Shown piece by piece: positions 1-64,000 of a stretch of 64,000 nucleotides of DNA. The notes under the pieces are model-generated. The model was not told the DNA's origin and did no database searches. It saw only the letters and a list, made by a program, of their open reading frames with translations. Numbering within the stretch: position 1 is the first letter of the stretch; each line of letters begins with the position of its first letter. Location: NCBI RefSeq assembly GCF_000188055.2, contig NZ_AEUZ02000001.1, positions 1,378,001 through 1,442,000 on the forward strand, read 5' to 3'. Made by a program: the position numbers and the translations under genes. The DNA is from Streptococcus urinalis 2285-97 (lineage in GTDB: Bacteria > Bacillota > Bacilli > Lactobacillales > Streptococcaceae).

Positions 1-168
1 GACTAATTGGTTACCATCTAAACTTATAATATCTTTGTTTTCATTTATTTGTGCTTTTGCAGAGGTTACCGTTTTTTGATTTACAGAAATTCTTTTTTGC
101 TTTATGAGTTCTTTTACTTGGCTTCTACTACCGATAGACATTTCTACTAAAAATTTATCAAGTCTCAT
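1..168 (-). CDS. rsuA: RsuA-type 16S rRNA pseudouridine synthase, N-terminal part (runs off the window)
   Basis: The reverse strand from an ATG at 168 encodes 56 residues beginning MRLDKFLVEMSIGSRSQVK, an S4 RNA-binding domain of the kind that opens RsuA-family pseudouridine synthases. The catalytic domain lies outside the window. The start overlaps the end of the upstream DUF1801 pseudogene by 11 bases, so the two were probably co-transcribed. Another S4 pseudouridine synthase (RluB type) is possible, but the MRLDKFL start fits RsuA best. Confidence 0.6.
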   Translation of the reverse strand, partial: MRLDKFLVEMSIGSRSQVKELIKQKRISVNQKTVTSAKAQINENKDIISLDGNQLV

Positions 169-523
169 TTTCTTCTACTTTCTTACCTTGCCATTGTAAC
201 ATTTCAATCAGAATATCTCGAGGTAATTCTTGATTATAGTAACATTGTAATCCTCTTTTAGTGAATGATAACTGAGGGTATTTTTTAGAAAATTGACCAA
301 TTAATTGAGGTGCTAAGTAAAAATAAACATTCACGTGGTCTTTATAGGCATCAAAATGCGCTTAATAGTGTTTATCCCAATAAGATGGCATTGACCAAGA
401 TAAGCCTTCAATAGTTGAGGGGAGTTCAGACAATATGAGATTTCTAAGTTGACTTAAAAAATCTCTCACAGATTCAGATTGCTCATTAATATAGTGATTT
501 ACAGCTACTTTATCTTCTTTCAT
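158..523 (-). pseudogene. DUF1801 (YdhG/Fra-like) protein gene, interrupted by an in-frame stop
   Basis: An ATG at 523 preceded by AAAGGATTG opens a frame that reads like DUF1801 proteins, including the segment WSMPSYWDKH. Codon 54 (364-362) is TAA. The same frame then continues without interruption for a further 67 codons (AHFDAYKDHVNVYFYLAP and onward) to a TGA at 160-158, giving about 121 codons, a usual family length. A single nonsense substitution therefore seems to have killed an otherwise intact gene. DUF1801 members have been linked to iron handling in Bacillus; that role is family knowledge, not shown here. Confidence 0.6.
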
Positions 524-591
524 TTTTCAATCCTTTTAAAAAATAGTATACCATAAAAATATTTTTCTAAGACTGAAAACGCTTAATATAT

Positions 592-597
592 TATAAT
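592..597 (+). promoter_or_regulatory. -10 element of the thioesterase promoter
   Basis: TATAAT lies 22 bases upstream of the ATG at 619, followed by a strong AAAGGAGG ribosome binding site. No convincing -35 hexamer sits 16-18 bases upstream. Confidence 0.4.
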
Positions 598-618
598 AAA
601 GAAAAAGGAGGACTTAAC

Positions 619-984
619 ATGTCTATCACACGTCAAACTTTTCATACAACACCTAAACATTCAGCAAAATTCTTGGGTTCTGGCACTTTAGAAGTACTTG
701 CAACACCAGCCTTGGTAACATTTATGGAAAACACTGCTTCAACTTTTATCCAAAAACAACTTGAAGAAGGTAAGACATCAGTTGGAAGCGAAATGGCAAT
801 CCAACACTTGAAAGCTTCTAAAATTGGCGAAGATATTGATATTGTCATTACTGCACTTAAAGAAGAAAGTCACAGATATGATTTTCGTTTAGAAGCATTT
901 GCTAAGAATGAACTGATCGCAAAAGCATGTCATACTAGAGTTCGTATCGATACACAACGTTTTTTAAAGTCACTTGAACAATAA
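619..984 (+). CDS. Hot-dog fold thioesterase (FlK-like family)
   Basis: This 121-residue protein is a short single-domain hot-dog thioesterase resembling the fluoroacetyl-CoA thioesterase (FlK) family. That family hydrolyses small acyl-CoA thioesters in the cytoplasm using Thr, Glu and His. Candidate equivalents are Thr34 and Glu37 in the helix ATPALVTFMENTAS and His63 in GSEMAIQHLKAS. The start is set by AAAGGAGG seven bases upstream. The gene stands alone, closed by a bidirectional terminator shared with the convergent MFS gene. The natural substrate is unknown; fluoroacetate resistance is not implied. Confidence 0.75.
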   Translation: MSITRQTFHTTPKHSAKFLGSGTLEVLATPALVTFMENTASTFIQKQLEEGKTSVGSEMAIQHLKASKIGEDIDIVITALKEESHRYDFRLEAFAKNELIAKACHTRVRIDTQRFLKSLEQ

Positions 985-1007
985 AAACCTGCTAAGCAGG
1001 TTTTTTT
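983..1007. terminator. Bidirectional terminator between thioesterase and MFS genes
   Basis: ACCTGC-TAA-GCAGGT is flanked by an A-run on one side and seven Ts on the other, so it can serve both convergent genes. Confidence 0.75.
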
Positions 1008-2238
1008 AGATTTCTTTTAATTTTAAATAATTCTCAGCTTTTAAATTTTTTATTGAAAGCATCGCAATGAAACTAATAAGGTATAAGCCTGCAAGGAAAA
1101 GCATTACCATTGAGACACTAGACACATCCAAAATTTTACCAATAATAACTGATGAGAAACCACCAATGGCACGACCAACATTTAAAATGACATTATTAGC
1201 TGTAGAACGAATATGATGTGGATATAGTTGTGTGATCATAGCACCATAACCAGCAAACATACCATTAACAAAGAATCCAACGATTGCACCACCAATTAAC
1301 ATAGTTGGCATTGAGTTAGCAAATTGGAAGAGATAAACACATACAGCTGATGCAATTAAAAAGACAGAATAGACTAGTCTTGGTCCAAATTTATCTAGGA
1401 TTTGGCCAAATGTTAGCATCCCTAAACACATACCTAAAATTGTTGAAACCATCCAAAGAGAAGAATCCTTAACAGAGATATGTAAACTTGTTTGAATAAT
1501 AGTTGGTAACCAGTTCATCATACCAAAGTATCCCGCAATCTGAACTGTAGTCATAACCATTAAAGCAAGTGTTTGAGCAACCAATGCTGGTGTTTCAAAT
1601 AATTGGGAAATTTTTACAGGTTGGCTTGACTCTTCATGACTTTGATGATCAGCACCATTATCCCAAATGTTATGATCATCAATAGCAAATTGCATCCAAA
1701 GGACGAGAATAATTGGCGCTAGTCCAAATAAGAATAAACCTCTCCATCCTAATGCTGGTGCTAACCAACCTGCTAAAAGAGCTGAACTGATTGAACCAAT
1801 TTGTCCTGCAATTCCATTGAGTGATGAAATTCGTCCCATTTTGTCTGAAGGGACAATTCCGGCCATGATAGCAATCGCTACACCATATTCACCACCGACA
1901 CCAATACCAGCAATAAAACGCATAAGGTACAAATAATTAATAGAATGTGTAAAATAGATTAAACCTGTCGCAATTGAAAAAAGTAAAATCGTCCATTTAA
2001 AGACTTTAAATTTATGATATCGGTCTGCTAATAGTCCAAAAATCAAGCCACCGACTAGCATCCCTAAATTGGTAATGGTTGCAATCCATCCACCTTGAAC
2101 TCCATTGATGCCTAAATCAGCAATAATAGATGACATTGAAAATGATAGGAACATCACGTTTAAGTCATCTGTCCCTGATGCTACAATTGCTGAGACAAGT
2201 GCACGCTTATTATTTTTATCCAATGATAATGACGACAT
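1006..2238 (-). CDS. MFS transporter (metabolite:H+ symporter type)
   Basis: The 410-residue protein has about 12 hydrophobic segments. The major facilitator signature GLLADRYHK lies between TM2 and TM3, and GIGVGGEYGVAIAIMAG lies in the TM4-5 region, a pattern typical of organic-acid and aromatic-acid:H+ symporters. A charged, His-rich central loop (around residues 192-208) separates the two halves. The start has AAAAGGAG seven bases upstream. The gene sits behind a leader of about 200 nt with a strong promoter, several hairpins, a short open frame and a terminator, so its expression is probably attenuated. The substrate cannot be named. Confidence 0.8.
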   Translation of the reverse strand: MSSLSLDKNNKRALVSAIVASGTDDLNVMFLSFSMSSIIADLGINGVQGGWIATITNLGMLVGGLIFGLLADRYHKFKVFKWTILLFSIATGLIYFTHSINYLYLMRFIAGIGVGGEYGVAIAIMAGIVPSDKMGRISSLNGIAGQIGSISSALLAGWLAPALGWRGLFLFGLAPIILVLWMQFAIDDHNIWDNGADHQSHEESSQPVKISQLFETPALVAQTLALMVMTTVQIAGYFGMMNWLPTIIQTSLHISVKDSSLWMVSTILGMCLGMLTFGQILDKFGPRLVYSVFLIASAVCVYLFQFANSMPTMLIGGAIVGFFVNGMFAGYGAMITQLYPHHIRSTANNVILNVGRAIGGFSSVIIGKILDVSSVSMVMLFLAGLYLISFIAMLSIKNLKAENYLKLKEI

Positions 2239-2303
2239 GGGTTTCTCCTTTTAATAATGGCTCACTGACCATTTTAATTAATTGACCAATCTTTTTTTGC
2301 AAA

Positions 2304-2332
2304 TCAAAAAGACTCACAGCATGCCGTGAGTC
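2304..2332 (-). terminator. Leader (attenuator) terminator of the MFS gene
   Basis: On the reverse strand GACTCAC and GTGAGTC (2332-2326 and 2317-2311) form a stem around GGCATGCT. TTTTT follows, with about 65 nt still to go before the MFS start. Further hairpins lie upstream at 2349-2373 (GTCGT-CGCA-ACGAC core), 2375-2394 (GATAGAA...TTTCTATC) and 2405-2422 (CATGTT...AACATG). A terminator inside a 5' leader implies conditional read-through. I could not match the aptamer to a known class. Confidence 0.7.
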
Positions 2333-2396
2333 CACTAAAGTACACTAAAATGGCAGTCGTCGCAACGACCATTAGATAGAATCTTCTTTCTATCAT
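2304..2396 (-). CDS. Candidate 30-residue leader peptide upstream of the MFS gene
   Basis: Within the MFS leader an ATG at 2396 opens 30 codons (MIERRFYLMVVATTA, then ILVYFSGLTACCESF) ending with TGA directly after the T-run of the terminator. The peptide is hydrophobic in the middle. Its last third is encoded by the terminator stem, so a ribosome translating it to the end would break the hairpin. No strong ribosome binding site precedes it (only a GAAAG), so translation is uncertain. It could equally be a chance frame. Confidence 0.35.
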   Translation of the reverse strand: MIERRFYLMVVATTAILVYFSGLTACCESF

Positions 2397-2447
2397 TCGA
2401 CTTTCATGTTTCACGGAACATGTTTAAAGTTGTATCAAATTTTATTT

Positions 2448-2476
2448 AGTATAACGGAAAAAATAAGAATTGTCAA
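2448..2476 (-). promoter_or_regulatory. Sigma-A promoter of the MFS gene
   Basis: Reverse strand: TTGACA (2476-2471), 17-base spacer, TATACT (2453-2448). This near-consensus promoter places the transcript start about 200 nt before the MFS start codon. Confidence 0.85.
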
Positions 2477-2521
2477 GTCAATTAGAAATTATTTTAGTCA
2501 TCACACATCTATACAAAATAC

Positions 2522-2549
2522 TTGAACTCTCCCTTTAATTTGTTAAACT
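2522..2549 (+). promoter_or_regulatory. Promoter of the metallo-hydrolase gene, apparently leaderless
   Basis: TTGAAC (2522-2527), 16-base spacer, TAAACT (2544-2549). The ATG at 2556 lies where transcription should start, and there is no Shine-Dalgarno sequence. Confidence 0.55.
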
Positions 2550-2555
2550 TAAACT

Positions 2556-3194
2556 ATGAATATCTATAAAATTGTCAATCCCATAGCTGTTGAAAATACT
2601 TATATTTTAGAGAATGATAACTCACTTCTTGTTATTGATCCAGGAAGTGATGGCCAAAAAGTTCTATCTAAAATAATTGAGTTGGAAAAACCTGTCGTTG
2701 CTATTTTACTAACTCATACTCATTATGATCACATTATGAGTTTAGATTTAGTGAGAGAAACATTTAATAACCCACCAGTATATGTTGCTGAAGCCGAAGC
2801 AAGCTGGCTTGAATCACCTGAGGATAATTTATCAGGAATGCCTAGGCATGCAGAATTACCAAATGTTATCGCAAAACCAGCTGATTTTTACTTTCAATAC
2901 GATGAAATCTATGATTTAGAAGGATTTCATTTTAAAGTTGTACCAACGCCAGGTCACTCAATTGGCGGTGTTTCATTTATTTTTTCAGAATCTGAATTAG
3001 TCATTACTGGTGATGCTCTCTTTAAAGAAACAATTGGTCGAACTGACTTACCAACTGGAAATCTCGATCAGTTACTTGAATGTATCAAGAATCAACTTTT
3101 CACACTCCCAAACCATTTCAGTGTTTATCCAGGTCATGGTATGAACACAACTATTGCTCATGAGAAAAATTTTAATCCTTATTTTCAAAATTAA
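2556..3194 (+). CDS. MBL-fold metallo-hydrolase (glyoxalase II-like)
   Basis: The 212-residue cytoplasmic protein carries the metallo-beta-lactamase zinc motif HTHYDH at residues 54-59. Further ligands are His in PTPGHSIGG (about 133), Asp in TGDALF and His in YPGHG near the C-terminus, in the order found in glyoxalase II/YcbL-like hydrolases. Length matches this subfamily. No ribosome binding site precedes the ATG, while a -10 hexamer ends six bases upstream, so the mRNA is probably leaderless. Converges on ftsX with a shared terminator. A thioester hydrolase role is likely from the family; the substrate is unknown. Confidence 0.8.
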   Translation: MNIYKIVNPIAVENTYILENDNSLLVIDPGSDGQKVLSKIIELEKPVVAILLTHTHYDHIMSLDLVRETFNNPPVYVAEAEASWLESPEDNLSGMPRHAELPNVIAKPADFYFQYDEIYDLEGFHFKVVPTPGHSIGGVSFIFSESELVITGDALFKETIGRTDLPTGNLDQLLECIKNQLFTLPNHFSVYPGHGMNTTIAHEKNFNPYFQN

Positions 3195-3221
3195 AAAAAA
3201 CAAGCTGTAGCTTGTTTTTTT
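3193..3221. terminator. Bidirectional terminator between MBL gene and ftsX
   Basis: An A-run, CAAGCT-GT-AGCTTG, then seven Ts. It is symmetrical and suits both convergent genes. Confidence 0.7.
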
Positions 3222-4158
3222 ATATTTTTAGATAGCGTCTCATTGAGAATACAGAACCAATAGAACCAATAATAATTCCAATAATGAACAATCCACCAAT
3301 CAATGCTGGTAAAAATAAACTTGGTTGGTATAAAGAAAGTCCTTGTGGTTGCAATTGACGACTATATTCACTATAAACAAAATGATAGAGATAGAACATT
3401 AATACTGAAGGAATAATAGCACCAAATAAACCGATCCAAGCACCTTCAAAGAAGAATGGTCCTCTGATATAAGAATTTTTTGCACCGACCAAACGCATAA
3501 TTTCAATATCGCGTTTTCGATTCATGATGGTCATACGAATTGTATTTGAAATGAGGAAAATAGCCATTAGTATAAAGATAGCTGCTCCTACCACACCCCA
3601 AGTACGGATAAATTTGGTAATCTTAAAGAGTTTATCAGATTGGATACCACCATAATTGACGGATTCAACGCCTTCTAAAGATTTAATCTTTTTAGCAACT
3701 TTCTTAACTTGACTTGGTGATTTTGTTTCAACGATATAAATGTCTTGAAGTGGGTTGGAATCATTATCGTACATACTCCAAACATCACCATAAGTTTCTT
3801 TAAGTTTTTTCAATTCGTTTTCTTTACTAGAAAAATCAATAGATTTAACACCAGAAATTTTTAAAATGTCTTTGTAAACTTTGTGGTAATCAGCATTCAC
3901 TACTGTCTCACCAGCTTCATTTTGAATAGTTTCAGAACTATCTTTAGAATCTACCGCTAAGTAGGTATTAATTCTGACATTGTTTTCCACATCACTAGCT
4001 AATTTTTCAGTATTTAACAAAACTGAAACAAAAAGTCCTAATAAAGCTAATGTTACTGTTACTGAAGTAATGGAAGCAAAAGTCATCCATCCATTTCGTT
4101 TTAAATTTTTAATTGATTCCCATAGGTGACGGAAGAAATTTCTAATCATCGTAACCAT
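3220..4158 (-). CDS. ftsX: Cell division protein FtsX
   Basis: FtsX is the membrane half of the FtsEX complex, which couples septal division to peptidoglycan hydrolases (PcsB in streptococci). The protein starts MVTMIRNFFRHLWESIKNL. TM1 lies around residues 27-48, followed by a large extracellular domain (to about 205) and three further TM segments at the C-terminus, the standard FtsX layout of about 309 residues. A longer frame reaches 4206. AAAGGAG just before 4158 supports the MVTM start, and MIRN at 4149 is also used in relatives. It overlaps the end of ftsE, so the two are translationally coupled. Confidence 0.92.
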   Translation of the reverse strand: MVTMIRNFFRHLWESIKNLKRNGWMTFASITSVTVTLALLGLFVSVLLNTEKLASDVENNVRINTYLAVDSKDSSETIQNEAGETVVNADYHKVYKDILKISGVKSIDFSSKENELKKLKETYGDVWSMYDNDSNPLQDIYIVETKSPSQVKKVAKKIKSLEGVESVNYGGIQSDKLFKITKFIRTWGVVGAAIFILMAIFLISNTIRMTIMNRKRDIEIMRLVGAKNSYIRGPFFFEGAWIGLFGAIIPSVLMFYLYHFVYSEYSRQLQPQGLSLYQPSLFLPALIGGLFIIGIIIGSIGSVFSMRRYLKI

Positions 4159-4834
4159 ATTCTCCTTTCTCCTCATCACGTACAATTTTACCATCCTCAA
4201 TGGCAATTACACGGTGGCGTAAGGCATTTACAATGTGACTGTTATGTGTTGCCATTAATACAGTAGTTCCTTGAATATTAATGCGTTCAAGTAATTGCAT
4301 GATTTCCCATGAAATTTCAGGGTCCAAGTTTCCTGTAGGTTCATCGGCAATTAATAATTTTGGATTATTGACGATTGCACGAGCAATTGCCACACGTTGT
4401 TGCTCCCCACCAGATAACTGATCTGGGAAAGAACGCATTTTGTATTTTAACCCTACTAACTCTAAGACTTCAGGCACACGTTTTTTGATGTCACGACGTT
4501 TGGCACCAATAACTTCCATAGCATAAGCAACATTTTCAAATACAGTTTTACGAGGTAATAATTTGTAATCTTGGAAAACAACACCAATATTACGACGTAA
4601 AATGGGAACGTCTTTTTTCTTTAGTTTGTTTAAATTAAATTCACCAACGCGAAGTGTTCCGTTTGAAACCTTCTCTTCACGATATAGTAATTTAATAAAG
4701 CTTGATTTACCAGCACCTGAAGGGCCAACTAAATACACAAATTCACCTTGATTCACAGATATTGTCATATCTCTTAAGGCAGTTGTTGAGCGATGATACT
4801 TTTTCGTAACATCTTTCATTTCAATTAATGCCAT
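4142..4834 (-). CDS. ftsE: Cell division ATP-binding protein FtsE
   Basis: A 230-residue ABC ATPase that drives FtsX at the division site. Visible motifs: Walker A GPSGAGKSS (37-45), Q-loop VFQDYKLLP (87-95), signature LSGGEQQR (140-147) and Walker B LLIADEP (160-166). It lies in the operon queG-prfB-ftsE-ftsX; the prfB-ftsE spacing is short and the ftsE stop overlaps ftsX. Length and motifs match FtsE of other streptococci. Confidence 0.95.
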   Translation of the reverse strand: MALIEMKDVTKKYHRSTTALRDMTISVNQGEFVYLVGPSGAGKSSFIKLLYREEKVSNGTLRVGEFNLNKLKKKDVPILRRNIGVVFQDYKLLPRKTVFENVAYAMEVIGAKRRDIKKRVPEVLELVGLKYKMRSFPDQLSGGEQQRVAIARAIVNNPKLLIADEPTGNLDPEISWEIMQLLERINIQGTTVLMATHNSHIVNALRHRVIAIEDGKIVRDEEKGEYGYDD

Positions 4835-4873
4835 TTTTTATTTCCTTTTTATTTTAGTAAAGTAGTTTCTTCT

Positions 4874-5972
4874 TTAATCCTCAATACGCCATTTCAAATA
4901 TGCATCAATAAAACCATCAATTTCACCATCCATGACTTTATCAACTTGCGCAACTTCATAACTAGTTCGGTGATCTTTTACCATAGTGTATGGTGTGAAA
5001 ACATAAGACCTTATCTGACTGCCCCAAGTTATTTCTTTTTTATCACCTTTTAGCGCATCAACTTCTTGAGCTTTCTTTTCTTGTTCTAATTGATAAAGTT
5101 TTGATTGAAGCATTTTCATAGCACGATCACGATTTCCATATTGTGTTCGATCAACAGTAGATGCAACCACAATGCCTGTTGGAATATGGGTTAGTCGAAC
5201 ACCTGTAGAAACTTTGTTAACGTTTTGTCCACCAGCACCACCTGATCGGAAAGTATCCATCTTAATATCGTCATCTTTGATATCAACTTCAATAGTATCA
5301 TCTAACTCTGGCATGACTTCTACAGAGACAAATGAAGTATGTCTTCTTTTAGCTGAATCAAATGGAGAAATACGAACTAAGCGATGAACACCCATTTCAG
5401 ATTTTAGCAAGCCATAAGCATGCGGTCCCTCAAAGGAAAGGGTTACAGATTTGATTCCTGCTTCATCACCTGCTTGATAATCTAGGGTTTCTACTTTAAA
5501 ACCTTTTGCATTACCGTAGCGAGTATACATTCTAAAAAGCATTTCGGCCCAATCTTGTGCTTCTGTTCCTCCTGAACCGGGATGAATTTCTAAAATGGCA
5601 TTATTGTTATCATAGGGTTCTGAAAGCAGTAATGTCATTTCATAATTTTGCATCAACACATCAAGTTTAGACAAGGTCTCTTCTAAATCTGATTGAATAG
5701 ACGCATCTTCATCAAGCATTTCTAAATATAATTCTGACTCCTCTGATAATTCTTGCATTGTCTGGAAATTATCATAAGTTGCTTTCAAATCATTTAGAGT
5801 TTGGGAAGTTTTTTGAGCAGCAATATTATCATTCCAAAAATCTGGATCTGTCATTTGATGCTCTAATTGTGCAATCTCTTCTTCAAGATGCTCTAAGTCA
5901 AAGAGACCTCCTGAAGCTAGTCAACTTCTCTTTATTTTCTACTATTTTTTGGCGAATTTCAGCCACTTCCAT
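4874..5972 (-). CDS. prfB: Peptide chain release factor 2, with programmed +1 frameshift
   Basis: RF2 releases peptides at UGA and UAA. The true start is the ATG at 5972. Twenty-four codons ([24 protein letters not shown]) run to an in-frame TGA at 5900-5898. A +1 shift at CTT TGA C then enters the main frame ([11 protein letters not shown]), giving about 365 residues, the normal RF2 length. An AGGAGG stimulator (5912-5907) sits just upstream of the shift site, as in E. coli prfB. The SPF stop-codon recognition motif and GGQ (about residues 247-249) are present. This is autoregulation by UGA read-out: low RF2 favours the shift. An annotation starting at 5854 would lose the N-terminus. Confidence 0.95.
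5897..5912 (-). promoter_or_regulatory. prfB programmed frameshift signal
   Basis: Reverse strand AGGAGG, three bases, then CTTTGAC. The internal Shine-Dalgarno-like element, the slippery CTT and the UGA followed by C match the classical prfB recoding site. Confidence 0.93.
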
Positions 5973-6072
5973 AGTTTACTCCTTTTTTCTATAAGTTTTC
6001 TTAAGTATATGATAGTTACGCTTCAACAGAATAAATATCAATGATATTCATCAATATTTTAACACAAGACTA

Positions 6073-7191
6073 CTAGAATTGCCATTTTGTAACCAGTTCA
6101 TTTAATTCATTTTGACAATTATTATTCTCAAATGATAAGTTTGTCATAAAATCAATTAAGTCCTGTTCAGGTTTTTTAACAATCTCACCAATTGCCCAAA
6201 TTGCAGTTGCCGTATGAATTGGATTATTATTTTTATCGATAATTTCTAACAAATAAACGACCGCATTCTTATCATGTGCGTTTGCTAAAGCAATAATAGC
6301 ATTACGCTGTAGAATATTTTTTCCTCGCCAAGAACCAGCTATTTTTCCAAATTTCTCTTTAAATCCTTTGTTGGACAATTGTAAAAATGGGATTAATTCA
6401 GGTTGTGCTAATTCTGGATCAATCTCGGTGGCTAAAGGATTTGAAATACCTTTATTATAAGGACAACAGATTTGACAGATATCACAACCATAGATAACCG
6501 TTTTGATTTTTTTACGAAATTCAAGATCCATCATGCCTTTGTCTTGCGTTTGGAATGATAAACATCTTTTGGCATTCATGGTGCCATCACCAATCAGGCA
6601 AGAGGTCGGACAGGCATCAAGACATCTCCGACAATCGCCACAATCATAATCAACAGGTTGATCAGGTTCAATTTCAAGATTGGTAATTAATTCGCCAAGA
6701 AACATGTATGAGCCAAATTCTTTTGAAATGACAAGACCATTTTTACCGATAAAGCCAATACCAGCTCTCCTAGCAACAGCTGTATCAACTAATGCCCCTG
6801 TATCTACCATACCTTTATATTCGAAGTTCTCAGTTAACTTTTCGATACCTTTAGCTAATTTATCAAGTTTTTCTTGTAAAACATAATGATAATCTAATCC
6901 CCAAGAATTGGGTGTTATTTTACCTCTTTTAAATTGTGTTTCAGGTGGTTGTACTGGTAATTTATGAGGATATGCTACAGCAATTGAAATGATCGTCTTA
7001 GCCGAATCTAATGAAAGTTTAGGCTTAATTCTTTCTTCAATAATTTTGTGTTCAAAACCTGAATTACGACCTTCTTCAACACCTAAACGTAATGACTTTT
7101 CTAAATAGTCAAAATCATCTGCTGTTGTGAAGCCAATTTTGGAGATTCCTATTGATTTTGCTAGCTCTTGAATTTCTGCTTTTATATCCAT
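6073..7191 (-). CDS. queG: Epoxyqueuosine reductase QueG
   Basis: QueG makes the last step of queuosine synthesis on tRNA, reducing epoxyqueuosine with a cobalamin cofactor and two 4Fe-4S clusters. The two ferredoxin-type Cys clusters are visible: CGDCRRCLDACP, and CLSFQTQ with GCDICQICCPYNKG further on. A HEAT-like C-terminal region follows. At 372 residues it is of usual length. It is the first gene of the run queG-prfB-ftsE-ftsX, with about 100 bases between it and prfB. Confidence 0.92.
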   Translation of the reverse strand: MDIKAEIQELAKSIGISKIGFTTADDFDYLEKSLRLGVEEGRNSGFEHKIIEERIKPKLSLDSAKTIISIAVAYPHKLPVQPPETQFKRGKITPNSWGLDYHYVLQEKLDKLAKGIEKLTENFEYKGMVDTGALVDTAVARRAGIGFIGKNGLVISKEFGSYMFLGELITNLEIEPDQPVDYDCGDCRRCLDACPTSCLIGDGTMNAKRCLSFQTQDKGMMDLEFRKKIKTVIYGCDICQICCPYNKGISNPLATEIDPELAQPELIPFLQLSNKGFKEKFGKIAGSWRGKNILQRNAIIALANAHDKNAVVYLLEIIDKNNNPIHTATAIWAIGEIVKKPEQDLIDFMTNLSFENNNCQNELNELVTKWQF

Positions 7192-7307
7192 GATAATATC
7201 ATATAGGAAAATAATAAAGAACTCAATACTGAATGATGACGAATTGTAACTTTTATTAAAATTTTATGACAATAGAAAGCTTTCAAGTAGTCCAAAGGCT
7301 GCTATTT

Positions 7308-7316
7308 TGCTAGAAT
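7308..7316 (+). promoter_or_regulatory. Extended -10 promoter, apparently leaderless
   Basis: TGC-TAGAAT (extended -10) ends six bases before the ATG at 7323. No Shine-Dalgarno sequence intervenes. Confidence 0.45.
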
Positions 7317-7322
7317 ATTACC

Positions 7323-8131
7323 ATGACTAAATTAGCAATTATGAGTGATTTGCATATTGATATTAATCATTTTGGTGATTTTGAAGTAAAAACATTACTA
7401 AAGGTTTTAACAAAAAATCAAATTGATCATTTACATATCGCTGGCGATATTTCAAATCACTATTTTGATCAGAGTCTTCCCTTTTTAAAGGAACTTTCGG
7501 ACCATTTAACAGTTACATATAATCTAGGTAACCATGATATGTTAGATCTTGATGAAAAACTCATCAATCAACTAGATTTCAAAACTTATTCATTAACAGA
7601 TAAAACAACACTACTTGCTTTTCATGGGTGGTATGATTATAGCTTCTTCCCAGAAAAAACCATATCTGAAAATAAACATTTTAAAAACCAATTTTGGTTC
7701 GACCGTCGTTTAAGACGTGGTGAAAGTGATCCTAATATTACTAAACAAATTATTCAAAAGCTAGAAGATAAACTGTCAACTCTTAAAAGAGATGATGTTA
7801 TTGTGTCTATGCATTTTTGGGGAGTTCCGCTTTTCATTCTGCTTTTCAAAAATTTTCGATTAAACACGTTGTTTTTGGCCATAATCATCATTCGTTTTGT
7901 AATCATATGATTGATGGTGTTAACTATCATTCCAATCCACTTGGTTACGTTAAAGAATGGAACTTAACACATCAATTTATCGCAGAAAATCCTCAACTGA
8001 ATTTAAATCATGTGTATAATCCTAATAAACGTTTGCATAAAATAAAATCACTTCCTGAATTTGAAAACTATTACCGAACTCACTTAGCAGAAGAATTTGA
8101 AAAAGCAATGACTCTTTTTGAATTAAACTAA
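7323..8131 (+). pseudogene. Metallophosphoesterase gene, broken by an internal deletion/frameshift
   Basis: The first frame (7323-7910) carries the calcineurin-like motifs SDLHID, GDISN and GNHD, then leaves the family after VIVSMHF. A second frame (from about 7817 to 8131) continues with FGHNHH and the C-terminal domain to ELN. At the joint the DNA reads ATGCATTTTTGGGG. Related proteins carry some 20 more residues between MHF and the LGSSAF segment. Loss between two short ATGCATTTT-like repeats (encoding MHF and NAF) would give exactly this joint; that mechanism is inference. The product should be a truncated 195-residue protein without the third metal motif. Confidence 0.7.
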
Positions 8132-8163
8132 AACAGCAATCATCAATTATGATCGCTGTTTTT
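8130..8163. terminator. Bidirectional terminator
   Basis: ACAGCAATCAT and ATGATCGCTGT (one mismatch) flank CAATT. An A-run precedes and a T-run follows. It separates the convergent phosphoesterase pseudogene and glycerophosphodiesterase gene. Confidence 0.7.
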
Positions 8164-8884
8164 CATTTCTAATTTTGACTGCTAATTCTGGATTATCTGT
8201 CATGAATCCAACTATCTTTTGATCGAAAGTTTGTGATATTTGTTTTCGTTTATTTAGTGTCCAAGGTCTGATATTTTTTCCAAAAAATGGAACCTTGGTA
8301 ACTCTTTTGAAAAACCATAATTTATTAGGATGTAAAGCACCAATGAATTTAGCTTTACGACCAATAAAAATTTTAAAAGGGTTTCTTTTAACTAAATAAG
8401 CCAGTTCGATTTCTGGATCTTCTTCGTGCATTATTTTCAAACTATTAAAAGAAAAACTACAATAAAGGTATTTAAAAGGCCATTGTCTCATTTGCATCAC
8501 TTGTGCAATTTCTCGTTCGATATGCGGATAATGGAATTTATTTGTTTTGATTTCGATGTTTAAAAAACCTTGAAAATTTTTTTCTTCTAAAAATTCAAGG
8601 ACTTCAATAAAAGTCGGAATTTTTTCTCTAAAATAGTCAACTGAGAACCAAGAACCAGCATCTAACTCTTTTAGTTCAGCAAGTGTTAAATCTCGGACTA
8701 ACCCTACACCATTTGTTGTACGGTCAACACTTTCATCATGAATCACTACTAAATGATTATCTTTAGTTCGATGAACATCCAATTCAATTCCATCAGACCC
8801 TACACGCAATGCTTCATCAAATGCTGCAATCGTATTTTCAGGTCGGTTCCATTTACTTCCACGGTGGGCAAAAATGACAGTCAT
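8147..8884 (-). CDS. Glycerophosphodiester phosphodiesterase (cytoplasmic GDPD)
   Basis: GDPD enzymes split glycerophosphodiesters into glycerol-3-phosphate and an alcohol. The start of the catalytic barrel is clear: FAHRGSKWNRPENT with the His-Arg pair, then ELDVHRTKD and HDESVDRTT. No signal peptide or membrane segment is seen, so this is the cytoplasmic UgpQ type (about 245 residues). The open frame extends to 8920, but the first 12 residues do not belong to the family. ATG at 8884, where the homologous MTVIFAHRG begins, is preferred. Confidence 0.87.
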   Translation of the reverse strand: MTVIFAHRGSKWNRPENTIAAFDEALRVGSDGIELDVHRTKDNHLVVIHDESVDRTTNGVGLVRDLTLAELKELDAGSWFSVDYFREKIPTFIEVLEFLEEKNFQGFLNIEIKTNKFHYPHIEREIAQVMQMRQWPFKYLYCSFSFNSLKIMHEEDPEIELAYLVKRNPFKIFIGRKAKFIGALHPNKLWFFKRVTKVPFFGKNIRPWTLNKRKQISQTFDQKIVGFMTDNPELAVKIRNEKQRS

Positions 8885-8951
8885 TATTATTTCAAACCTT
8901 TCTTTTATACAGTTTATCATAAACTGACTTCAAGCCTAAATGCTTTGCTCA

Positions 8952-8987
8952 ACAAAAAAATAGCAGATTTAACTGCTATTTTTTTAT
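8952..8987 (-). terminator. Terminator of the P-type ATPase gene
   Basis: AAATAGCAG-ATTTAA-CTGCTATTT with long A- and T-runs on either side. Confidence 0.7.
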
Positions 8988-8989
8988 TA

Positions 8990-11674
8990 TTAAATTGCTT
9001 TTTTATCTTGACCAGTCATTCGTTGAACTGCTTTTACAAGTTCAACTAAAACGATCATCAATAAACTTCCGATAATAACTACTAACCATTGTGTGATTGA
9101 TAAGTGTGACACATGAAAGACACTATTAAATCCAGGAACAACTACAGTAACCATCAAAATGACAAATGCAATGGGAATAGAGTAATTGAAGAGTCTATTT
9201 CTAAAGGCACCAACTGTAAATATTGATTGATAAACAGATTTTACGTTGAAGGCATGAACCAATTGTATAAGACCTAGTGTCACGTATGCCATAGTTAGAG
9301 CATCTTCATGCATTAGATGATTTTGAGAGTGTTCTGGGAAAAGAAGTGCAAAACCATAAACACCTAGTACAAGTGCTGTTTGGAAGAAACCTTGGTATAA
9401 AATAGCTTCTTTGACACCACCATCAAAGAAATTAGATTTGCGACCACGGGGTTTATGTTTCATAACATTTGGCTCAGCAGGTTCAACACCTAAAGCAATA
9501 GCTGGTAGCGTATCTGTTACTAAATTTATCCAAAGCAGATGAACTGGTTGCAAGACATCCCAACCAAATAAAGTTGCTAGGAAAATGGTAAAGACTTCAG
9601 CCATATTTGCTGACAAGAGATATTGAATTGTTTTTTGAATATTTGAGAAAACTTTTCGTCCTTCTTCGACAGCGACGATAATAGTGGCAAAGTTATCATC
9701 TGCAAGAACCATATCAGATGCGCCTTTTGATACTTCTGTACCAGTGATACCCATTCCAATACCAATATCAGCAGTTTTTAGTGACGGTGCATCATTGACA
9801 CCATCACCAGTCATAGCAACAACTTTACCTTCATTTTGCCATGCTTTTACAATGCGTACTTTATGTTCTGGAGATACACGCGCATAAACTGAGTATTTTG
9901 TAAATACCTTTTGGAACTCTTCGTCACTTAATTCATTTAACTCAGCTCCTGTAAAGACATGATCTTCAGTATCATTAGGATCGATGATTCCAAGTCTTTT
10001 TGCAATAGCTTCAGCAGTATCTTGATGGTCTCCAGTTATCATGATAGGACGAATACCAGCTTCACACGCAACTTTAACTGCTTCAGCAGCTTCAGGACGT
10101 TCTGGGTCAATCATACCAACAAGTCCACTAAAGACTAAGTCAGATTCAACAACTTCAGATTCCAAAGTTGGAATAGCATCTACAACCTTATAAGCCATCA
10201 TTAAAACGCGCAATGCTTGTTTGGCTAAATCTTTATTTGTTTTTAAGATAGCTTCTTTATCAGCATCCGTCAAAGGTCTAATTTGACTATTGTCTTCAAT
10301 ATGTGTAACGCGTTTTAAAAGTTGATCTGGTGCCCCTTTAACAGCAACAAAGTAATGTCCATCAGCTTGTTTATGAATCGTAGACATTAATTTACGATCA
10401 GAATCAAATGGTAACTCAGCGACACGAGGTTCCGCCTTCAAAATTTCTCTAACATCAAAATTTTGATCTAACCCAAACTGGACAAGTGCTGTCTCTGTTG
10501 GATCACCAATTAATTTACCAGATGGATCAATTTTCGTATCATTAGCAAAATTCATGATACGAAGCGTATTGTTTATAGGTGCTACTTCTACTGATGAATT
10601 TTGAAGTTGACTGTTTGTATATATTTTTTCAACAGTCATTTGGTTCATTGTTAATGTCCCAGTTTTATCTGAAGCAATAATTTCAGTTGAGCCAAGTGTT
10701 TCAACAGCTGGTAACTTACGAATAATCGCATGGCGTTTTGCCAAAACTTGTGTTCCAAGTGAGAGCACGACTGTTACGATTGCAGGTAAGCCTTCTGGAA
10801 TAGCTGCTACAGCTAAAGCTACGGCGGTCATCAAACCTTCCAATGGTTGTTCGCCCCTGAAGAAAACACCTACTACAAATGTGATGGCAGCAATAACTAG
10901 AATTGAATAAGTTAAAATTTTTGATAGATTATCAAGATTTTGCTTAAGTGGAGTATCTGTTTCATCTGCATTAGCTAGCATACCAGCAATGTTACCAACT
11001 TCAGTATACATACCGGTGTTTGTAACAACACCTTGCCCACGGCCATAAGTAACATTTGAATTTTGATAAGCCATATTTAGACGGTCACCAATTCCAGCAT
11101 TAGCTTTAACCTCAGTTGTTAAGTCTTTTTCAACTGGTACTGATTCACCTGTCAATGCTGATTCTTCAATTTTTAAGGAATTAGCTTCAAAAAGGCGAAT
11201 GTCAGCAGGAACAACATCACCGGCTTCTAAAAGAACAATATCTCCTGGTACAAGTTCTTTTGAGTCCACTTCAATCACATGTCCATCACGGCGAACCCGT
11301 GCTAATGGGCTAGACATTGACTTTAAAGCATCAATCGCTGCTTCTGCTTGTCCTTCTTGATAAACACCAAACGCTGCATTAAGGATAACTACTGCTAAGA
11401 TGATAACAGCATCTGTAAGCCCTTTTGAACCTTCTGTAATCACTGATAAAAAGGCTGATATAATTAAAATGATAATCATCAAATCTTTAAATTGATCGAT
11501 GAATTTCATAAAGAGACTGCGTTTTTCTCCCTCTTCCAACTCATTGCGGCCAAATTCATTAAGACGCTTATCAGCTTCTTGACTACTTAAACCTTCTTGC
11601 GTTGACTCTAATTGAGCGAGAACTTTTTCCTCCGACTGTGTGTAGAACACACCTTTTTTTTGTTCTTTCAACAA
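8990..11674 (-). CDS. Cation-exporting P-type ATPase (MgtA/CaxP-like, Ca2+/Mn2+)
   Basis: A P2-type cation pump of about 894 residues with the phosphorylation motif SDKTGTLT, the actuator motif TGES, the TGDGVND hinge and the TM4 sequence AIPEGLPAIVT typical of SERCA/PMR1 calcium and manganese pumps. The open frame reaches 11743, but its first 23 residues are encoded by the leader. GGGAGG six bases before a TTG at 11674 (a second TTG at 11671) marks the probable start, followed by KEQKKGVFYTQSEEKV. The gene lies directly behind a yybP-ykoY-type riboswitch, as does S. pneumoniae mgtA, so manganese-induced export of Mn2+ and/or Ca2+ is the best hypothesis. Confidence 0.88.
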   Translation of the reverse strand: MLKEQKKGVFYTQSEEKVLAQLESTQEGLSSQEADKRLNEFGRNELEEGEKRSLFMKFIDQFKDLMIIILIISAFLSVITEGSKGLTDAVIILAVVILNAAFGVYQEGQAEAAIDALKSMSSPLARVRRDGHVIEVDSKELVPGDIVLLEAGDVVPADIRLFEANSLKIEESALTGESVPVEKDLTTEVKANAGIGDRLNMAYQNSNVTYGRGQGVVTNTGMYTEVGNIAGMLANADETDTPLKQNLDNLSKILTYSILVIAAITFVVGVFFRGEQPLEGLMTAVALAVAAIPEGLPAIVTVVLSLGTQVLAKRHAIIRKLPAVETLGSTEIIASDKTGTLTMNQMTVEKIYTNSQLQNSSVEVAPINNTLRIMNFANDTKIDPSGKLIGDPTETALVQFGLDQNFDVREILKAEPRVAELPFDSDRKLMSTIHKQADGHYFVAVKGAPDQLLKRVTHIEDNSQIRPLTDADKEAILKTNKDLAKQALRVLMMAYKVVDAIPTLESEVVESDLVFSGLVGMIDPERPEAAEAVKVACEAGIRPIMITGDHQDTAEAIAKRLGIIDPNDTEDHVFTGAELNELSDEEFQKVFTKYSVYARVSPEHKVRIVKAWQNEGKVVAMTGDGVNDAPSLKTADIGIGMGITGTEVSKGASDMVLADDNFATIIVAVEEGRKVFSNIQKTIQYLLSANMAEVFTIFLATLFGWDVLQPVHLLWINLVTDTLPAIALGVEPAEPNVMKHKPRGRKSNFFDGGVKEAILYQGFFQTALVLGVYGFALLFPEHSQNHLMHEDALTMAYVTLGLIQLVHAFNVKSVYQSIFTVGAFRNRLFNYSIPIAFVILMVTVVVPGFNSVFHVSHLSITQWLVVIIGSLLMIVLVELVKAVQRMTGQDKKAI

Positions 11675-11717
11675 AAATTTCCTCCCTTTTTTAGTCTCTT
11701 TTTGATTTTTAAGATAC

Positions 11718-11748
11718 AAAAAGAGACTTGTTTTTAAAAACAAGTCTC
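11718..11748 (-). terminator. Riboswitch expression-platform terminator
   Basis: Reverse strand GAGACTTG (11748-11741) pairs with CAAGTCTC (11730-11723) around an A/T-rich symmetric core. TTTTT follows. The left arm is the 3' strand of the riboswitch P1 helix, so aptamer folding and termination are mutually exclusive. Confidence 0.85.
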
Positions 11749-11864
11749 GCCGTTTAAGCCAATGCCGGAAATTTCTTTCGTAATGACGACATTAACACGA
11801 TTTAAAATGAAATAAACTTTAACTCGTTTAAATCAATAAATTCGTCCGCTACTCCCTTGATATA
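11742..11864 (-). promoter_or_regulatory. yybP-ykoY (Mn2+) riboswitch
   Basis: The leader shows the two conserved blocks of the family: ATCAAGGGAGTAGC at the 5' end (about 11861-11848) and GGCTTAAACGGCGAGACTTG at the 3' end (11760-11741), with P1 pairing CAAG/CTTG. Between them is a variable arm of about 90 nt. Known members sense Mn2+ and turn transcription on by preventing the terminator at 11718-11748. It controls the P-type ATPase. Confidence 0.88.
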
Positions 11865-11871
11865 CCACTTT

Positions 11872-11900
11872 ATTATATAAAATTATCTCACAATTAGCAA
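11872..11900 (-). promoter_or_regulatory. Promoter of the riboswitch-controlled ATPase gene
   Basis: Reverse strand TTGCTA (11900-11895), 17-base spacer, TATAAT (11877-11872). Transcription would start a few bases before the aptamer. Confidence 0.65.
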
Positions 11901-11902
11901 GT

Positions 11903-12835
11903 TTAGGACTTATAATTCTCTTGATAAGTATCTGTTTCAATATAAATAAAAATACGGTATTGAGGAAGTGAATTTCTAATCTTTAATTCTATTTGATTAA
12001 TAATCTTTGAAGCATCTGCAATATAATTTGTGTTTAATTCAATTTTTGCTGTGACCAATAAATCTGTTGCACTTAAATGAATCGTTTTTAAATCTATTAA
12101 ATGATCCAACTCAGGACCTACAAAAGATGCTTTGATAATAGCAAGATCTTTTTCAGTTGCACTTTCACCAATAATTAAGCTGTAGAATTCTTTAGCTAAA
12201 AATAATGCTGCTAGGCAAAGCATTATACCAATCAACAAGCCTGAGATAGCATCATAAACAGCATTACCCGTAAGATAAGACAAAATTGTTCCTAAAAGAG
12301 CTAATACTAAACCAATTACTGCACATGAATCTTCTGCAAAGATGATTAAAATCTCACTATGACGACTTTCTTTTAAAAATTGAAATAATGGAAGGTTTTC
12401 TTGATTTAATGCTTTTATTTCTTTAAAAGCAACTCTAAGACTTGAACCTTCAACAAGCATTCCAAAAATTAATATTGCAATAACAATAACAACATTTTCA
12501 ATTTCATGAGAAGGACTTGTTAATTTTTCGATTGCTTCCATAATACCCAAGGCTCCACCACCAAAAAAGAGCATCATAGCTACAATAGTACTATAAAAAT
12601 ATTTTGCTCGTGCTTCACCAAAAGGGTGTTTCGAGCTTACTTGCCGACTAGCTTTTTTATCACCTACAATTAATAATAATTGATTGCCACAATCAACTAT
12701 ACTATGAATTGACTCATTCATCATAGCTGTTGATCCCGATAATAAAAATCCAATTAATTTAGAAATTGCGACTAAGACATTAGCTGACAGTGCTGCTATA
12801 ACACTAGTCATTCCTTCTTTCTTTTTTTCAGCCAT
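11903..12835 (-). CDS. Cation diffusion facilitator (CDF) family transporter
   Basis: The 310-residue protein has the CDF membrane domain: TM segments from residue 10, and the metal-site helix around MMNESIHSIVDCGNQ with the HxxxD arrangement. Its partner in a later TM reads AEDSCAVIGLV (usual pattern HxxxD, here with Asp and Cys). A cytoplasmic C-terminal domain of about 90 residues follows. CDF proteins export Zn2+, Mn2+ or Fe2+ by H+ antiport. The start ATG is a single base from the stop of the DUF1934 gene, so they are co-transcribed. The neighbouring Mn-riboswitch ATPase suggests metal homeostasis; the ion is not determinable. Confidence 0.82.
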   Translation of the reverse strand: MAEKKKEGMTSVIAALSANVLVAISKLIGFLLSGSTAMMNESIHSIVDCGNQLLLIVGDKKASRQVSSKHPFGEARAKYFYSTIVAMMLFFGGGALGIMEAIEKLTSPSHEIENVVIVIAILIFGMLVEGSSLRVAFKEIKALNQENLPLFQFLKESRHSEILIIFAEDSCAVIGLVLALLGTILSYLTGNAVYDAISGLLIGIMLCLAALFLAKEFYSLIIGESATEKDLAIIKASFVGPELDHLIDLKTIHLSATDLLVTAKIELNTNYIADASKIINQIELKIRNSLPQYRIFIYIETDTYQENYKS

Positions 12836-12836
12836 A

Positions 12837-13223
12837 TTAATGCCACTCTACTTTCATTTGGTAATTTGCCATTAGATTACCATTCGCTGCTTGTTTGAGT
12901 TGATAATGTAATGATAAGGATTGGGTATCTTTTGAAAACTCAAAGAAATCCGTTTTTGTCAAAAATACTTGCCTTCCAAGGGGTGTTGGAATCATCATTT
13001 CTTTAACTTCATTTTTATGAAATTGCATAATTGTTTTTGGATTTGTATATCTTGTCATTGTTAATTCTTCGTTGTTAAATTTTAATATGACTTTTTCGTT
13101 TTCTTCATTTTGATAAACGAGAAAACAATAACCATTTTTTTTTATCAATTCAACTGGGTATGATTCTTTTATTGTTTCTTGATAATCTGGCATTGAGATT
13201 TTGTTATTAATATAAATGTGCAT
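12837..13223 (-). CDS. DUF1934 family protein (YwiB-like)
   Basis: A 128-residue soluble protein of mostly beta character, matching the DUF1934/YwiB calycin-like family (conserved TPLGRQVFLTKT and LHYQL segments). It is immediately upstream of, and probably co-transcribed with, the CDF transporter. No function is established for the family. Confidence 0.7.
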   Translation of the reverse strand: MHIYINNKISMPDYQETIKESYPVELIKKNGYCFLVYQNEENEKVILKFNNEELTMTRYTNPKTIMQFHKNEVKEMMIPTPLGRQVFLTKTDFFEFSKDTQSLSLHYQLKQAANGNLMANYQMKVEWH

Positions 13224-13328
13224 TTTAGTGACTAAAATCCTAACTTTTCATGATATGACTTATTGTATGGTAAATTATGAGTTTTGTAAACTTATACTTA
13301 TTCAATTTAAGGTAGGAAATTATTTTTT

Positions 13329-13337
13329 TGTTATAAT
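13329..13337 (+). promoter_or_regulatory. Extended -10 promoter of the HD gene, apparently leaderless
   Basis: TGT-TATAAT ends six bases before the ATG at 13344. There is no Shine-Dalgarno sequence and no clear -35. Confidence 0.5.
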
Positions 13338-13343
13338 AGGCTT

Positions 13344-14645
13344 ATGAATGAAAAAGTTTTTCGTGATCCCGTTCACAATTATATCCATGTTAATCAAAAA
13401 GTCATTTATGATCTTATAAATACACCTGAATTTCAACGACTAAGAAGAATTAAACAAGTCCCAACAACTTCTTTTACCTTTCACGGGGCTGAACATAGTC
13501 GTTTTTCACATTGTCTCGGAGTTTATGAGATAGCTCGTCGAGTCACCGAAATTTTCGAACAAAAATACACTGATATTTGGGATACAAAAGAATCCCTGTT
13601 AACCATGACAGCTGCTCTATTACACGATATTGGTCATGGTGCTTATTCTCATACATTTGAACGTCTTTTTGAAACAGATCATGAAGCATTTACTCAGGAA
13701 ATCATTACTAATCCGACTACTGAGATTAATCAAATTCTTTCTAAAGTATCACCAGACTTTCCCTCAAAAGTAGCCAGTGTTATTAATCACACTTATCCAA
13801 ATAAGCAGGTCGTTCAGCTCATCTCTAGTCAAATCGACTGTGATCGTATGGATTATCTTTTAAGAGACTCCTATTATTCAGCTGCCAATTATGGACAATT
13901 TGACCTCATGAGGATCTTACGAGTTATTAGACCAACTACTGATGGCATCGTATTTGACTATAGTGGTATGCATTCAGTAGAAGATTATATTGTTAGTCGA
14001 TATCAAATGTACATGCAAGTTTATTTTCATCCTGCAAGTCGAGGAATGGAGATGTTACTACAAAATTTATTTAAAAGGGCAAAGTATTTATACCAAAGGA
14101 CCCATTCTTATTTTGAAAAATCATCACCATTGTTAATTCCATTTTTTGAAAATCATTATAATCTTCAAGACTACTTAGCTTTAGATGATGGTGTGATGAC
14201 TACTTATTTTCAGTCCTGGATGTCAAGTCCAGATAATATCTTGTCAGATTTAGCAAAACGATTTATTAATAGGGTTGTGCCAAAATCCGTAACTTTTGAA
14301 GCTAAATCTGAACCTTCTTTAGATAGATTAAAAGACATTGTTGCTTCAGTTGGATTTGATCCAGAATATTATACAGGTGTGCATGTCAATTTTGATCTCC
14401 CTTATGATATTTATCGTCCTGAACGAGAAAATCCAAGAATGCAAATTGAAATCATCCAAAAAGATGGCAATCGCCAAGAATTATCTAAATTATCACCAAT
14501 TGTCAAAACTTTGACTGGTACTACTTTTGGTGATCGACGTTTCTACTTTCCTAAAGAAATGTTACAAACAGATGATCTGTTTTCCGCAAATAAAGAAGTT
14601 TTTATCAGTTATTTATCAAATGAACATTTTACATTTGATCACTAA
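13344..14645 (+). CDS. HD-domain phosphohydrolase (YwfO-like, dNTPase-related)
   Basis: The 433-residue protein opens with EKVFRDPVHNYI and contains the H...HD...D metal motif (HSRFSHCLG, then LLHDIGHGAYSH and later SSQIDCDRMDYL), as in SAMHD1/YwfO-type phosphohydrolases. Relatives hydrolyse dNTPs or other nucleotides; the activity here is inferred. The mRNA appears leaderless. A good terminator follows, so it is a single-gene unit ahead of the HAD-murM-murN run. Confidence 0.82.
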   Translation: MNEKVFRDPVHNYIHVNQKVIYDLINTPEFQRLRRIKQVPTTSFTFHGAEHSRFSHCLGVYEIARRVTEIFEQKYTDIWDTKESLLTMTAALLHDIGHGAYSHTFERLFETDHEAFTQEIITNPTTEINQILSKVSPDFPSKVASVINHTYPNKQVVQLISSQIDCDRMDYLLRDSYYSAANYGQFDLMRILRVIRPTTDGIVFDYSGMHSVEDYIVSRYQMYMQVYFHPASRGMEMLLQNLFKRAKYLYQRTHSYFEKSSPLLIPFFENHYNLQDYLALDDGVMTTYFQSWMSSPDNILSDLAKRFINRVVPKSVTFEAKSEPSLDRLKDIVASVGFDPEYYTGVHVNFDLPYDIYRPERENPRMQIEIIQKDGNRQELSKLSPIVKTLTGTTFGDRRFYFPKEMLQTDDLFSANKEVFISYLSNEHFTFDH

Positions 14646-14671
14646 AAAGTAATCATACGATTACTTTTTTT
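14644..14671 (+). terminator. Terminator of the HD-domain gene
   Basis: AAGTAATC-ATAC-GATTACTT followed by a T-run. Confidence 0.75.
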
Positions 14672-14788
14672 ATGTAAACGATAACATTATTCAGCTTTTT
14701 AAATACTAAAGGTATACCATGACAAAAACTGCCTTTTTTAGTAAGATATAAGGTAGAGATTTTTTGCAAATTTCAAAAGGAGTTAACT

Positions 14789-15598
14789 ATGTCTATAAAA
14801 CTTGTTGCTGTCGATATCGATGGTACTTTAATCAATGACGACCGAAAAATAACTGATGACGTTTTATCAGCTGTTAAAGATGCCAAAAAAGCAGGGGTCA
14901 AAGTTATGCTGGCTACAGGAAGACCGATTGCTGGTGTTGAACAATTACTTTACGAACTTGATTTAAAAGATGAAGGTGACTATGTTATCACTTTTAATGG
15001 TAGTTTGGTTCAAGACACTGCTACAGGTGAAGAAATTGTTAAAGAAACTATGACTTATGAAGATTATTTAGATATCGAATTTTTGAGTCGCAAACTTGGA
15101 TTACATATGCATGCCATTACTAAAGAAGGTATCTACACAGCTAATCGCGATATTGGTAAATACACCATTCATGAAGCAACACTAGTCAATATGCCAGTTT
15201 ATTATAGAACACCAGAAGAAATGGCATCTAAAGATATTGTTAAAATGATGATGATTGATGAACCAGATGTTTTAGATAAAGCCATAAAACTCATTCCTAA
15301 AGAATTTTATGATAAATACAATATTGTCAAATCCACACCTTTTTATCTAGAATTCATGGCAAAACAGGTTAGTAAAGGCAATGCAATAAAGCACTTGGCA
15401 GAGAGACTATCTATTGATATGTCAGAAACTATGGCTATTGGCGATGCCGAAAATGACCGGGCTATGCTTGAAGTTGTTGGTAATCCTGTAGTAATGGAAA
15501 ATGGTACTCCAGAAATAAAGGAAATTGCAAAATATATTACAAAATCTAATAATGAAAGTGGCGTAGCTTATGCTATTCGCAAATGGGTATTAAACTAA
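14789..15598 (+). CDS. Cof-type HAD sugar phosphatase (YidA-like)
   Basis: The 269-residue protein has the HAD motifs VDIDGTL (residues 8-14), the ATGRP motif II and the GDAENDRAML motif IV, with a type IIB cap, as in YidA/Cof phosphatases of sugar phosphates. AAAGGAG precedes the ATG. Its stop TAA overlaps the ATG of murM by one base, so it is translationally linked to the peptidoglycan branching genes. A direct role in that pathway is not known. Confidence 0.85.
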   Translation: MSIKLVAVDIDGTLINDDRKITDDVLSAVKDAKKAGVKVMLATGRPIAGVEQLLYELDLKDEGDYVITFNGSLVQDTATGEEIVKETMTYEDYLDIEFLSRKLGLHMHAITKEGIYTANRDIGKYTIHEATLVNMPVYYRTPEEMASKDIVKMMMIDEPDVLDKAIKLIPKEFYDKYNIVKSTPFYLEFMAKQVSKGNAIKHLAERLSIDMSETMAIGDAENDRAMLEVVGNPVVMENGTPEIKEIAKYITKSNNESGVAYAIRKWVLN

Positions 15599-16812
15599 TG
15601 TACACCTATAAAACAGGCATTTCAAAATCAGAACATGACAATTTTGTCAAAAAAAGCCCATTAAAAAATGTCTTGCAAAGTGCAAATTGGGCTAAAGTAA
15701 AAGATAATTGGAAACATGAACGTGTTGGTTTTTATAAAAATCATGAACTAGCTGCAGTTGCAGCCATCTTAATACAACCTCTACCACTTGGTTTTACCAT
15801 GTTGTATATTCCAAGAGGACCTATTATGAACTATGACGATAAAGAATTACTACGCTTTGTTGTTAAATCATTAAAAGAAATTGGAAAAAAACAGAAAGCA
15901 TTATTTGTAAAATTTGATCCTGCATTAATTTACCGTGTGCACAATCAAGAGAACTATCACGAAATCAATGAAAAGACAAAAGCAGTTTTAAATACATTAA
16001 CTTCTTTAGGAGTTGAATGGACTGGTCTAACTACAGAATTAGGGACTAATATTCAACCGCGTTTTCAAGCAAATATTTATGCAGATCAATTTTCTTTTGA
16101 TAAATTGTCAAAAACGATGAAACGGAAAATCAAAACAGCCCGAAACAAAAATGTTGATGTCGTCTTTGGTGGCGTAGAACTTGTTGAAGAATTTGCAACA
16201 GTCATGAAAAAAACAGAAGAACGAAAGAATATCAATTTAAGAGGGGCAGACTATTATCAAAAATTATTAGAAACTTATCCTGATAGTTCTTTTATCGGAG
16301 TGGCTAGATTACATATTTCAGACAGATTAGAGGCAATTGAAAAAGAATTAGATAAACAAGAAAAAATTGCGGCTAAGTTCAATGATAAAACAAAAGAATC
16401 AAAACGAACAGAAAATGTAAATGCCATAAAACGTCTTACTGAAGAAAAAGAGTTTTTAGAAGAAAGACAAGTCAAAGAAAATATGGCAGATATTATTCCT
16501 ATCGGGGGCACACTTAATCTTCAATTTGGTGATATCTCTGATAACCTATATGCTGGTACAGATACTATTTATAGTCAGTACCAACCATCTGTAGCAGTCT
16601 GGTATGAAACGATTGAGTATCTATTTTCAAATGGATTTATATCACAAAATATGGGTGGGTTAGAAAATGACTTAGATGGTGGTCTTTATAAATTTAAAAT
16701 TCAATTTTTACCAACAGTTGAAGAGTTTGTAGGTGAATTTAATATTCCAGTAGGACTTTTGTCAAAACCTGCTATGTTAGCCTATAAAATCCGTAAAAAA
16801 CATCATGAATAA
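15598..16812 (+). CDS. murM: FemABX peptidyltransferase MurM (lipid II branching)
   Basis: The 404-residue enzyme belongs to the FemXAB family, which uses aminoacyl-tRNA to add the first residue of the interpeptide cross-bridge to lipid II. It has the two GNAT-like halves split by a predicted coiled coil (about residues 240-295, rich in Lys and Glu), and the C-terminal motif NGFISQNMGGLENDLDGGLYKFK. The frame could start at 15583, but ATG at 15598 fits the family and the HAD stop overlap. murN follows 10 bases later. Confidence 0.85.
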   Translation: MYTYKTGISKSEHDNFVKKSPLKNVLQSANWAKVKDNWKHERVGFYKNHELAAVAAILIQPLPLGFTMLYIPRGPIMNYDDKELLRFVVKSLKEIGKKQKALFVKFDPALIYRVHNQENYHEINEKTKAVLNTLTSLGVEWTGLTTELGTNIQPRFQANIYADQFSFDKLSKTMKRKIKTARNKNVDVVFGGVELVEEFATVMKKTEERKNINLRGADYYQKLLETYPDSSFIGVARLHISDRLEAIEKELDKQEKIAAKFNDKTKESKRTENVNAIKRLTEEKEFLEERQVKENMADIIPIGGTLNLQFGDISDNLYAGTDTIYSQYQPSVAVWYETIEYLFSNGFISQNMGGLENDLDGGLYKFKIQFLPTVEEFVGEFNIPVGLLSKPAMLAYKIRKKHHE

Positions 16813-16822
16813 CGGAGGGATT

Positions 16823-18028
16823 ATGTTAAACATCAAAGAAGTCGACTGGGAAACATTCACAAAGAGTCAAGAAAATTTTCCACAACAAAATTTTCTACAA
16901 ACTGGGCAAATGGCAAGATTACAAGCCTTACGAGGTAGAGATGTCTCTTGTCTACTTGTTTTTGAAGATGAAACAATTGTTGGACAGTTGCTTGTTCAAT
17001 ATCGAAAAATCAAACGTTTTTTTAAAGAAGCTCTCATTTTACACGGTCCAATATACTCAAATCAAGATCAAGCACTGATAAGCCAATTAATAGCTTCATT
17101 GGAGTCCTACTTCAAAAAACAAAAGGTTGCAAAAATAAGCTATTTCCCTTATGTTATAGAAACAATAAAGGATAACCAACTACAGACGGTTCAATCACAA
17201 TTAAACGGTGAACTCATTAAATCATTTTCAACTGCTGGATATCAAAGGGCTTTTGATAAAGAACAAGAAATGATAATAAATACTCAATTTGTGAAACCTC
17301 TGGAGACTATTCATACAAAAGAGGAACTTCTTGAGAATTTAATCCCTTCTGTAAAAAGAGATATCAAAAAATCTCAGGCCATGCAGGTTAAAATTGAGGA
17401 ACTAAATGTTGAAAATTTAGATGAATTTTATCATATTCTCCAAATGACTGGAGAACGAAAAGGATTTTCAATACAAGAATTTGACTACTTTAAATCAATC
17501 AAGGAACAATTCAAAGAACATGCAAAATTTATGCTAGCATATCTTGATTGTGAGGCTTACCAGAACTATTTAAATCAAAATATCTCGTCTTTTGAAACAA
17601 AAATAAAAGAACTGGAAGATAGACCTCAGAAAAAAAGAACAAAAGGTCAAATTGCAGATGCAAAAGATCAATTAAGATCATATTATAAACGTCAAGAAGA
17701 ATTTGATCACATGTCAATCCAAGGGAATAAATTACCATTGTCATCATATCTATTTATGTGCTATGGAAATGAAATAGTAAGTTTCCAAGGTGGAAACGAT
17801 GAACGATATATGAACTTTTGTGCAGCTACTCTCATTCATTGGGAAATGTTGCAGTATGCTATTAATAATCAATACCAACTTTTTAATTTTTATGGTACGA
17901 CTGAAACTGAAATGGCTAATGCTGGAAAAGGTAATTTTAAATTCAAAAGTCAGTTTGGTGGACAACTTGATATTTTAGTTGGCGAGTTTTATAAAATATT
18001 GAATCCCGTTTTAAAAATAATAAACTAA
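16823..18028 (+). CDS. murN: FemABX peptidyltransferase MurN (lipid II branching)
   Basis: This second FemXAB paralogue of about 401 residues has the same layout as MurM (coiled-coil arm around residues 245-300, C-terminal NFYGTTETEMANAGKGNFKFK). In streptococci MurN adds the second residue of the cross-bridge. GGAGG seven bases upstream selects ATG at 16823 over the in-frame 16805. The gene ends at a terminator shared with the convergent tpiA. Confidence 0.85.
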   Translation: MLNIKEVDWETFTKSQENFPQQNFLQTGQMARLQALRGRDVSCLLVFEDETIVGQLLVQYRKIKRFFKEALILHGPIYSNQDQALISQLIASLESYFKKQKVAKISYFPYVIETIKDNQLQTVQSQLNGELIKSFSTAGYQRAFDKEQEMIINTQFVKPLETIHTKEELLENLIPSVKRDIKKSQAMQVKIEELNVENLDEFYHILQMTGERKGFSIQEFDYFKSIKEQFKEHAKFMLAYLDCEAYQNYLNQNISSFETKIKELEDRPQKKRTKGQIADAKDQLRSYYKRQEEFDHMSIQGNKLPLSSYLFMCYGNEIVSFQGGNDERYMNFCAATLIHWEMLQYAINNQYQLFNFYGTTETEMANAGKGNFKFKSQFGGQLDILVGEFYKILNPVLKIIN

Positions 18029-18058
18029 AAAAAGCCTTCCTTAAGAAGGCTTTTTTTA
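18027..18058. terminator. Bidirectional terminator between murN and tpiA
   Basis: A-run, GCCTTC-CTTAA-GAAGGC, T-run. Confidence 0.8.
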
Positions 18059-18060
18059 AT

Positions 18061-18819
18061 TTATTGTACAAAATCTAATAAAGCTAGGAAACTTTCTGCT
18101 TCTAGTGAAGCACCACCAACAAGAGCACCGTCAACATCTGGACATGCCATGTATGATGCAACATTTTCAGGTTTAACTGAACCACCATATTGAACACGTA
18201 CTTTGTCAGCAACGTCTTGACCAAAATCAGCAGCTATAACATCACGAACAGCTTTACACATGTTTTGTGCATCATCTTGAGTAGCAGATTTACCAGTACC
18301 AATAGCCCAGATTGGTTCATAAGCAATTACTAAAGAAGAAACTTGTTCTGCAGTTAAATCTTTTAATGCAGCTGAAACTTGTGCACCAACAAATTCTACT
18401 GCTTTACCAGCTTCGTAAGTTTCAAGTGATTCACCACAACAAATGATTGGTAGCAAACCATTTGCAAAAATTGCTTTTGCTTTTTTATTGATATCTTCAT
18501 CAGTTTCATGGAAGTAATCACGACGTTCTGAGTGACCAATTACAATGTAATCAGCTCCCATTTCTGCAATGACTTTGGGACTATTTTCACCAGTAAAAGC
18601 ACCTGAATTTTCAAAATAAGAATTTTGAGCAGCTACTTTCAATTCTGAACCTTTAGCAACTTCTAATACACTTGATAAAGTCAATGCAGGAGCTGCAATA
18701 CCAGCTTCAACAAGATCTGATGATGGTAATTTAGATGCTACAGCTTCGATAAATGCTTTAGCTTCTTCTGGGTTTTTGTTCATTTTCCAGTTACCAGCGA
18801 TAAATGGTTTACGTGACAT
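18061..18819 (-). CDS. tpiA: Triosephosphate isomerase
   Basis: TpiA interconverts DHAP and glyceraldehyde-3-phosphate. The 252-residue protein has GNWKMN (residues 9-14, catalytic Lys), IVIGHSERR (catalytic His) and [11 protein letters not shown] (catalytic Glu), in the normal order. GAAGAGG precedes the ATG. An extended -10 (TGG-TAAAAT on the reverse strand, near 18860) is the likely promoter. It is transcribed separately from tuf, whose terminator lies between them. Confidence 0.97.
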
Positions 18820-18941
18820 TTCACATACCTCTTCTTCTATATATTTTACTACTCCATTTTACCATAAAAGACATTATTATTAAAGAAATTGGTAATAATT
18901 TACTATATTTTTCACAAAGATAGCAATTTTTTTCAGAAAAT

Positions 18942-18970
18942 AAAAAAGAGTCTCGAATGAGACTCTTAAC
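18942..18970 (-). terminator. tuf terminator
   Basis: AAGAGTCTC and GAGACTCTT flank a four-base loop, with the T-run on the reverse strand. A weaker hairpin (ATTTGT...ACAAAT) lies just upstream at about 18972-18989. Confidence 0.8.
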
Positions 18971-19018
18971 TATTTGTTGTCTGACAAATAACTGTTAATT
19001 CTGGGAACTTAATAAAAA

Positions 19019-20215
19019 TTAAGCTTCAATTTCTGAAACGATACCTGAACCAACAGTACGTCCACCTTCACGAATTGAGAAAGTAGTACCTTGTTCAACG
19101 GCGATTGGGTGAATCAATTCAACATCGATTGTTACGTTATCACCAGGCATAACCATTTCTGTACCTGCTGGAAGTTCGATTGAACCTGTTACGTCAGTTG
19201 TACGGAAATAGAATTGTGGACGATAGTTGTTGAAGAATGGAGTATGACGTCCACCTTCTTCTTTAGAAAGGATGTAAACTTCACCTTTGAATTTAGTATG
19301 TGGATGAATTGAACCTGGTTTAGCAAGAACTTGTCCACGTTCGATTTCGTCACGTTGGATACCACGTAAAAGCACACCAACGTTATCACCAGCAAGACCT
19401 TCATCAAGTTGTTTACGGAACATTTCTACACCAGTAACAACAGCTTTCTTGATGTCTTCTTTGATACCAACGATTTCAACTTCGTCATTGACTTTAACAG
19501 TACCACGGTCGATACGTCCTGAAGCAACAGTACCACGTCCAGTGATTGAGAATACGTCTTCGACTGGAAGAAGTAAAGGTTTATCAGTATCACGTTCTGG
19601 TTCTGGAATATAGTCATCAACAACATTCATCAATTCCATGATGATGTCTTCGTATTTTGAATCACCTTCAAGAGCTTTAAGAGCTGAACCTTGGATAACT
19701 GGTAGATCATCACCTGGGAAATCGTATTCTGAAAGAAGGTCACGAATTTCCATTTCAACTAATTCTAACAATTCTTCATCATCAACAAGGTCAACTTTGT
19801 TCATGAAAACGATAAGGTTTTTAACACCAACTTGACGTGAAAGAAGGATATGTTCACGAGTTTGTGGCATTGGTCCGTCAGTTGAAGCAACTACAAGGAT
19901 AGCTCCGTCCATTTGAGCGGCACCAGTGATCATATTTTTAACGTAGTCCGCGTGTCCTGGAGCGTCGATGTGAGCATAGTGACGTTTTTCAGTTTCGTAC
20001 TCAACGTGTGCAGTGTTGATTGTGATTCCGCGTTCGCGCTCTTCTGGAGCAGCATCGATAGAAGCATAATCTTTTGGTTGGTTAACTGCAGTTGGTAAGC
20101 GACGTGCTAAAACAGTTGTAATTGCAGCTGTTAAAGTAGTTTTACCATGGTCAACGTGTCCGATTGTACCAATGTTAACGTGTGGTTTACTACGATCGTA
20201 TTTTTCTTTTGCCAT
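19019..20215 (-). CDS. tuf: Elongation factor Tu
   Basis: EF-Tu delivers aminoacyl-tRNA to the ribosome. The 398-residue protein begins [14 protein letters not shown] and shows GHVDHGKT (G1), [13 protein letters not shown] (G2), DAPGHADY (G3), NKVD (G4) and SAL (G5), then domains II and III. The frame extends six codons to 20233, but TTGGAGG and the conserved MAKEK fix the start at 20215. Confidence 0.98.
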
Positions 20216-20287
20216 TTTGGGAAAAGCCTCCAATAAAATATATTTTATAGATAGACGGTAGGCAATACAGTCTAACTTTACCTTACT

Positions 20288-20315
20288 ATTATAGCAAATT
20301 ATAGCGAAATTGCAA
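20288..20315 (-). promoter_or_regulatory. tuf promoter
   Basis: Reverse strand TTGCAA (20315-20310), 16-base spacer, TATAAT (20293-20288), giving a leader of about 70 nt before tuf. No terminator is visible between the anti-sigma stop (20341) and this promoter, so read-through into tuf is possible. Confidence 0.7.
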
Positions 20316-20340
20316 GTATTTTATGCTTTTTATATGGATT

Positions 20341-21321
20341 TTAACGTGTTAATTGATGATAAGGTTGAATATCGACACTAGTTCCAATATTTGAGGCATA
20401 AATCCATGATTTGCCTGTTAAAGTTGAGAAGTTTTCTGATTTACCTGTTAAAATAACACCTGAAAATTTAGCTGTTTTTAACGATTGATTTGCTTTTAAA
20501 AATTCTTTAGCGTCACTTGATAGATTAAACGATGAACTTGTCATTTTTGTCGTATCTGTTCCATACTCACTCTTCAAATAGTTTTTGTCTAAGGCAGATT
20601 TTAAATTTTCTCTGAATAATGTTAAATCATACTGACTCATCTTCTTACTATCTTGTAGTGAAATACCTAACTGATTATCAGGTGTTAAACCTGATAAATC
20701 ATAATGACTTTTCGAACCAATCCAGTACCAATTAATTAACAAATTATTGGGAACCATTTTTGAAATTTGATCAACCGTATAGGGTTTATCAAAAGTAACA
20801 GCTACTTCTACTGCTTTACCTGACATTTTTGAGAGTAATGAAATATCGTTTGTCTTTTTCTTATTATTAGGATTCTTTTGGTTGACATTTGGATTGTAAA
20901 AGACAGGAGATTTGATATTGGTTGATTGGGTGTACTCAGATTTGTCATTGTCACCAGTCTTAAGCCAAACATTTGTATCTGTTAAATCCGATTTTGTCAG
21001 AGAATAATTAGCTTCCATCTTTTCGTAGGGTACTGAAATACCATCTATATTTTTAAAACGATCTGCTTTAAACTGTCCAGTAAAAATGGATAATGGTTGA
21101 AACGTCCAATTACTTGACGTGATATTGGGATATGCAATTTCAGACATTAATAAATAATGACTTTTAACCTTATTGCCATTCTCACTCGTCATATAGCTCA
21201 TTGCTTTTACTAACAAACCTATGATAACAATTGAAACTAGACTACTGATAATAATCGTCTTAACTAAACTTCTTCTTTTACTTTTCTTTGCAATTTCTTC
21301 AAAATTAGTTGAAATCTTCAT
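20341..21321 (-). CDS. Anti-sigma factor (membrane, sigma-regulator N/C domains)
   Basis: The protein of about 326 residues has a basic cytoplasmic N-terminus (KKSKRRSLVK), one TM segment (about residues 24-45, IIISSLVSIVIIGLLV) and a large extracytoplasmic domain resembling the Firmicute anti-sigma C-terminal domain family. It overlaps the ECF sigma gene by 17 bases, the usual sigma/anti-sigma coupling. ATG at 21321 is preferred over 21342 because the extra residues fall inside the sigma gene. By family, it holds the sigma factor at the membrane until an envelope signal releases it; the signal is unknown. Confidence 0.75.
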   Translation of the reverse strand: MKISTNFEEIAKKSKRRSLVKTIIISSLVSIVIIGLLVKAMSYMTSENGNKVKSHYLLMSEIAYPNITSSNWTFQPLSIFTGQFKADRFKNIDGISVPYEKMEANYSLTKSDLTDTNVWLKTGDNDKSEYTQSTNIKSPVFYNPNVNQKNPNNKKKTNDISLLSKMSGKAVEVAVTFDKPYTVDQISKMVPNNLLINWYWIGSKSHYDLSGLTPDNQLGISLQDSKKMSQYDLTLFRENLKSALDKNYLKSEYGTDTTKMTSSSFNLSSDAKEFLKANQSLKTAKFSGVILTGKSENFSTLTGKSWIYASNIGTSVDIQPYHQLTR

Positions 21322-21814
21322 AAATGTAAGCTTCCTTTTCAAGTTCTCGTTTTAATTTTTTTCGTGCTCTCATTAAATCAACTTTTACTTTACTTGTTGA
21401 ATAGTGGAGTATTGTACTGATCTCTTTTACAGAGAAATTTTGGAAATAATAGAGATCTAAAACCATTTGATCATGTTTTTTGAGACTTTCTATTGCTTTA
21501 TAAACTGGAGTATAGTAATTAAAATCAAATTTATTTGGTGTCTTATCATTAAAAAAATGGTTTTGTAGTATATCCTGATATTTTTGTTGTCTTCTATAAT
21601 GATCAATATATTGTCTTACAGCAGTTCGATACATCCAAGCTCTTATCTTATTTAAGGGTAAAATCAGATCACTTTCTAACATTTTTAAAAGCACGTCTTG
21701 ACTGACATCATCAGCCTCTTCTTTAAAAGCACCCGATTTTTGAAGATAAAAACTGATTTCTCTTGCATAGACAACAAGTTCTTTTTCATAATCATCAAGT
21801 TTTATGTCTCTCAC
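21305..21814 (-). CDS. ECF-type RNA polymerase sigma factor
   Basis: A 169-residue sigma-70 family protein with only regions 2 and 4: region 2 around DDVSQDVLLKMLES and NKIRAWMYRTAVRQYIDHYRR, and region 4 around LYYFQNFSVKEISTILHYST (HTH). The start is GTG at 21814, with the GGGGGAGG run unusually close to it. Upstream is GTAAC-N16-CGT, an ECF-type promoter suggesting autoregulation. ECF sigma factors are uncommon in streptococci. It is paired with the anti-sigma gene downstream. Confidence 0.85.
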   Translation of the reverse strand: MRDIKLDDYEKELVVYAREISFYLQKSGAFKEEADDVSQDVLLKMLESDLILPLNKIRAWMYRTAVRQYIDHYRRQQKYQDILQNHFFNDKTPNKFDFNYYTPVYKAIESLKKHDQMVLDLYYFQNFSVKEISTILHYSTSKVKVDLMRARKKLKRELEKEAYIYEDFN

Positions 21815-21834
21815 CTCCCCCTTTCATAAATAAA

Positions 21835-21858
21835 ACGAATGACTTTTGATTTGGTTAC
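21835..21858 (-). promoter_or_regulatory. Candidate ECF (self-recognised) promoter
   Basis: Reverse strand GTAAC (21858-21854), exactly 16 bases, then CGT (21837-21835), about 20 bases before the GTG start. This matches the AAC/CGT pattern of ECF promoters. It lies inside the ftsW terminator region. Confidence 0.5.
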
Positions 21859-21883
21859 AAAAAAATCTCCATTTTGGAGATTT
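21857..21883 (-). terminator. ftsW terminator
   Basis: Reverse strand AATCTCC-AAAAT-GGAGATT followed by seven Ts, starting at the ftsW stop codon. Confidence 0.75.
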
Positions 21884-23163
21884 TATTGAAATTGATTAAT
21901 ATTAATTACATTTGTATCATTTGAATAAGATTCAGAAAAATAATTATCATCTTGTTCTACTTCCCTTAGAATCTCTTCACGTTTCTCATTAGCATCAATA
22001 TTTAATACAAATCCTATAGCTACCGACAAGACTAGCAAACTATTACCACCCTGTGATAAAAAAGGAAATGTGACACCGGTTGAAGGAATCAGTCCTGATA
22101 TACCTCCAATATTGACAAATATTTGCATCAAAATCATGCCACCAACTCCCAGAGCCATCATAGCGTTAAATGGATCTTTAGCTTTTATTCCCACATGTAA
22201 AATTCTTAATATCAAAAAGAATACTAGAGCTAAGATTAATGCTGCCCCAATTAAACCAAGTTCTTCGATTACAATAGAAAAAACAAAGTCTGTTTGTGCT
22301 TCAGGTAGATAGCCTCTTTTTTCAATTGAATTACCTAGTCCCAGTCCAAACCAACCACCATTACTCATAGCATAGTATGAATTAGCTAGTTGGTGACCCG
22401 CACCAGATAAGTCATGAAATGGATTAAAGAAAGCACTAAACCGTTTAGCAACATAACCAAACAATGGCACCTTAGCCATCTTATCAACACCAACAATGGC
22501 GGTTAAGCCAATAAAGAAAGCCGAAACACTAACAATAACTGTTAATATGGCTGAAAACCAACGGTAACCTATCCCACTAACTGAATACATTAATAATAAT
22601 GTTAAAACAATAATAGCTGCATTTCCTAAATCTGGTTGTGCTGCAACTAATAAAATCATAAAGAGAGAATAAAATCGCCAGTCCTTTAAGTCAGAAGTCG
22701 ATCTTGGGATCCACTTATTTTTTGTCAGAGCTTGATAATCGTATTTTTGGATGTCTGTCTGCCTACGCTGAAAAGTTAATGCTAAAAACCAAACCATTAA
22801 AACTTTTAAGTATTCTGCAGGTTGAAAACTGATTGGGCCTAAAACAATCCAGCCATGAGCACCATTTACTTCTTTAGTGAAGAAACGTGCTATAAAAAGA
22901 AGGATTACTTCTACCAATAATGCAACAGTAAGTACTTTTGAATTTTTTAGGAAGTTTAACTTTAATTTGTAAATAAAGGTAATAGCAATCAAACTAACTA
23001 GCCAAAACATTCCTTGGTTAATTACTGACCTAAAAGGATTTAAGTGGTATTGAATTAAGGTTGCACTCGTTGTAGAGTATACAATTATTAGTCCAATGAC
23101 CGATAAAATTAAATAAGGCAACAATATCGAGTAATTAAGCAAATGCCTTTTATCAATCTTCAT
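21883..23163 (-). CDS. ftsW: Cell division protein FtsW (SEDS glycosyltransferase)
   Basis: The 426-residue SEDS protein has about ten TM segments and polymerises septal peptidoglycan with a class B PBP. Conserved family features include GAHGWIVLGPISFQPAEYLK, the loop QPDLGNA, and the C-terminal LIPSTGVTFPFLSQGGNS. FtsW is chosen over RodA because of its position next to ppc and tuf as in other pyogenic streptococci, and its charged C-terminal tail; RodA is the alternative. Confidence 0.88.
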   Translation of the reverse strand: MKIDKRHLLNYSILLPYLILSVIGLIIVYSTTSATLIQYHLNPFRSVINQGMFWLVSLIAITFIYKLKLNFLKNSKVLTVALLVEVILLFIARFFTKEVNGAHGWIVLGPISFQPAEYLKVLMVWFLALTFQRRQTDIQKYDYQALTKNKWIPRSTSDLKDWRFYSLFMILLVAAQPDLGNAAIIVLTLLLMYSVSGIGYRWFSAILTVIVSVSAFFIGLTAIVGVDKMAKVPLFGYVAKRFSAFFNPFHDLSGAGHQLANSYYAMSNGGWFGLGLGNSIEKRGYLPEAQTDFVFSIVIEELGLIGAALILALVFFLILRILHVGIKAKDPFNAMMALGVGGMILMQIFVNIGGISGLIPSTGVTFPFLSQGGNSLLVLSVAIGFVLNIDANEKREEILREVEQDDNYFSESYSNDTNVININQFQ

Positions 23164-23227
23164 AGTTTCTCCAATTCAGAAATAATCATCTAGCATTATA
23201 TCATCTTTCAAGTCTAATAAAAAGAAA

Positions 23228-23255
23228 AAGAGAGAAGAAAACGACTTCTCTCTAA
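23228..23255 (-). terminator. ppc terminator
   Basis: AGAGAGAAG and CTTCTCTCT flank a seven-base loop, with a T-rich tail on the reverse strand. Confidence 0.7.
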
Positions 23256-23260
23256 ATCAA

Positions 23261-25969
23261 TTAACCAGAATTTCTTAGTCCAGTAGCAACACCATTAATG
23301 GTAGTATGAATGATTTTTTCTTCTGTTTCAGATAATTTGCCATCTCGAAGTCGTTTAATCAGTTCAATTTGAATGTAATTTAACACGTCAAAATAAGGGA
23401 GACGGTACTCCAAACTATGTTTAAGTGTTGGACTATCTTCTAAGAGATCATCATGTTGTTCAATTTGTAATATCATTTTTTTAGTTAGTTGCCACTCAGT
23501 TTCAATAATATCAAAAACGTTTCTGACTTCCGAATTTTTTGCTAATTTTGAATATTGTTTTGCAATATTCATATTTGATTTTGATAAGACCATGTCCACA
23601 TTTGATAATAATGAATGGAAAAATGGCCATTTCTGATACATCTGTTGTAATTTAGCAAGATTTTGGGAATCTTGATCTATATAATCTTTGAATGCTGACC
23701 CAACACCATACCAACCAGGAAACATGATACGATTTTGTGACCAAGAAAAGACCCATGGGATAGCTCTCAAGCCAGTAATCTCTGTAATGGTTTTACGAGC
23801 TGCTGGTCTTGAACCAATGTTTAAACTTGAAACTTCTTTAATTGGACTAGCTTCAAAGAAATAATCATAAAAATTGGGATTATCAAAAACGAGTTGTCGA
23901 TAAACAAGATTACTTTTAGCGACAATTCCGTCCATAACGTCACGGAAATGATCAATATCATCTGGATTAGTAATCATTCGTGTGACCATTCTATCAACCG
24001 TTGCAGATATTAACATTTCAAGATTATAGTAAGCAGCATCCTTGTTACCATATTTATTTTCAATGATTTCGCCCTGCTCCGTTAATCTGATTTTATCCTT
24101 TATTGAACCAAATGGTTGTGACGTGATTGCTTCATAAGATGGACCTCCACCACGGCCAACTGTACCACCACGACCATGGAAGAATGTAATTTTAATGCCA
24201 AATTCTTGTCCAATTTCAGTTAATTCATTTTGAGCTTTATAGAGCGTCCAGCCTGAAGATAAATAACCTCCATCTTTATTTGAATCTGAATAACCAAGCA
24301 TAATTTCTTGATAATTATTATTGGATGATATCCATCTTTTAACAACATCATACTGTAAATATTCTCGCATGATTGTTGAAGCATTCTCTAAATCTTCAAT
24401 GGTTTCAAATAGTGGTACTATTTGAATTCTTGCTTTTTCTTTATCAATCAACCCAACTTCTTTTAACATAATTGCAAGTTCAAACATATCTGAAACACTT
24501 TCAGTATGAGAAATAATATGTTGCTTGATAACATCCTCGCCAAGTCTGTCTTTTAAGTCACGCGCAACTTGATAAATAGCAAGTTCTTTTTTCAAAAGGT
24601 CTGATTTAGGATAATTCGTAGAGGATAGTGTTCTAGGATCTTCAGTAATTTCTTTTATAAGGACAGCACATTTCTCAGACTCTGAGAGACTACTATAATT
24701 TGAAACAATATTGGCAGAGGCTAACAATTCATGAACACAAGCTTCTTGTATACTTGAATCTTGTCTCATATCAATTGTTGCTAAGTAAAAACCAAATAAA
24801 CGAACTGCTTGAATTAGTTCTTCAAGCTCACTACTCACCATGGCTTGATTACCATTTTCTAACAGCGAGTCTTTAATCATTGTTAAATCATTTAATAAGG
24901 CTTCAGCTGTTTGATAATAGTGACTATTTTGAGCATCGAACTCTGAAGTCTCTTTAAATGAACTAATAGTTAGTTCAAGCTTTTCTTGAATTAAATGAAA
25001 GGCTTTACGATAGGGTTCATTTTCACGATAAATTGATTTGTCATTTGAAGCATCTGCTAATGCTAAAACTGCTTCACTTACCGTTGTTTGTGTTGTTGAT
25101 AAAGAGAATGTACGATAAAGTTTTGATACTTTTGCAATGTAGTAACGAAGAATAACTTCACTTTGAACTGTTGCAGATAAAGCAAGTGTTGCAGAAGTGA
25201 CATAAGGATTACCGTCTCTATCACCACCAATCCACATTCCCATCTGGATTGGTTTTGGATTGTCTAGAGAAATTCCTTTCTCAGTTGCTAATGCTTTATA
25301 TTGACTTGTTAATTTAGAGATAGCTGGAATTAGAGAAGTTGGATAGTAAGCCATAACATTAGTAATCTCATTTTTGACTTTCAATTTTTTCTCTCTAATA
25401 ATATCAGTCTGCATGATGATTTCAATGAGACGACGTAAATCTTCAGTCCATTTCTTTCTACTAATCACACCTGACTTAACATCACGATACTGACGCAACA
25501 ACTGGTGGATATTACTGGTTAACTCTAAAACCGTCTTACGTTGTACTTGAGTAGGGTGAGCTGTTAAAACAGGAACTACGGTAACATTTTCTAAAATTTC
25601 TTTGGGATTTTCTTTTTCAGAAACTAAGTCTATGGTCAAATCCAATTTACCCAAATAATCTTGGCCCATATTATTTTGGTAATTAACTTCATAGGCTAAA
25701 TCAACATCTTCAGAAATATTAATTAGTAAAGGTAAAATTGAAAAGTAACGAGACATAACATCCATCTCTTTTGTTGTCAAATTTGAGATAGCCATTTCTA
25801 ATTTGTCATACTCTTGAGATGTTGATAAGGCTACAATATCTTCAATTTGTTTAAACGTTTCGTTACCAATGAGTTGTTTAGTTGTCTCATCCAATAAACC
25901 TTTTAAGAGTTTCACTTCTTCAGCGACAATCTGTAAGTGATTACTACTTTCTAACTTCTTAAGACTCAA
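23261..25969 (-). CDS. ppc: Phosphoenolpyruvate carboxylase
   Basis: Ppc carboxylates phosphoenolpyruvate to oxaloacetate, feeding aspartate synthesis in bacteria with an incomplete TCA cycle. The 902-residue protein has [13 protein letters not shown] (catalytic His), [16 protein letters not shown] and [14 protein letters not shown], plus the C-terminal RNSG end. Translation starts at a TTG (25969) eight bases after AAGGAG; no in-frame ATG is suitable. An extended -10 (TGG-TATGAT on the reverse strand) lies about 30 bases upstream. Confidence 0.95.
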
Positions 25970-26113
25970 TTTACATTCTCCTTTTGCAAGTTGTCCCTTT
26001 TATCATACCACTTTTCATTTGAAAATAAAGTTAATTTCAAGCTTTTCTTTTTTCTATGAGAAAGATTCTCCACATTTTATTTCATTTCTTTTTATCACTT
26101 ATAACTGATTTTT

Positions 26114-26121
26114 GGTATACT
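26114..26121 (+). promoter_or_regulatory. pepF -10 element
   Basis: GG-TATACT in the context TTGGTATACT forms an extended -10 about 35 bases before the pepF start. Confidence 0.45.
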
Positions 26122-26155
26122 TAACAAGATAAGTATTTTATTTAAGGAGATGGTT

Positions 26156-27949
26156 ATGAAACTAAAGAAACGTTCTGAATTCCCAGAAACAGAATTATGG
26201 GATTTAACAGCTCTATACAAAGACCGTAATGATTTTTTACTAGCCATTGAAAAGGCTCTTGAAGACGTCAACAGTTTCAAAAGAAACTATAAAAATCATT
26301 TAAACACAAAAAAAGATTTTGAGATGGCCTTATTTGAAATTGAGCAAATCTATATTCAAATAAGTCATATTGAAACTTATTCATTTATGCCACAAACAAC
26401 TGATTTCTCAAGTGATGAATTTGCTCAAATCGCTAAAGCTGGTGATGACTTTGTTACAAAAGCATCCGTTGAATTAAGTTTTTTTGATACTGCTTTGGCA
26501 AATGCGGATACCGACATTTTGGATGCCTTAGAGAAAAACGACTATTTCAAAGCAATAATCCGGCAAGCTAAAATTCAAAAGGCACATTTATTAACCCCTG
26601 AAGTTGAGGAAACTATTACAAACTTTAGAGAAATTCTAAATGCGCCGTATGACATTTATACAAAAATGAGAGCTGGCGACTTTGAAATGGAAAATTTTAC
26701 TGTTAATGGCAAACAATATGAAAATAGTTTTGTGAGTTATGAAAACTTCTATCAAAACCATGAAGATGCTGACGTTCGTGAAAAAGCTTTCCGCTCTTTT
26801 TCAAAAGGCCTAAGAAAACATCAGAATACTGCTGCTGCAGCTTATCTGTCAAAAGTAAAATCTGAAAAGTTAATCGCCGATATGAAGGGTTATGCTTCAG
26901 TTTTTGACTATCTCTTAGCTGAACAAGAAGTTGATAAAAGCATGTTTGATAGACAAATTGACCTTATAATGACAAAATTTGGACCTGTTGCTCAAAAATT
27001 TGTAAAACATGTTGCACAAGTAAATGGCCTTGAGAAAATGACATTTGCAGATTGGAAACTAGATATTGATAACGAACTCAATCCCGAAGTCACTATTGAT
27101 GATGCCTATAAGCTTGTTATGGATTCCTTAAAACCTTTAGGTCAAGAATACCTAACTGAAATAGAACGTTATCAAACAGAACGTTGGGTTGACTTTGCAG
27201 CTAATGAAAACAAAGATTCTGGTGGCTATGCTGCAGATCCTTACAAAGTTCATCCTTATGTCCTTATGAGTTGGACTGGTAGAATGTCAGATGTTTATAC
27301 GCTAATTCATGAAATTGGTCATTCAGGGCAATTTATTTTTTCTGACAATGCTCAGAGTTACTTTAATACACACATGTCTACTTATTATGTCGAAGCTCCT
27401 TCAACTTTTAATGAACTGATGTTAAGTGACTATCTGGAAAATCAATTTGATCAACCACGTCAAAAACGTTTTGCTTTAGCTCACCGTTTGACTGATACTT
27501 ATTTCCATAATTTTATAACACATCTCCTAGAAGCTGCTTTCCAACGAAAAGTTTACAATCTTATTGAAGATGGTGGAACTTTTGGGGCAGAGCAATTAAA
27601 TCACATTATGAAGGATGTGTTAACCGAATTCTGGGGTGATGCCATTGAAATTGATGATGATGCAGCTTTAACTTGGATGAGACAGTCTCATTATTACATG
27701 GGATTATACAGCTATACTTATTCTGCTGGACTAGTCATTTCTACTACAGGTTATCTCCATTTGAAATCTCATCCCAATGGTGCAAAAGATTGGTTAGCTT
27801 TCTTAAAATCTGGAGGCAGTCGCACTCCTATTGAAACAGCAAAATTAATTGGTGCAGATATTTCAACAGATAAACCTATACTGGATACTATTGATTTTCT
27901 TGATAAAACAGTTGAACAAATCATAACTTATACAAACGAGATTAATTAA
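26156..27949 (+). CDS. pepF: Oligoendopeptidase F (M3 metallopeptidase)
   Basis: PepF cleaves peptides of roughly 7-17 residues in the cytoplasm using zinc. The 597-residue protein has the M3 motif LIHEIGHSGQF (HExxH) with the downstream Glu in STFNELMLSD, and the usual all-helical N-terminal half. Of two ATGs, 26150 is too close to AAGGAGA, so 26156 is favoured. It is a single-gene unit with its own terminator. Confidence 0.93.
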   Translation: MKLKKRSEFPETELWDLTALYKDRNDFLLAIEKALEDVNSFKRNYKNHLNTKKDFEMALFEIEQIYIQISHIETYSFMPQTTDFSSDEFAQIAKAGDDFVTKASVELSFFDTALANADTDILDALEKNDYFKAIIRQAKIQKAHLLTPEVEETITNFREILNAPYDIYTKMRAGDFEMENFTVNGKQYENSFVSYENFYQNHEDADVREKAFRSFSKGLRKHQNTAAAAYLSKVKSEKLIADMKGYASVFDYLLAEQEVDKSMFDRQIDLIMTKFGPVAQKFVKHVAQVNGLEKMTFADWKLDIDNELNPEVTIDDAYKLVMDSLKPLGQEYLTEIERYQTERWVDFAANENKDSGGYAADPYKVHPYVLMSWTGRMSDVYTLIHEIGHSGQFIFSDNAQSYFNTHMSTYYVEAPSTFNELMLSDYLENQFDQPRQKRFALAHRLTDTYFHNFITHLLEAAFQRKVYNLIEDGGTFGAEQLNHIMKDVLTEFWGDAIEIDDDAALTWMRQSHYYMGLYSYTYSAGLVISTTGYLHLKSHPNGAKDWLAFLKSGGSRTPIETAKLIGADISTDKPILDTIDFLDKTVEQIITYTNEIN

Positions 27950-27974
27950 AAAGCAACCTAATGGTTGCTTTTTT
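27948..27974. terminator. Bidirectional terminator between pepF and cstA
   Basis: A-run, AAGCAACC-TAAT-GGTTGCTT, T-run. Confidence 0.8.
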
Positions 27975-29455
27975 TAGTCTAAACTTGCGAAATAATGTAT
28001 GGGTTTTTGATCATTAAACAAGAAAGCATCTGAACTTACTGTTCTTAACTGCTTTTGTCCGGACTGCCAAAACAAGAAGAGTAATCCCACAGTAATCAAG
28101 GTTGAAACAAGATAAGTTATTAAGTTTAATCCCATATTAAAACCGATTTTTTGACTTAATATATAGGCTACTACTGCATAGAGCATAAATGAAGCAGGTA
28201 TCAGAGTAACAAAATAGTTTCGACGTTTTAGAACTAAATACCTTGTCGCTACTAAAAGACCTATAACGGCTGTCACTTGATTTGCCCAGTTAAAATAACG
28301 CCATAAGAGGTTGAAATCAACATGCGTCAAAACAAAGGATATAACATAAAGTGGTATAGTAACTGCAAAGATTTTCGGTAACGTATCTTGTTTAACATGA
28401 ATATAATCTGCAACAATCGTTCTGAGGCTTCGGAAGGCAGATAAACCTGAAGAAACTGGTAAAACAATCACACCTATAATAGCAATAGTTCCTAATGTAC
28501 CGCCAAGAAGCATTACCATCACTTGATTCACAACAGCTGATGGTGTCCCTGAGGCAATCATTTGATTTAAGGTTTGACCTTTAAATAAACTCATTGATGC
28601 AGCTGCCCAAATCATAGCAATAACACCTTCAGCAATCATCATACCATAGAAAGTAAAGCGACCTTCACGCTCATTTACAGTTGTTCTTGAAACCATAGGC
28701 GCTTGAGTGGCATGAAATCCAGAAATAGCACCACAAGAAATGGTAAAGAATAATGCTGGGAAAATATGTAATCCTGTTGGATGCATATTCCTAAAAGTAG
28801 ATACTGTCAAATTAGGCATATCAAATCCACCCGTTACTAATCGAAATCCTACCGCTGCAGTACTAATCATTAAAATAACACAAAATGCTGGATATACTTT
28901 TCCTAAGGCTTTATCAATAGGTAAAACTGTAGAAATTAAATAATAAACAAAGATAATGGCAATAATCCAAGGAAGTGCTAGAAATCCTTTTGGTAAGATA
29001 CTTAAAATCAAATTTGCTGGTGTTACTACAAATACAGTAGCAACTAATAACAACAGAAGCATTGAAAAAATATTAATGACATGTTTCATGGATTTGCCTA
29101 AGTAGCGACTTGCTAGTTCAGGAAGATAAGCACCGTTATTACGAAGTGAAATCATACCAATCATATAATCATGAACTGCACCTGCAAAAATACAACCAAA
29201 GATAATCCATAAATAAGCTACCGGTCCATATAATGCACCCATGATTGGTCCAAAAATAGGACCAGTACCCGCTATGTTTAGCAATTCAATCATTGCGTTT
29301 TTCCATTTTGGCATTGGAACAAAATCATAGCCATCTTTTAAGACCTCTGCAGGTGTCTGCCTGTTAGCATCTATTTGAAAATTTTTCTCTATGTATTTGC
29401 CATAAGTAAAATAGCCAAGAACTAACAAAAAAATACCACCTAAAAATGTTACCAT
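27974..29455 (-). CDS. cstA: CstA/BtsT-family pyruvate or peptide transporter
   Basis: The 493-residue protein has many TM segments and the CstA signature region (NIAGTGPIFGPIMGALYGP, then GAVHDYMIGMISLR). E. coli BtsT, of the same family, imports pyruvate with H+ under the BtsSR LytS/LytTR system. Here cstA lies directly downstream of lytS-lytR, which strongly suggests the same logic. AGGAGG seven bases before ATG at 29455 sets the start; the frame extends to 29479. Upstream are a cre site and three LytTR-like repeats. Confidence 0.88.
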   Translation of the reverse strand: MVTFLGGIFLLVLGYFTYGKYIEKNFQIDANRQTPAEVLKDGYDFVPMPKWKNAMIELLNIAGTGPIFGPIMGALYGPVAYLWIIFGCIFAGAVHDYMIGMISLRNNGAYLPELASRYLGKSMKHVINIFSMLLLLLVATVFVVTPANLILSILPKGFLALPWIIAIIFVYYLISTVLPIDKALGKVYPAFCVILMISTAAVGFRLVTGGFDMPNLTVSTFRNMHPTGLHIFPALFFTISCGAISGFHATQAPMVSRTTVNEREGRFTFYGMMIAEGVIAMIWAAASMSLFKGQTLNQMIASGTPSAVVNQVMVMLLGGTLGTIAIIGVIVLPVSSGLSAFRSLRTIVADYIHVKQDTLPKIFAVTIPLYVISFVLTHVDFNLLWRYFNWANQVTAVIGLLVATRYLVLKRRNYFVTLIPASFMLYAVVAYILSQKIGFNMGLNLITYLVSTLITVGLLFLFWQSGQKQLRTVSSDAFLFNDQKPIHYFASLD

Positions 29456-29484
29456 AACTGACCTCCTAAAATTTCTCACGCGTA

Positions 29485-29500
29485 ATAAAACGCTTTCATT
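29485..29500 (-). promoter_or_regulatory. cre (CcpA) site before cstA
   Basis: Reverse strand ATGAAAGCGTTTTATT closely matches the cre consensus. It falls at the expected transcription start, so CcpA could block initiation when preferred sugars are present. Confidence 0.6.
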
Positions 29501-29506
29501 AATAAT

Positions 29507-29515
29507 ATTTTAGCA
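29507..29515 (-). promoter_or_regulatory. cstA extended -10 promoter
   Basis: Reverse strand TGC-TAAAAT with no recognisable -35 at 17 bases, as expected for an activator-dependent promoter. Confidence 0.45.
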
Positions 29516-29547
29516 AGTTTTCAATGATAACATTTTTATTATTTATG

Positions 29548-29597
29548 AATTAACTATTTTGAAGGGCGAAATAGCTATGATCTGATTTAAATAACTA
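29548..29597 (-). repeat. Three phased direct repeats, candidate LytR binding sites
   Basis: Reverse strand TAGTTATTT (29597-29589), TAGCTATTT (29577-29569) and TAGTTAATT (29556-29548) repeat every 20-21 bases, two helical turns, just upstream of the cstA -10. LytTR regulators typically bind direct repeats with this spacing. Confidence 0.5.
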
Positions 29598-29603
29598 AAA
29601 CAA

Positions 29604-30314
29604 TTAAAAATCAAGTTTAGATTTTAACATTTTGACATGAGAACGACTAACTGGAATTGCTTGATGGTTTGACATATGAAGTCGAAGAGTCTGATTAAAC
29701 CATGGTTCAATTGTTTTAATTTCTCTAATATTTATGATATATGAGCGATGAACTTTTAAAAATTGATCCTTTGGAAGTTTTGATAACCACTTTTGAAGTG
29801 TTTGGTCTGAATAAAATGATGTTTTTGGAGTGTATAAAATCGTCTTACCTTGCATAGCCTCAATAGAGATAATTTCTTGCTTTTTAACCATTACCACTTT
29901 TTCGTCATAACAGACAGAGAAAACTTGTCTTGATTCCTGATGAGACTTACTTTTTTGGATGTGATTCGTGACTTTTTCTAAAGACTTGCACAAACGGTCA
30001 TAATCATAAGGTTTCAAAAGATAATCTTGTGCATTTTGTTCAAATGCTTCCAATGCATATTGGTCATAAGCTGTTGCAAATATAATTTTTGGGGGCTTTT
30101 TCATTTGATTCATTATCTTAGCTAATGTCATACCAGACTCTTTACCTAAATGAATGTCAATAAAAACAAGGTCATACTGCTCTTGTAACAAACATGACTG
30201 AGCCTCTCTGATATTACTAGCTTCATTGATTTGATTTTTGGAAGAAAATCGTTTTAAAAGAAAAGTTAATTCATTACGTGCTAATGGTTCATCATCAACT
30301 ATTAGTATGTTCAT
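29604..30314 (-). CDS. lytR: LytTR response regulator (LytR/LytT)
   Basis: The 236-residue protein has a receiver domain (IVDDEPLARNEL with the acidic pocket, phospho-Asp in FIDIHLG near residue 53, Lys in LLKPYDYDRL) and a C-terminal LytTR DNA-binding domain (VHRSYIINIREIKTIEPW, then IPVSRSHVKML). It follows lytS with a 4-base gap and precedes cstA. Control of cstA by the repeats in between is inferred. Confidence 0.9.
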   Translation of the reverse strand: MNILIVDDEPLARNELTFLLKRFSSKNQINEASNIREAQSCLLQEQYDLVFIDIHLGKESGMTLAKIMNQMKKPPKIIFATAYDQYALEAFEQNAQDYLLKPYDYDRLCKSLEKVTNHIQKSKSHQESRQVFSVCYDEKVVMVKKQEIISIEAMQGKTILYTPKTSFYSDQTLQKWLSKLPKDQFLKVHRSYIINIREIKTIEPWFNQTLRLHMSNHQAIPVSRSHVKMLKSKLDF

Positions 30315-30318
30315 ATCT

Positions 30319-32058
30319 TCACATCTCCTCCAGTGGTATTTTAACCGTTACTTGGGTTCCTTTTGAGCTAGACTCAAAATGAAGTTTTGCCTTCGTTCCA
30401 TATAAAAAATGCAATCTTTTATTTAAATTTTCAATTGCTGAGCCATTTCCTTTTGATTTTACTTTTTGTTTTCCAAGAAGCTTTAGCTTATCCTTTGGTA
30501 TTCCAATACCATTGTCAGTAACTACCAATAATAAATCATTTCTTTTTATACTAATATCAACACAGAGTTTATTGCCATTCTCTTGTTTATCAAAGGCATG
30601 TTTATAAGCATTTTCTACCAATATTTGTAAGGTAAATGGCGGAAGGGAAACTTTTTGATTAACAGGAATGTTATTATGCATTTCAAATTGAACATTATCT
30701 GGAAATCTTGCATTTTCTAAGGCAAGAAAAGCATTAACTTGTTCAATTTCATTTTCTAAAGGTATGATGTTATTTCTCGTTCCTTGTAAATTTGAACGAA
30801 TAAATTTGCTAAATTCACCAACTAGATATCTGGCTTTCTCACTATCCATACGTATCAATGCAGAAATGGTGTTTAGAGCATTAAATAAAAAATGAGGATT
30901 AACTTGAGCTTGTAATGACTTTAGTTCGGCATCACTTAAAAGTCTTGCTGCTTCTTCAGCTTGTCCTAAGGCTAATTGTGTTGAAAATATATTTCCTAAA
31001 CCCATTGCCATTTGTTGATCAGCATAAGTCATTTTTTCCTCGTTAGAAAAATACAACTTTAAGGTACCGATGGTTTCTTCATGCCATTTTAGTGGAATAA
31101 CAATAGCAGATGTTAACGGGCAATTAGGATGATGACATTCTATCTCACTTTTAGTCCTTCCTATAGTTAATTTACCAGTTGCAATGGCTCTTTTTGCCAA
31201 TTCTGTTAATAATGCTGTGTTTGGTAGATGATGATCAGACCCCATACCTACAAAAGCTAAAATCGTTGTTGTATTGGTTAGACTAACTGCACTGACATTC
31301 ATATGTTGGTAAATAATTTTAGCCACAGGTTGACATGATTCTATAGATAAACCTTGTCTTAAATAGGGCAATGTAAGATTGGTTAATTCTAACACTTGAT
31401 GGGTCTGGACTGCTTTTGCTTGATCTTCCAATTTTTTTGTGGCCGTAATAATAGAAATAAAAATTCCTACACCTAATGTATTACTTAGTATCATCGGTAA
31501 ACTAATAAATGCAACCAATCGCCATGCTTGCTCAAATTTTGGACTCAACAATAAAATGCAGACCATTTGTAGCACTTCCATTAAAAAACCAATCAACATG
31601 CCTTGTCTAACAGTAATTTCACCTGATGATTTTCTAAAATAATGACCTGAAATACCTGAGAATAGCCCAATCAGCAATGAAGACACCACATAGATATAGG
31701 GTGATAAACCACCTTGTAAATATCTGAAAAATACTGAAATTAAACCTACTACGATCCCAATAAATGGTCCCCCTATAAGTCCAGCCATACCGATTGTTAA
31801 TACTCTAGTATTTGCAACAGATGATTGATCAGCAATATGGCTTAAAGTTTGATTAACAATAGATAGGTCAGCTTTAATCTCAACACCAGTAAAATTAGAA
31901 ATAGTTGCAAACACACTAAAGAGACAGAGTAAAATAAATTGGTTTTTTGCTTTTTTGGGATAGTTTAAAGTCTCTTTAATCATAGGAATATGAACAAAAC
32001 CATAGGATAGGAGAATGATTAAACCCGCTCTTTCCATCATGATTAAAAAAAGTGTCAT
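30319..32058 (-). CDS. lytS: Sensor histidine kinase LytS (5TM-5TMR_LYT)
   Basis: The 579-residue kinase has an N-terminal multi-TM sensor domain (residues 1-210), a GAF-like segment with a Cys/His cluster (ECHHPNCPLTSAIVIPL), the phospho-acceptor helix LQAQVNPHFLFNALNTISALIR, and the HATPase domain (LVENAYKHAF, DNGIGIPK, GNGSAIENLNKRL). Relatives (LytS, BtsS) respond to pyruvate or membrane state. It forms an operon with lytR and cstA lies next downstream. Confidence 0.9.
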   Translation of the reverse strand: MTLFLIMMERAGLIILLSYGFVHIPMIKETLNYPKKAKNQFILLCLFSVFATISNFTGVEIKADLSIVNQTLSHIADQSSVANTRVLTIGMAGLIGGPFIGIVVGLISVFFRYLQGGLSPYIYVVSSLLIGLFSGISGHYFRKSSGEITVRQGMLIGFLMEVLQMVCILLLSPKFEQAWRLVAFISLPMILSNTLGVGIFISIITATKKLEDQAKAVQTHQVLELTNLTLPYLRQGLSIESCQPVAKIIYQHMNVSAVSLTNTTTILAFVGMGSDHHLPNTALLTELAKRAIATGKLTIGRTKSEIECHHPNCPLTSAIVIPLKWHEETIGTLKLYFSNEEKMTYADQQMAMGLGNIFSTQLALGQAEEAARLLSDAELKSLQAQVNPHFLFNALNTISALIRMDSEKARYLVGEFSKFIRSNLQGTRNNIIPLENEIEQVNAFLALENARFPDNVQFEMHNNIPVNQKVSLPPFTLQILVENAYKHAFDKQENGNKLCVDISIKRNDLLLVVTDNGIGIPKDKLKLLGKQKVKSKGNGSAIENLNKRLHFLYGTKAKLHFESSSKGTQVTVKIPLEEM

Positions 32059-32130
32059 TTCTTTATCCTTTTACCATTTTTTTATCATTATTATATCATA
32101 ATAACAAGTGATTTAAAAAATGACAAAAAA

Positions 32131-32155
32131 TAAAAAGGCATATTTATGCCTTTTC
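32131..32155 (-). terminator. Terminator after the DUF4430 lipoprotein gene
   Basis: AAAAGGCATA-TT-TATGCCTTTT with a T-run on the reverse strand. Confidence 0.75.
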
Positions 32156-32531
32156 ATTTATAAACTTTTTGATAAAACGTAATAACATCTCCTGATTTAA
32201 CTTTGATTTGATTTGCAGCTTTTGGAGCAACTTTACCATTTATGTCAAACATCCAATATTTCTTAGCTACTTGATCTTGTTTTAGACCATCAATTTCTGT
32301 GATAAACCCATTATTTTCGACCACTTTATAATGTTTCTTTAGCACTGCCATAACAGTTTGACCTTTTTTGAAAGTTACTTTTTTATCCAAAACAGACTTA
32401 TCTTTTTTCAAAATGAGTCTCACCTTAGGTCTTGTATTTTGATTACTACTCTTGCTATGAGATGAATGAGAACATGCCGAAAGAAAAAGAAATAGGGACA
32501 CTATTAACAGTAATTTAATATATTTTTTCAT
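32154..32531 (-). CDS. DUF4430 lipoprotein
   Basis: The 125-residue protein has a lipoprotein signal peptide ending LFLSAC (lipobox, Cys20). A Ser/His/Lys linker follows, then one DUF4430 domain (GQTVMAVLKKHYKVV, KYWMFDINGK), a fold related to the C-terminal part of transcobalamin. It overlaps the upstream S-component gene by 17 bases. A surface ligand-binding role for the partner transporter is likely; a corrinoid ligand is conceivable but not shown. Confidence 0.75.
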   Translation of the reverse strand: MKKYIKLLLIVSLFLFLSACSHSSHSKSSNQNTRPKVRLILKKDKSVLDKKVTFKKGQTVMAVLKKHYKVVENNGFITEIDGLKQDQVAKKYWMFDINGKVAPKAANQIKVKSGDVITFYQKVYK

Positions 32532-33027
32532 TTTTAAATCTCCTAAAAATTGAAACTAATATGGGATAAAAAAGACCCGTTGACAAAGCATGACCAATAT
32601 TATAAATAAAACCAGCTAGTACATAAGACCACCAAGGCATACTATAGATGTAAGCAAAGAAGGAATCTATCAACAATCCATAACAAAAGGCTAATAATGC
32701 TAAAATAAGAGATTGGAGTAATAACTTAATGACTCTCTCAAACTTAAATTTAGAAAAAAGTGGTACAATAAGTATCTTCCAAATCATTAAGATGATACTA
32801 AAAGATAGTATTTGCCAGAAAATCCAAGGACCAAATCCTAATAAAAAAGAACTTGTAAACATTGTAATTGTCATCACTAATATCGCTTCTGATAAACCAA
32901 AATATAAAGAAATAACAAAGAATAATGCTGTTATTGGCTGAATATTTGGAAGGCTAGAGAAAGCTATTCGTAGAACGACACATAAAGCCGAAAAAATAGC
33001 TATTCTTGTCATCTGTTTTATTGCCAT
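32515..33027 (-). CDS. ECF transporter S component (substrate unknown)
   Basis: The protein of about 170 residues has six hydrophobic segments and an N-terminal helix (TRIAIFSALCVVLRIAFSSL) like vitamin-binding S components of energy-coupling factor transporters, which share the EcfA/A'/T module encoded elsewhere. GGTGAGG before ATG at 33027 is favoured over 33039. No vitamin riboswitch is seen upstream. The overlapping DUF4430 lipoprotein gene implies the two act together. Confidence 0.72.
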   Translation of the reverse strand: MAIKQMTRIAIFSALCVVLRIAFSSLPNIQPITALFFVISLYFGLSEAILVMTITMFTSSFLLGFGPWIFWQILSFSIILMIWKILIVPLFSKFKFERVIKLLLQSLILALLAFCYGLLIDSFFAYIYSMPWWSYVLAGFIYNIGHALSTGLFYPILVSIFRRFKNEKIY

Positions 33028-33039
33028 TCGATACCTCAC

Positions 33040-33282
33040 CTAATTGTAATCAATTTATTATGACAAATTCATTTATCAATTGCAAACCTTTTTAAAATAG
33101 AAACCCTAATTTTTACTTATCTAATAGAAACATTGATATTGTTTGATATTTTAATGTTATTCTTTTTTCCTAACACTATCTCTTTTACAGTAGTTTTTAT
33201 CTTCATTTTTGGAAAAAATGAGTCATTTTGTTCAAAAATCCACTAAAAATCAGCTAAAACATAAGAAATTAGTTAGGAAATT
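33040..33282. other. Divergent intergenic region
   Basis: About 240 AT-rich bases between the divergent S-component and muramidase genes. TTGATA/TAAATT on the reverse strand near 33080-33050 is a weak promoter candidate. I see no riboswitch-like conserved block, no terminator and no open frame of note. Confidence 0.4.
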
Positions 33283-33311
33283 TTGATTTTTTTAGTCTTT
33301 TAGGTTACAAT
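33283..33311 (+). promoter_or_regulatory. Promoter of the GH25 gene, apparently leaderless
   Basis: TTGATT (33283-33288), 17-base spacer, TACAAT (33306-33311). The ATG at 33319 is seven bases beyond the -10, with no Shine-Dalgarno sequence. Confidence 0.6.
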
Positions 33312-33318
33312 ATGGATA

Positions 33319-34161
33319 ATGAGAAGAAGAATAAAACCCCTAGTGGTTGCCGTTTTTTTTGCATTAATTGCACTCATGCTGATTGTTGGAAAAATACATG
33401 CTAATTACTTACAAAAACAAACTTTAAATAAAGCAAGAGCAAGTATTCCTACTACAACAAAGCAGAGTTCAAAAACGACTACTAGTTCCACAGAAAAAAA
33501 AGAGTTTGTCCTTAATCCAATCATCGATGTTTCTGGCTGGCAACTACCAAGTGAGATCGATTACGATACCTTATCTAAAAATATTTCCGGTGCAATTGTT
33601 CGTGTTTATGGAGGATCACAAATAACTGCACATAATAATGCTGCTTATACTACCGGAATTGATAAATCATTTAAAAAGCATATTAAAGAGTTTCAAAAAC
33701 GCAATGTTCCTGTTGCTGTTTATAGTTATGCTCTAGGTTCTAACACTTCAGAAATGAAGGCAGAAGCAAAAGCTTTTTACAAAAATGCATCTCCTTATAA
33801 ACCAACGTTTTATTGGATTGACGTTGAAGAGGCTACAATGAAAAATATGAATAAAGGTGTAAAAGCATTTCGTGATGAGTTGAAAAAACTTGGTGCTAAA
33901 AATGTTGGTATTTATATTGGTACTTATTTCATGCAAGAACAAAATATTTCTACTAAAGGATTTGATGCTGTGTGGATTCCAACTTATGGTACAGACTCAG
34001 GCTATTATGAAGCTGCCCCTGATACTTCCCTTGATTATGATTTACACCAATATACATCTCAAGGTTACTTAAATGGCTTTTCAAATCCTCTTGATTTAAA
34101 TCAAATTGCTGTAACAAAGGACAAGCAAAAAACATACAAAAAATTATTTGGTAAACAATAA
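33319..34161 (+). CDS. Membrane-anchored GH25 muramidase (lysozyme-like)
   Basis: The 280-residue protein has a basic start (MRRRIKP), one hydrophobic segment (residues 8-25) acting as signal-anchor, a Thr/Ser/Lys linker, and a GH25 domain from residue 67. Catalytic-type motifs are IDVSGWQ, FYWIDVEEA and YDLHQYTSQG. GH25 enzymes hydrolyse the MurNAc-GlcNAc bond of peptidoglycan outside the cell. No cell-wall-binding repeats are present, so it is probably a housekeeping wall enzyme and not a phage lysin. Confidence 0.85.
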   Translation: MRRRIKPLVVAVFFALIALMLIVGKIHANYLQKQTLNKARASIPTTTKQSSKTTTSSTEKKEFVLNPIIDVSGWQLPSEIDYDTLSKNISGAIVRVYGGSQITAHNNAAYTTGIDKSFKKHIKEFQKRNVPVAVYSYALGSNTSEMKAEAKAFYKNASPYKPTFYWIDVEEATMKNMNKGVKAFRDELKKLGAKNVGIYIGTYFMQEQNISTKGFDAVWIPTYGTDSGYYEAAPDTSLDYDLHQYTSQGYLNGFSNPLDLNQIAVTKDKQKTYKKLFGKQ

Positions 34162-34187
34162 AAAGTTGATAATTATCAGCTTTTTTA
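34161..34187 (+). terminator. Terminator of the GH25 gene
   Basis: GTTGAT-AATT-ATCAGC (one G-T pair) followed by six Ts. Confidence 0.65.
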
Positions 34188-34192
34188 TTATC

Positions 34193-34221
34193 TTGACAAG
34201 TAAGTACTTTCATTTTATAAT
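34193..34221 (+). promoter_or_regulatory. thiT promoter
   Basis: TTGACA (34193-34198), 17-base spacer, TATAAT (34216-34221): a full consensus promoter ahead of the TPP riboswitch. Confidence 0.85.
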
Positions 34222-34238
34222 GGAAAAAAATAAATACT

Positions 34239-34320
34239 CACAAAGGAGTGCTTTGGCTGAGATCGCAGATTTGCGAAATCCTAAGGACCTGATCTCGTTA
34301 ATACGAGCGTAGGGATTGTG
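34239..34320 (+). promoter_or_regulatory. TPP (THI-box) riboswitch
   Basis: The conserved blocks GGCTGAGAT, GGACCTGATCT and AGCGTAGGGA are present. P1 pairs CACAA (34239-34243) with TTGTG (34316-34320), and a variable arm GATCGCAGATTTGCGAAAT lies between. TPP binding should switch thiT off. Confidence 0.95.
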
Positions 34321-34345
34321 AAAAGTCATTTTGACAAAACACCGT

Positions 34346-34377
34346 CTCCTTTTGTGTTGTTCATAAGGAGTTTTTTT
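34346..34377 (+). terminator. TPP riboswitch expression platform (terminator that also hides the RBS)
   Basis: CTCCTT (34346-34351) pairs with AAGGAG (34365-34370). Seven Ts follow, and the ATG comes directly after. The AAGGAG arm is the thiT ribosome binding site, so this hairpin can both stop transcription and block translation. Confidence 0.75.
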
Positions 34378-34944
34378 ATGTCACCAAAATCTAACGTTAC
34401 TTGTTTAATTGAAGCAGCTATTTTTGCTGCGTTAGCTATGGTATTATCTTATATACCAGACTTTGCCAGTTGGTTCACACCTTCATTTGGAGCTATCCCT
34501 ATTGTTCTTTACGCATTACGACGTGGACTTAAGTATGGATTATTAGCTAGTCTTATTTGGGGATTACTACATTTTATTTTGGGAAAAGTTTATTATCTCA
34601 GTTTATCTCAAGTCTTAATTGAATATATTTTAGCTTTTGTATCTATGGGATTAGCTGGTTTATTTGCTAATCAAGTTCAAGCTGCTATCAAACAAAAGAA
34701 AATGAAATCAGCTATTTCTTCTGCTTTTCAAGGTGCAACTTTGGCAGTTCTTGTTCGTTATATTTGGCATTATATTGCCGGTGTCATTTTTTGGGGTAGT
34801 TATGCACCAAAAGGCATGTCAGCATTTTGGTATTCATTTACTGTAAACGGTACTGCAGGCCTACTAACTTTGATTTTTGTCTTAATCTCTGTCTATATTT
34901 TACTTGAAACACAATCAAAATTCTTTATTCCTTCAAAGCGTTAA
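34378..34944 (+). CDS. thiT: Thiamine ECF transporter S component ThiT
   Basis: ThiT is the thiamine-binding membrane subunit of an ECF transporter. The 188-residue protein has six TM segments and family motifs including SFGAIPIVLYALRRGLKYG, and the Trp/Tyr-rich thiamine pocket in RYIWHYIAGVIFWGSYAP. It lies behind a TPP riboswitch. ATG at 34378 follows the riboswitch-controlled AAGGAG; the frame open to 34318 runs through the aptamer and is not coding. Confidence 0.93.
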   Translation: MSPKSNVTCLIEAAIFAALAMVLSYIPDFASWFTPSFGAIPIVLYALRRGLKYGLLASLIWGLLHFILGKVYYLSLSQVLIEYILAFVSMGLAGLFANQVQAAIKQKKMKSAISSAFQGATLAVLVRYIWHYIAGVIFWGSYAPKGMSAFWYSFTVNGTAGLLTLIFVLISVYILLETQSKFFIPSKR

Positions 34945-34966
34945 TCTTCTTTTAATAATTGATATA

Positions 34967-34998
34967 AAGTGGTATAATTAAGTTTGTACCACTTTTTT
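34967..34998 (+). terminator. thiT terminator overlapping the ybaK promoter
   Basis: AAGTGGTA (34967-34974) and TACCACTT (34987-34994) with a T-run. The loop holds TATAAT (34973-34978), a possible -10 for the next gene. Confidence 0.6.
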
Positions 34999-35013
34999 GT
35001 ATGTGAGGAATTT

Positions 35014-35487
35014 ATGTCCAAAAAATCGAAACAGAAAAAAACACTTGTCGATCAAATTTTAGATAAAGCTGGCATAGAGCATGACAGTTTATCACTTAAT
35101 GCCTTAAAAGATGATTTACCTGATCATATTAATAAATCAGATATCTATAAAACATTAGCTTTAATTGGTGATAAAACTGGTCCCATTATTGGAATTGTTC
35201 CAATAACTGAACATCTTTCCGAAAAAAAGCTAGCTAAAATATCAAAAAATAAAAAAGTTAGTATGATTCCACAAAAGAATTTACAAAAAACAACAGGTTA
35301 TGTTCACGGTGCTAACAATCCAGTCGGTATCCGTCAAAAACATTCTTATCCAATTATTATTGACCAATCTGCTCTTGATAAAGGTACAATGATTGTATCA
35401 GCTGGAGAAATTGGTCGTTCAATCAAAATTAATAGTCAGTTATTAGCTCAATTTGTTGAAGCATCTTTTGCTGATATTATTGTTTAG
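35014..35487 (+). CDS. ybaK: Cys-tRNA(Pro)/Cys-tRNA(Cys) deacylase YbaK/EbsC family
   Basis: The 157-residue single-domain editing protein hydrolyses mischarged Cys-tRNA(Pro). Family motifs include the tRNA-editing core TLALIGDKTGP and GYVHGANNPVGIRQKHSYP, with DQSALDKGTMIVSAGEIGRSI. GTGAGGAATTT before ATG at 35014 selects this start over 34984. It overlaps nothing; the YccF gene starts 7 bases downstream, so they form an operon. Confidence 0.88.
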   Translation: MSKKSKQKKTLVDQILDKAGIEHDSLSLNALKDDLPDHINKSDIYKTLALIGDKTGPIIGIVPITEHLSEKKLAKISKNKKVSMIPQKNLQKTTGYVHGANNPVGIRQKHSYPIIIDQSALDKGTMIVSAGEIGRSIKINSQLLAQFVEASFADIIV

Positions 35488-35494
35488 GAGTCTT

Positions 35495-35860
35495 ATGAAA
35501 ATTTTAGGTAATATAATATGGTTTATTTTTTCAGGATTATGGGCTTGGCTTGCCTGGTCCATTATTGGTCTAATCCTTTGTTTTACAGTAATTGGCATAC
35601 CAGTTGGTATCCAATGCTTTAAAATTGGACAATTTGGATTATTCCCATTTGGAAAAACCATCGAACCAGGTCAAAGTGGGGGTCATCTCATTTTGAACTT
35701 AATTTGGATTGTCTTAGTTGGATGGGAACTTGCTCTAATGCATCTTAGTTCAGCTATTCTTCTTTGTGTCACCATTGTTGGAATACCATTTGCCTGGCAA
35801 TCTGTTAAATTAGCATATGTAAGTATAATCCCATTTGGGGCTAAAATCGTACCAATTTAA
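35495..35860 (+). CDS. YccF-domain membrane protein
   Basis: The 121-residue protein has two copies of the YccF pattern (hydrophobic helix, then TVIGIPVGIQCFKIGQFGLFPFGK and TIVGIPFAWQSVKLAYVSIIPFG), giving about four TM segments. TTAGGAG before ATG at 35495 sets the start. It lies between ybaK and a histidine phosphatase gene. The function of the family is unknown. Confidence 0.8.
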   Translation: MKILGNIIWFIFSGLWAWLAWSIIGLILCFTVIGIPVGIQCFKIGQFGLFPFGKTIEPGQSGGHLILNLIWIVLVGWELALMHLSSAILLCVTIVGIPFAWQSVKLAYVSIIPFGAKIVPI

Positions 35861-35882
35861 TAAAGGAGGAAAAAGAAGATTT

Positions 35883-36521
35883 ATGAAACTTTATTTTGTT
35901 AGACATGGGAAAACAAAATGGAATCTGGAAGGAAGATTTCAAGGAGCTAATGGTGATTCACCACTCTTAGAAGAAGCTAAAGAAGAATTAAAAGAACTTG
36001 GTTATTACCTAAAAGATATTGCCTTTGATGCTGTTTTTTCTAGTGATTTAAAAAGAGCTCAAAACAGTGCAGAGATCCTTATGTCAGAAAATCGTTATCC
36101 AAAGGAGATTTCGTGTCATAAAGAACTGAGAGAATGGCAATTAGGAAGATTAGAAGGTGCCAAAATCTCAACAATTTCAGCAATTTATCCACATCAAATG
36201 GATGCATTTAGGCATAATTTAGCTAAGTTTGATGCCAGTATGTTTGAAGCTGAAACGATTTACGAAACAACGCATCGTGTACGCCGTTTTATAGAAAGTC
36301 TTCAAGGTAAGGACTACGATAAGGTCTTAATTGTTGGACATGGTGCTAATTTGACAGCAGCTATTCAATCACTCCTTAGTTTTGAGCCAGCTTTATTACG
36401 TTCTCGAGGTGGACTTGATAATGCCAGTTTAACAGTTCTTGAAACAAATGACTTTAAAGATTTTGATTGTCTAGTCTGGAATGATAAATCTTATTTGGCA
36501 GAAGTTGTCAAACAAAAATAA
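35883..36521 (+). CDS. Histidine phosphatase (phosphoglycerate mutase-like)
   Basis: The 212-residue protein opens with YFVRHGKTKWN (catalytic Arg-His), then SSDLKRAQNSAEIL, LREWQLGRLEG (catalytic Glu) and VGHGANLTA (second His): the dPGM/GpmB/PhoE superfamily. GGAGGAAAAA before ATG at 35883 supports this start. It may be a non-specific acid phosphatase; a glycolytic role is not implied. Confidence 0.85.
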   Translation: MKLYFVRHGKTKWNLEGRFQGANGDSPLLEEAKEELKELGYYLKDIAFDAVFSSDLKRAQNSAEILMSENRYPKEISCHKELREWQLGRLEGAKISTISAIYPHQMDAFRHNLAKFDASMFEAETIYETTHRVRRFIESLQGKDYDKVLIVGHGANLTAAIQSLLSFEPALLRSRGGLDNASLTVLETNDFKDFDCLVWNDKSYLAEVVKQK

Positions 36522-36546
36522 AAAAGCAGATAATCTGCTTTTTTAT
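36517..36546. terminator. Bidirectional terminator
   Basis: AAGCAGA-TAA-TCTGCTT between A- and T-runs, serving the histidine phosphatase and the convergent HAD gene. Confidence 0.8.
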
Positions 36547-37445
36547 TTTGCATATTTCATGCGTAGTATTCTTTCTTGTTGTTTATTGAGTCTTAATAAA
36601 ATAACAACTTTATCGATACTCATATTACTTTCAAGAAGGCGTTCTGCTGCCATCATAAGGCCATTGTTGATTCCCATTTCTAAAACAGGATTTTTCTTGT
36701 CATTTAGATCAAATATCACTTTATTATCTGGTAAATCAAAAAGTACTTTGACCGCTCCAAATAATTGTTCAAAACTATCAATGGCTACATCATAGACTGG
36801 CTTTGTTCCTGCTTTTAGTGATCTACCACGATGATTAAACCACATGGCATTCCAACCACCATTTTTTGCTCCCATTATATCATTATCATAAGAGTCACCA
36901 ACGTAGAGAGTTGTTGAGGGATTCATGTCAAACTGTTCCGCAGCTAAGTTGAAAATTTCTTTTTCAGGTTTTTGAAAACCTGTAGCTTGACTGACAATAA
37001 CTCGTTTTGGTTCAACATAATCATATAAACCAAGTTTTTTGACTTTTTTGAGTTGATGCTCAGTTGGTCCATTGGTGATAATTCCCATCGGTACCTGCTT
37101 TGATTTTAGAAAATCTAAGGTCATACGCATTTCATCAAGCATTGTAATGTGTTCTAACTCATACTCATAAATCTCTTGAAATGCTTTACCAGTTTCAAGA
37201 TTGATTTCAGGATAATCAAATTCTAGGAGTGTTTCTTTGCAACGCCAGAATCTGAAATACTCAGTTGTCCATTCACCAGCCATTACTCTTGGAAAGCCAA
37301 TATCTGAATAATGACGAAAGCGAATATAAGCTTTATTGATATGGTTCATATCAAAATCTGGAAAGCATTTTTCCATAGCTTTTCGATATGGTGCTTGTTG
37401 GTCATAGATAGTATCGTCAACATCAAAGACAATTGAAGTAATCAT
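36543..37445 (-). CDS. HAD-family hydrolase (YjjG-like)
   Basis: The 300-residue protein has HAD motif I VFDVDDTIYD, motif II GIITNGP, Lys in FQKPEKEIF and motif IV YVGDSYDNDI, with an alpha-helical cap, as in YjjG-type nucleotidases. The C-terminal 70 residues extend beyond the usual YjjG length (about 230) and have no clear match. Converges on the histidine phosphatase gene. Confidence 0.82.
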   Translation of the reverse strand: MITSIVFDVDDTIYDQQAPYRKAMEKCFPDFDMNHINKAYIRFRHYSDIGFPRVMAGEWTTEYFRFWRCKETLLEFDYPEINLETGKAFQEIYEYELEHITMLDEMRMTLDFLKSKQVPMGIITNGPTEHQLKKVKKLGLYDYVEPKRVIVSQATGFQKPEKEIFNLAAEQFDMNPSTTLYVGDSYDNDIMGAKNGGWNAMWFNHRGRSLKAGTKPVYDVAIDSFEQLFGAVKVLFDLPDNKVIFDLNDKKNPVLEMGINNGLMMAAERLLESNMSIDKVVILLRLNKQQERILRMKYAK

Positions 37446-37570
37446 GATTAAATTTTATTCCCCTTTTCAAACTATCTGCTATTATACTATTTTTAAAAAA
37501 CCTTTTCAATTTTTTCAAAATCTCTTTTAGACTTTAAGCCCAAGCTTACGCCTTTTTCCAAAGAAAATAG

Positions 37571-39118
<1,548 letters not shown>

Positions 39119-39171
39119 AATGTTTCAGAAACGCTGTTATATCAACATTTCTAAAGGGTGAATGGCACAAC

Positions 39172-39188
39172 TTACCAAAAATTTACCA
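39172..39188 (+). repeat. Left-end TTACCA repeats (candidate integrase arm sites)
   Basis: TTACCA at 39172-39177 and 39183-39188, 11 bases apart, in the same orientation as the four copies at the right end. Confidence 0.5.
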
Positions 39189-39202
39189 CAAGAATACAAA
39201 CA

Positions 39203-39220
39203 GTTATAAGAACTTATAAC
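39203..39220. repeat. Short inverted repeat near the left end
   Basis: GTTATAAG-AA-CTTATAAC, a palindrome that could bind a protein. It lies between the arm-like repeats and the gajB terminator. Confidence 0.3.
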
Positions 39221-39263
39221 GAAAAAAACTTCTCTTGGATTATTCCAAGGGAAGTTTTTTTCG
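39221..39263 (-). terminator. Terminator at the left end of the island
   Basis: AAACTTCTCTTGGA and TTCCAAGGGAAGTTT pair with one internal mismatch and have A/T-runs on both sides. It can end the defence operon from the right and lysS from the left. Confidence 0.7.
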
Positions 39264-39338
39264 TTTCTGGATAGCAAAAATGACAGCAGAATTTCTACTG
39301 TCATTTATGTATTTCCGAAAAAGATATATTTATCAGAA

Positions 39339-41195
39339 TTACATCAAGTTATTTACAATTGTTGTATCATTGATTGTAGGAAATTCTATCCATCCAGCTT
39401 TCTGCAGATTACTCAAAAAATCACTGTCTCTTTCAATTAATTGAGCCGGAATACCTATACAAACTAGATGAGTCGGTCTACTGAGTGCCACATATGCAAG
39501 TTTAAGAGCTTTTTCCGTTTCCTTCTCCTCATCATTTTTATCTTCCGGTAGTTCTACATAATTATTACTCAAATATTTTTCAAGCAATTGAAGTATAGAG
39601 TAGCTAGGTGAGGTATCCGCATACCCATTAGTAAATTTTGAATTCAACATCAGTAAAGTTGCTTTGTGAGTTTCCCCTTTTACCGAATGGATAGTCCCCA
39701 ATCTTATGTCTTTACCTGCATTATCTACCGACACATTAGTTTGAATTTGTATGTTTTTAGAAAAATTATTTTGCAACTTATCTTTAATCTCATTACATAA
39801 GGTATTTTTATTTTGCAATAATCCCTCATCATCTATGAGTTCATCAAGAAGTGCACTCAATCCATCGATTATTTTCTCATCATCTTCATTTCTCAGATTT
39901 TTAATAATTTTAAATATCTTTATTCTAAAACCATCTTCTTTCAATCTATCTTCAAAGTTATTTTCAAAATTTCTTGATAATTCTTTTAAGCATATATCCA
40001 AAAATAAGTCTAAATCACTCCTGTAATTTAGATCCTTTACAACAACACGTTGGTATCTTTCACCAAAAGTATTTTCCAAGTCCTTGTGCTGTGCTGAGAC
40101 AATAACTTTAGACTTTGATGAGTTCTTAAAAGTTTCATTTCCTTTTTCTAATCTATCAATCAGTGAACAATATTTATTAATTAAATCATCGCCATTATCA
40201 TAGACAATAAAATATGGAGGGAAGGAATTATTCTTAGAATCTGATTCCAAATCATCATACTTCTTCACACAAACATTTTTCACTATATTTACAATAGACT
40301 CGCCGAATCGCGATGTTTTTGAAATACGCTTCTCCATAGAGTCATCAATTTCCCAAGCTAATTCCGTATCCCCACCCCAAATATTATATATTGCTTGATA
40401 TGGATCACCAAACTTTTGAATGATTACAGAAGTTTTATCAAATAACGATTGAATTAATTCAAATTGAAATTGACTAGTATCTTGCACTTCGTCCAACAAT
40501 AAATAATCAAATCTTTTTGAAATTATATTTCTAAACATCTCGTTATGCTGTTCAATATACCATTTTGACAATTCTAGACAACAATTATTTGTAATAATAC
40601 CTGATTTAAATAAATTCTCCATACTTGTATTAAATGCGTTATTATATTGCTTATTTCGTCCACCCACCTTAGATTCTACTCTCACTGGTTTAGCCTCTTG
40701 ACTAAAATTCCATTTATCTATTTTTCCAGCTGGATTGGGTAAATACTTCAGAACTGAAACATCTAAGAATTGATAATATCCAACAAACTGCTTATTAAAT
40801 CTTTCACGAAATATATCATCATCAAGTACTCGCATTTTTTTATCGCCAAGAATTAAATGAAACGCTTTCTTAGCAAAAAATGTATTGAAAAAATCTTGAA
40901 TAGTTCCAATAAAGTGAGGAGTTTTTATGTCTTCAATCCCGAGTTTTCTTAAACTTGATTTTATTTCATCCACAGCAACATTAGTGTGAGTAAGTACACA
41001 AATTCCTTGTCCTGAATCCTTCAATTGTTCAAGTAATATTTTAACACGTGCAGTTAGTACTGTTGTTTTTCCAGTTCCAGGTCCAGCGACAACGTCCATT
41101 GTATCGTTGTGTAAAATGACATCCTTTTGTTCCTCGGAAAAATGACATCCAGACGGGAGTAAACTTTTCTCAATTGATGCTATTAATTCATTCAT
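39339..41195 (-). CDS. gajB: Gabija-like UvrD/Rep helicase GajB
   Basis: The 618-residue SF1A helicase shows motif I VVAGPGTGKTT (about 35-45), motif Ia VLTHTNVAVDEIK, motif II LLLDEVQDTSQFQF, motif III KFGDPYQAIYNI, motif V TIHSVKGETHKATLLML and motif VI LAYVALSRPTHLV. Next to an OLD nuclease this defines the GajB subunit of Gabija, an antiphage system that cuts phage DNA when nucleotides fall. It is longer than the Bacillus cereus GajB I recall (about 494). The frame reaches 41231, but GAGGGAGGG and the coding context favour ATG at 41195, overlapping the gajA stop by 8 bases. Confidence 0.85.
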   Translation of the reverse strand: MNELIASIEKSLLPSGCHFSEEQKDVILHNDTMDVVAGPGTGKTTVLTARVKILLEQLKDSGQGICVLTHTNVAVDEIKSSLRKLGIEDIKTPHFIGTIQDFFNTFFAKKAFHLILGDKKMRVLDDDIFRERFNKQFVGYYQFLDVSVLKYLPNPAGKIDKWNFSQEAKPVRVESKVGGRNKQYNNAFNTSMENLFKSGIITNNCCLELSKWYIEQHNEMFRNIISKRFDYLLLDEVQDTSQFQFELIQSLFDKTSVIIQKFGDPYQAIYNIWGGDTELAWEIDDSMEKRISKTSRFGESIVNIVKNVCVKKYDDLESDSKNNSFPPYFIVYDNGDDLINKYCSLIDRLEKGNETFKNSSKSKVIVSAQHKDLENTFGERYQRVVVKDLNYRSDLDLFLDICLKELSRNFENNFEDRLKEDGFRIKIFKIIKNLRNEDDEKIIDGLSALLDELIDDEGLLQNKNTLCNEIKDKLQNNFSKNIQIQTNVSVDNAGKDIRLGTIHSVKGETHKATLLMLNSKFTNGYADTSPSYSILQLLEKYLSNNYVELPEDKNDEEKETEKALKLAYVALSRPTHLVCIGIPAQLIERDSDFLSNLQKAGWIEFPTINDTTIVNNLM

Positions 41196-43242
41196 CAGTC
41201 CCTCCCTCTTCTTCATTGATTTGAGCAGCATATTTAATCGCCTTCACTAGATATTGAGTGTAGTCATTGGAAAGCACTTCTGTTTTAAGTTGCTCTTTAT
41301 TCTCACTAGCTAACTTTCCAATTTCAATCGCCAACTTTTGAGCAACAATCGCTTTAGAGACCTTCTTATCGTTTAAAGGTTTAAAGATATCATAAGCTAG
41401 TTCGGAACTGATTGTATCATCACTAGTGGTAAGCTGATTATTTATCTCATCAAACTTATTTTGATTAACAGGACTGTAAGGGTTCTTGTATCTTGTTTCA
41501 TGAATTGATTTCCAGAGTAATTTTACTAACGGACTTCTCGCTAAACTATATTCTAAAGTCCATGCTGGTGCGACAAATGTTTTAGAATTCGCATTATAGT
41601 CCTTGTATTTTTGTATAATATTATTCTTTTTTACTCCTATAAGAATATTAATATAATCTTTAGTCAATTCTTTAGCAACTTTTTTATTGAATTCATTTTC
41701 ATCTAAAGTTTCACTAATCTCGAATTCATCTTTAAGTTTATTTCTTGTAGAGAATATTGTACCGTAGGGACGGTCTTCATCAGTTAAATCAGATTCTAAT
41801 CCCAATTCGCTTAAAATCTGTTGAAATTCATTTTGACTTTCTATTACGTATACTTCGCCAGTCGTACCTTTATCATTGTAATATTCCAGAGGTCTGACAT
41901 CTACATCAGTTACAATAGAAACAGGTAATTCAATTCTATCATCTCCTCTTCTTGAAAATAATTTGATGTAGCGTTCAAATGCTGTATTTCCTATATTAAC
42001 TATAGAAACACCATATTCATGTAACGGATATCCTATTAGCTCAGCAAATGCAGGAAGCAGCAAATTTTCAGCATCACCTTCTACAAATATCAATCCTTTG
42101 GCAAAAAATAAATTGCTTTTGGTCGCATCTAAAAACCTTTCCAAAAACTCATAATCTTCTTTTCCTAGCAAAGTTTCTGATTCTGCCATTGAGAATGCTT
42201 GATTGTTGTATAGTAAAATTAGGTTCTTAGGATTGATAGAAGAGGCTAAGTTGGTGCTGTGAGTAGTTAGAATAAATTGGGTAGAAGAATTATTCTCCAT
42301 ATGCTTAATCAACCGAATTTGGGCTTGTGTGTGTAAATGAGCTTCTATTTCTTCGATTAATGCAATTCTAGGACCGATATAATCACTATCATCATGCATC
42401 AAAAGCAATTCAACTGCAATATATAAAATATTGGAATTGCCTAACCCTAAATTAACACTTTCAGTATCTAAACTTAGTCTCGATAGTATAGAATAAATAT
42501 TAGCCTCTGAAACATTAAATGCAATCTTACTTTTTTCAAAATCATTTTTATCATAAAAAGTTGCTAATTGATCCATAATTAACTGAACCACATTATGTTC
42601 ATCCTTAGAGAAAAATTCTTTTACCTCTCCGTTCGCCTTACCCACAATATCCAAAAGTTCTTGTTTTCCACCTTCGCCAATCTGAGGATGGGCAGAAAGA
42701 ATGTTAGATAATCTAGAATAAGGACCTGGACGTAATTCCCTCTGAGCATCCCTTAATGGTCTCAAATAGATAGCTTTTAAGAGTTGCTTTGCCTCGCTAT
42801 CTATGATTGTCTCGGAATGGTTGTCCCCACCATATATTTTACGATCAAAATACTCTTTTCCATTAGGGTTTTTCTTTTTAACAACTTTTAATGTAATTTT
42901 CAATTGAGGATTATTTCCCTCATCAAATGAAATCCACTCTAAAAATTTAGCAGCTTCTTCATCTGAAAGCCCCTTAAATAATCCAATGATTTTAAACTCC
43001 TCATTGAATATCTTTCCATCCATTGTGTAAAAATCTGTATCTACAATTCTATCGTAGTCATCGCTCAAAGTACCTAATAATAATTTGATTCCATCAATAA
43101 TTGCTGTTTTTCCAGCATCGTTCTCACCAACTATCAAATTCATTCCTCTTTGAAATTTAACAGTCAATCCGGGAGAATCATCAGTTGATTTATATTTTCG
43201 AAAATCCCAATATTCTACTTTTTCTAGAAACACTTCACTCAC
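41188..43242 (-). CDS. gajA: Gabija-like OLD-family ATPase/nuclease GajA
   Basis: The 684-residue protein has an ABC-type ATPase head, with P-loop VGENDAGKT (38-46) and Walker B region ALIEEIEAHLHTQAQIRLIKHM followed by LTTHSTNLASSIN. It also has a C-terminal TOPRIM nuclease (LIFVEGDAENLLLP, then IVTDVDVRP), the class 2 OLD layout of GajA. Reference GajA is shorter (about 578). The GTG start at 43242 overlaps the stop of the restriction-modification gene (GTGA); a GTG nine bases later has better spacing to GGAGG. The coupled gajB partner makes Gabija the best call over a lone OLD nuclease. Confidence 0.87.
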   Translation of the reverse strand: MSEVFLEKVEYWDFRKYKSTDDSPGLTVKFQRGMNLIVGENDAGKTAIIDGIKLLLGTLSDDYDRIVDTDFYTMDGKIFNEEFKIIGLFKGLSDEEAAKFLEWISFDEGNNPQLKITLKVVKKKNPNGKEYFDRKIYGGDNHSETIIDSEAKQLLKAIYLRPLRDAQRELRPGPYSRLSNILSAHPQIGEGGKQELLDIVGKANGEVKEFFSKDEHNVVQLIMDQLATFYDKNDFEKSKIAFNVSEANIYSILSRLSLDTESVNLGLGNSNILYIAVELLLMHDDSDYIGPRIALIEEIEAHLHTQAQIRLIKHMENNSSTQFILTTHSTNLASSINPKNLILLYNNQAFSMAESETLLGKEDYEFLERFLDATKSNLFFAKGLIFVEGDAENLLLPAFAELIGYPLHEYGVSIVNIGNTAFERYIKLFSRRGDDRIELPVSIVTDVDVRPLEYYNDKGTTGEVYVIESQNEFQQILSELGLESDLTDEDRPYGTIFSTRNKLKDEFEISETLDENEFNKKVAKELTKDYINILIGVKKNNIIQKYKDYNANSKTFVAPAWTLEYSLARSPLVKLLWKSIHETRYKNPYSPVNQNKFDEINNQLTTSDDTISSELAYDIFKPLNDKKVSKAIVAQKLAIEIGKLASENKEQLKTEVLSNDYTQYLVKAIKYAAQINEEEGGTDE

Positions 43243-44528
43243 TCCTCCACTTCAAACTTAGGCAGGCTATTAACCAAGTCAACTGTCTGCATTGAAATGT
43301 TGATAATCCGTAGCAAGAGATTAAAGATATACTTTTCATCTGTACTGTAGTCATTTGGGTTATCAGTGATGCCAGATTTTTTATCCGTCTTAACTTGGTA
43401 CTGGTCCATAATCCACTCAATAGCCGAGCGACCATTGACCACATACTCATAAGCTTTCTCAGGAATATTCTTGATAGTGATATCGTTATTATAGACAATC
43501 GCAGAGCGATCCCCTTTTTTGATGAATTTCATCTTCGTAACCTTGTAAGAAGGCTGAGCGGATAACTGAATATCCACATCTTCATAGACAGGCACTTCTT
43601 CATAGTTGAGGTGCAAGTCCATCAAAGCCTTGCCGACTTCAACATACTTTTCTTTATGCTTAGCTATCGGAATCCGAGCCAAATCTTTCTTCAAATCATT
43701 GGCATACTTTTCTTGATAATCACGAGAATTAAGCAGACCATAGACATAGGCAAAGGTGTCATCCAAACTCAGTCCCAACTTGTCCGCAAAAGCCTGATTC
43801 ATATTATCATGCGATTGGAAAAGTGCTGTTTCATCCACTTCATTATCATAGCGCATGAAACTTTGAGCTTTTTCCAGACTATCCATGTTAGGTATTAAAT
43901 TTGTTATCAATGGAGAAAAATCACGAGATACACCTCTACCTGTTGTTAAGATAACAAGATTTCCTTCACCAAATTTCTTATACCATTGACCAGGACGTTC
44001 TACGACATCATTACCGTAATAGAGATTTTTCTTTGTAAATGGACGATATAATGACTTAATAATCTTATCCTTATTAAATTGGATTTTTTTAGATTTCAAA
44101 ATTGAATCTTCCAGTTTTACAGACCACTTTATAAAATTATCATCTCGATTCAATAGCGATTTCCGTTCATCAATTTGTACCGAATTTAATCTCTCTAATT
44201 CAGAATTATAATTAGAGATTAGCTTATGGCTATTTTGCTCTACATTTTGTTTTGAAAAATTATATACCCAACTATCACGATTAGTTGAAACTCCTATGAT
44301 ATTTTGAATAAACACCGAATCCTGCTCTCCAGCCATGACAGCATACTTCTTGATAATTTGGGTCTCGTTGATTGAGCCAGTCATTGTTATCATCAGGCTG
44401 GATGGTCTGCCAGTCAATGGCTGACATATCCCCAAAGTCTTCAATAATACGGAGCTTTTCTTTCTGCGAGAGATAGTCTCCAATGTCATGATAGTGGAGT
44501 TCATGACTGTCTGAACCGTCTTTGACAA
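43239..44528 (-). pseudogene. Type ISP enzyme, segment 3: target-recognition domain
   Basis: Homology resumes at YAVMAGEQDSVFIQNIIG (about 44350) and runs to the stop, covering the DNA target-recognition part (YYGNDVVERPGQW, FAYVYGLLNSRDYQ). The 60 residues before that point are out-of-frame noise. The stop overlaps the gajA GTG by four bases. Confidence 0.65.
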
Positions 44529-45081
44529 GGATAGAAATGGCTACTGGTGTTCGACTACCTGAGCCAAAGATTTTCCCACCTTCTCTACGTGATTGTTCCC
44601 CAAGGGTACGTTGGTCTCCACGCAGATTAAAAATATAAAGATGGTTAAATTCTTCATAAAGTCCAGCTCGAAGTCCGTCAGCTGAGTTGGTATTGAGGTA
44701 GTTTCCGTTCGTCACAAAGCCAATGCCCCCCTGACCCTTGAGACGGTCAGATGCCCAACGGAAAGCTTTTATGTAGCTGTCATATAGTCCTTTTGTCAGT
44801 CCTGCATTTGATTTTGCCACATAGGTATCCGCCAAGCGTTTATCTAGTTTAGGATAGGAGATGTTTTGGTTGTTATCATTTTGGCTACCTTGACCGATAG
44901 AGTACGGTGGATTACCGATAATGGCTGTTATCGGTTTTTCCTGCTGACGTTTGAGGCGTTGGTCATTTGTCCCAAAGAAAGAGTCATCCAGTGTGTCCTC
45001 AGTCTCTGTGGATTCAAAGGTATCTGTCAGGACAATGCCTTCAAAAAGGCTTGTAAGGCTTATCGCCATTGATGTCATCAA
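44281..45081 (-). pseudogene. Type ISP enzyme, segment 2: methylase catalytic part
   Basis: Homology resumes at FEGIVLTDTFEST and includes methylase motif IV NPPYS, the RDQRTLGEQ region and DPNYQE, then leaves the family at a second +1 shift. The ATGs at its head are internal out-of-frame codons of segment 1 and have no ribosome binding site. Confidence 0.65.
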
Positions 45082-47926
45082 AGACTGCCTCGATATTGAT
45101 GGCAGCGATATAGTAGCTCAGGAGGACGATTTCATTAGCATGAAGTTCCTGCGTGTACTTTCTGACTAGGTCTGTATAGGAGATTTCTCCCTTATCCATG
45201 AGGGATTTGAGGTAGTTAAGGGTTCGTGTGATAAAAGTACCTGTCCCTGTGAAGGGGTCTAGGATATGGACATTCTCACTGGCAAGGGTCTTGCCAAAAT
45301 GCCTTCTCAAGACCACGTCAACCGACCGCACGATAAAGTCTACCACTTCTACTGGTGTAAAGACGATACCTAGCCGTTCTGTGGTTGACTTGAAACCAGT
45401 TGCGAAAAACTTGTCGTAAAGCGTGATGATGATTTTCTGTTTGGCTTGGGCGTTGTCGATACCTTCCGCACGCAAACGCACGGAATCATAGAAAGGTTGC
45501 AGCTCCTTCTGCTCCTTTTCAAAGCCGTATTGAGACAGTTCTGCAATGATTTGTTCCATAGCAGAGCTGACAGGGTTATTTTTGACAAACCCATAGTCTC
45601 CGAAAAGGGCATCAAAGATAGGCAGAGTAATCAAGTGCTGTGCCAACATCTCAATAGCTTGCCTGTCATCAATAGACTCGTTGATATTGTGCTGCAAGCT
45701 GTGAAGGAACTTCTCAAAGGCTGACTTGCTGTCAGGGTTCTGCTCAAGGATAATCTCAATCCCTTGAATGTGTCGTCTGGCAATATCTGCCACATCTTTT
45801 GACCAGTCTTCAAGGTAGCGTCTGTCTCCGACTTTCTGAACGATTTTACCGTAGATAGCCCCTTCGACAGCCTCCCATTCCAGTTCAAGCTCTGTTTGAT
45901 AAGGTCGCATAGGTTCTTCGACATCTGTGCCAGTATTTTTGTTGAAATCTGGGTCATCTGGTGCAGTACCTACACCGATGACTTGGATGTTTTTAGGTTT
46001 TTTCTTATTGAGTTCTAGTTTATTGATGGTCGCCTCAAAGCGTTCATCGACGGAACGCAGCGCATTTAGCACCTGCCAGACCACATCATAGGACTTGTTA
46101 TTGTCAAGGATGGTCTCAGCCGTCTCTCCTGCTGGAACAACGATTGGCAAGATGATATAGCCGTACTCTTTCCCTTCAAACTTACGGATAATCCGACCTA
46201 CCGCTTGGACGATGTCCACCTGTGATTTCCGTGGCGAAAGAAAGACGATGGCATCAAGGTTTGGCACGTCAATCCCTTCAGTCAAGAAACGGACATTGGA
46301 TAAGATGCGAGCTGAATTTTCAGGGATGTCATCACTGGCCAGCCAGTCCAGTGCTTCGTTCTTTTCAAGAGCATTCATGCCCCCATCAACGTGACGGACA
46401 TTGACAGAGTAACCATCCTCACTATCTAGGTAGTCATTAACCACACTTTCAAATTGCTCTGATAAGCGTTGGCTGTCTTTGATGGTTCTTGAAAAGGCAA
46501 TGGCTCGTTTCATCGGTTCACCAGACACCTTATCCGCAAAGCTCTCACGCTTAATCATCCCATTCCAGACACCAATGATGCGACCGACATCATCAATATT
46601 GAGACCATTTTCAGGGTCAGACAGGGATTTTTGCATATCCTTTTGAACCACGGTCTCATCCACTGCCAAGACCATGAGCTTGTAGTCTGTCAAAATATCG
46701 TGGCTGATGGCATCGCCAAAGCCGAGACGATAAAAGACCTTACCGTAGAGGCTTTCATCATCCATACTTGAAATGACAATGGAGTTCGCTTGTGACTTCT
46801 TTTTAGCATCGACACCATAAAGTTTTGGGGTGGCTGTTTGGTAGAGACGTTTGACACCTTTGACATTTAAGTCACTGTGTACCATGGTAAAGGCTGAGTC
46901 ATCTGAACCAAGTGCTTTTGCCCCAGTTGTTCGGTGAGCCTCATCAGCGATGATGAAGTCAAAAACTGGAAAGCCGTTTTTCTGAGCTTTTCCCAAAACC
47001 TCGATAGATTGGTAAGTGCCAAAGACAACCAAGAGTTCCTTTTTAGGATAACTCATCAACTCTTCATAGTTTTCAACGACCTTTTTAGCTGACGTTGTGG
47101 CTGGGTAGCCAATGTCACTGGCTTTGATTTGAATGTTGGTTTCCTCTTGATTGACACTACCGCGGCTGGCATTTCTATCACTGGTCACTGCCATAGAGGA
47201 CATGGTCATGTCAGTGTCGTTATTCCAACCACGCAAGGTTTGGGTCAAGAGTTGAATGCTTGGCACAAGATAGAGAACCACATATTGTTCCTTACCTGCC
47301 TCTTTCGCCATCGCCTCTGCGACTTTTAAGCTAGTAAAGGTCTTACCTGTACCAGGTGCCATGATGAGCTGACCACGGTCATGGTCTTTGAAATACTCCA
47401 AAGCCTTGGAAATGACTTCCTTTTGATAATAGCGTGGTTGCTTTTTAGCCTTGACGGTAACTTCTTCTGGACGTTCAAAGGAGAATTGTTCCCAGTCAAT
47501 TCGTGAATTTCTCAAATCTGATAGACCGATACGAACAACGTCACTCCTATCAGCCAAAGCCTGCTCTGCATTTTTCCCCCACTTATCTGTAGAGGCTACA
47601 ATGATGCCTGAATCGTAGTATTCTTTCCCAAGCTCACCAAGGAAAGAATCGATGTTGGCTTTCTGAATGGCATGATTGTAAAACTTAGCTTGGATAGCCA
47701 CTAATTCTCCTGTGTGCTTTTCAGCCACAAGGTCAACACCGATATCCGATTTGGGAATGCGGTAGTCATTTGGCACATCAGCTAACATCCAGACATGCTT
47801 GAACTCATTTTGATAAGTTGGCTCATGTTGTAAATAAGCACGGACAAGGTATTCAAAGTAGGTTCCCCTGTCACGCTGTGTTTCTGCTAATTCGTTGATT
47901 TGATTGACAAGATGTTCAAACGACAT
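45041..47926 (-). CDS. Type ISP enzyme, segment 1: nuclease, translocase, start of methylase
   Basis: This 961-residue open segment starts at ATG 47926 behind GGAGGAG. It carries the Mrr-like nuclease, the complete SF2 motor, the helical coupler and methylase motif I, and ends at TGA just after NGDKPYKPF. If translated alone it would be a nuclease-translocase without methylation or target recognition. The UUU UGA at its end resembles the prfB shift site in letters but lacks an AGGAGG stimulator. Confidence 0.7.
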   Translation of the reverse strand: MSFEHLVNQINELAETQRDRGTYFEYLVRAYLQHEPTYQNEFKHVWMLADVPNDYRIPKSDIGVDLVAEKHTGELVAIQAKFYNHAIQKANIDSFLGELGKEYYDSGIIVASTDKWGKNAEQALADRSDVVRIGLSDLRNSRIDWEQFSFERPEEVTVKAKKQPRYYQKEVISKALEYFKDHDRGQLIMAPGTGKTFTSLKVAEAMAKEAGKEQYVVLYLVPSIQLLTQTLRGWNNDTDMTMSSMAVTSDRNASRGSVNQEETNIQIKASDIGYPATTSAKKVVENYEELMSYPKKELLVVFGTYQSIEVLGKAQKNGFPVFDFIIADEAHRTTGAKALGSDDSAFTMVHSDLNVKGVKRLYQTATPKLYGVDAKKKSQANSIVISSMDDESLYGKVFYRLGFGDAISHDILTDYKLMVLAVDETVVQKDMQKSLSDPENGLNIDDVGRIIGVWNGMIKRESFADKVSGEPMKRAIAFSRTIKDSQRLSEQFESVVNDYLDSEDGYSVNVRHVDGGMNALEKNEALDWLASDDIPENSARILSNVRFLTEGIDVPNLDAIVFLSPRKSQVDIVQAVGRIIRKFEGKEYGYIILPIVVPAGETAETILDNNKSYDVVWQVLNALRSVDERFEATINKLELNKKKPKNIQVIGVGTAPDDPDFNKNTGTDVEEPMRPYQTELELEWEAVEGAIYGKIVQKVGDRRYLEDWSKDVADIARRHIQGIEIILEQNPDSKSAFEKFLHSLQHNINESIDDRQAIEMLAQHLITLPIFDALFGDYGFVKNNPVSSAMEQIIAELSQYGFEKEQKELQPFYDSVRLRAEGIDNAQAKQKIIITLYDKFFATGFKSTTERLGIVFTPVEVVDFIVRSVDVVLRRHFGKTLASENVHILDPFTGTGTFITRTLNYLKSLMDKGEISYTDLVRKYTQELHANEIVLLSYYIAAINIEAVFDDINGDKPYKPF

Positions 47927-47960
47927 AAAAACTCCTCCAAGCCAAGAAGACCCAGAGGTG

Positions 47961-47988
47961 TTAGTTAAGTACTTACATACTTAACTAA
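47961..47988. repeat. 28-bp palindrome in the leader of the restriction-modification operon
   Basis: TTAGTTAAGTA-CTTACA-TACTTAACTAA has perfect 11-base arms. It lies between a candidate -10 (TATAAT reverse strand, 48025-48020) and the start codon, followed by another palindrome GGGTACCC. It could be an operator or an mRNA hairpin. Confidence 0.5.
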
Positions 47989-48038
47989 GGGGTACCCTTA
48001 GCAGATTATTGTTAGAACTATTATAACCTTTTTGAGCT

Positions 48039-48076
48039 CAAAAAAATAGCATCCACCGCATAGCGATGCTATTTTG
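48039..48076 (-). terminator. Terminator of the YolD/DUF5960 cassette
   Basis: AAATAGCATC and GATGCTATTT around an 11-base loop, with seven Ts on the reverse strand. Confidence 0.7.
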
Positions 48077-48100
48077 AACCTGCATACCAGTATTTTCTGA

Positions 48101-48352
48101 CTAAGTTATTATTTTTTCAATTTCTATTTGAAAATAGAAATAATGGTCTCGTCCATCTTTGCTATTGTGTTTGTTGAGCTTGAAGTAGTTTTTCTGGCTC
48201 ATTGCCATTTCTCTGAGGATATCATCCGTTAAGAAAGTCAATGGTACATCCATAGCTGAATAGCGGTAGAAATCTTCCTCAAATTTGAGATAGGAGTCTG
48301 AAAAATAGTCAATTTGTAGTTTGTTTTGGTATATTTCTTTTCTACTCAACAT
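48101..48352 (-). CDS. DUF5960-like small protein
   Basis: The 83-residue protein (MLSRKEIYQNKLQIDYFSDS) resembles small proteins that follow yolD-like genes in streptococcal ICE umuC cassettes. It overlaps the YolD-like gene by 11 bases, so translation is coupled. No catalytic motif is visible and no function is known. Confidence 0.6.
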   Translation of the reverse strand: MLSRKEIYQNKLQIDYFSDSYLKFEEDFYRYSAMDVPLTFLTDDILREMAMSQKNYFKLNKHNSKDGRDHYFYFQIEIEKIIT

Positions 48353-48704
48353 CCGTTTCCTCCGTCATACTGATGGATAATATGTCCTCGACTTGAAGCA
48401 GCTGATAGCCGTCAGCTGTTTTTACTGTGATTTCTTTAGGACTTAGTTCTGTCACTTGCCCAAGGCAAGTAGCTTTTCGTTTATCCTCTTTGACGATGAA
48501 AAGACCTTGTAGCTGACTAGCATAGAGCTGACTGATGAGGACAAGTTTTTCTTCCTTGGTCAAGTCGCTTTTCAAGTCAACCTTTTTCTTATCATCAGAC
48601 AATGATGCGGTGTGTTCTGATAAGAAAAAGCCCATCCATTTCATCATGCCCCTATCCTGATGTTCTCTTGCTAACTGAAAGGGGAGATAACTTCTATCAA
48701 TCAT
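48342..48704 (-). CDS. YolD-like protein (umuC cassette)
   Basis: The 120-residue protein starts MIDRSYLPFQLAREHQDRG and has the YolD-like pattern (MKWMGFFLSEHTASL). YolD proteins accompany Y-family polymerases and may modulate them. Here the upstream umuC is reduced to its tail, so this gene survives without its usual partner and probably without its original promoter. Confidence 0.65.
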   Translation of the reverse strand: MIDRSYLPFQLAREHQDRGMMKWMGFFLSEHTASLSDDKKKVDLKSDLTKEEKLVLISQLYASQLQGLFIVKEDKRKATCLGQVTELSPKEITVKTADGYQLLQVEDILSISMTEETDVE

Positions 48705-48710
48705 TTTAGT

Positions 48711-48866
48711 CCGTCTAATCCACCAGCTGAATGTCCACCTATCAACTTACTTCTGACAATACTACGTGAGGCTTCTTGTAAAGAATTTGCTTTTTGTATC
48801 ATGGTAAACCCAAATTGATTTCGGATGGTGTCAATCGCTGTCTGGAGCCTTTCTTCTTTCTCATGG
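48711..48866 (-). pseudogene. umuC/ImpB-MucB Y-family polymerase, C-terminal remnant
   Basis: Reverse strand translation gives EKEERLQTAIDTIRNQFGFT, then QKANSLQEASRSIVRSKLIGG and HSAGGLDGLK with a TGA at 48713-48711. This is the C-terminal end of UmuC-like polymerases from streptococcal conjugative elements. No start codon or catalytic domain remains. The break point abuts the CHAP remnant. Confidence 0.7.
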
Positions 48867-49371
48867 AACAATCACCTCAGACTCCTCTGTTGCTTTCTCA
48901 GGCGATACAGGGCTTTCTACTGGTACTCTCACGTCTACCTTTGACTTACCACCAGAGTATCTTGGAAAACTCAAATACGGAGTTCCTAGTGAGAACTCGG
49001 TCACAACTCAGGGAAACAATACCTATCCAGCTGGACAATGTACCTGGTATGTTTGCAATCGCCTGATTGAGACAGGCATCTGTACCAACTCAGCTATCTA
49101 CAATTACAACGGAAATGGTCAAGATTGGTTTGCTAGTCTTGTCTCTCGTGGTTGGAAACAAGTATCAGAGCCTCAAGTTGGCTCTGTCATGTCCGTTCAA
49201 GGTGGTTACGGAGGCACCTATGCTGAATATGGTCACGTCGCATTTGTGGAAGCTGTCAATCAAGATGGAACCTTCCTCATCTCAGAATATAATGTCGGTG
49301 GCGTTCAAAACAAACCACACTATGCCGTTCTCAGCAACCAAAGCTATTACAGTTTTGCGGTTGCACAATAA
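48865..49371 (+). pseudogene. CHAP-domain ICE lysin, C-terminal remnant
   Basis: The frame ending at TAA 49369-49371 reads GTITSDSSVAFSGDTG, then YPAGQCTWYVCNRLIETG and EYGHVAFVEAVNQDG, a CHAP amidase domain with its Cys and His. Such domains end the conjugation-associated wall hydrolases of ICEs. The N-terminal part and start codon are missing; coding begins abruptly at about 48865 against the umuC tail. A 60-residue frame from 49189 is only its last part. Confidence 0.7.
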
Positions 49372-49373
49372 GA

Positions 49374-49409
49374 TTTACGAATTTTTACGATTCTTTATAG
49401 TTTTTACGA
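49374..49409 (+). repeat. TTTACGA triple repeat upstream of abiE
   Basis: TTTACGA at 49374-49380, 49384-49390 and 49403-49409, just upstream of the abiE -35. These are candidate AbiEi operator half-sites. Confidence 0.4.
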
Positions 49410-49419
49410 TTGTTAAGTG

Positions 49420-49452
49420 TTGCGTATATACGACAAAAGAGTTACAATTGTA
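49420..49452 (+). promoter_or_regulatory. abiE promoter with overlapping palindromes
   Basis: TTGCGT (49420-49425), 17-base spacer, TACAAT (49443-49448). CGTATATACG (49423-49432) overlaps the -35, and TACAATTGTA (49443-49452) covers the -10. AbiEi antitoxins repress their own promoter through repeats, so these are good operator candidates. Confidence 0.6.
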
Positions 49453-49482
49453 GTATAAACATAACAAAGGAGGAGAGTTCGT

Positions 49483-50073
49483 ATGTCTAATAAAGAAACC
49501 GTTCTGAATTATCTCAAACAGAATAACGGTATCATTACATATAAAGACTGTAAAGAGCTTGGGGTTCCAGCTGTCTATCTCTCACGACTTGAAAATGAAG
49601 AGAAAATATTCCGAGTGGACAAGGGCATCTATCTTTCTACCGATGGTGACTATGACGAGTACTACTTCTTCCAATACAGATTTTCAAGAGCTATTTACTC
49701 CTATGTTTCCGCTCTTTATCTTCAGGGGTTCACGGATGAAATCCCTCAATATTTTGAAGTCACCGTACCAAGAGGGTATCGTTTCAATAATCCGCCTCAA
49801 AACCTTGCGGTTCATACCGTCCCAAAGGAAATTGTTGACCTTGGTGTTATCTCTGTAAAGACACCCTGGGGACAGACCGTTAAGACCTACGACTTTGAGC
49901 GTATCATCTGTGACTTTATTCAAAATCGTAAAAAAATTGATAATGAACTTTTCGTCAAAACTCTTAAGGCTTATGTCAACTATCCAAATAAAAACCTGAC
50001 AAACCTTTACCAATACGCTGAAAAAATGAAAATTATCAATCAAATAAAACAAACACTTGAGGTGCTAATGTGA
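49483..50073 (+). CDS. abiEi: AbiEi antitoxin (type IV toxin-antitoxin, abortive infection)
   Basis: The 196-residue protein has an N-terminal winged helix (NGIITYKDCKELGVPAVYLS, RLENEEKIFRVDKGIYLS) and the AbiEi C-terminal domain (ISVKTPWGQTVKTYDFERII). It represses the operon by binding DNA and counters the AbiEii toxin's effect without binding it. GGAGGAG precedes the ATG. Its stop overlaps the GTG start of abiEii (GTGA). Confidence 0.9.
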   Translation: MSNKETVLNYLKQNNGIITYKDCKELGVPAVYLSRLENEEKIFRVDKGIYLSTDGDYDEYYFFQYRFSRAIYSYVSALYLQGFTDEIPQYFEVTVPRGYRFNNPPQNLAVHTVPKEIVDLGVISVKTPWGQTVKTYDFERIICDFIQNRKKIDNELFVKTLKAYVNYPNKNLTNLYQYAEKMKIINQIKQTLEVLM

Positions 50074-50906
50074 ACAAAGCAAAATTAACGGCACTCTGCC
50101 ATAAAGTTTCAAAAGAAACAGGATTAACGTTTAATTCTGTGATGACCTACTACTTCCTGGAAATTATTCTGAAAAAATTGAGCCAAAGCGCTTATGCTCA
50201 AAATTACATTTTCAAAGGAGGTTTTCTGCTCTCAAATGTCGTCGGGGTTGCTTCCCGTAGTACCGTTGACATTGACTTTCTCTTTAGTAAAATGAATCTA
50301 TCAGAAGAGACCGTGCACCAGCAATTGGAGGATATCCTTGGAAAATCTGATGAAGATATTTCTTTCACTATTCAGTCGGTCACAGCAATTAAGGAAAGTG
50401 ATGATTACGGAGGTTATCGTGCAAGTATCCTTTGCCAGCTTGAGAACATCAGACAGGTCATCCACCTAGATATTGCGACTGGGGACATTGTCACTCCGCA
50501 GCCCATCACTTACGACTACAAGCCAATCTTCACATCAGAACAGTTTCCTATCATTGCCTACACGATTGAGACTATCTTAGCAGAGAAACTACAAACTATT
50601 TATTCTCGCAGCTTCTTGAATAGTCGAAGCAAAGACTTCTATGACGTCTATATCTTGTCAAAATTGAAGATATCAGATATTGATTCGCAACAACTTCTCA
50701 CTGCTTGTCAGCGTACCTTCGATTATCGAGGTACTGAATTAGACTTCGATAAATTCATCAATCTGCTAGAAACATTCAAAACAGATTCAACCCAAAACCA
50801 TCAGTGGGAAAACTACTCTAAAAAGTATAGTTACACTAAAGGTATTACATTTAACGATGTTCTGACAGAGATGACTGATTTGCTTGTAACTATCAAAAAT
50901 CTCTAA
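50070..50906 (+). CDS. abiEii: AbiEii nucleotidyltransferase toxin
   Basis: The 278-residue protein has the DUF1814/NTase motifs: FKGGFLLS with RSTVDIDFLF (GG and DxD), AEKLQTIYSR, and the SRSKDFYDVYIL region. AbiEii modifies tRNA or a related target and halts growth on phage infection. It starts at GTG 50070, overlapping abiEi by four bases. Length and motifs are complete, so the system looks functional. Confidence 0.9.
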   Translation: MNKAKLTALCHKVSKETGLTFNSVMTYYFLEIILKKLSQSAYAQNYIFKGGFLLSNVVGVASRSTVDIDFLFSKMNLSEETVHQQLEDILGKSDEDISFTIQSVTAIKESDDYGGYRASILCQLENIRQVIHLDIATGDIVTPQPITYDYKPIFTSEQFPIIAYTIETILAEKLQTIYSRSFLNSRSKDFYDVYILSKLKISDIDSQQLLTACQRTFDYRGTELDFDKFINLLETFKTDSTQNHQWENYSKKYSYTKGITFNDVLTEMTDLLVTIKNL

Positions 50907-51036
50907 GAAGAGTCATGGCAATCAAATATAAATTAGTTACTATTGATTATGAAGAACAGTTAAGATTACTTTATGGATTACTAGTTATACTATAACCATC
51001 CTAAATAACTTTTCTTTTTCATAATCTCCTTGGAAG

Positions 51037-51066
51037 CAAGCTCAGAAATGGGCTTGTTTTCGTTTT
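51037..51066 (+). terminator. Terminator before xis
   Basis: CAAGCTC-AGAAAT-GGGCTTG (one G-T pair) followed by a T-rich run. It ends transcription from abiE ahead of the xis/int genes. Confidence 0.6.
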
Positions 51067-51090
51067 ATCAAAAATAACGGAGGAAAACAC

Positions 51091-51288
51091 ATGAAAAAAG
51101 AAATTCCATTCTGGGAAAAATCAAACCTAACTGTTGAGGAAGCTGCCTCATATTTCAGTATCGGAGTCAATAAACTTCGTGAAATCAGCAATGAAGATGA
51201 TTGCGATTTCGTCCTCTGGTGCGGCAGCAAACGACTAATCAAACGAGCAAAATTTGAGAAATTCCTAGAAAACCAATATTCAATTTAA
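51091..51288 (+). CDS. xis: Excisionase (Tn916 Xis-like)
   Basis: The 65-residue basic protein (IPFWEKSNLTVEEAASYFS, then IGVNKLREI) has the winged-helix excisionase pattern of Tn916 Xis. It directs the integrase to excision. GGAGG nine bases upstream gives a strong start. A strong terminator-like hairpin lies between it and int. Confidence 0.9.
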   Translation: MKKEIPFWEKSNLTVEEAASYFSIGVNKLREISNEDDCDFVLWCGSKRLIKRAKFEKFLENQYSI

Positions 51289-51298
51289 TAATCACTCA

Positions 51299-51340
51299 GA
51301 GGGCATAGGCTAATCAAATAGCTTATGCCCTCTTTTTTTA
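51299..51340 (+). terminator. Hairpin/terminator between xis and int
   Basis: GAGGGCATAGGCTA and TAGCTTATGCCCTC form a 14-pair stem (one G-T) around ATCAAA, followed by seven Ts. The int ribosome binding site (GGAGG) and ATG follow within 15 bases, so it may limit int relative to xis. Confidence 0.75.
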
Positions 51341-51352
51341 TGGAGGAAATCT

Positions 51353-52603
51353 ATGATAAACAAAAAACGGAAAGACAATAAAAATCGCATCCTCAAAGAC
51401 GGAGAATATCAACGTCCAAATGGTAGTTACGAATACCGCTGGCGTGATAAGCGAAGAAAGATGAATAGTATCTATGCCAAGTCATTAGTTGAGCTACGAG
51501 AAAAAGAAAAGCAAATTATAAAAGATTCTCTCAACGGATTAAACGTTACCAAAAAAGTTTCTGTAGATGACTTATACCAAAAGTGGAAACTCTTGAAACG
51601 AGGTCTCAAGGATAATACCTTCAAAAACTATCAGTACCTATACGAATATTTCGTGTCTGGTCAATTAGGAAATGTCATCATTACAAACCTCAAGAAAAGT
51701 GAGGTTCGCTCCTTTTACAATTACTTAGCCGAAGAACGACACGTCAAGGTAAGTACCATTGATAGCATCCATACCGTACTCCATCAAGTTCTTCAAGTTG
51801 CTGTCGATGATGAGTATATTTTCAACAATCCCTCAGACAATGCTTTGAAGGAGCTAAAGCAGTCTCGTACTTCTGGGAAAAAAGGACACAGAGCTTTGAC
51901 ACTCAAGGAACAGCAGCTCTTTGAAAATTTTTTAGAGAATACGAGCCGTTATAAAGGTTGGTACCCAGTATTTATTACGATGTTATGGACTGGACTTCGA
52001 GTCGGTGAAGTAACAGGCTTACGTTGGGAAGACATTGATTTTGAAAGCAATACTATTAGTGTCAACCATACACTTGTTTATTATGATACAAGAACGAATC
52101 GTGGTGTCACTTTTACAATCAACACTCCAAAGACAAAGGCAGGGGAGCGTACTGTCCCACTACTACCAAGAGTTAAGGAGGCGCTGATTTTAGAAAAGAA
52201 ACGTCAAGAAGAGCTTGAAATCGTCTGCAAGAGTAAGATTGACGGCTATACCAATTTTATCTTTCTCAATCGTTTTGGTAATGTCTTCCATCAAGGAACA
52301 CTCAATAAAGCACTGAAACGAATTATTCGTGATTGCAATTTTGCTGTCCTTGATGGTAAAATACAAAGTGAGGTAGCACTTCCGAATTTCAGCAACCACT
52401 CTCTCCGTCATACCTTCACTACCCGTATGGTAGAAGCTGGAACTAATATGAAGGCGATGCAAGAAATTCTTGGACACTCTGATATTTCAACCACTATGAA
52501 TATCTACGCCGAAGCTACAAAAGAACTCAAAGAAAAAGAGATGGAAAAGTTCGGAGAAAACCTTCAAAATAGCCTATCAAACCTTGAAGAAACTTACCAA
52601 TAA
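51353..52603 (+). CDS. int: Tyrosine integrase (Tn916 family)
   Basis: The 416-residue recombinase has a Tn916-like N-terminal arm-binding domain (KRKDNKNRILKDGEYQRPNG), a SAM-like core-binding domain and the catalytic domain. Catalytic residues are visible: Arg in TGLRVGEVTGL (about 216), HSLRH (His 349, Arg 352), LGHSDISTTM (His about 375) and Tyr in NIYAE (about 384). It lies at the right end beside attR, the usual place. The last codons form the first of four TTACCA repeats. Confidence 0.95.
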   Translation: MINKKRKDNKNRILKDGEYQRPNGSYEYRWRDKRRKMNSIYAKSLVELREKEKQIIKDSLNGLNVTKKVSVDDLYQKWKLLKRGLKDNTFKNYQYLYEYFVSGQLGNVIITNLKKSEVRSFYNYLAEERHVKVSTIDSIHTVLHQVLQVAVDDEYIFNNPSDNALKELKQSRTSGKKGHRALTLKEQQLFENFLENTSRYKGWYPVFITMLWTGLRVGEVTGLRWEDIDFESNTISVNHTLVYYDTRTNRGVTFTINTPKTKAGERTVPLLPRVKEALILEKKRQEELEIVCKSKIDGYTNFIFLNRFGNVFHQGTLNKALKRIIRDCNFAVLDGKIQSEVALPNFSNHSLRHTFTTRMVEAGTNMKAMQEILGHSDISTTMNIYAEATKELKEKEMEKFGENLQNSLSNLEETYQ

Positions 52604-52632
52604 CTTACCACTGATTTACCACTGATTTACCA
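52594..52632 (+). repeat. Four tandem 11-bp TTACCA repeats (candidate arm-type sites)
   Basis: TTACCA starts at 52594, 52605, 52616 and 52627, exactly 11 bases apart, with similar flanks (AACTTACCA or GATTTACCA). The first overlaps the end of int. Two more copies with the same 11-base phase lie at the left end. Confidence 0.65.
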
Positions 52633-52740
52633 ATTTTGTACAAAGTTAGGGAAAAATATAAAACCTAGCTAAGTTTCTAAACCTTGGTATAATGGGCTTT
52701 AGAGACTTGCGTGAAATAACGTAGAACCAGGTTTCTTTTT

Positions 52741-52755
52741 CCTACAATGAAATAA
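52741..52755 (+). repeat. attR core (15-bp direct repeat)
   Basis: CCTACAATGAAATAA, identical to the 3' end of lysS at 39104-39118, followed directly by the native lysS terminator. Confidence 0.85.
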
Positions 52756-52758
52756 CAC

Positions 52759-52794
52759 TAAAAAAACTTCTGAAAATTATTCAGAAGTTTTTTT
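52759..52794. terminator. Native lysS terminator, displaced by the island
   Basis: AACTTCTGAA-AATTA-TTCAGAAGTT between A- and T-runs. It serves lysS only after excision and also the convergent GATase gene. Confidence 0.75.
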
Positions 52795-53508
52795 ACTACC
52801 CAAATTGATTAACAATAAAATGAAATAATGCTTGATCAGCTTTATTTTTTTTTGCAGAGTCAGTTCTGGATGCCATTGAACGCCTAATATGGGCAAATCT
52901 TTCCCTTCTACTGCTTCAATAATACCGTATTCGCTATCTCTACTGATCCATTCTAATTCTGGTGCTAATGAATCAATTGCCTGTCTATGAAATGAATTAA
53001 CACGCGTTTTATGGCCATAAAAAGAAGCTAATATAGAATCTTTCTTAATCGAAATATCGTGACACGCAACGTCGTTAGCTTCTCGTTGCCAATGACCTTT
53101 TACCTCTTGTTTTATCGTTCCTCCTAAGGTAACATTAATAATTTGTAGACCACGACAAATTCCAAAAATAGTTTTTTTTTGTTTGATTGCTTCTTTGATC
53201 AATGCTATTTCAAATTGATCTCTATTTTCGTGGTAATCACTACTGATAATTTCTTTAGCTTTACCATAATAGCGAAGTTCTACATTTTGTCCACCTGTAA
53301 TCAATAATTTATCAATACGTGAAACATAATCTCTTACTAACGATTGATCCGAAATGGGTAAAACAAATGGTAATCCTCCAGCGTCAATAATAACATCACT
53401 AAAAATTTTTGAAGCAAACGTGCGTTTGACACGTGACTCTAAAAAAGTAAGATCATTTTGTTGAGATTCATTTTCTGTAATTCCAATAACTTGTTTCATA
53501 GCCTTCAT
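52777..53508 (-). CDS. Gamma-glutamyl-GABA hydrolase-like class I amidotransferase, C-terminus altered by a homopolymer shift
   Basis: The protein (about 243 residues, from the MKAMKQVIGIT start; the frame opens at 53541) belongs to the PuuD/peptidase C26 family. It has the nucleophile in FGICRGLQIIN and the His-Glu pair in GVQWHPELT. After ELTLQ the frame runs through nine As and yields a family-unlike tail ending inside the terminator. A one-base gain (or two-base loss) in the A9 run (T9 at 52845-52853) would instead give NKADQALFHFIVNQFG and a stop at 52798-52796, before the terminator. Either a genuine frameshift or a sequencing error. Confidence 0.75.
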   Translation of the reverse strand: MKAMKQVIGITENESQQNDLTFLESRVKRTFASKIFSDVIIDAGGLPFVLPISDQSLVRDYVSRIDKLLITGGQNVELRYYGKAKEIISSDYHENRDQFEIALIKEAIKQKKTIFGICRGLQIINVTLGGTIKQEVKGHWQREANDVACHDISIKKDSILASFYGHKTRVNSFHRQAIDSLAPELEWISRDSEYGIIEAVEGKDLPILGVQWHPELTLQKKIKLIKHYFILLLINLGSKKTSE

Positions 53509-53592
53509 TCCTTTTTTATATTTTACAATCAGTCTAGGCATTTGTGAAATAGTTATTTATTATTACAATGATAAGGAAAAACTAATATGATG

Positions 53593-54755
53593 TTAGATAC
53601 CATCTCCCGAAGTTGGATTATAAATCCCTTCAGATTCACGCTTTTCACCAAACAAATCTGCTAAAGTAAATCGTACATATTTAATACATAACCGATTACG
53701 ATAAGCATATACTAAGTGTAAGTCTCCATTTTGAGATTGGTAAAGTGTTGGGTATTCATATTGTTTATTATTCGTACGGTTTTCCGCACCGATAAAATTT
53801 TCTGCCTGCTCAAAAACGCGTCCGATTGGCCAAGTTTTTCCAAAATCTTCGGTAATTGATACAGCAACCGGATTACGTAGTCCAGGCCAAGCAACTTTTC
53901 CGAATTCTGGATTTTCAATAGCATTATCATTGTAAGCTAAGGCAATTTCACCTGTTTGCAATTTGATAGCAGAGATACTTGCATTGTTATTTGATAAGAC
54001 AGTTTTTTCCGGTACAGACCAAGAATCACCATAGTCAAATGACTCTGAAATATAAACATTGTCTGCAAAACGGCTACGCATAAAGGCAACGAGGTGACCA
54101 GGCTCTACCTCAATCAAGTTAGCATGCACACGTCCAGCTGAATCTGGCATGCGAACAATTTTCCAAGTTTGACCTGTATCATCTGAAACACGGAATTCTG
54201 TTGGGTCATTTGTCAATCCTTCTGGAGAATCCTCACAAATCCATGTCGCAAAAATCCAACGTCCATTACTTAGAATCTGAATTGCTTGACGTGAAAACGT
54301 ACCTTCTTCTGGAAAGAGAACTTCTGGATCGCCCCACGTTACACCTTCATCAGATGATTTTTGAACCATGATAATAGAGGTGAATTGCATGTTATCTTTA
54401 CCTTCTTGACGACTTAATTGAGACGTATAAATCAACCAAATTTCGCCATCTGGTGAACGGAAGAAAGCTGGGTTTTGTTCAGAACGATTTTCGCCTTTTG
54501 AGACAATTTCTGCTTCAGACCACACTTGTGTTTCAGGATCTAATTTTGAAACAGCTATAGAAATATCGCCTGAGCCTTCAAATGATCCAGCAAACCAAGC
54601 ACATAGTAAGCCTCCATCTTTTGTTTCAATGAGAGTTGTAGCATGAGCAGTTGCTTTCCCCCTGTTGGAATCAATCCAAAATCAATTCCTAAAAAATCAT
54701 CTCTATAAACAACACCATTTGGTAGAGATTCACGAACGATAGGAAGTTTAACCAT
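53593..54755 (-). pseudogene. Sialidase-like (BNR/Asp-box) protein gene, frameshifted
   Basis: The 5' frame (54755 down, MVKLPIVRESLPNGVVYRDD) and the 3' frame (open from about 54660; ATAHATTLIETKDGGLLCAW) join at five Gs (54662-54658). Losing two or gaining one G restores a single protein of about 387 residues. Four Asp-boxes are seen (SSDEGVTWGD, SDDTGQTWK, SFDYGDSWS, TEDFGKTW) plus the RxP-like EQNPAFFRSPDGEIW. No signal peptide is present, so it would act inside the cell. It is the last gene of the acid-sugar operon. Confidence 0.75.
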
Positions 54756-54768
54756 TTTAATACCTCAC

Positions 54769-55215
54769 TTATACTTCTAATTTAATAACAGCTTTTGTAA
54801 ACTGACTTGTTTGATCCATATGAAAAACGGCTTTATGGACATCCCAAGGGAAACAGACGTAGGCCATTCCTCGACTGGCTTTCATAGAATGTAGCGTCTC
54901 ACCATAATATTTTTCAACATCTTTTTCTTCACTATAAGGAGTAGCTACTGTTACCTCATTATGGTCTGATAAACCTAACCATTCCTCACCTTCTAGAAGA
55001 AGTTGAACATCAATATATTTTTTATGTGCTTCAAACTGTGAGTCAGCAACTGCTTTTGTTTGACCTTTTTGGAAGAAGACAAATCCGCCTTCGAAAGGAT
55101 AGCGAACACCTTCCTCACAAGAACTTTCGAGTTCGTCAACTTTAGAAAGCGCTTTATTAATATTTTTAAGAATAGCTTGGTAGTTAACCAAGCGTTCTAT
55201 ACGGTCAATTATCAT
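54769..55215 (-). CDS. YhcH/YjgK/YiaL family protein
   Basis: The 148-residue cupin-like protein has the family segments QFEAHKKYIDVQLLLEGEEW and FPWDVHKAVF with metal-binding His and Glu. Members (NanQ, YiaL) occur in sialic acid and unusual sugar operons and may act as anomerases. It lies 16 bases after pdxA2 and 13 before the sialidase-like gene. Confidence 0.82.
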   Translation of the reverse strand: MIIDRIERLVNYQAILKNINKALSKVDELESSCEEGVRYPFEGGFVFFQKGQTKAVADSQFEAHKKYIDVQLLLEGEEWLGLSDHNEVTVATPYSEEKDVEKYYGETLHSMKASRGMAYVCFPWDVHKAVFHMDQTSQFTKAVIKLEV

Positions 55216-55231
55216 ATCTTTGACCTTTCTG

Positions 55232-56262
55232 TTATTTAGAATTTTCTGCTAGTTTTATCGCATAGTCTATGGCATTTTCAAGACTAACTTCGCTAGCTGA
55301 CCAGTCTCCTGCCACATCAAAGGCTGTTCCATGATCAACTGAAGTCCGAATAATTGGTAGACCTAGTGTAATATTAACCCCCTGTACAGCTTGCCAAGCA
55401 CCTGCTGCTTGATCATAAACAAAACCAAGTAACTTCAATGGAATATGCCCTTGATCATGATACATTGCAACGACAATATCATACATACCCCCGTTAGCTT
55501 TCGAAAAGAGTGTATCCGCTGGAAGTGAACCAAATACATTGATCCCTTCTGCCTTAGCCTCTTCAACAGCTGGATTAATATGTTCAATCTCCTCTGTACC
55601 AAAAAGACCATTTTCTCCACAGTGGGGGTTTAAGCCTGCAACTGCAACACGAGGATTTTCAATACCTAAGTTCTTACAAGCTTTATCAGCAATACGGATA
55701 ACATCTAATACCCTCTCTTTTGTTGCTCGATTACATGCTTCTCGTAAAGAAACGTGTGTAGAGACGTGAACAACTCGGAGATTACCATCAGCTAACATCA
55801 TCGTATACTTTTCAGTCCCTGTTAAGTCAGCATAAATTTCAGTATGACCAGCATAATGATGTCCCGCTAAATTCATTGATTCTTTATTCAATGGGTTGGT
55901 TACAGTGGCATCGATATCTCCAGCCAAAGCCAATTCTATAACTTTCTTTACATATTGGAAAGCAGCATCACCACCTACTTTAGATACTTGACCAATTTGG
56001 AAAGTAGCCATATCAACAATTCCTAAATCAATCATATCTATTGTACCGAATTCATAACGTCCTTCAGAAGGGGTTTCGATAACATTAATCGATAAGTTGG
56101 TCGCTGAGTGTTTTTCTAAATAGAAACGAACAACTGATTGATCACCCACTAGTAATGGTTTACAACGATCATATAGTTCTTTTTTTGTAAATGATTTAAT
56201 AGCAATTTCAGGACCAATACCTGCTGGGTCTCCTAATGTGATCCCAATAATTTTTTTGTCAT
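55232..56262 (-). pseudogene. pdxA2: PdxA2-type 4-phospho-threonate/erythronate dehydrogenase, N-terminal frameshift
   Basis: The ATG at 56262 with AGGAGG is followed by seven As and a frame that stops after nine codons. With eight As it would read MTKKIIGITLGDPAGIGPE, the canonical PdxA start, and continue into the long frame to 55232 (HYAGHTEIYADLTGTEKY, NPHCGENGLFG, MYHDQGHIPLK with metal His residues). A GTG at 56149 opens the remaining 305 residues but lacks the first Rossmann strand. PdxA2 with a DUF1537 kinase converts four-carbon sugar acids to DHAP and CO2. Confidence 0.75.
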
Positions 56263-56273
56263 TTTTTATCCTC

Positions 56274-57170
56274 CTATTTCATCCCTTTTTCATTATTTTC
56301 ACTCAAAACTTGACGAAGAGCTTCAAGTCCTTCGACAGACAAATGATTAAATGGCGCACGTGCTTTTCCTACAGGATATCCTAATTCTGCAACACCATAT
56401 TTAACAATAGTATTTGGATTCCCAAATTTGAAGAGATTACGGAAAGATCGAATAGAATCTTGGTAACGACGGGACTCTTCAATGTTCCCTGAAACAAATT
56501 GTTCATAGACTTGTGACAATGTGTATGGGTAAACATTTGAACAAGCGGCGATAGCACCAGTACCACCTGCGAGAAGTGTCCACAGAATCAAAGAATCATT
56601 ACCTGAAAGAACTACGAAATCTTCTGCATCTCTTGTTTGCTCGATGTATTGGAGAATATTATCAAAGTTCCCACTTTAATCTTTGACACCAATAATATTT
56701 GGAATGCGACTCAATTTACCAACTGTTGCAGGAGCAATTACGTTACCAGTACGGGCTGGAATGTTGTAAAGAATGATTGGTAATTCTACTGTTTCTGCTA
56801 CTGTTTTGAAGTGTTCGTACAATTCATCTTGTGAAGCGGCTGCAAATCCTGGTGTAATAATTGACAAAGCGTCCACGCCCAATTCTTTTGCTTTCAAGGA
56901 AAAACGAATGGTTTCTTTCGTCCCATTAAGACCCGTTCATGCATAGACAGGAACACGACCTGCTGCTTGTTCTACCGCAACTTGAATAACGGTTAATTTT
57001 TCTTCTTCTGAGAGGATATAGCTCTCACCATTTGTTCCGAAGACGAAAATTCCGTGGATACCGCTGTCAATCAATCGATCAACCTGATTACGAAATTCTT
57101 CCAGGTTTATTGACTCATCTTCATTCATCGGGGTAATAATTGGGGTAATAATTCCTTTAATTTCAACCAT
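56274..57170 (-). pseudogene. DapA/NanA-family aldolase gene with two in-frame stops
   Basis: Three open pieces (57170-56937, then to 56676, then to 56274) lie in one frame and together match a full dihydrodipicolinate synthase/N-acetylneuraminate lyase family protein of about 297 residues (FGTNGESYILSEEEK, ELPIILYNIPARTGN, GVKD). TGA at 56939-56937 replaces the Gly of VYAGTGLNGT. TAA at 56678-56676 replaces the Ser of KDSSGNFDN. Both are explained by single substitutions, so this is true decay. The catalytic Lys region (GVKD) is retained. Confidence 0.82.
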
Positions 57171-57182
57171 GTTATCTCCTTT

Positions 57183-58340
57183 TTACAATACTTGTTGATA
57201 GATTTGACGAGCATCATCTGCTCTGACTTCACGCATATTATTAACCAAGAGTCGTTGAACTTCCATTCCAGAAGCAACTAATTCTTCTAAGTCAGATTTT
57301 GGGACACCAAATTCAGTCAAACTTTTCGGAATTTCTAAAACATCAACAATGCGATCCATTTCTTGAATAATATAAGCTGACTTATCATCTACACTTAGTG
57401 TTTTATCTCCATCATGAACAACACGATCATATGCTTCCGCTAGATATTCCTTAATAGCAGGCTCATTAAATTTCATCACTGGCATTAAGAGGATTGCATT
57501 TGATACCCCGTGAGCAATATGATATTTACCCCCCAATGGATAAGATAGGGCATGAATAGCAGTTGTTCCTGAAGCAGTAATCGCTACACCCGCATAAAAT
57601 GCAGCGATGAGCATTTTTTTCTTAGCTTCCATTGCCTCTGGATTAAGGGTAGCTTCAATAATATTATTAAAAATTAAATCAAAAGCCTCTAAAGCAAAGG
57701 AATTTGAAAATGGGTTACGTTTTTTAGAGGTAAAACATTCAATTGCATGACACATAGCATCGACACTTGGTGCAGCAGCAATTCGCGCTGGTAGATTTTT
57801 TATAAATCTAGCATCTAAAACCACAAAATCTGGGATCATATCAGGATTCACAATTCCAATTTTAAGGTTTTTTTCTGGAACAGAAACTATCGCGTTTGGA
57901 GTTGCTTCAGAACCAGTTCCAGCCGTTGTAGGTATCAATAAACTAGAAACTTGTTTTTTCGCTAAAAGTGGATTATCTAATAAATCTTTAACACCGTAAT
58001 CATCTGTTGATAAGATAGAAGCAAGTTTTGCAGTATCCATAGCTGACCCACCACCTATTGCTACAATAAAATCTGCTTTCTCTGCTTTGAATTGATCGAC
58101 TACTTCTTGAACTTGATGATAAGTTGGTTCTGCTGGAATATCAGATACGATTTTATAATTAAGCCCTAAATTATTCAAAACTTCTTCAACTAGATTAACT
58201 AAACCAGCTTTAATAATACCTTTATCTGTGAAAATTACAATTTTATTGGTTGACTCTGGTATAACATCTTTTATATCTTCAAGTGCATGTTCTCCTGCAA
58301 GAACGTTTCTTGGCATTTTCAAACTATAATCTGTTAACAT
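57183..58340 (-). CDS. Iron-containing alcohol dehydrogenase
   Basis: The 385-residue enzyme has the type III (Fe) ADH signatures: GGGSAMDTAK for NAD binding, IPTTAGTGSEATPNAIVS, and metal ligands in VDAMCHAIECF and HALSYPLGGKYHIAHG. It is probably NAD-dependent and acts on a sugar-acid intermediate of the operon, given its place between the DUF1537 kinase and aldolase genes. Its ATG overlaps the stop of the kinase gene. The reading frame is intact. Confidence 0.88.
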   Translation of the reverse strand: MLTDYSLKMPRNVLAGEHALEDIKDVIPESTNKIVIFTDKGIIKAGLVNLVEEVLNNLGLNYKIVSDIPAEPTYHQVQEVVDQFKAEKADFIVAIGGGSAMDTAKLASILSTDDYGVKDLLDNPLLAKKQVSSLLIPTTAGTGSEATPNAIVSVPEKNLKIGIVNPDMIPDFVVLDARFIKNLPARIAAAPSVDAMCHAIECFTSKKRNPFSNSFALEAFDLIFNNIIEATLNPEAMEAKKKMLIAAFYAGVAITASGTTAIHALSYPLGGKYHIAHGVSNAILLMPVMKFNEPAIKEYLAEAYDRVVHDGDKTLSVDDKSAYIIQEMDRIVDVLEIPKSLTEFGVPKSDLEELVASGMEVQRLLVNNMREVRADDARQIYQQVL

Positions 58341-59599
58341 TATTTCACTCCTTTTTGTTCTACAATATTATTTAAATCTATTAAAAGTTCCTTAGATCCA
58401 AAACCTCCAGATTTTGTTAAAACGTTCACGATTTTATCTTCAAAAATTATTTGTGAATGAACGACACCTTGACTTATCTCTGAAATCGGTATAAGACTAT
58501 CTATTTTTAATATGGTCATTACTTGATAAAGTGTATCTCCTCCTGTGAAAAGTATTGTTCTATCAATACCATTTGAAAGTAAAATTTTAGTAAGTTGACC
58601 CAACGATTGTCCAATTTTAGTTCTAATTTCCTCTTCAGACAAATTGTTAAGTATTTTATAATTAGATATCTTTTCAATTGTCTCATTTGAAAAGGTGTCA
58701 AACATAACTATAGCTGAATTTTTTTTAAGAATATTTAAAAATAATTCAACTTCTTTTTTCCCAATATCAGTTTTCCAATAGTTACTATTTAGTAGCTGCT
58801 TATCAGTTAATGAAAGTCTATAATTCCCCTTCTTTTCTGCAAATAATATTTGATCTTTAGTTACTTTGTTAACTGATCCACTCATTACTAATAAAGAATT
58901 TGTAGAATATAAATTCAAATCCTCTATCACCTCTTCTAGAAAGAGTTTTTTCTCATAATTTTTTGCAAAACCTGCACAACCTATAACTATTTTAGAAGTC
59001 TCGTCTCTAAAGAATAAATTATCTGAAATTATACTAAGTTCTTTTTCTATTTTAGTATTGTAGATATTTATACAACCTTCGATAGGATCCTGATCTGGAT
59101 TACGAATATTTGATTTTAATTGACTTTTTTCTAATATCTTAGAAATATTTGATTCTAAGACAGGTTCATAAGGATCTTTTGAAAATACACTCTGAGAAAC
59201 CATCTTATCTTCTATATATAATATTCCTTCATCTACTGTTCGATTTATTTCTGGATAAGCAGGTACCATCGATATTATTGTTTTATCAAAAACATCAGTT
59301 AATGCTCTAATTTCACTAGAAATATTTCCTCTTAAAGCAGAATCAATTTTTTTATAAATATTAGTAATATCAATTTTTTTTGTTTTTGCAAAAATTGATT
59401 TTAATATATTGTATGACTTTTCTGGAGATAAATGTCTTGTTTCTGTATCAATAACAATAACATCAAATTGTTCTTTTATCTCTTCAAAACTCACATGTTT
59501 ATTAGTTGTTACTAATACTTTGGCACCTTCTTTAGAAAATTGTACACCTGTATCAAGAGCCCCAGTGAAATCATCAGCAGTAACTAATAATTTTAACAT
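58340..59599 (-). CDS. Four-carbon acid sugar kinase (DUF1537, DtnK/OtnK-like)
   Basis: The 419-residue protein has the DUF1537 N-terminal motif TADDFTGALDTG (residues 7-18) with IDTETRHLSPE, and the C-terminal nucleotide-binding domain (ILFTGGDTLYQVM and LTKSGGFGSKELL). Relatives phosphorylate D-threonate, D-erythronate or L-threonate at O4. Together with PdxA2 this defines the catabolic pathway. It is the first gene of the operon, with GGAGGAAGGA before the ATG. Confidence 0.87.
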   Translation of the reverse strand: MLKLLVTADDFTGALDTGVQFSKEGAKVLVTTNKHVSFEEIKEQFDVIVIDTETRHLSPEKSYNILKSIFAKTKKIDITNIYKKIDSALRGNISSEIRALTDVFDKTIISMVPAYPEINRTVDEGILYIEDKMVSQSVFSKDPYEPVLESNISKILEKSQLKSNIRNPDQDPIEGCINIYNTKIEKELSIISDNLFFRDETSKIVIGCAGFAKNYEKKLFLEEVIEDLNLYSTNSLLVMSGSVNKVTKDQILFAEKKGNYRLSLTDKQLLNSNYWKTDIGKKEVELFLNILKKNSAIVMFDTFSNETIEKISNYKILNNLSEEEIRTKIGQSLGQLTKILLSNGIDRTILFTGGDTLYQVMTILKIDSLIPISEISQGVVHSQIIFEDKIVNVLTKSGGFGSKELLIDLNNIVEQKGVK

Positions 59600-59610
59600 T
59601 TCCTTCCTCC

Positions 59611-60141
59611 TTGATTTTTACATATTCTGTATTAGATAAAACAACAGAGTCTCAAAATCTTTCAAACATAATTAATAATTTAAAAATTTGTGACATCTAT
59701 TCTCCTTCATTAAATGAACGAAAAAATGAGTTTTCTTCAATAATTACAATATTAATAAATAGGCTCAATTTAGAACTGAATACTTCAATTATTGGATTTG
59801 ATCCTAAAGCATTCTCATTAATGAATAACTTTAAATGGTTTCAAAATTTTAATCAGCTCGAAAAAGATGTTAAAAAATTAATAATTGAAAGTCCAGGGTA
59901 CTATATTTCTGAATACTTAGTCACTAAAATTTTAAATGAAGAAATAATTAAATATCAATTACATATTAACTCAGAGGCATCTGAAAATACTATAAAAAAT
60001 TATAATTCAAAAAAAACACTATTTGATTATAATCAAGATATTATCAAAACGGTTTTAGCTGAAAATGATGGGAATCAAACAAAAACTGCAAAACAACTTG
60101 GAATAAGTCGTACAACACTCTGGAGATATCTAAACACATAA
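59611..60141 (+). pseudogene. PrpR/Fis-type regulator, C-terminal remnant
   Basis: The open frame (176 residues; only a TTG start at 59611) matches the end of sigma-54-activator-like regulators. A degenerate AAA+ tail comes first (YSPSLNERKNEFSSIITILI, FNQLEKDVKKLI in place of WPGNVRELEN), then a Fis-type HTH (GNQTKTAKQLGISRTTLWRYL). The sensory and ATPase parts (about 400 residues in relatives) are absent. It is divergent from the kinase gene by 11 bases and was probably the operon's regulator. A short functional DNA-binding protein cannot be excluded. Confidence 0.65.
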
Positions 60142-60166
60142 AAAAACCTATTTTTAATAGGTTTTT
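60140..60166. terminator. Bidirectional terminator
   Basis: AACCTATT-TTT-AATAGGTT with A- and T-runs, between the regulator remnant and the SLC13 permease gene. Confidence 0.75.
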
Positions 60167-61446
60167 TAGAGTGGAAATATTAATACTGAACCAACTGTTA
60201 GAAAGATCAATCTAATAAGATACATTGGAAAAGAATAAAGCCAGAATTCAGGAAGTTTATATTTCCCCATACCCAATATCATGGCTGGCATACCATCAAC
60301 TGGCATATAACCACCATTCCACCCTGATATAACTACCGCTACCGCTGCAGCAGTTGGATCCAAATTCAAACTCATTGTAGTGGCGATCGCAATAGGTGCA
60401 AAAATAAATACTGATCCCATATTTGAACCTGTAAACGTAGAACAAGTACTAGTCAAAAATGCTAATAAAAATACAAGTAAAAAAAGGTTTATATTGTTAC
60501 CAATCGAATGAGCAACTACTCTACCTATAAGTGCAGTAAAGCCTGAATTTGCTAAGGCATCTGCTACACCAATAACACCTGCCATCATAAGAATTACCGG
60601 CGCTCCCATATTATTTCTCACGGATCTAAAATCCAAAGCACCACCAAATAATAGAACAGCAGCACAGAGTCCAGGGACAATATAAGCAATTTCACCAAGT
60701 TGATTCATCATCATACCAATAACACTGATAGCAAACATTGCAATTGTTAATTTTTCTTTAGATGGTGTCATCATTGAAACCGCAACATCTTGATCTTTAA
60801 AAGCTTCATCTTCTTCATCATCAAGTATTGGATGATCAGGTAATAATCTATAAGCAACCAAGCTCCAAATTAAGAATCCTAAGGATAAAACCAAATTCAC
60901 TATAGAATATTTAATAATTGAAATATTACCAGACCACCCACTAGAATGAAGCACTTCAACTGTAAGACCAAAAGTTAAAGCAACATTAATAGGAATTAAT
61001 GGATGATTTGTTGCAAAACCAAGTGGCATCATTAGCTTTGAGGTAGGTAACTTCTTATTATAGGGTATAGTAGAAACAAGTGATAAAATTAAAACATAAT
61101 AACCTGTTGCACCAGTACCAGCTAAACTTGCACCTAACATTACAACAATTAGTAAAAGCACATATGATTTATATCCTCCCTTTTCAACTAAATTTATCAT
61201 AGTTGTTTGTACCCTGGATATAAAGCTTGTTTTCATTAGTGCTGCCATCACCACCATAAAACCTGCGACCATAACAACACTAGGATTAATAAAACCTGCA
61301 AATGCTTCCTTAACAGTAGATAATCCAGTTAAAACCAAAATTAGACACGCAAATATTGGAGGTGCTCTAAAGGCAAATTTATCTGACATAATCATTACAA
61401 TCATTAGAATTAGAATACCTAATGCTAAATACATATTTAGAGTCAT
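60166..61446 (-). CDS. SLC13/DASS-family anion permease
   Basis: The 426-residue protein has about 11 TM segments and the conserved helical-hairpin sequences MLGASLAGTGATGYYV and STCSTFTGSNMGSVFIF of Na+-coupled dicarboxylate/citrate-type transporters. A charged loop (DDEEDEAFKDQD, about 210-222) separates the two inverted repeats. Likely imports the sugar acid used by the adjacent operon; inference from position. Upstream are a cre site and two 19-base repeats. Confidence 0.82.
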   Translation of the reverse strand: MTLNMYLALGILILMIVMIMSDKFAFRAPPIFACLILVLTGLSTVKEAFAGFINPSVVMVAGFMVVMAALMKTSFISRVQTTMINLVEKGGYKSYVLLLIVVMLGASLAGTGATGYYVLILSLVSTIPYNKKLPTSKLMMPLGFATNHPLIPINVALTFGLTVEVLHSSGWSGNISIIKYSIVNLVLSLGFLIWSLVAYRLLPDHPILDDEEDEAFKDQDVAVSMMTPSKEKLTIAMFAISVIGMMMNQLGEIAYIVPGLCAAVLLFGGALDFRSVRNNMGAPVILMMAGVIGVADALANSGFTALIGRVVAHSIGNNINLFLLVFLLAFLTSTCSTFTGSNMGSVFIFAPIAIATTMSLNLDPTAAAVAVVISGWNGGYMPVDGMPAMILGMGKYKLPEFWLYSFPMYLIRLIFLTVGSVLIFPL

Positions 61447-61496
61447 TTATATACCCTCATTTCTTATTATTTTTTTCATCTACATGTTAGCACAGT

Positions 61497-61512
61497 ATGA
61501 AAGCGCATTCTA
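61497..61512. promoter_or_regulatory. cre (CcpA) site before the SLC13 gene
   Basis: ATGAAAGCGCATTCTA matches the cre consensus at nearly all positions, 50 bases upstream of the start codon. Confidence 0.6.
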
Positions 61513-61530
61513 TATCTAACTATTATCAAC

Positions 61531-61607
61531 TTGTTACATTTTTAAACAAAATAAAAAAATAAATGCAAATAATAAGAATCTCAATTTATTGTTACATTTT
61601 TGGACAA
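61531..61607. repeat. Two 19-base direct repeats upstream of the SLC13 gene
   Basis: TTGTTACATTTTTAAACAA (61531-61549) and TTGTTACATTTTTGGACAA (61589-61607) differ at two bases, start 58 bases apart, and each has TTGT...ACAA ends. They are candidate binding sites for the Fis-type regulator. Confidence 0.6.
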
Positions 61608-61610
61608 TAA

Positions 61611-61635
61611 AATCCTCTCTAAAATAGAGAGGATT
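61611..61635 (-). terminator. Terminator downstream of the SDR pseudogene
   Basis: AATCCTCTCT and AGAGAGGATT around five bases, then TTTT-rich sequence on the reverse strand. Confidence 0.5.
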
Positions 61636-61700
61636 GAAAATCTATAAAATTAAAAGAAAATTTGAAGCTTTAAAAAAATCATAATGACTAACAAGTTCCC

Positions 61701-62561
61701 TTATTTTTCATTTAGCTTGCAGAGTTTAAGGCTTTCTTGCCATAATTCCTTAGCATTTTCTAAATGATAAGATAAAGGTGAGGACTGAGCAATCACAGTT
61801 CCTCGGTCATAATAGTAGGCTACATCTGATTCAAATTGTGGTTCTGTTATTAGCGACGCTGCCGCAGAAGAAGATTTACTCAAGGTACCATATCGATCTA
61901 GCATGTTTATCTTTACAAAGTCAGCTCTTTCCTGTGTCATCTTACCACCTGCTAAATTGGTTTCAGACATAAATCCTGGATTTAAAGCCGCAACTGTTAT
62001 GTTTCTTGAATCACTCTTTAAATAACGTGATAGTTCGTAAGTAAAATACAATTGACATAATTTTGAATAGTAATATCTATATGGTGTTTTAGTATCCTCT
62101 GGATAAGCTAATTGTGATACCCCATTCCAAACTAATTCCTCTTTTGGTGGTTGATGCATATCACTAGGAATATTTAATATCCTAGACTTTTCTGCCATTT
62201 AAGGTAAGAGCAATAACGTTAATAGAAAATGGCCTAAGTAATTACTTTGAAAGACAATGTCGTAACCATCTGCTGAAAGGCCTGAATGTTGTGCCGAAAG
62301 ACCTGCATTATTATCAAGACCATGAAACGTTAAGCTATCTAAATCCTCTACAAAAGCATGAATGGATTTAAAAGAAGCCAAATCAAGTTGTTTTAAAGTA
62401 ACCTCTCCATTAGAACTATCTTGTCTTATTTTTTCAAGTGCCTCTTGTCCTTTTTCTAAATTGCGGCAAGCTAGTATCACATGGTTTCCCGACTTGACAA
62501 TTTTTTCAGCAGTTTCAAGTCCTAGTCCAGAATTAGCACCTGTAATAATATAGGTTTTCAT
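61701..62561 (-). pseudogene. Short-chain dehydrogenase/reductase gene with an in-frame stop
   Basis: The frame starts MKTYIITGANSGLGLETAEK (NADP-binding TGxxxGxG), continues through DNNAGLSAQ and SNYLGHFLLTLLLLP, then meets TAA at 62201-62199. The same frame goes on with MAEKSRILNIPSDMH and YRYYYSKLC (YxxxK catalytic motif) to 61701. A single TTA to TAA change explains it. Intact length would be about 286 residues, like retinol-dehydrogenase-type SDRs. The second piece has its own ATG right after the stop but no ribosome binding site. Confidence 0.8.
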
Positions 62562-62576
62562 AGTCACACTCAATAA

Positions 62577-63629
62577 TTAAGATGCTATCAGTCTATCACT
62601 TTTTTCTTTATATTTCCTGAAAAATACCTTTCCAATCATAAATGTCACAATGAAAGACAGACAAATAGTTAGCAAAATAGCTAGTAATTGGACACCAAAT
62701 GCTTTGGGATAAAAAAGACAAATTCCAATACTTCCAAATAAACCACCTAGACCATTCATAGAAAATGAATCAACAACGTCATCAATGTGAGCAAGTTGGT
62801 TCAGTTTAATTGTCAATAGATAAGTTAAAGAAGATGAAACACTAGTAATGATTAGCATTTGAAAGCCATTAGCAAAGCCAACACCAGCTGTACTTGTTAC
62901 TAAGCCAACAACCATCCCATTTAACAAAGCCGTACAATCTTCTTTTTGATATTTCTGATAAGAAAGAATTCCCCACGAAAAACCACCAGATAATATGGCT
63001 ATTAAGGTATTAATTAAGACTTGACTTGCTTTTTGATTTAATTGTCCTACAGGTCCAGCATTAAAGCCAAACCAACCAAAAGTTACTAAAATCATTCCAA
63101 GAAATAACCATTCATATCTAATTTTATTATGTACATGATGAGTTTTCCCTCTTAAAAATGCCAAAACATAAGTTGACAATCCTGCTGATAAATGAACAAC
63201 CATACCACCAGAAAAATCTAAGACACCTAATTGACTTAATAAACCTGATTTATTCCAAATCAGATAAGCCAATGGGCAATAAACAAAAATAACCCAAAGT
63301 GCAACAATCATTAAGATTTCTTTTGTGGTTACTCTATCAATGACAGCACCAATTAACATAACCACAGCATATAAACAAAAGCATAACTGAAATAAGGCAT
63401 CTAACATAAATGATAATGATTCTTTACTATCAAATAAAAAGCTAAAATGACCATGAAACGTTAATGAATACATTCCTAACAGCCAAATCAAAGTTGTCAG
63501 CAAAATAGATAAGGTAAATTGATAAATGAGTTTAGCTGTTAATTCTACTTTTAGAGCCCCAAAATAAAAAAAAGCAACTCCAAAAATCATTAGCCACATA
63601 GCTAATACACAAATAAATAAAAACATCAT
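62577..63629 (-). CDS. amt: Ammonium transporter (Amt family)
   Basis: The 350-residue membrane protein has about 10-11 TM segments with Amt signatures: LDFSGGMVVHLSAGLS, FGWFGFNAGPVGQ, and the pore His pair (VVHLSAG and a later His in the region of LNQLAHIDD). It is shorter than the usual 400 residues, lacking part of the N-terminus and C-terminal tail. GAAGGAG precedes two adjacent ATGs. I do not see glnK next to it or a clear GlnR box. Confidence 0.8.
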   Translation of the reverse strand: MMFLFICVLAMWLMIFGVAFFYFGALKVELTAKLIYQFTLSILLTTLIWLLGMYSLTFHGHFSFLFDSKESLSFMLDALFQLCFCLYAVVMLIGAVIDRVTTKEILMIVALWVIFVYCPLAYLIWNKSGLLSQLGVLDFSGGMVVHLSAGLSTYVLAFLRGKTHHVHNKIRYEWLFLGMILVTFGWFGFNAGPVGQLNQKASQVLINTLIAILSGGFSWGILSYQKYQKEDCTALLNGMVVGLVTSTAGVGFANGFQMLIITSVSSSLTYLLTIKLNQLAHIDDVVDSFSMNGLGGLFGSIGICLFYPKAFGVQLLAILLTICLSFIVTFMIGKVFFRKYKEKSDRLIAS

Positions 63630-63731
63630 TCTCTCCTTCTTTACAAATAAATTGAATTCTGTTAGACTTTAATAATGTTAACCAGTTAAGTATTTTAACC
63701 TAAGATTTTACAATTGTCAAGGAGTGTTTTC

Positions 63732-64000
63732 ATGAAAAAATATGACATTATTATCGTTGGAGCAGGTGCCTCTGGTATTGGAATGGCTTGTGCATTAAGA
63801 CGCTTTAACATTTCTAACTTTCTTGTTTTAGAAAAAGGCCAAATTGGAGATAGTTTTATAAAATGGCCAAAAACAACACAATTTATTACTCCATCTTTTA
63901 CAACAAATGGTTTTGGTTTCCCAGATATCAACGCTGTCGTTCCTGATACTTCACCTGCTTTCACATTTGAAAAAGAGCACCTTTCAGGTCTTGAATATGC
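63732..64000 (+). CDS. FAD/NAD(P)-dependent oxidoreductase, N-terminal part (runs off the window)
   Basis: ATG at 63732 after AAGGAGTG opens a frame with MKKYDIIIVGAGASGIGMAC, the FAD-binding GxGxxG fold, followed by KGQIGDSFIKWPKTTQF, as in flavin monooxygenase/CzcO- or YpdA-like oxidoreductases. Ninety residues are visible and the frame is open at the window end. The substrate cannot be judged from this part. Confidence 0.75.
   Translation, partial: MKKYDIIIVGAGASGIGMACALRRFNISNFLVLEKGQIGDSFIKWPKTTQFITPSFTTNGFGFPDINAVVPDTSPAFTFEKEHLSGLEY

Follow-up and report, generated by a model that had tools for sequence, protein, structure and literature searches.

The window, a 64,000-nucleotide stretch of the Streptococcus urinalis 2285-97 genome, carries on its minus strand a type ISP restriction-modification gene followed by gajA and gajB, with the coordinates and strand that the first-pass annotation had given for all three genes. 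gajA (41188..43233, 681 aa from its likely GTG) encodes an OLD family ATPase with a TOPRIM domain (PDLC00080 9e-210; PF13175, PF20469), and gajB (39339..41195, 618 aa from an inner ATG) encodes a UvrD helicase (PDLC00126 2e-233; PF00580). Together they show the defining features of Gabija, an AAA/ABC ATPase with an OLD-type TOPRIM and, adjoining it, a UvrD-like helicase; the PADLOC matches make both identifications strong, and from these sequences we infer that the pair acts against phage. The gajB frame is open up to 41231 (630 aa), and the PADLOC GajB profile begins at its residue 13; provided that translation starts at the inner ATG at 41195, gajB overlaps gajA by 8 nt, as had been noted, and a GGAGG within the end of gajA (41201..41205, minus strand) lies 5 nt ahead of this ATG. 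Similarly, the gajA frame is open up to 43242 (684 aa), and the gene probably starts 9 nt later at GTG 43233. This start fits the PADLOC profile, whose position 2 aligns with residue 5, and among the 59 nearest GajA relatives (P0126-P0184, 70-91% identity, taken from the best 120 matches listed) 57 begin MFL at the residue encoded by 43233. The GTGA letters of the proposed stop/start overlap with the type ISP gene are present, yet a gajA start at 43233 would therefore leave a 5-nt gap behind the type ISP stop and no overlap. Nor are the two proteins unusually long, and the divergent clade suggested on that ground was rejected: the same 59 relatives measure 657-689 aa, the best PADLOC models have 622 and 606 positions, and three plasmid-borne GajA relatives at 40-43% identity reach 696-716 aa. 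By sequence, only residues 293-432 of GajA match solved GajA chains. A genome-contig search with GajA and viral-contig searches with GajA and the type ISP protein found no relatives.

The type ISP gene had been described as a single reading frame and proved to be three ORFs. Piece 1 (45041..47926) holds the Mrr nuclease, SF2 motor, coupler and first half of the methyltransferase (PF13156, PF04851, PF22240); piece 2 (44281..45081) holds the second half of the methyltransferase with its NPPY motif (PF07669 1e-6, PDLC03051 9e-102); and piece 3 (43239..44528) holds the target-recognition part (PF18135 8e-98, PDLC03051 3e-107), with homology only from about residue 62. Alignment against eight relatives locates two single-base frameshifts that split the gene, and the homology blocks against the intact S. 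devriesei protein (1-958, 958-1190 and 1189-1558) lie in three frames. All of the expected domains (nuclease, motor, coupler, adenine methyltransferase and recognition) were found by Pfam across the three pieces. A single uninterrupted, full-length frame is present in 6 of the 16 Streptococcus genomes with a C-terminal match and is absent from the window, whose copy is expected from its sequence to be inactive in both methylation and cleavage. Among the matches listed, a 961-aa stump occurs in four variants (P0006-P0009, on 6, 2, 6 and 1 contigs, some of which may be one assembly represented twice), and P0007, P0008 and P0009 are each one residue away from P0006. Because these four variants recur, the first frameshift is not private to this assembly, and they argue strongly, if not finally, against an assembly slip at this first frameshift, although not at the second. 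Programmed frameshifting at the first break also appears less likely, since all eight relatives in the alignment keep their frame at this point and near-identical intact forms exist (P0010-P0013, 1560-1561 aa, 99-100% identity, among the matches listed). A further record from S. urinalis FB127-CNA-2 (P0014) is 100% identical over 93% of the query and has a different end, at 929 aa.

Ahead of its stop the type ISP gene closes with GTG GAG GAG, codons that contain a GGAGG (43244..43248, minus strand) located 10 nt before the gajA GTG. Promoter-like sites are present at the level of shuffled sequence (32 found compared to 30.5 +/- 6.3), with none on the minus strand from 43245 to 44200, the 950 nt ahead of gajA, in agreement with the earlier remark that no promoter is visible between the two blocks. 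Between gajB and lysS, an inverted repeat with T runs (39218..39265) resembles a terminator, and its hairpin at 39249-39234 falls after gajB. Coupled expression of the type ISP gene and gajA is therefore supported at the level of sequence, by a Shine-Dalgarno (SD) element embedded in conserved type ISP codons and not by the overlap of stop and start. The G+C shift that had been read as a sign of recent assembly is real, falling from 44.9% in the type ISP gene (minus its last 1134 nt) to 32.6% in gajA and 31.4% in gajB, a drop of about 12 points. As evidence for a recent fusion it is weak and we have set that reading aside, since G+C also drops behind the type ISP gene in 9 of 9 other streptococcal loci, by 4 to 9 points, whichever module follows; the drop is larger in the window because its type ISP gene has a higher G+C content than those of the other loci.

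To place this arrangement among its relatives we searched 284 Streptococcus genomes, of which ten, the window's own included, encode the N-terminal part of the type ISP protein; a search with the C-terminal part adds six genomes with remnants, for a total of 16. In all nine of the other long loci (about 5-8 kb covered on either side), alignment to the window stops no more than 11 nt from the type ISP stop codon. What lies beyond differs from locus to locus. For example, SIR2 and HerA genes follow in two S. suis loci (L015, L016), in S. devriesei (L017) and in S. mitis (L019), while 2TM-NUDIX and CD-NTase genes of a CBASS system follow in L018 and in two S. oralis loci (L020 and L022, the latter from a genome that is 83% complete). 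In L023 the follower is a 391-aa membrane protein that matches nothing in Pfam or PADLOC, and in L021 there is no module within 290 nt. PADLOC and Pfam were run on the modules of L016, L017, L018, L020 and L023, and the other copies are named by similarity. The remnants extend this picture: SIR2-HerA comes directly after an 84-aa type ISP tail in L144, relatives of the membrane protein come directly after the tails of L154 and L156, scraps of HerA (L153) and of CD-NTase (L152) are separated from the type ISP remnant by another ORF, and nothing lies behind the tail of L155. In total, 12 of the 16 type ISP 3′ ends have a module directly behind them, two have scraps and two (L021 and L155) have none; these are small counts, from 10-16 related loci of one genus with one genome per species. 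The modules belong to known defence families, the membrane protein excepted; its family (391-413 aa; L023, L154, L156) is uncharacterised, and a structure model was poor (mean pLDDT 55.6, six alignment rows).

This junction is also unusually tight. Scoring as tight any same-strand ORF of at least 100 aa that starts between -40 and +60 nt from the type ISP stop (smaller neighbours, such as one of 81 aa in L029, being uncounted), we found tight followers in 9 of 10 Streptococcus loci, observed at -17 to +6, as compared to 10 of 68 other loci (Fisher 4e-6, kinship ignored). The 68 loci have enough downstream sequence and comprise 62 from genome contigs and six from plasmids; they exclude six duplicate Streptococcus loci, six that lack the C-terminal part, one further Streptococcus locus (L103) and four with less than 1.5 kb downstream. 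A tree of the ten Streptococcus type ISP proteins (columns 1-1180, three outgroups) places the window beside the clade of L017, L018, L015 and L016, a grouping (SH-aLRT 92, not starred) that includes three module types among five rows. The tree requires five module changes for five module states, only one above the minimum of four, and alone it is therefore weak evidence for repeated swapping. More directly, the lysS site itself carries three different modules, namely Gabija in the window, SIR2-HerA in S. devriesei (L017) and CD-NTase scraps in L152.

The codons that form the embedded Shine-Dalgarno are unusually conserved. In the Streptococcus tails GAG encodes the penultimate Glu in 13 of 13 and the last Glu in 12 of 13 of the sequences with Glu at that position, ranking these columns first and second of 76 Glu columns against an overall GAG use of 29%; the preceding Val is GTG in 13 of 14, first of 73 Val columns, where overall GTG use is 14%. 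Of the 16 sequences, 14 extend into the tail and enter the comparison (L152 and L156 have no alignable last codons), and measuring against columns of the same genes partly allows for relatedness, most of the other columns holding about ten sequences. L153 is the one clear exception, and there the coupled module has been lost and another AAGGAG lies further down. Even where the end has changed the motif can survive: the garbled tail of L156 still contains AGGAGG, and L019, which ends in GAC, still contains GGAGG. The SIR2 gene of L017 begins 11 nt past the type ISP stop and may be served by a second GGAG located in the gap.

These observations bear on the most ordinary explanation, that defence genes have simply clustered here by chance neighbouring insertion, the tail codons being a product of drift or of the next protein extending its N-terminus out of frame into the tail. 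Two observations favour this explanation: the frame of the following ORF stays open into the type ISP tail in L019, L020, L022 and L154, and the SD codons are retained in L021 and L155 although no module follows. Against it, the next ORF in the window, L015-L018 and L023 reaches at most 4 nt back and so not over GTG GAG GAG, and the codons are kept there all the same; moreover, chance clustering would not readily give two tail codon columns that rank first and second or tight junctions at which homology ends at the stop codon. We consider it an unlikely account of the streptococcal junction. Outside of Streptococcus it fares better, as defence genes lie to either side of type ISP. At E<=1e-10, PADLOC matches were obtained for 14 of 34 downstream same-strand ORFs (from a set of 35 of at least 200 aa within 500 nt, L071 left out) and for 6 of 18 upstream ORFs, a non-random choice from 31; a partial ZorD match (L102) and regulator matches (L026, L039) were not counted as defence. 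Defence genes are about equally common up- and downstream, and therefore much of this neighbourhood is ordinary defence-island clustering; judged by sequence, only the tight SD-coupled junction is special to Streptococcus. Among the ten tight followers outside the genus, four are PADLOC defence genes (SIR2 in L035, GajA in L037, Drt4 in L057 and Tmn in L087), two have no match (L040, L041), one is regulator-like (L039) and three, being under 200 aa, lay outside the scan (L044, L049, L077). At the six plasmid loci, no known defence gene abuts the type ISP stop. Embedded SD elements occur at some of the tight junctions here too. When the last five codons and the stop are compared with the SD consensus, 4 of the 10 tightly followed genes and 0 of 58 others show a match of at least 5 nt (Fisher 3e-4), and at six nt the counts are 3 of 10 and 0 of 58 (Fisher 2e-3), both values ignoring kinship. 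The tails in question are those of L035 (SIR2 and HerA, in an Izemoplasmatales MAG), L087 (Tmn-like), L044 and, weakly, L040 (GTGAT), and the other six of the ten, the Gabija locus L037 included, have no SD match, which speaks against the explanation that we prefer below.

How often, then, does type ISP occur with Gabija? Within the 284 Streptococcus genomes, only the window's own yielded a full-length GajA relative at E<=1e-20, and two others gave partial matches at 31-32% identity. A tight type ISP-Gabija pair is present at 1 of the 10 Streptococcus loci, the window, and at 1 of the 68 others, L037 from Lacticaseibacillus suibinensis, where GajA (PDLC00090 1e-218) and GajB (PDLC00103 1e-199) belong to other subfamilies. 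The pair is therefore rare among species representatives, where the near-absence of adjacency that the first-pass annotation had named as refuting a composite largely holds, while its recurrence among strains is suggested by three records in which a type ISP match and a GajA match share one longest-contig size (18535 nt; 102344 nt, in S. suis; 64431 nt, in S. parasuis). This comparison was made by eye on the best 120 of 6511 and the best 120 of 3129 matches, and an equal size is not yet adjacency. In addition, among the matches listed, GajA P0147 begins MKWRSK, a sequence that fits a +1-frame reading of the type ISP tail.

It had been proposed that the two blocks form a dedicated composite in which phage DNA cut or unwound by the type ISP motor would be passed on, as ends or nicks, to GajAB, each block needing the other. 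The tight junction in the window and its counterpart in L037, at +38 nt and with a different GajA subfamily, are what one might expect of such a unit, as are the three shared contig sizes and the P0147 start. Yet in the window itself gajAB has stayed intact next to a broken type ISP gene, the same slot is taken elsewhere by unrelated modules, and no type ISP gene turned up in the stretch covered around three plasmid GajAB pairs (40-43% identity), a stretch that for L032 included only 250 nt upstream; at L031 an N-6 DNA methylase is encoded further downstream. The two blocks are thus not seen to recur and to be lost together, as an obligate composite should. Furthermore, in the accessible text of PMC12322248, a streptococcal Gabija, which may belong to another subfamily than the window copy, protects when expressed from a plasmid. 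We regard the composite as very improbable.

In fact, slot modules in general probably work independently of the type ISP enzyme, to judge from the gene arrangements, since module ORFs are intact behind 6 of the 10 broken type ISP genes (window, L018, L023, L144, L154 and L156). They also occur in other settings. SIR2-HerA is found behind a zeta-toxin-like gene (L146-L148) or an apparent type II restriction-modification locus (L145), and 2TM-NUDIX with CD-NTase lies 5 nt behind an hsdS-like gene (L150, L151), these neighbours being named from ORF reading without a family search. Given the broken type ISP genes, these other settings and the plasmid-expressed Gabija, co-expression of self-sufficient parts is the simplest reading. 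Gabija protection can be modest; the part of PMC11514479 available to us gives only 0.5-1 log for one S. thermophilus copy.

A different form of dependence can be imagined, in which the module is a second tier that stands guard over type ISP restriction and is triggered once the latter is inhibited or overrun. The constant gene of the pair is after all a restriction enzyme, and its partners include SIR2-HerA and CBASS, which act as abortive systems. There is also a precedent in PrrC, which according to the accessible text of PMC12707154 is encoded inside the type IC locus EcoprrI and guards that enzyme. However, at the six loci where the module has stayed intact behind a dead or deleted type ISP gene a guard would be useless or harmful, and the slot is common to modules of very different sensing chemistry, so that we think this explanation quite unlikely.

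The window locus lies on an integrative element. The type ISP and Gabija genes sit beside lysS (37616..39118, plus strand; tRNA-synt_2 1e-90), whose last 23 nt (39096..39118) form a direct repeat of which 20 of 23 nt are equal to a second copy (52733..52755) just behind a Tn916-type tyrosine integrase gene (51353..52603, plus strand; PF00589 6e-27, PF02920 3e-17). No match at three or fewer mismatches arose in 200 simple shuffles of 14.5 kb. With its integrase and its attL- and attR-like repeats at the lysS 3′ end, this 13.7-kb segment has the features of an integrative element, and the S. devriesei locus has a similar repeat pair (18 of 23 nt equal) 12.7 kb apart. Also inside the element are an AbiEi/AbiEii pair (49483..50906, plus strand; PDLC02225 6e-70, PF08843 6e-43) and, ahead of the type ISP gene, two small minus-strand genes (48101..48704), one encoding an 83-aa DUF5960 protein and the other a 120-aa ORF without a Pfam or PADLOC match.

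Taken together, the original observation was half right: the expression coupling is supported by sequence, the composite idea is unlikely, and behind both lies a broader slot pattern. Our preferred explanation, which we consider probable, is that the streptococcal type ISP gene forms the constant first part of a mobile defence operon, the second part being one of several exchangeable modules that occupy a slot at the type ISP 3′ end. One transcript would cover the type ISP gene and the module, and the Shine-Dalgarno in the last three type ISP codons would direct ribosomes to start the module, mostly 1-6 nt behind the stop, by re-initiation or by independent entry. Modules would be swapped at the stop codon, probably by recombination that uses the conserved 3′ end of type ISP as one of its arms, and the whole unit would travel on integrative elements, here at lysS. 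The modules would act as independent defences and persist once the type ISP gene decays, as appears to have happened in the S. urinalis window. A bolder extension is that the type ISP 3′ end is a true docking site whose Shine-Dalgarno is kept by selection so that any module arriving behind it is expressed immediately, the gene perhaps surviving in part as promoter and socket. On this view uncharacterised occupants, for example the 391-413-aa membrane protein family, would be new defence systems, and the modules may be tuned to situations of failed restriction. This is a tentative idea that we are inclined to doubt more than to accept.

If the slot is borne out by experiment, new modules should be findable by inspecting what follows the type ISP tail. 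Such a slot would also explain how newly acquired defence modules become expressed, and it would offer a natural series, one first gene with Gabija, SIR2-HerA or CBASS, for tests of synergy. Defence islands are usually seen as loose clusters; here the junction is exact and common to several species, and it bears a codon-level mark consistent with selection for expression of the next gene, whichever gene that is. Defence genes beside restriction-modification genes are already known, and this exact junction had no description in the literature searched, which left most subscription papers outside its scope.

Each part of the locus has known counterparts. The Gabija genes resemble other Gabija systems in pairing an OLD ATPase-TOPRIM with a UvrD helicase in overlapping genes, and they differ in that GajA is of a long-GajA subfamily and is encoded behind a type ISP gene. 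That gene is related to those of LlaBIII and LlaGI: by sequence, piece 1 matches LlaBIII (4xqk) over residues 2-961 as well as LlaGI (5ffj), whereas in the window the gene is split by two frameshifts, and among the six plasmid type ISP loci L029 carries an 81-aa hypothetical gene 3 nt behind type ISP. The gene lysS is a known target of streptococcal ICEs, which, in the portion of PMC4701971 available to us, share with the window element a tyrosine integrase and short repeats at the lysS 3′ end; in comparison, the window element is 13.7 kb long and general family scans recognised no conjugation or relaxase gene among the ORFs that they covered. The SIR2-HerA pair (Gao19/Nezha) of S. thermophilus, which the accessible text of PMC11514479 places between or downstream of R/M genes, is likewise a second defence pair near restriction genes in a streptococcal island, although the main text uses neither 'type ISP' nor 'operon' and the accessible passages describe no exchange at a stop codon and no embedded Shine-Dalgarno. 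Finally, PrrC in EcoprrI shares with the streptococcal loci an effector gene within a restriction-modification locus, and on the account in the available part of PMC12707154 the streptococcal type ISP gene differs in that its partner varies and outlives the enzyme.

Genes for a family of membrane proteins of 391-413 aa were found directly 3′ of the type ISP tail or of its remnant at all three of the genomic places read, each in Streptococcus (L023:12330-13505, L154:615-1856 and L156:3625-4857; L-numbers denote loci from other genomes or plasmids). The L023 protein gave no match in Pfam or PADLOC searches, and five relatives of the family are present in the database at E<=0.001. We regard this family as a candidate defence gene. 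Outside of Streptococcus, a GajA-like protein of 420 aa (L069:12030-13292, Enterococcus innesii; PDLC00102, 2e-74) is encoded 105 nt 3′ of a type ISP gene. At L087 the gene for a Tmn-like NTPase (13701-16577; PDLC02220, 6e-46) overlaps the last 4 nt of a type ISP gene whose tail contains GAGGTGAT. A hypothetical gene of 81 aa (L029:13735-13980) starts 3 nt 3′ of the type ISP gene of a Limosilactobacillus reuteri plasmid.

Other proteins recur downstream of the modules. After HerA, a protein of about 302-313 aa is encoded in three genomes (L017:3843-4751, L144:6215-7156 and L145:7969-8877); Pfam and PADLOC searches of the L017 copy returned no family match, and the protein may be a third member of the SIR2-HerA module. 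Slightly downstream of the module, L018 (3049-4482), L019 (12981-14414) and L153 (5845-7278) all encode a protein of 477 aa; its Schlafen/AlbA_2 domain was detected in the first two copies and assigned to the third by likeness.

Within S. urinalis, the type ISP gene itself seems, from sequence comparison, to have been broken repeatedly, because the protein of strain FB127-CNA-2 (P0014) ends at 929 aa with a tail different from that of the window copy. In the window, the lysS element that carries type ISP and gajAB also includes an AbiEi/AbiEii toxin-antitoxin pair (49483-50906).

More distant modules were observed behind other kinds of gene. For example, SIR2-HerA pairs in L146, L147 and L148 overlap, at their start, the last 4 nt of a gene labelled zeta/PezT-like from reading of the ORF. 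In L150 and L151 a more distant 2TM-NUDIX and CD-NTase pair is positioned 5 nt 3′ of an hsdS-like gene, which looks like part of a type I restriction-modification locus; these two loci are perhaps the same kind of slot, placed behind a different restriction gene.
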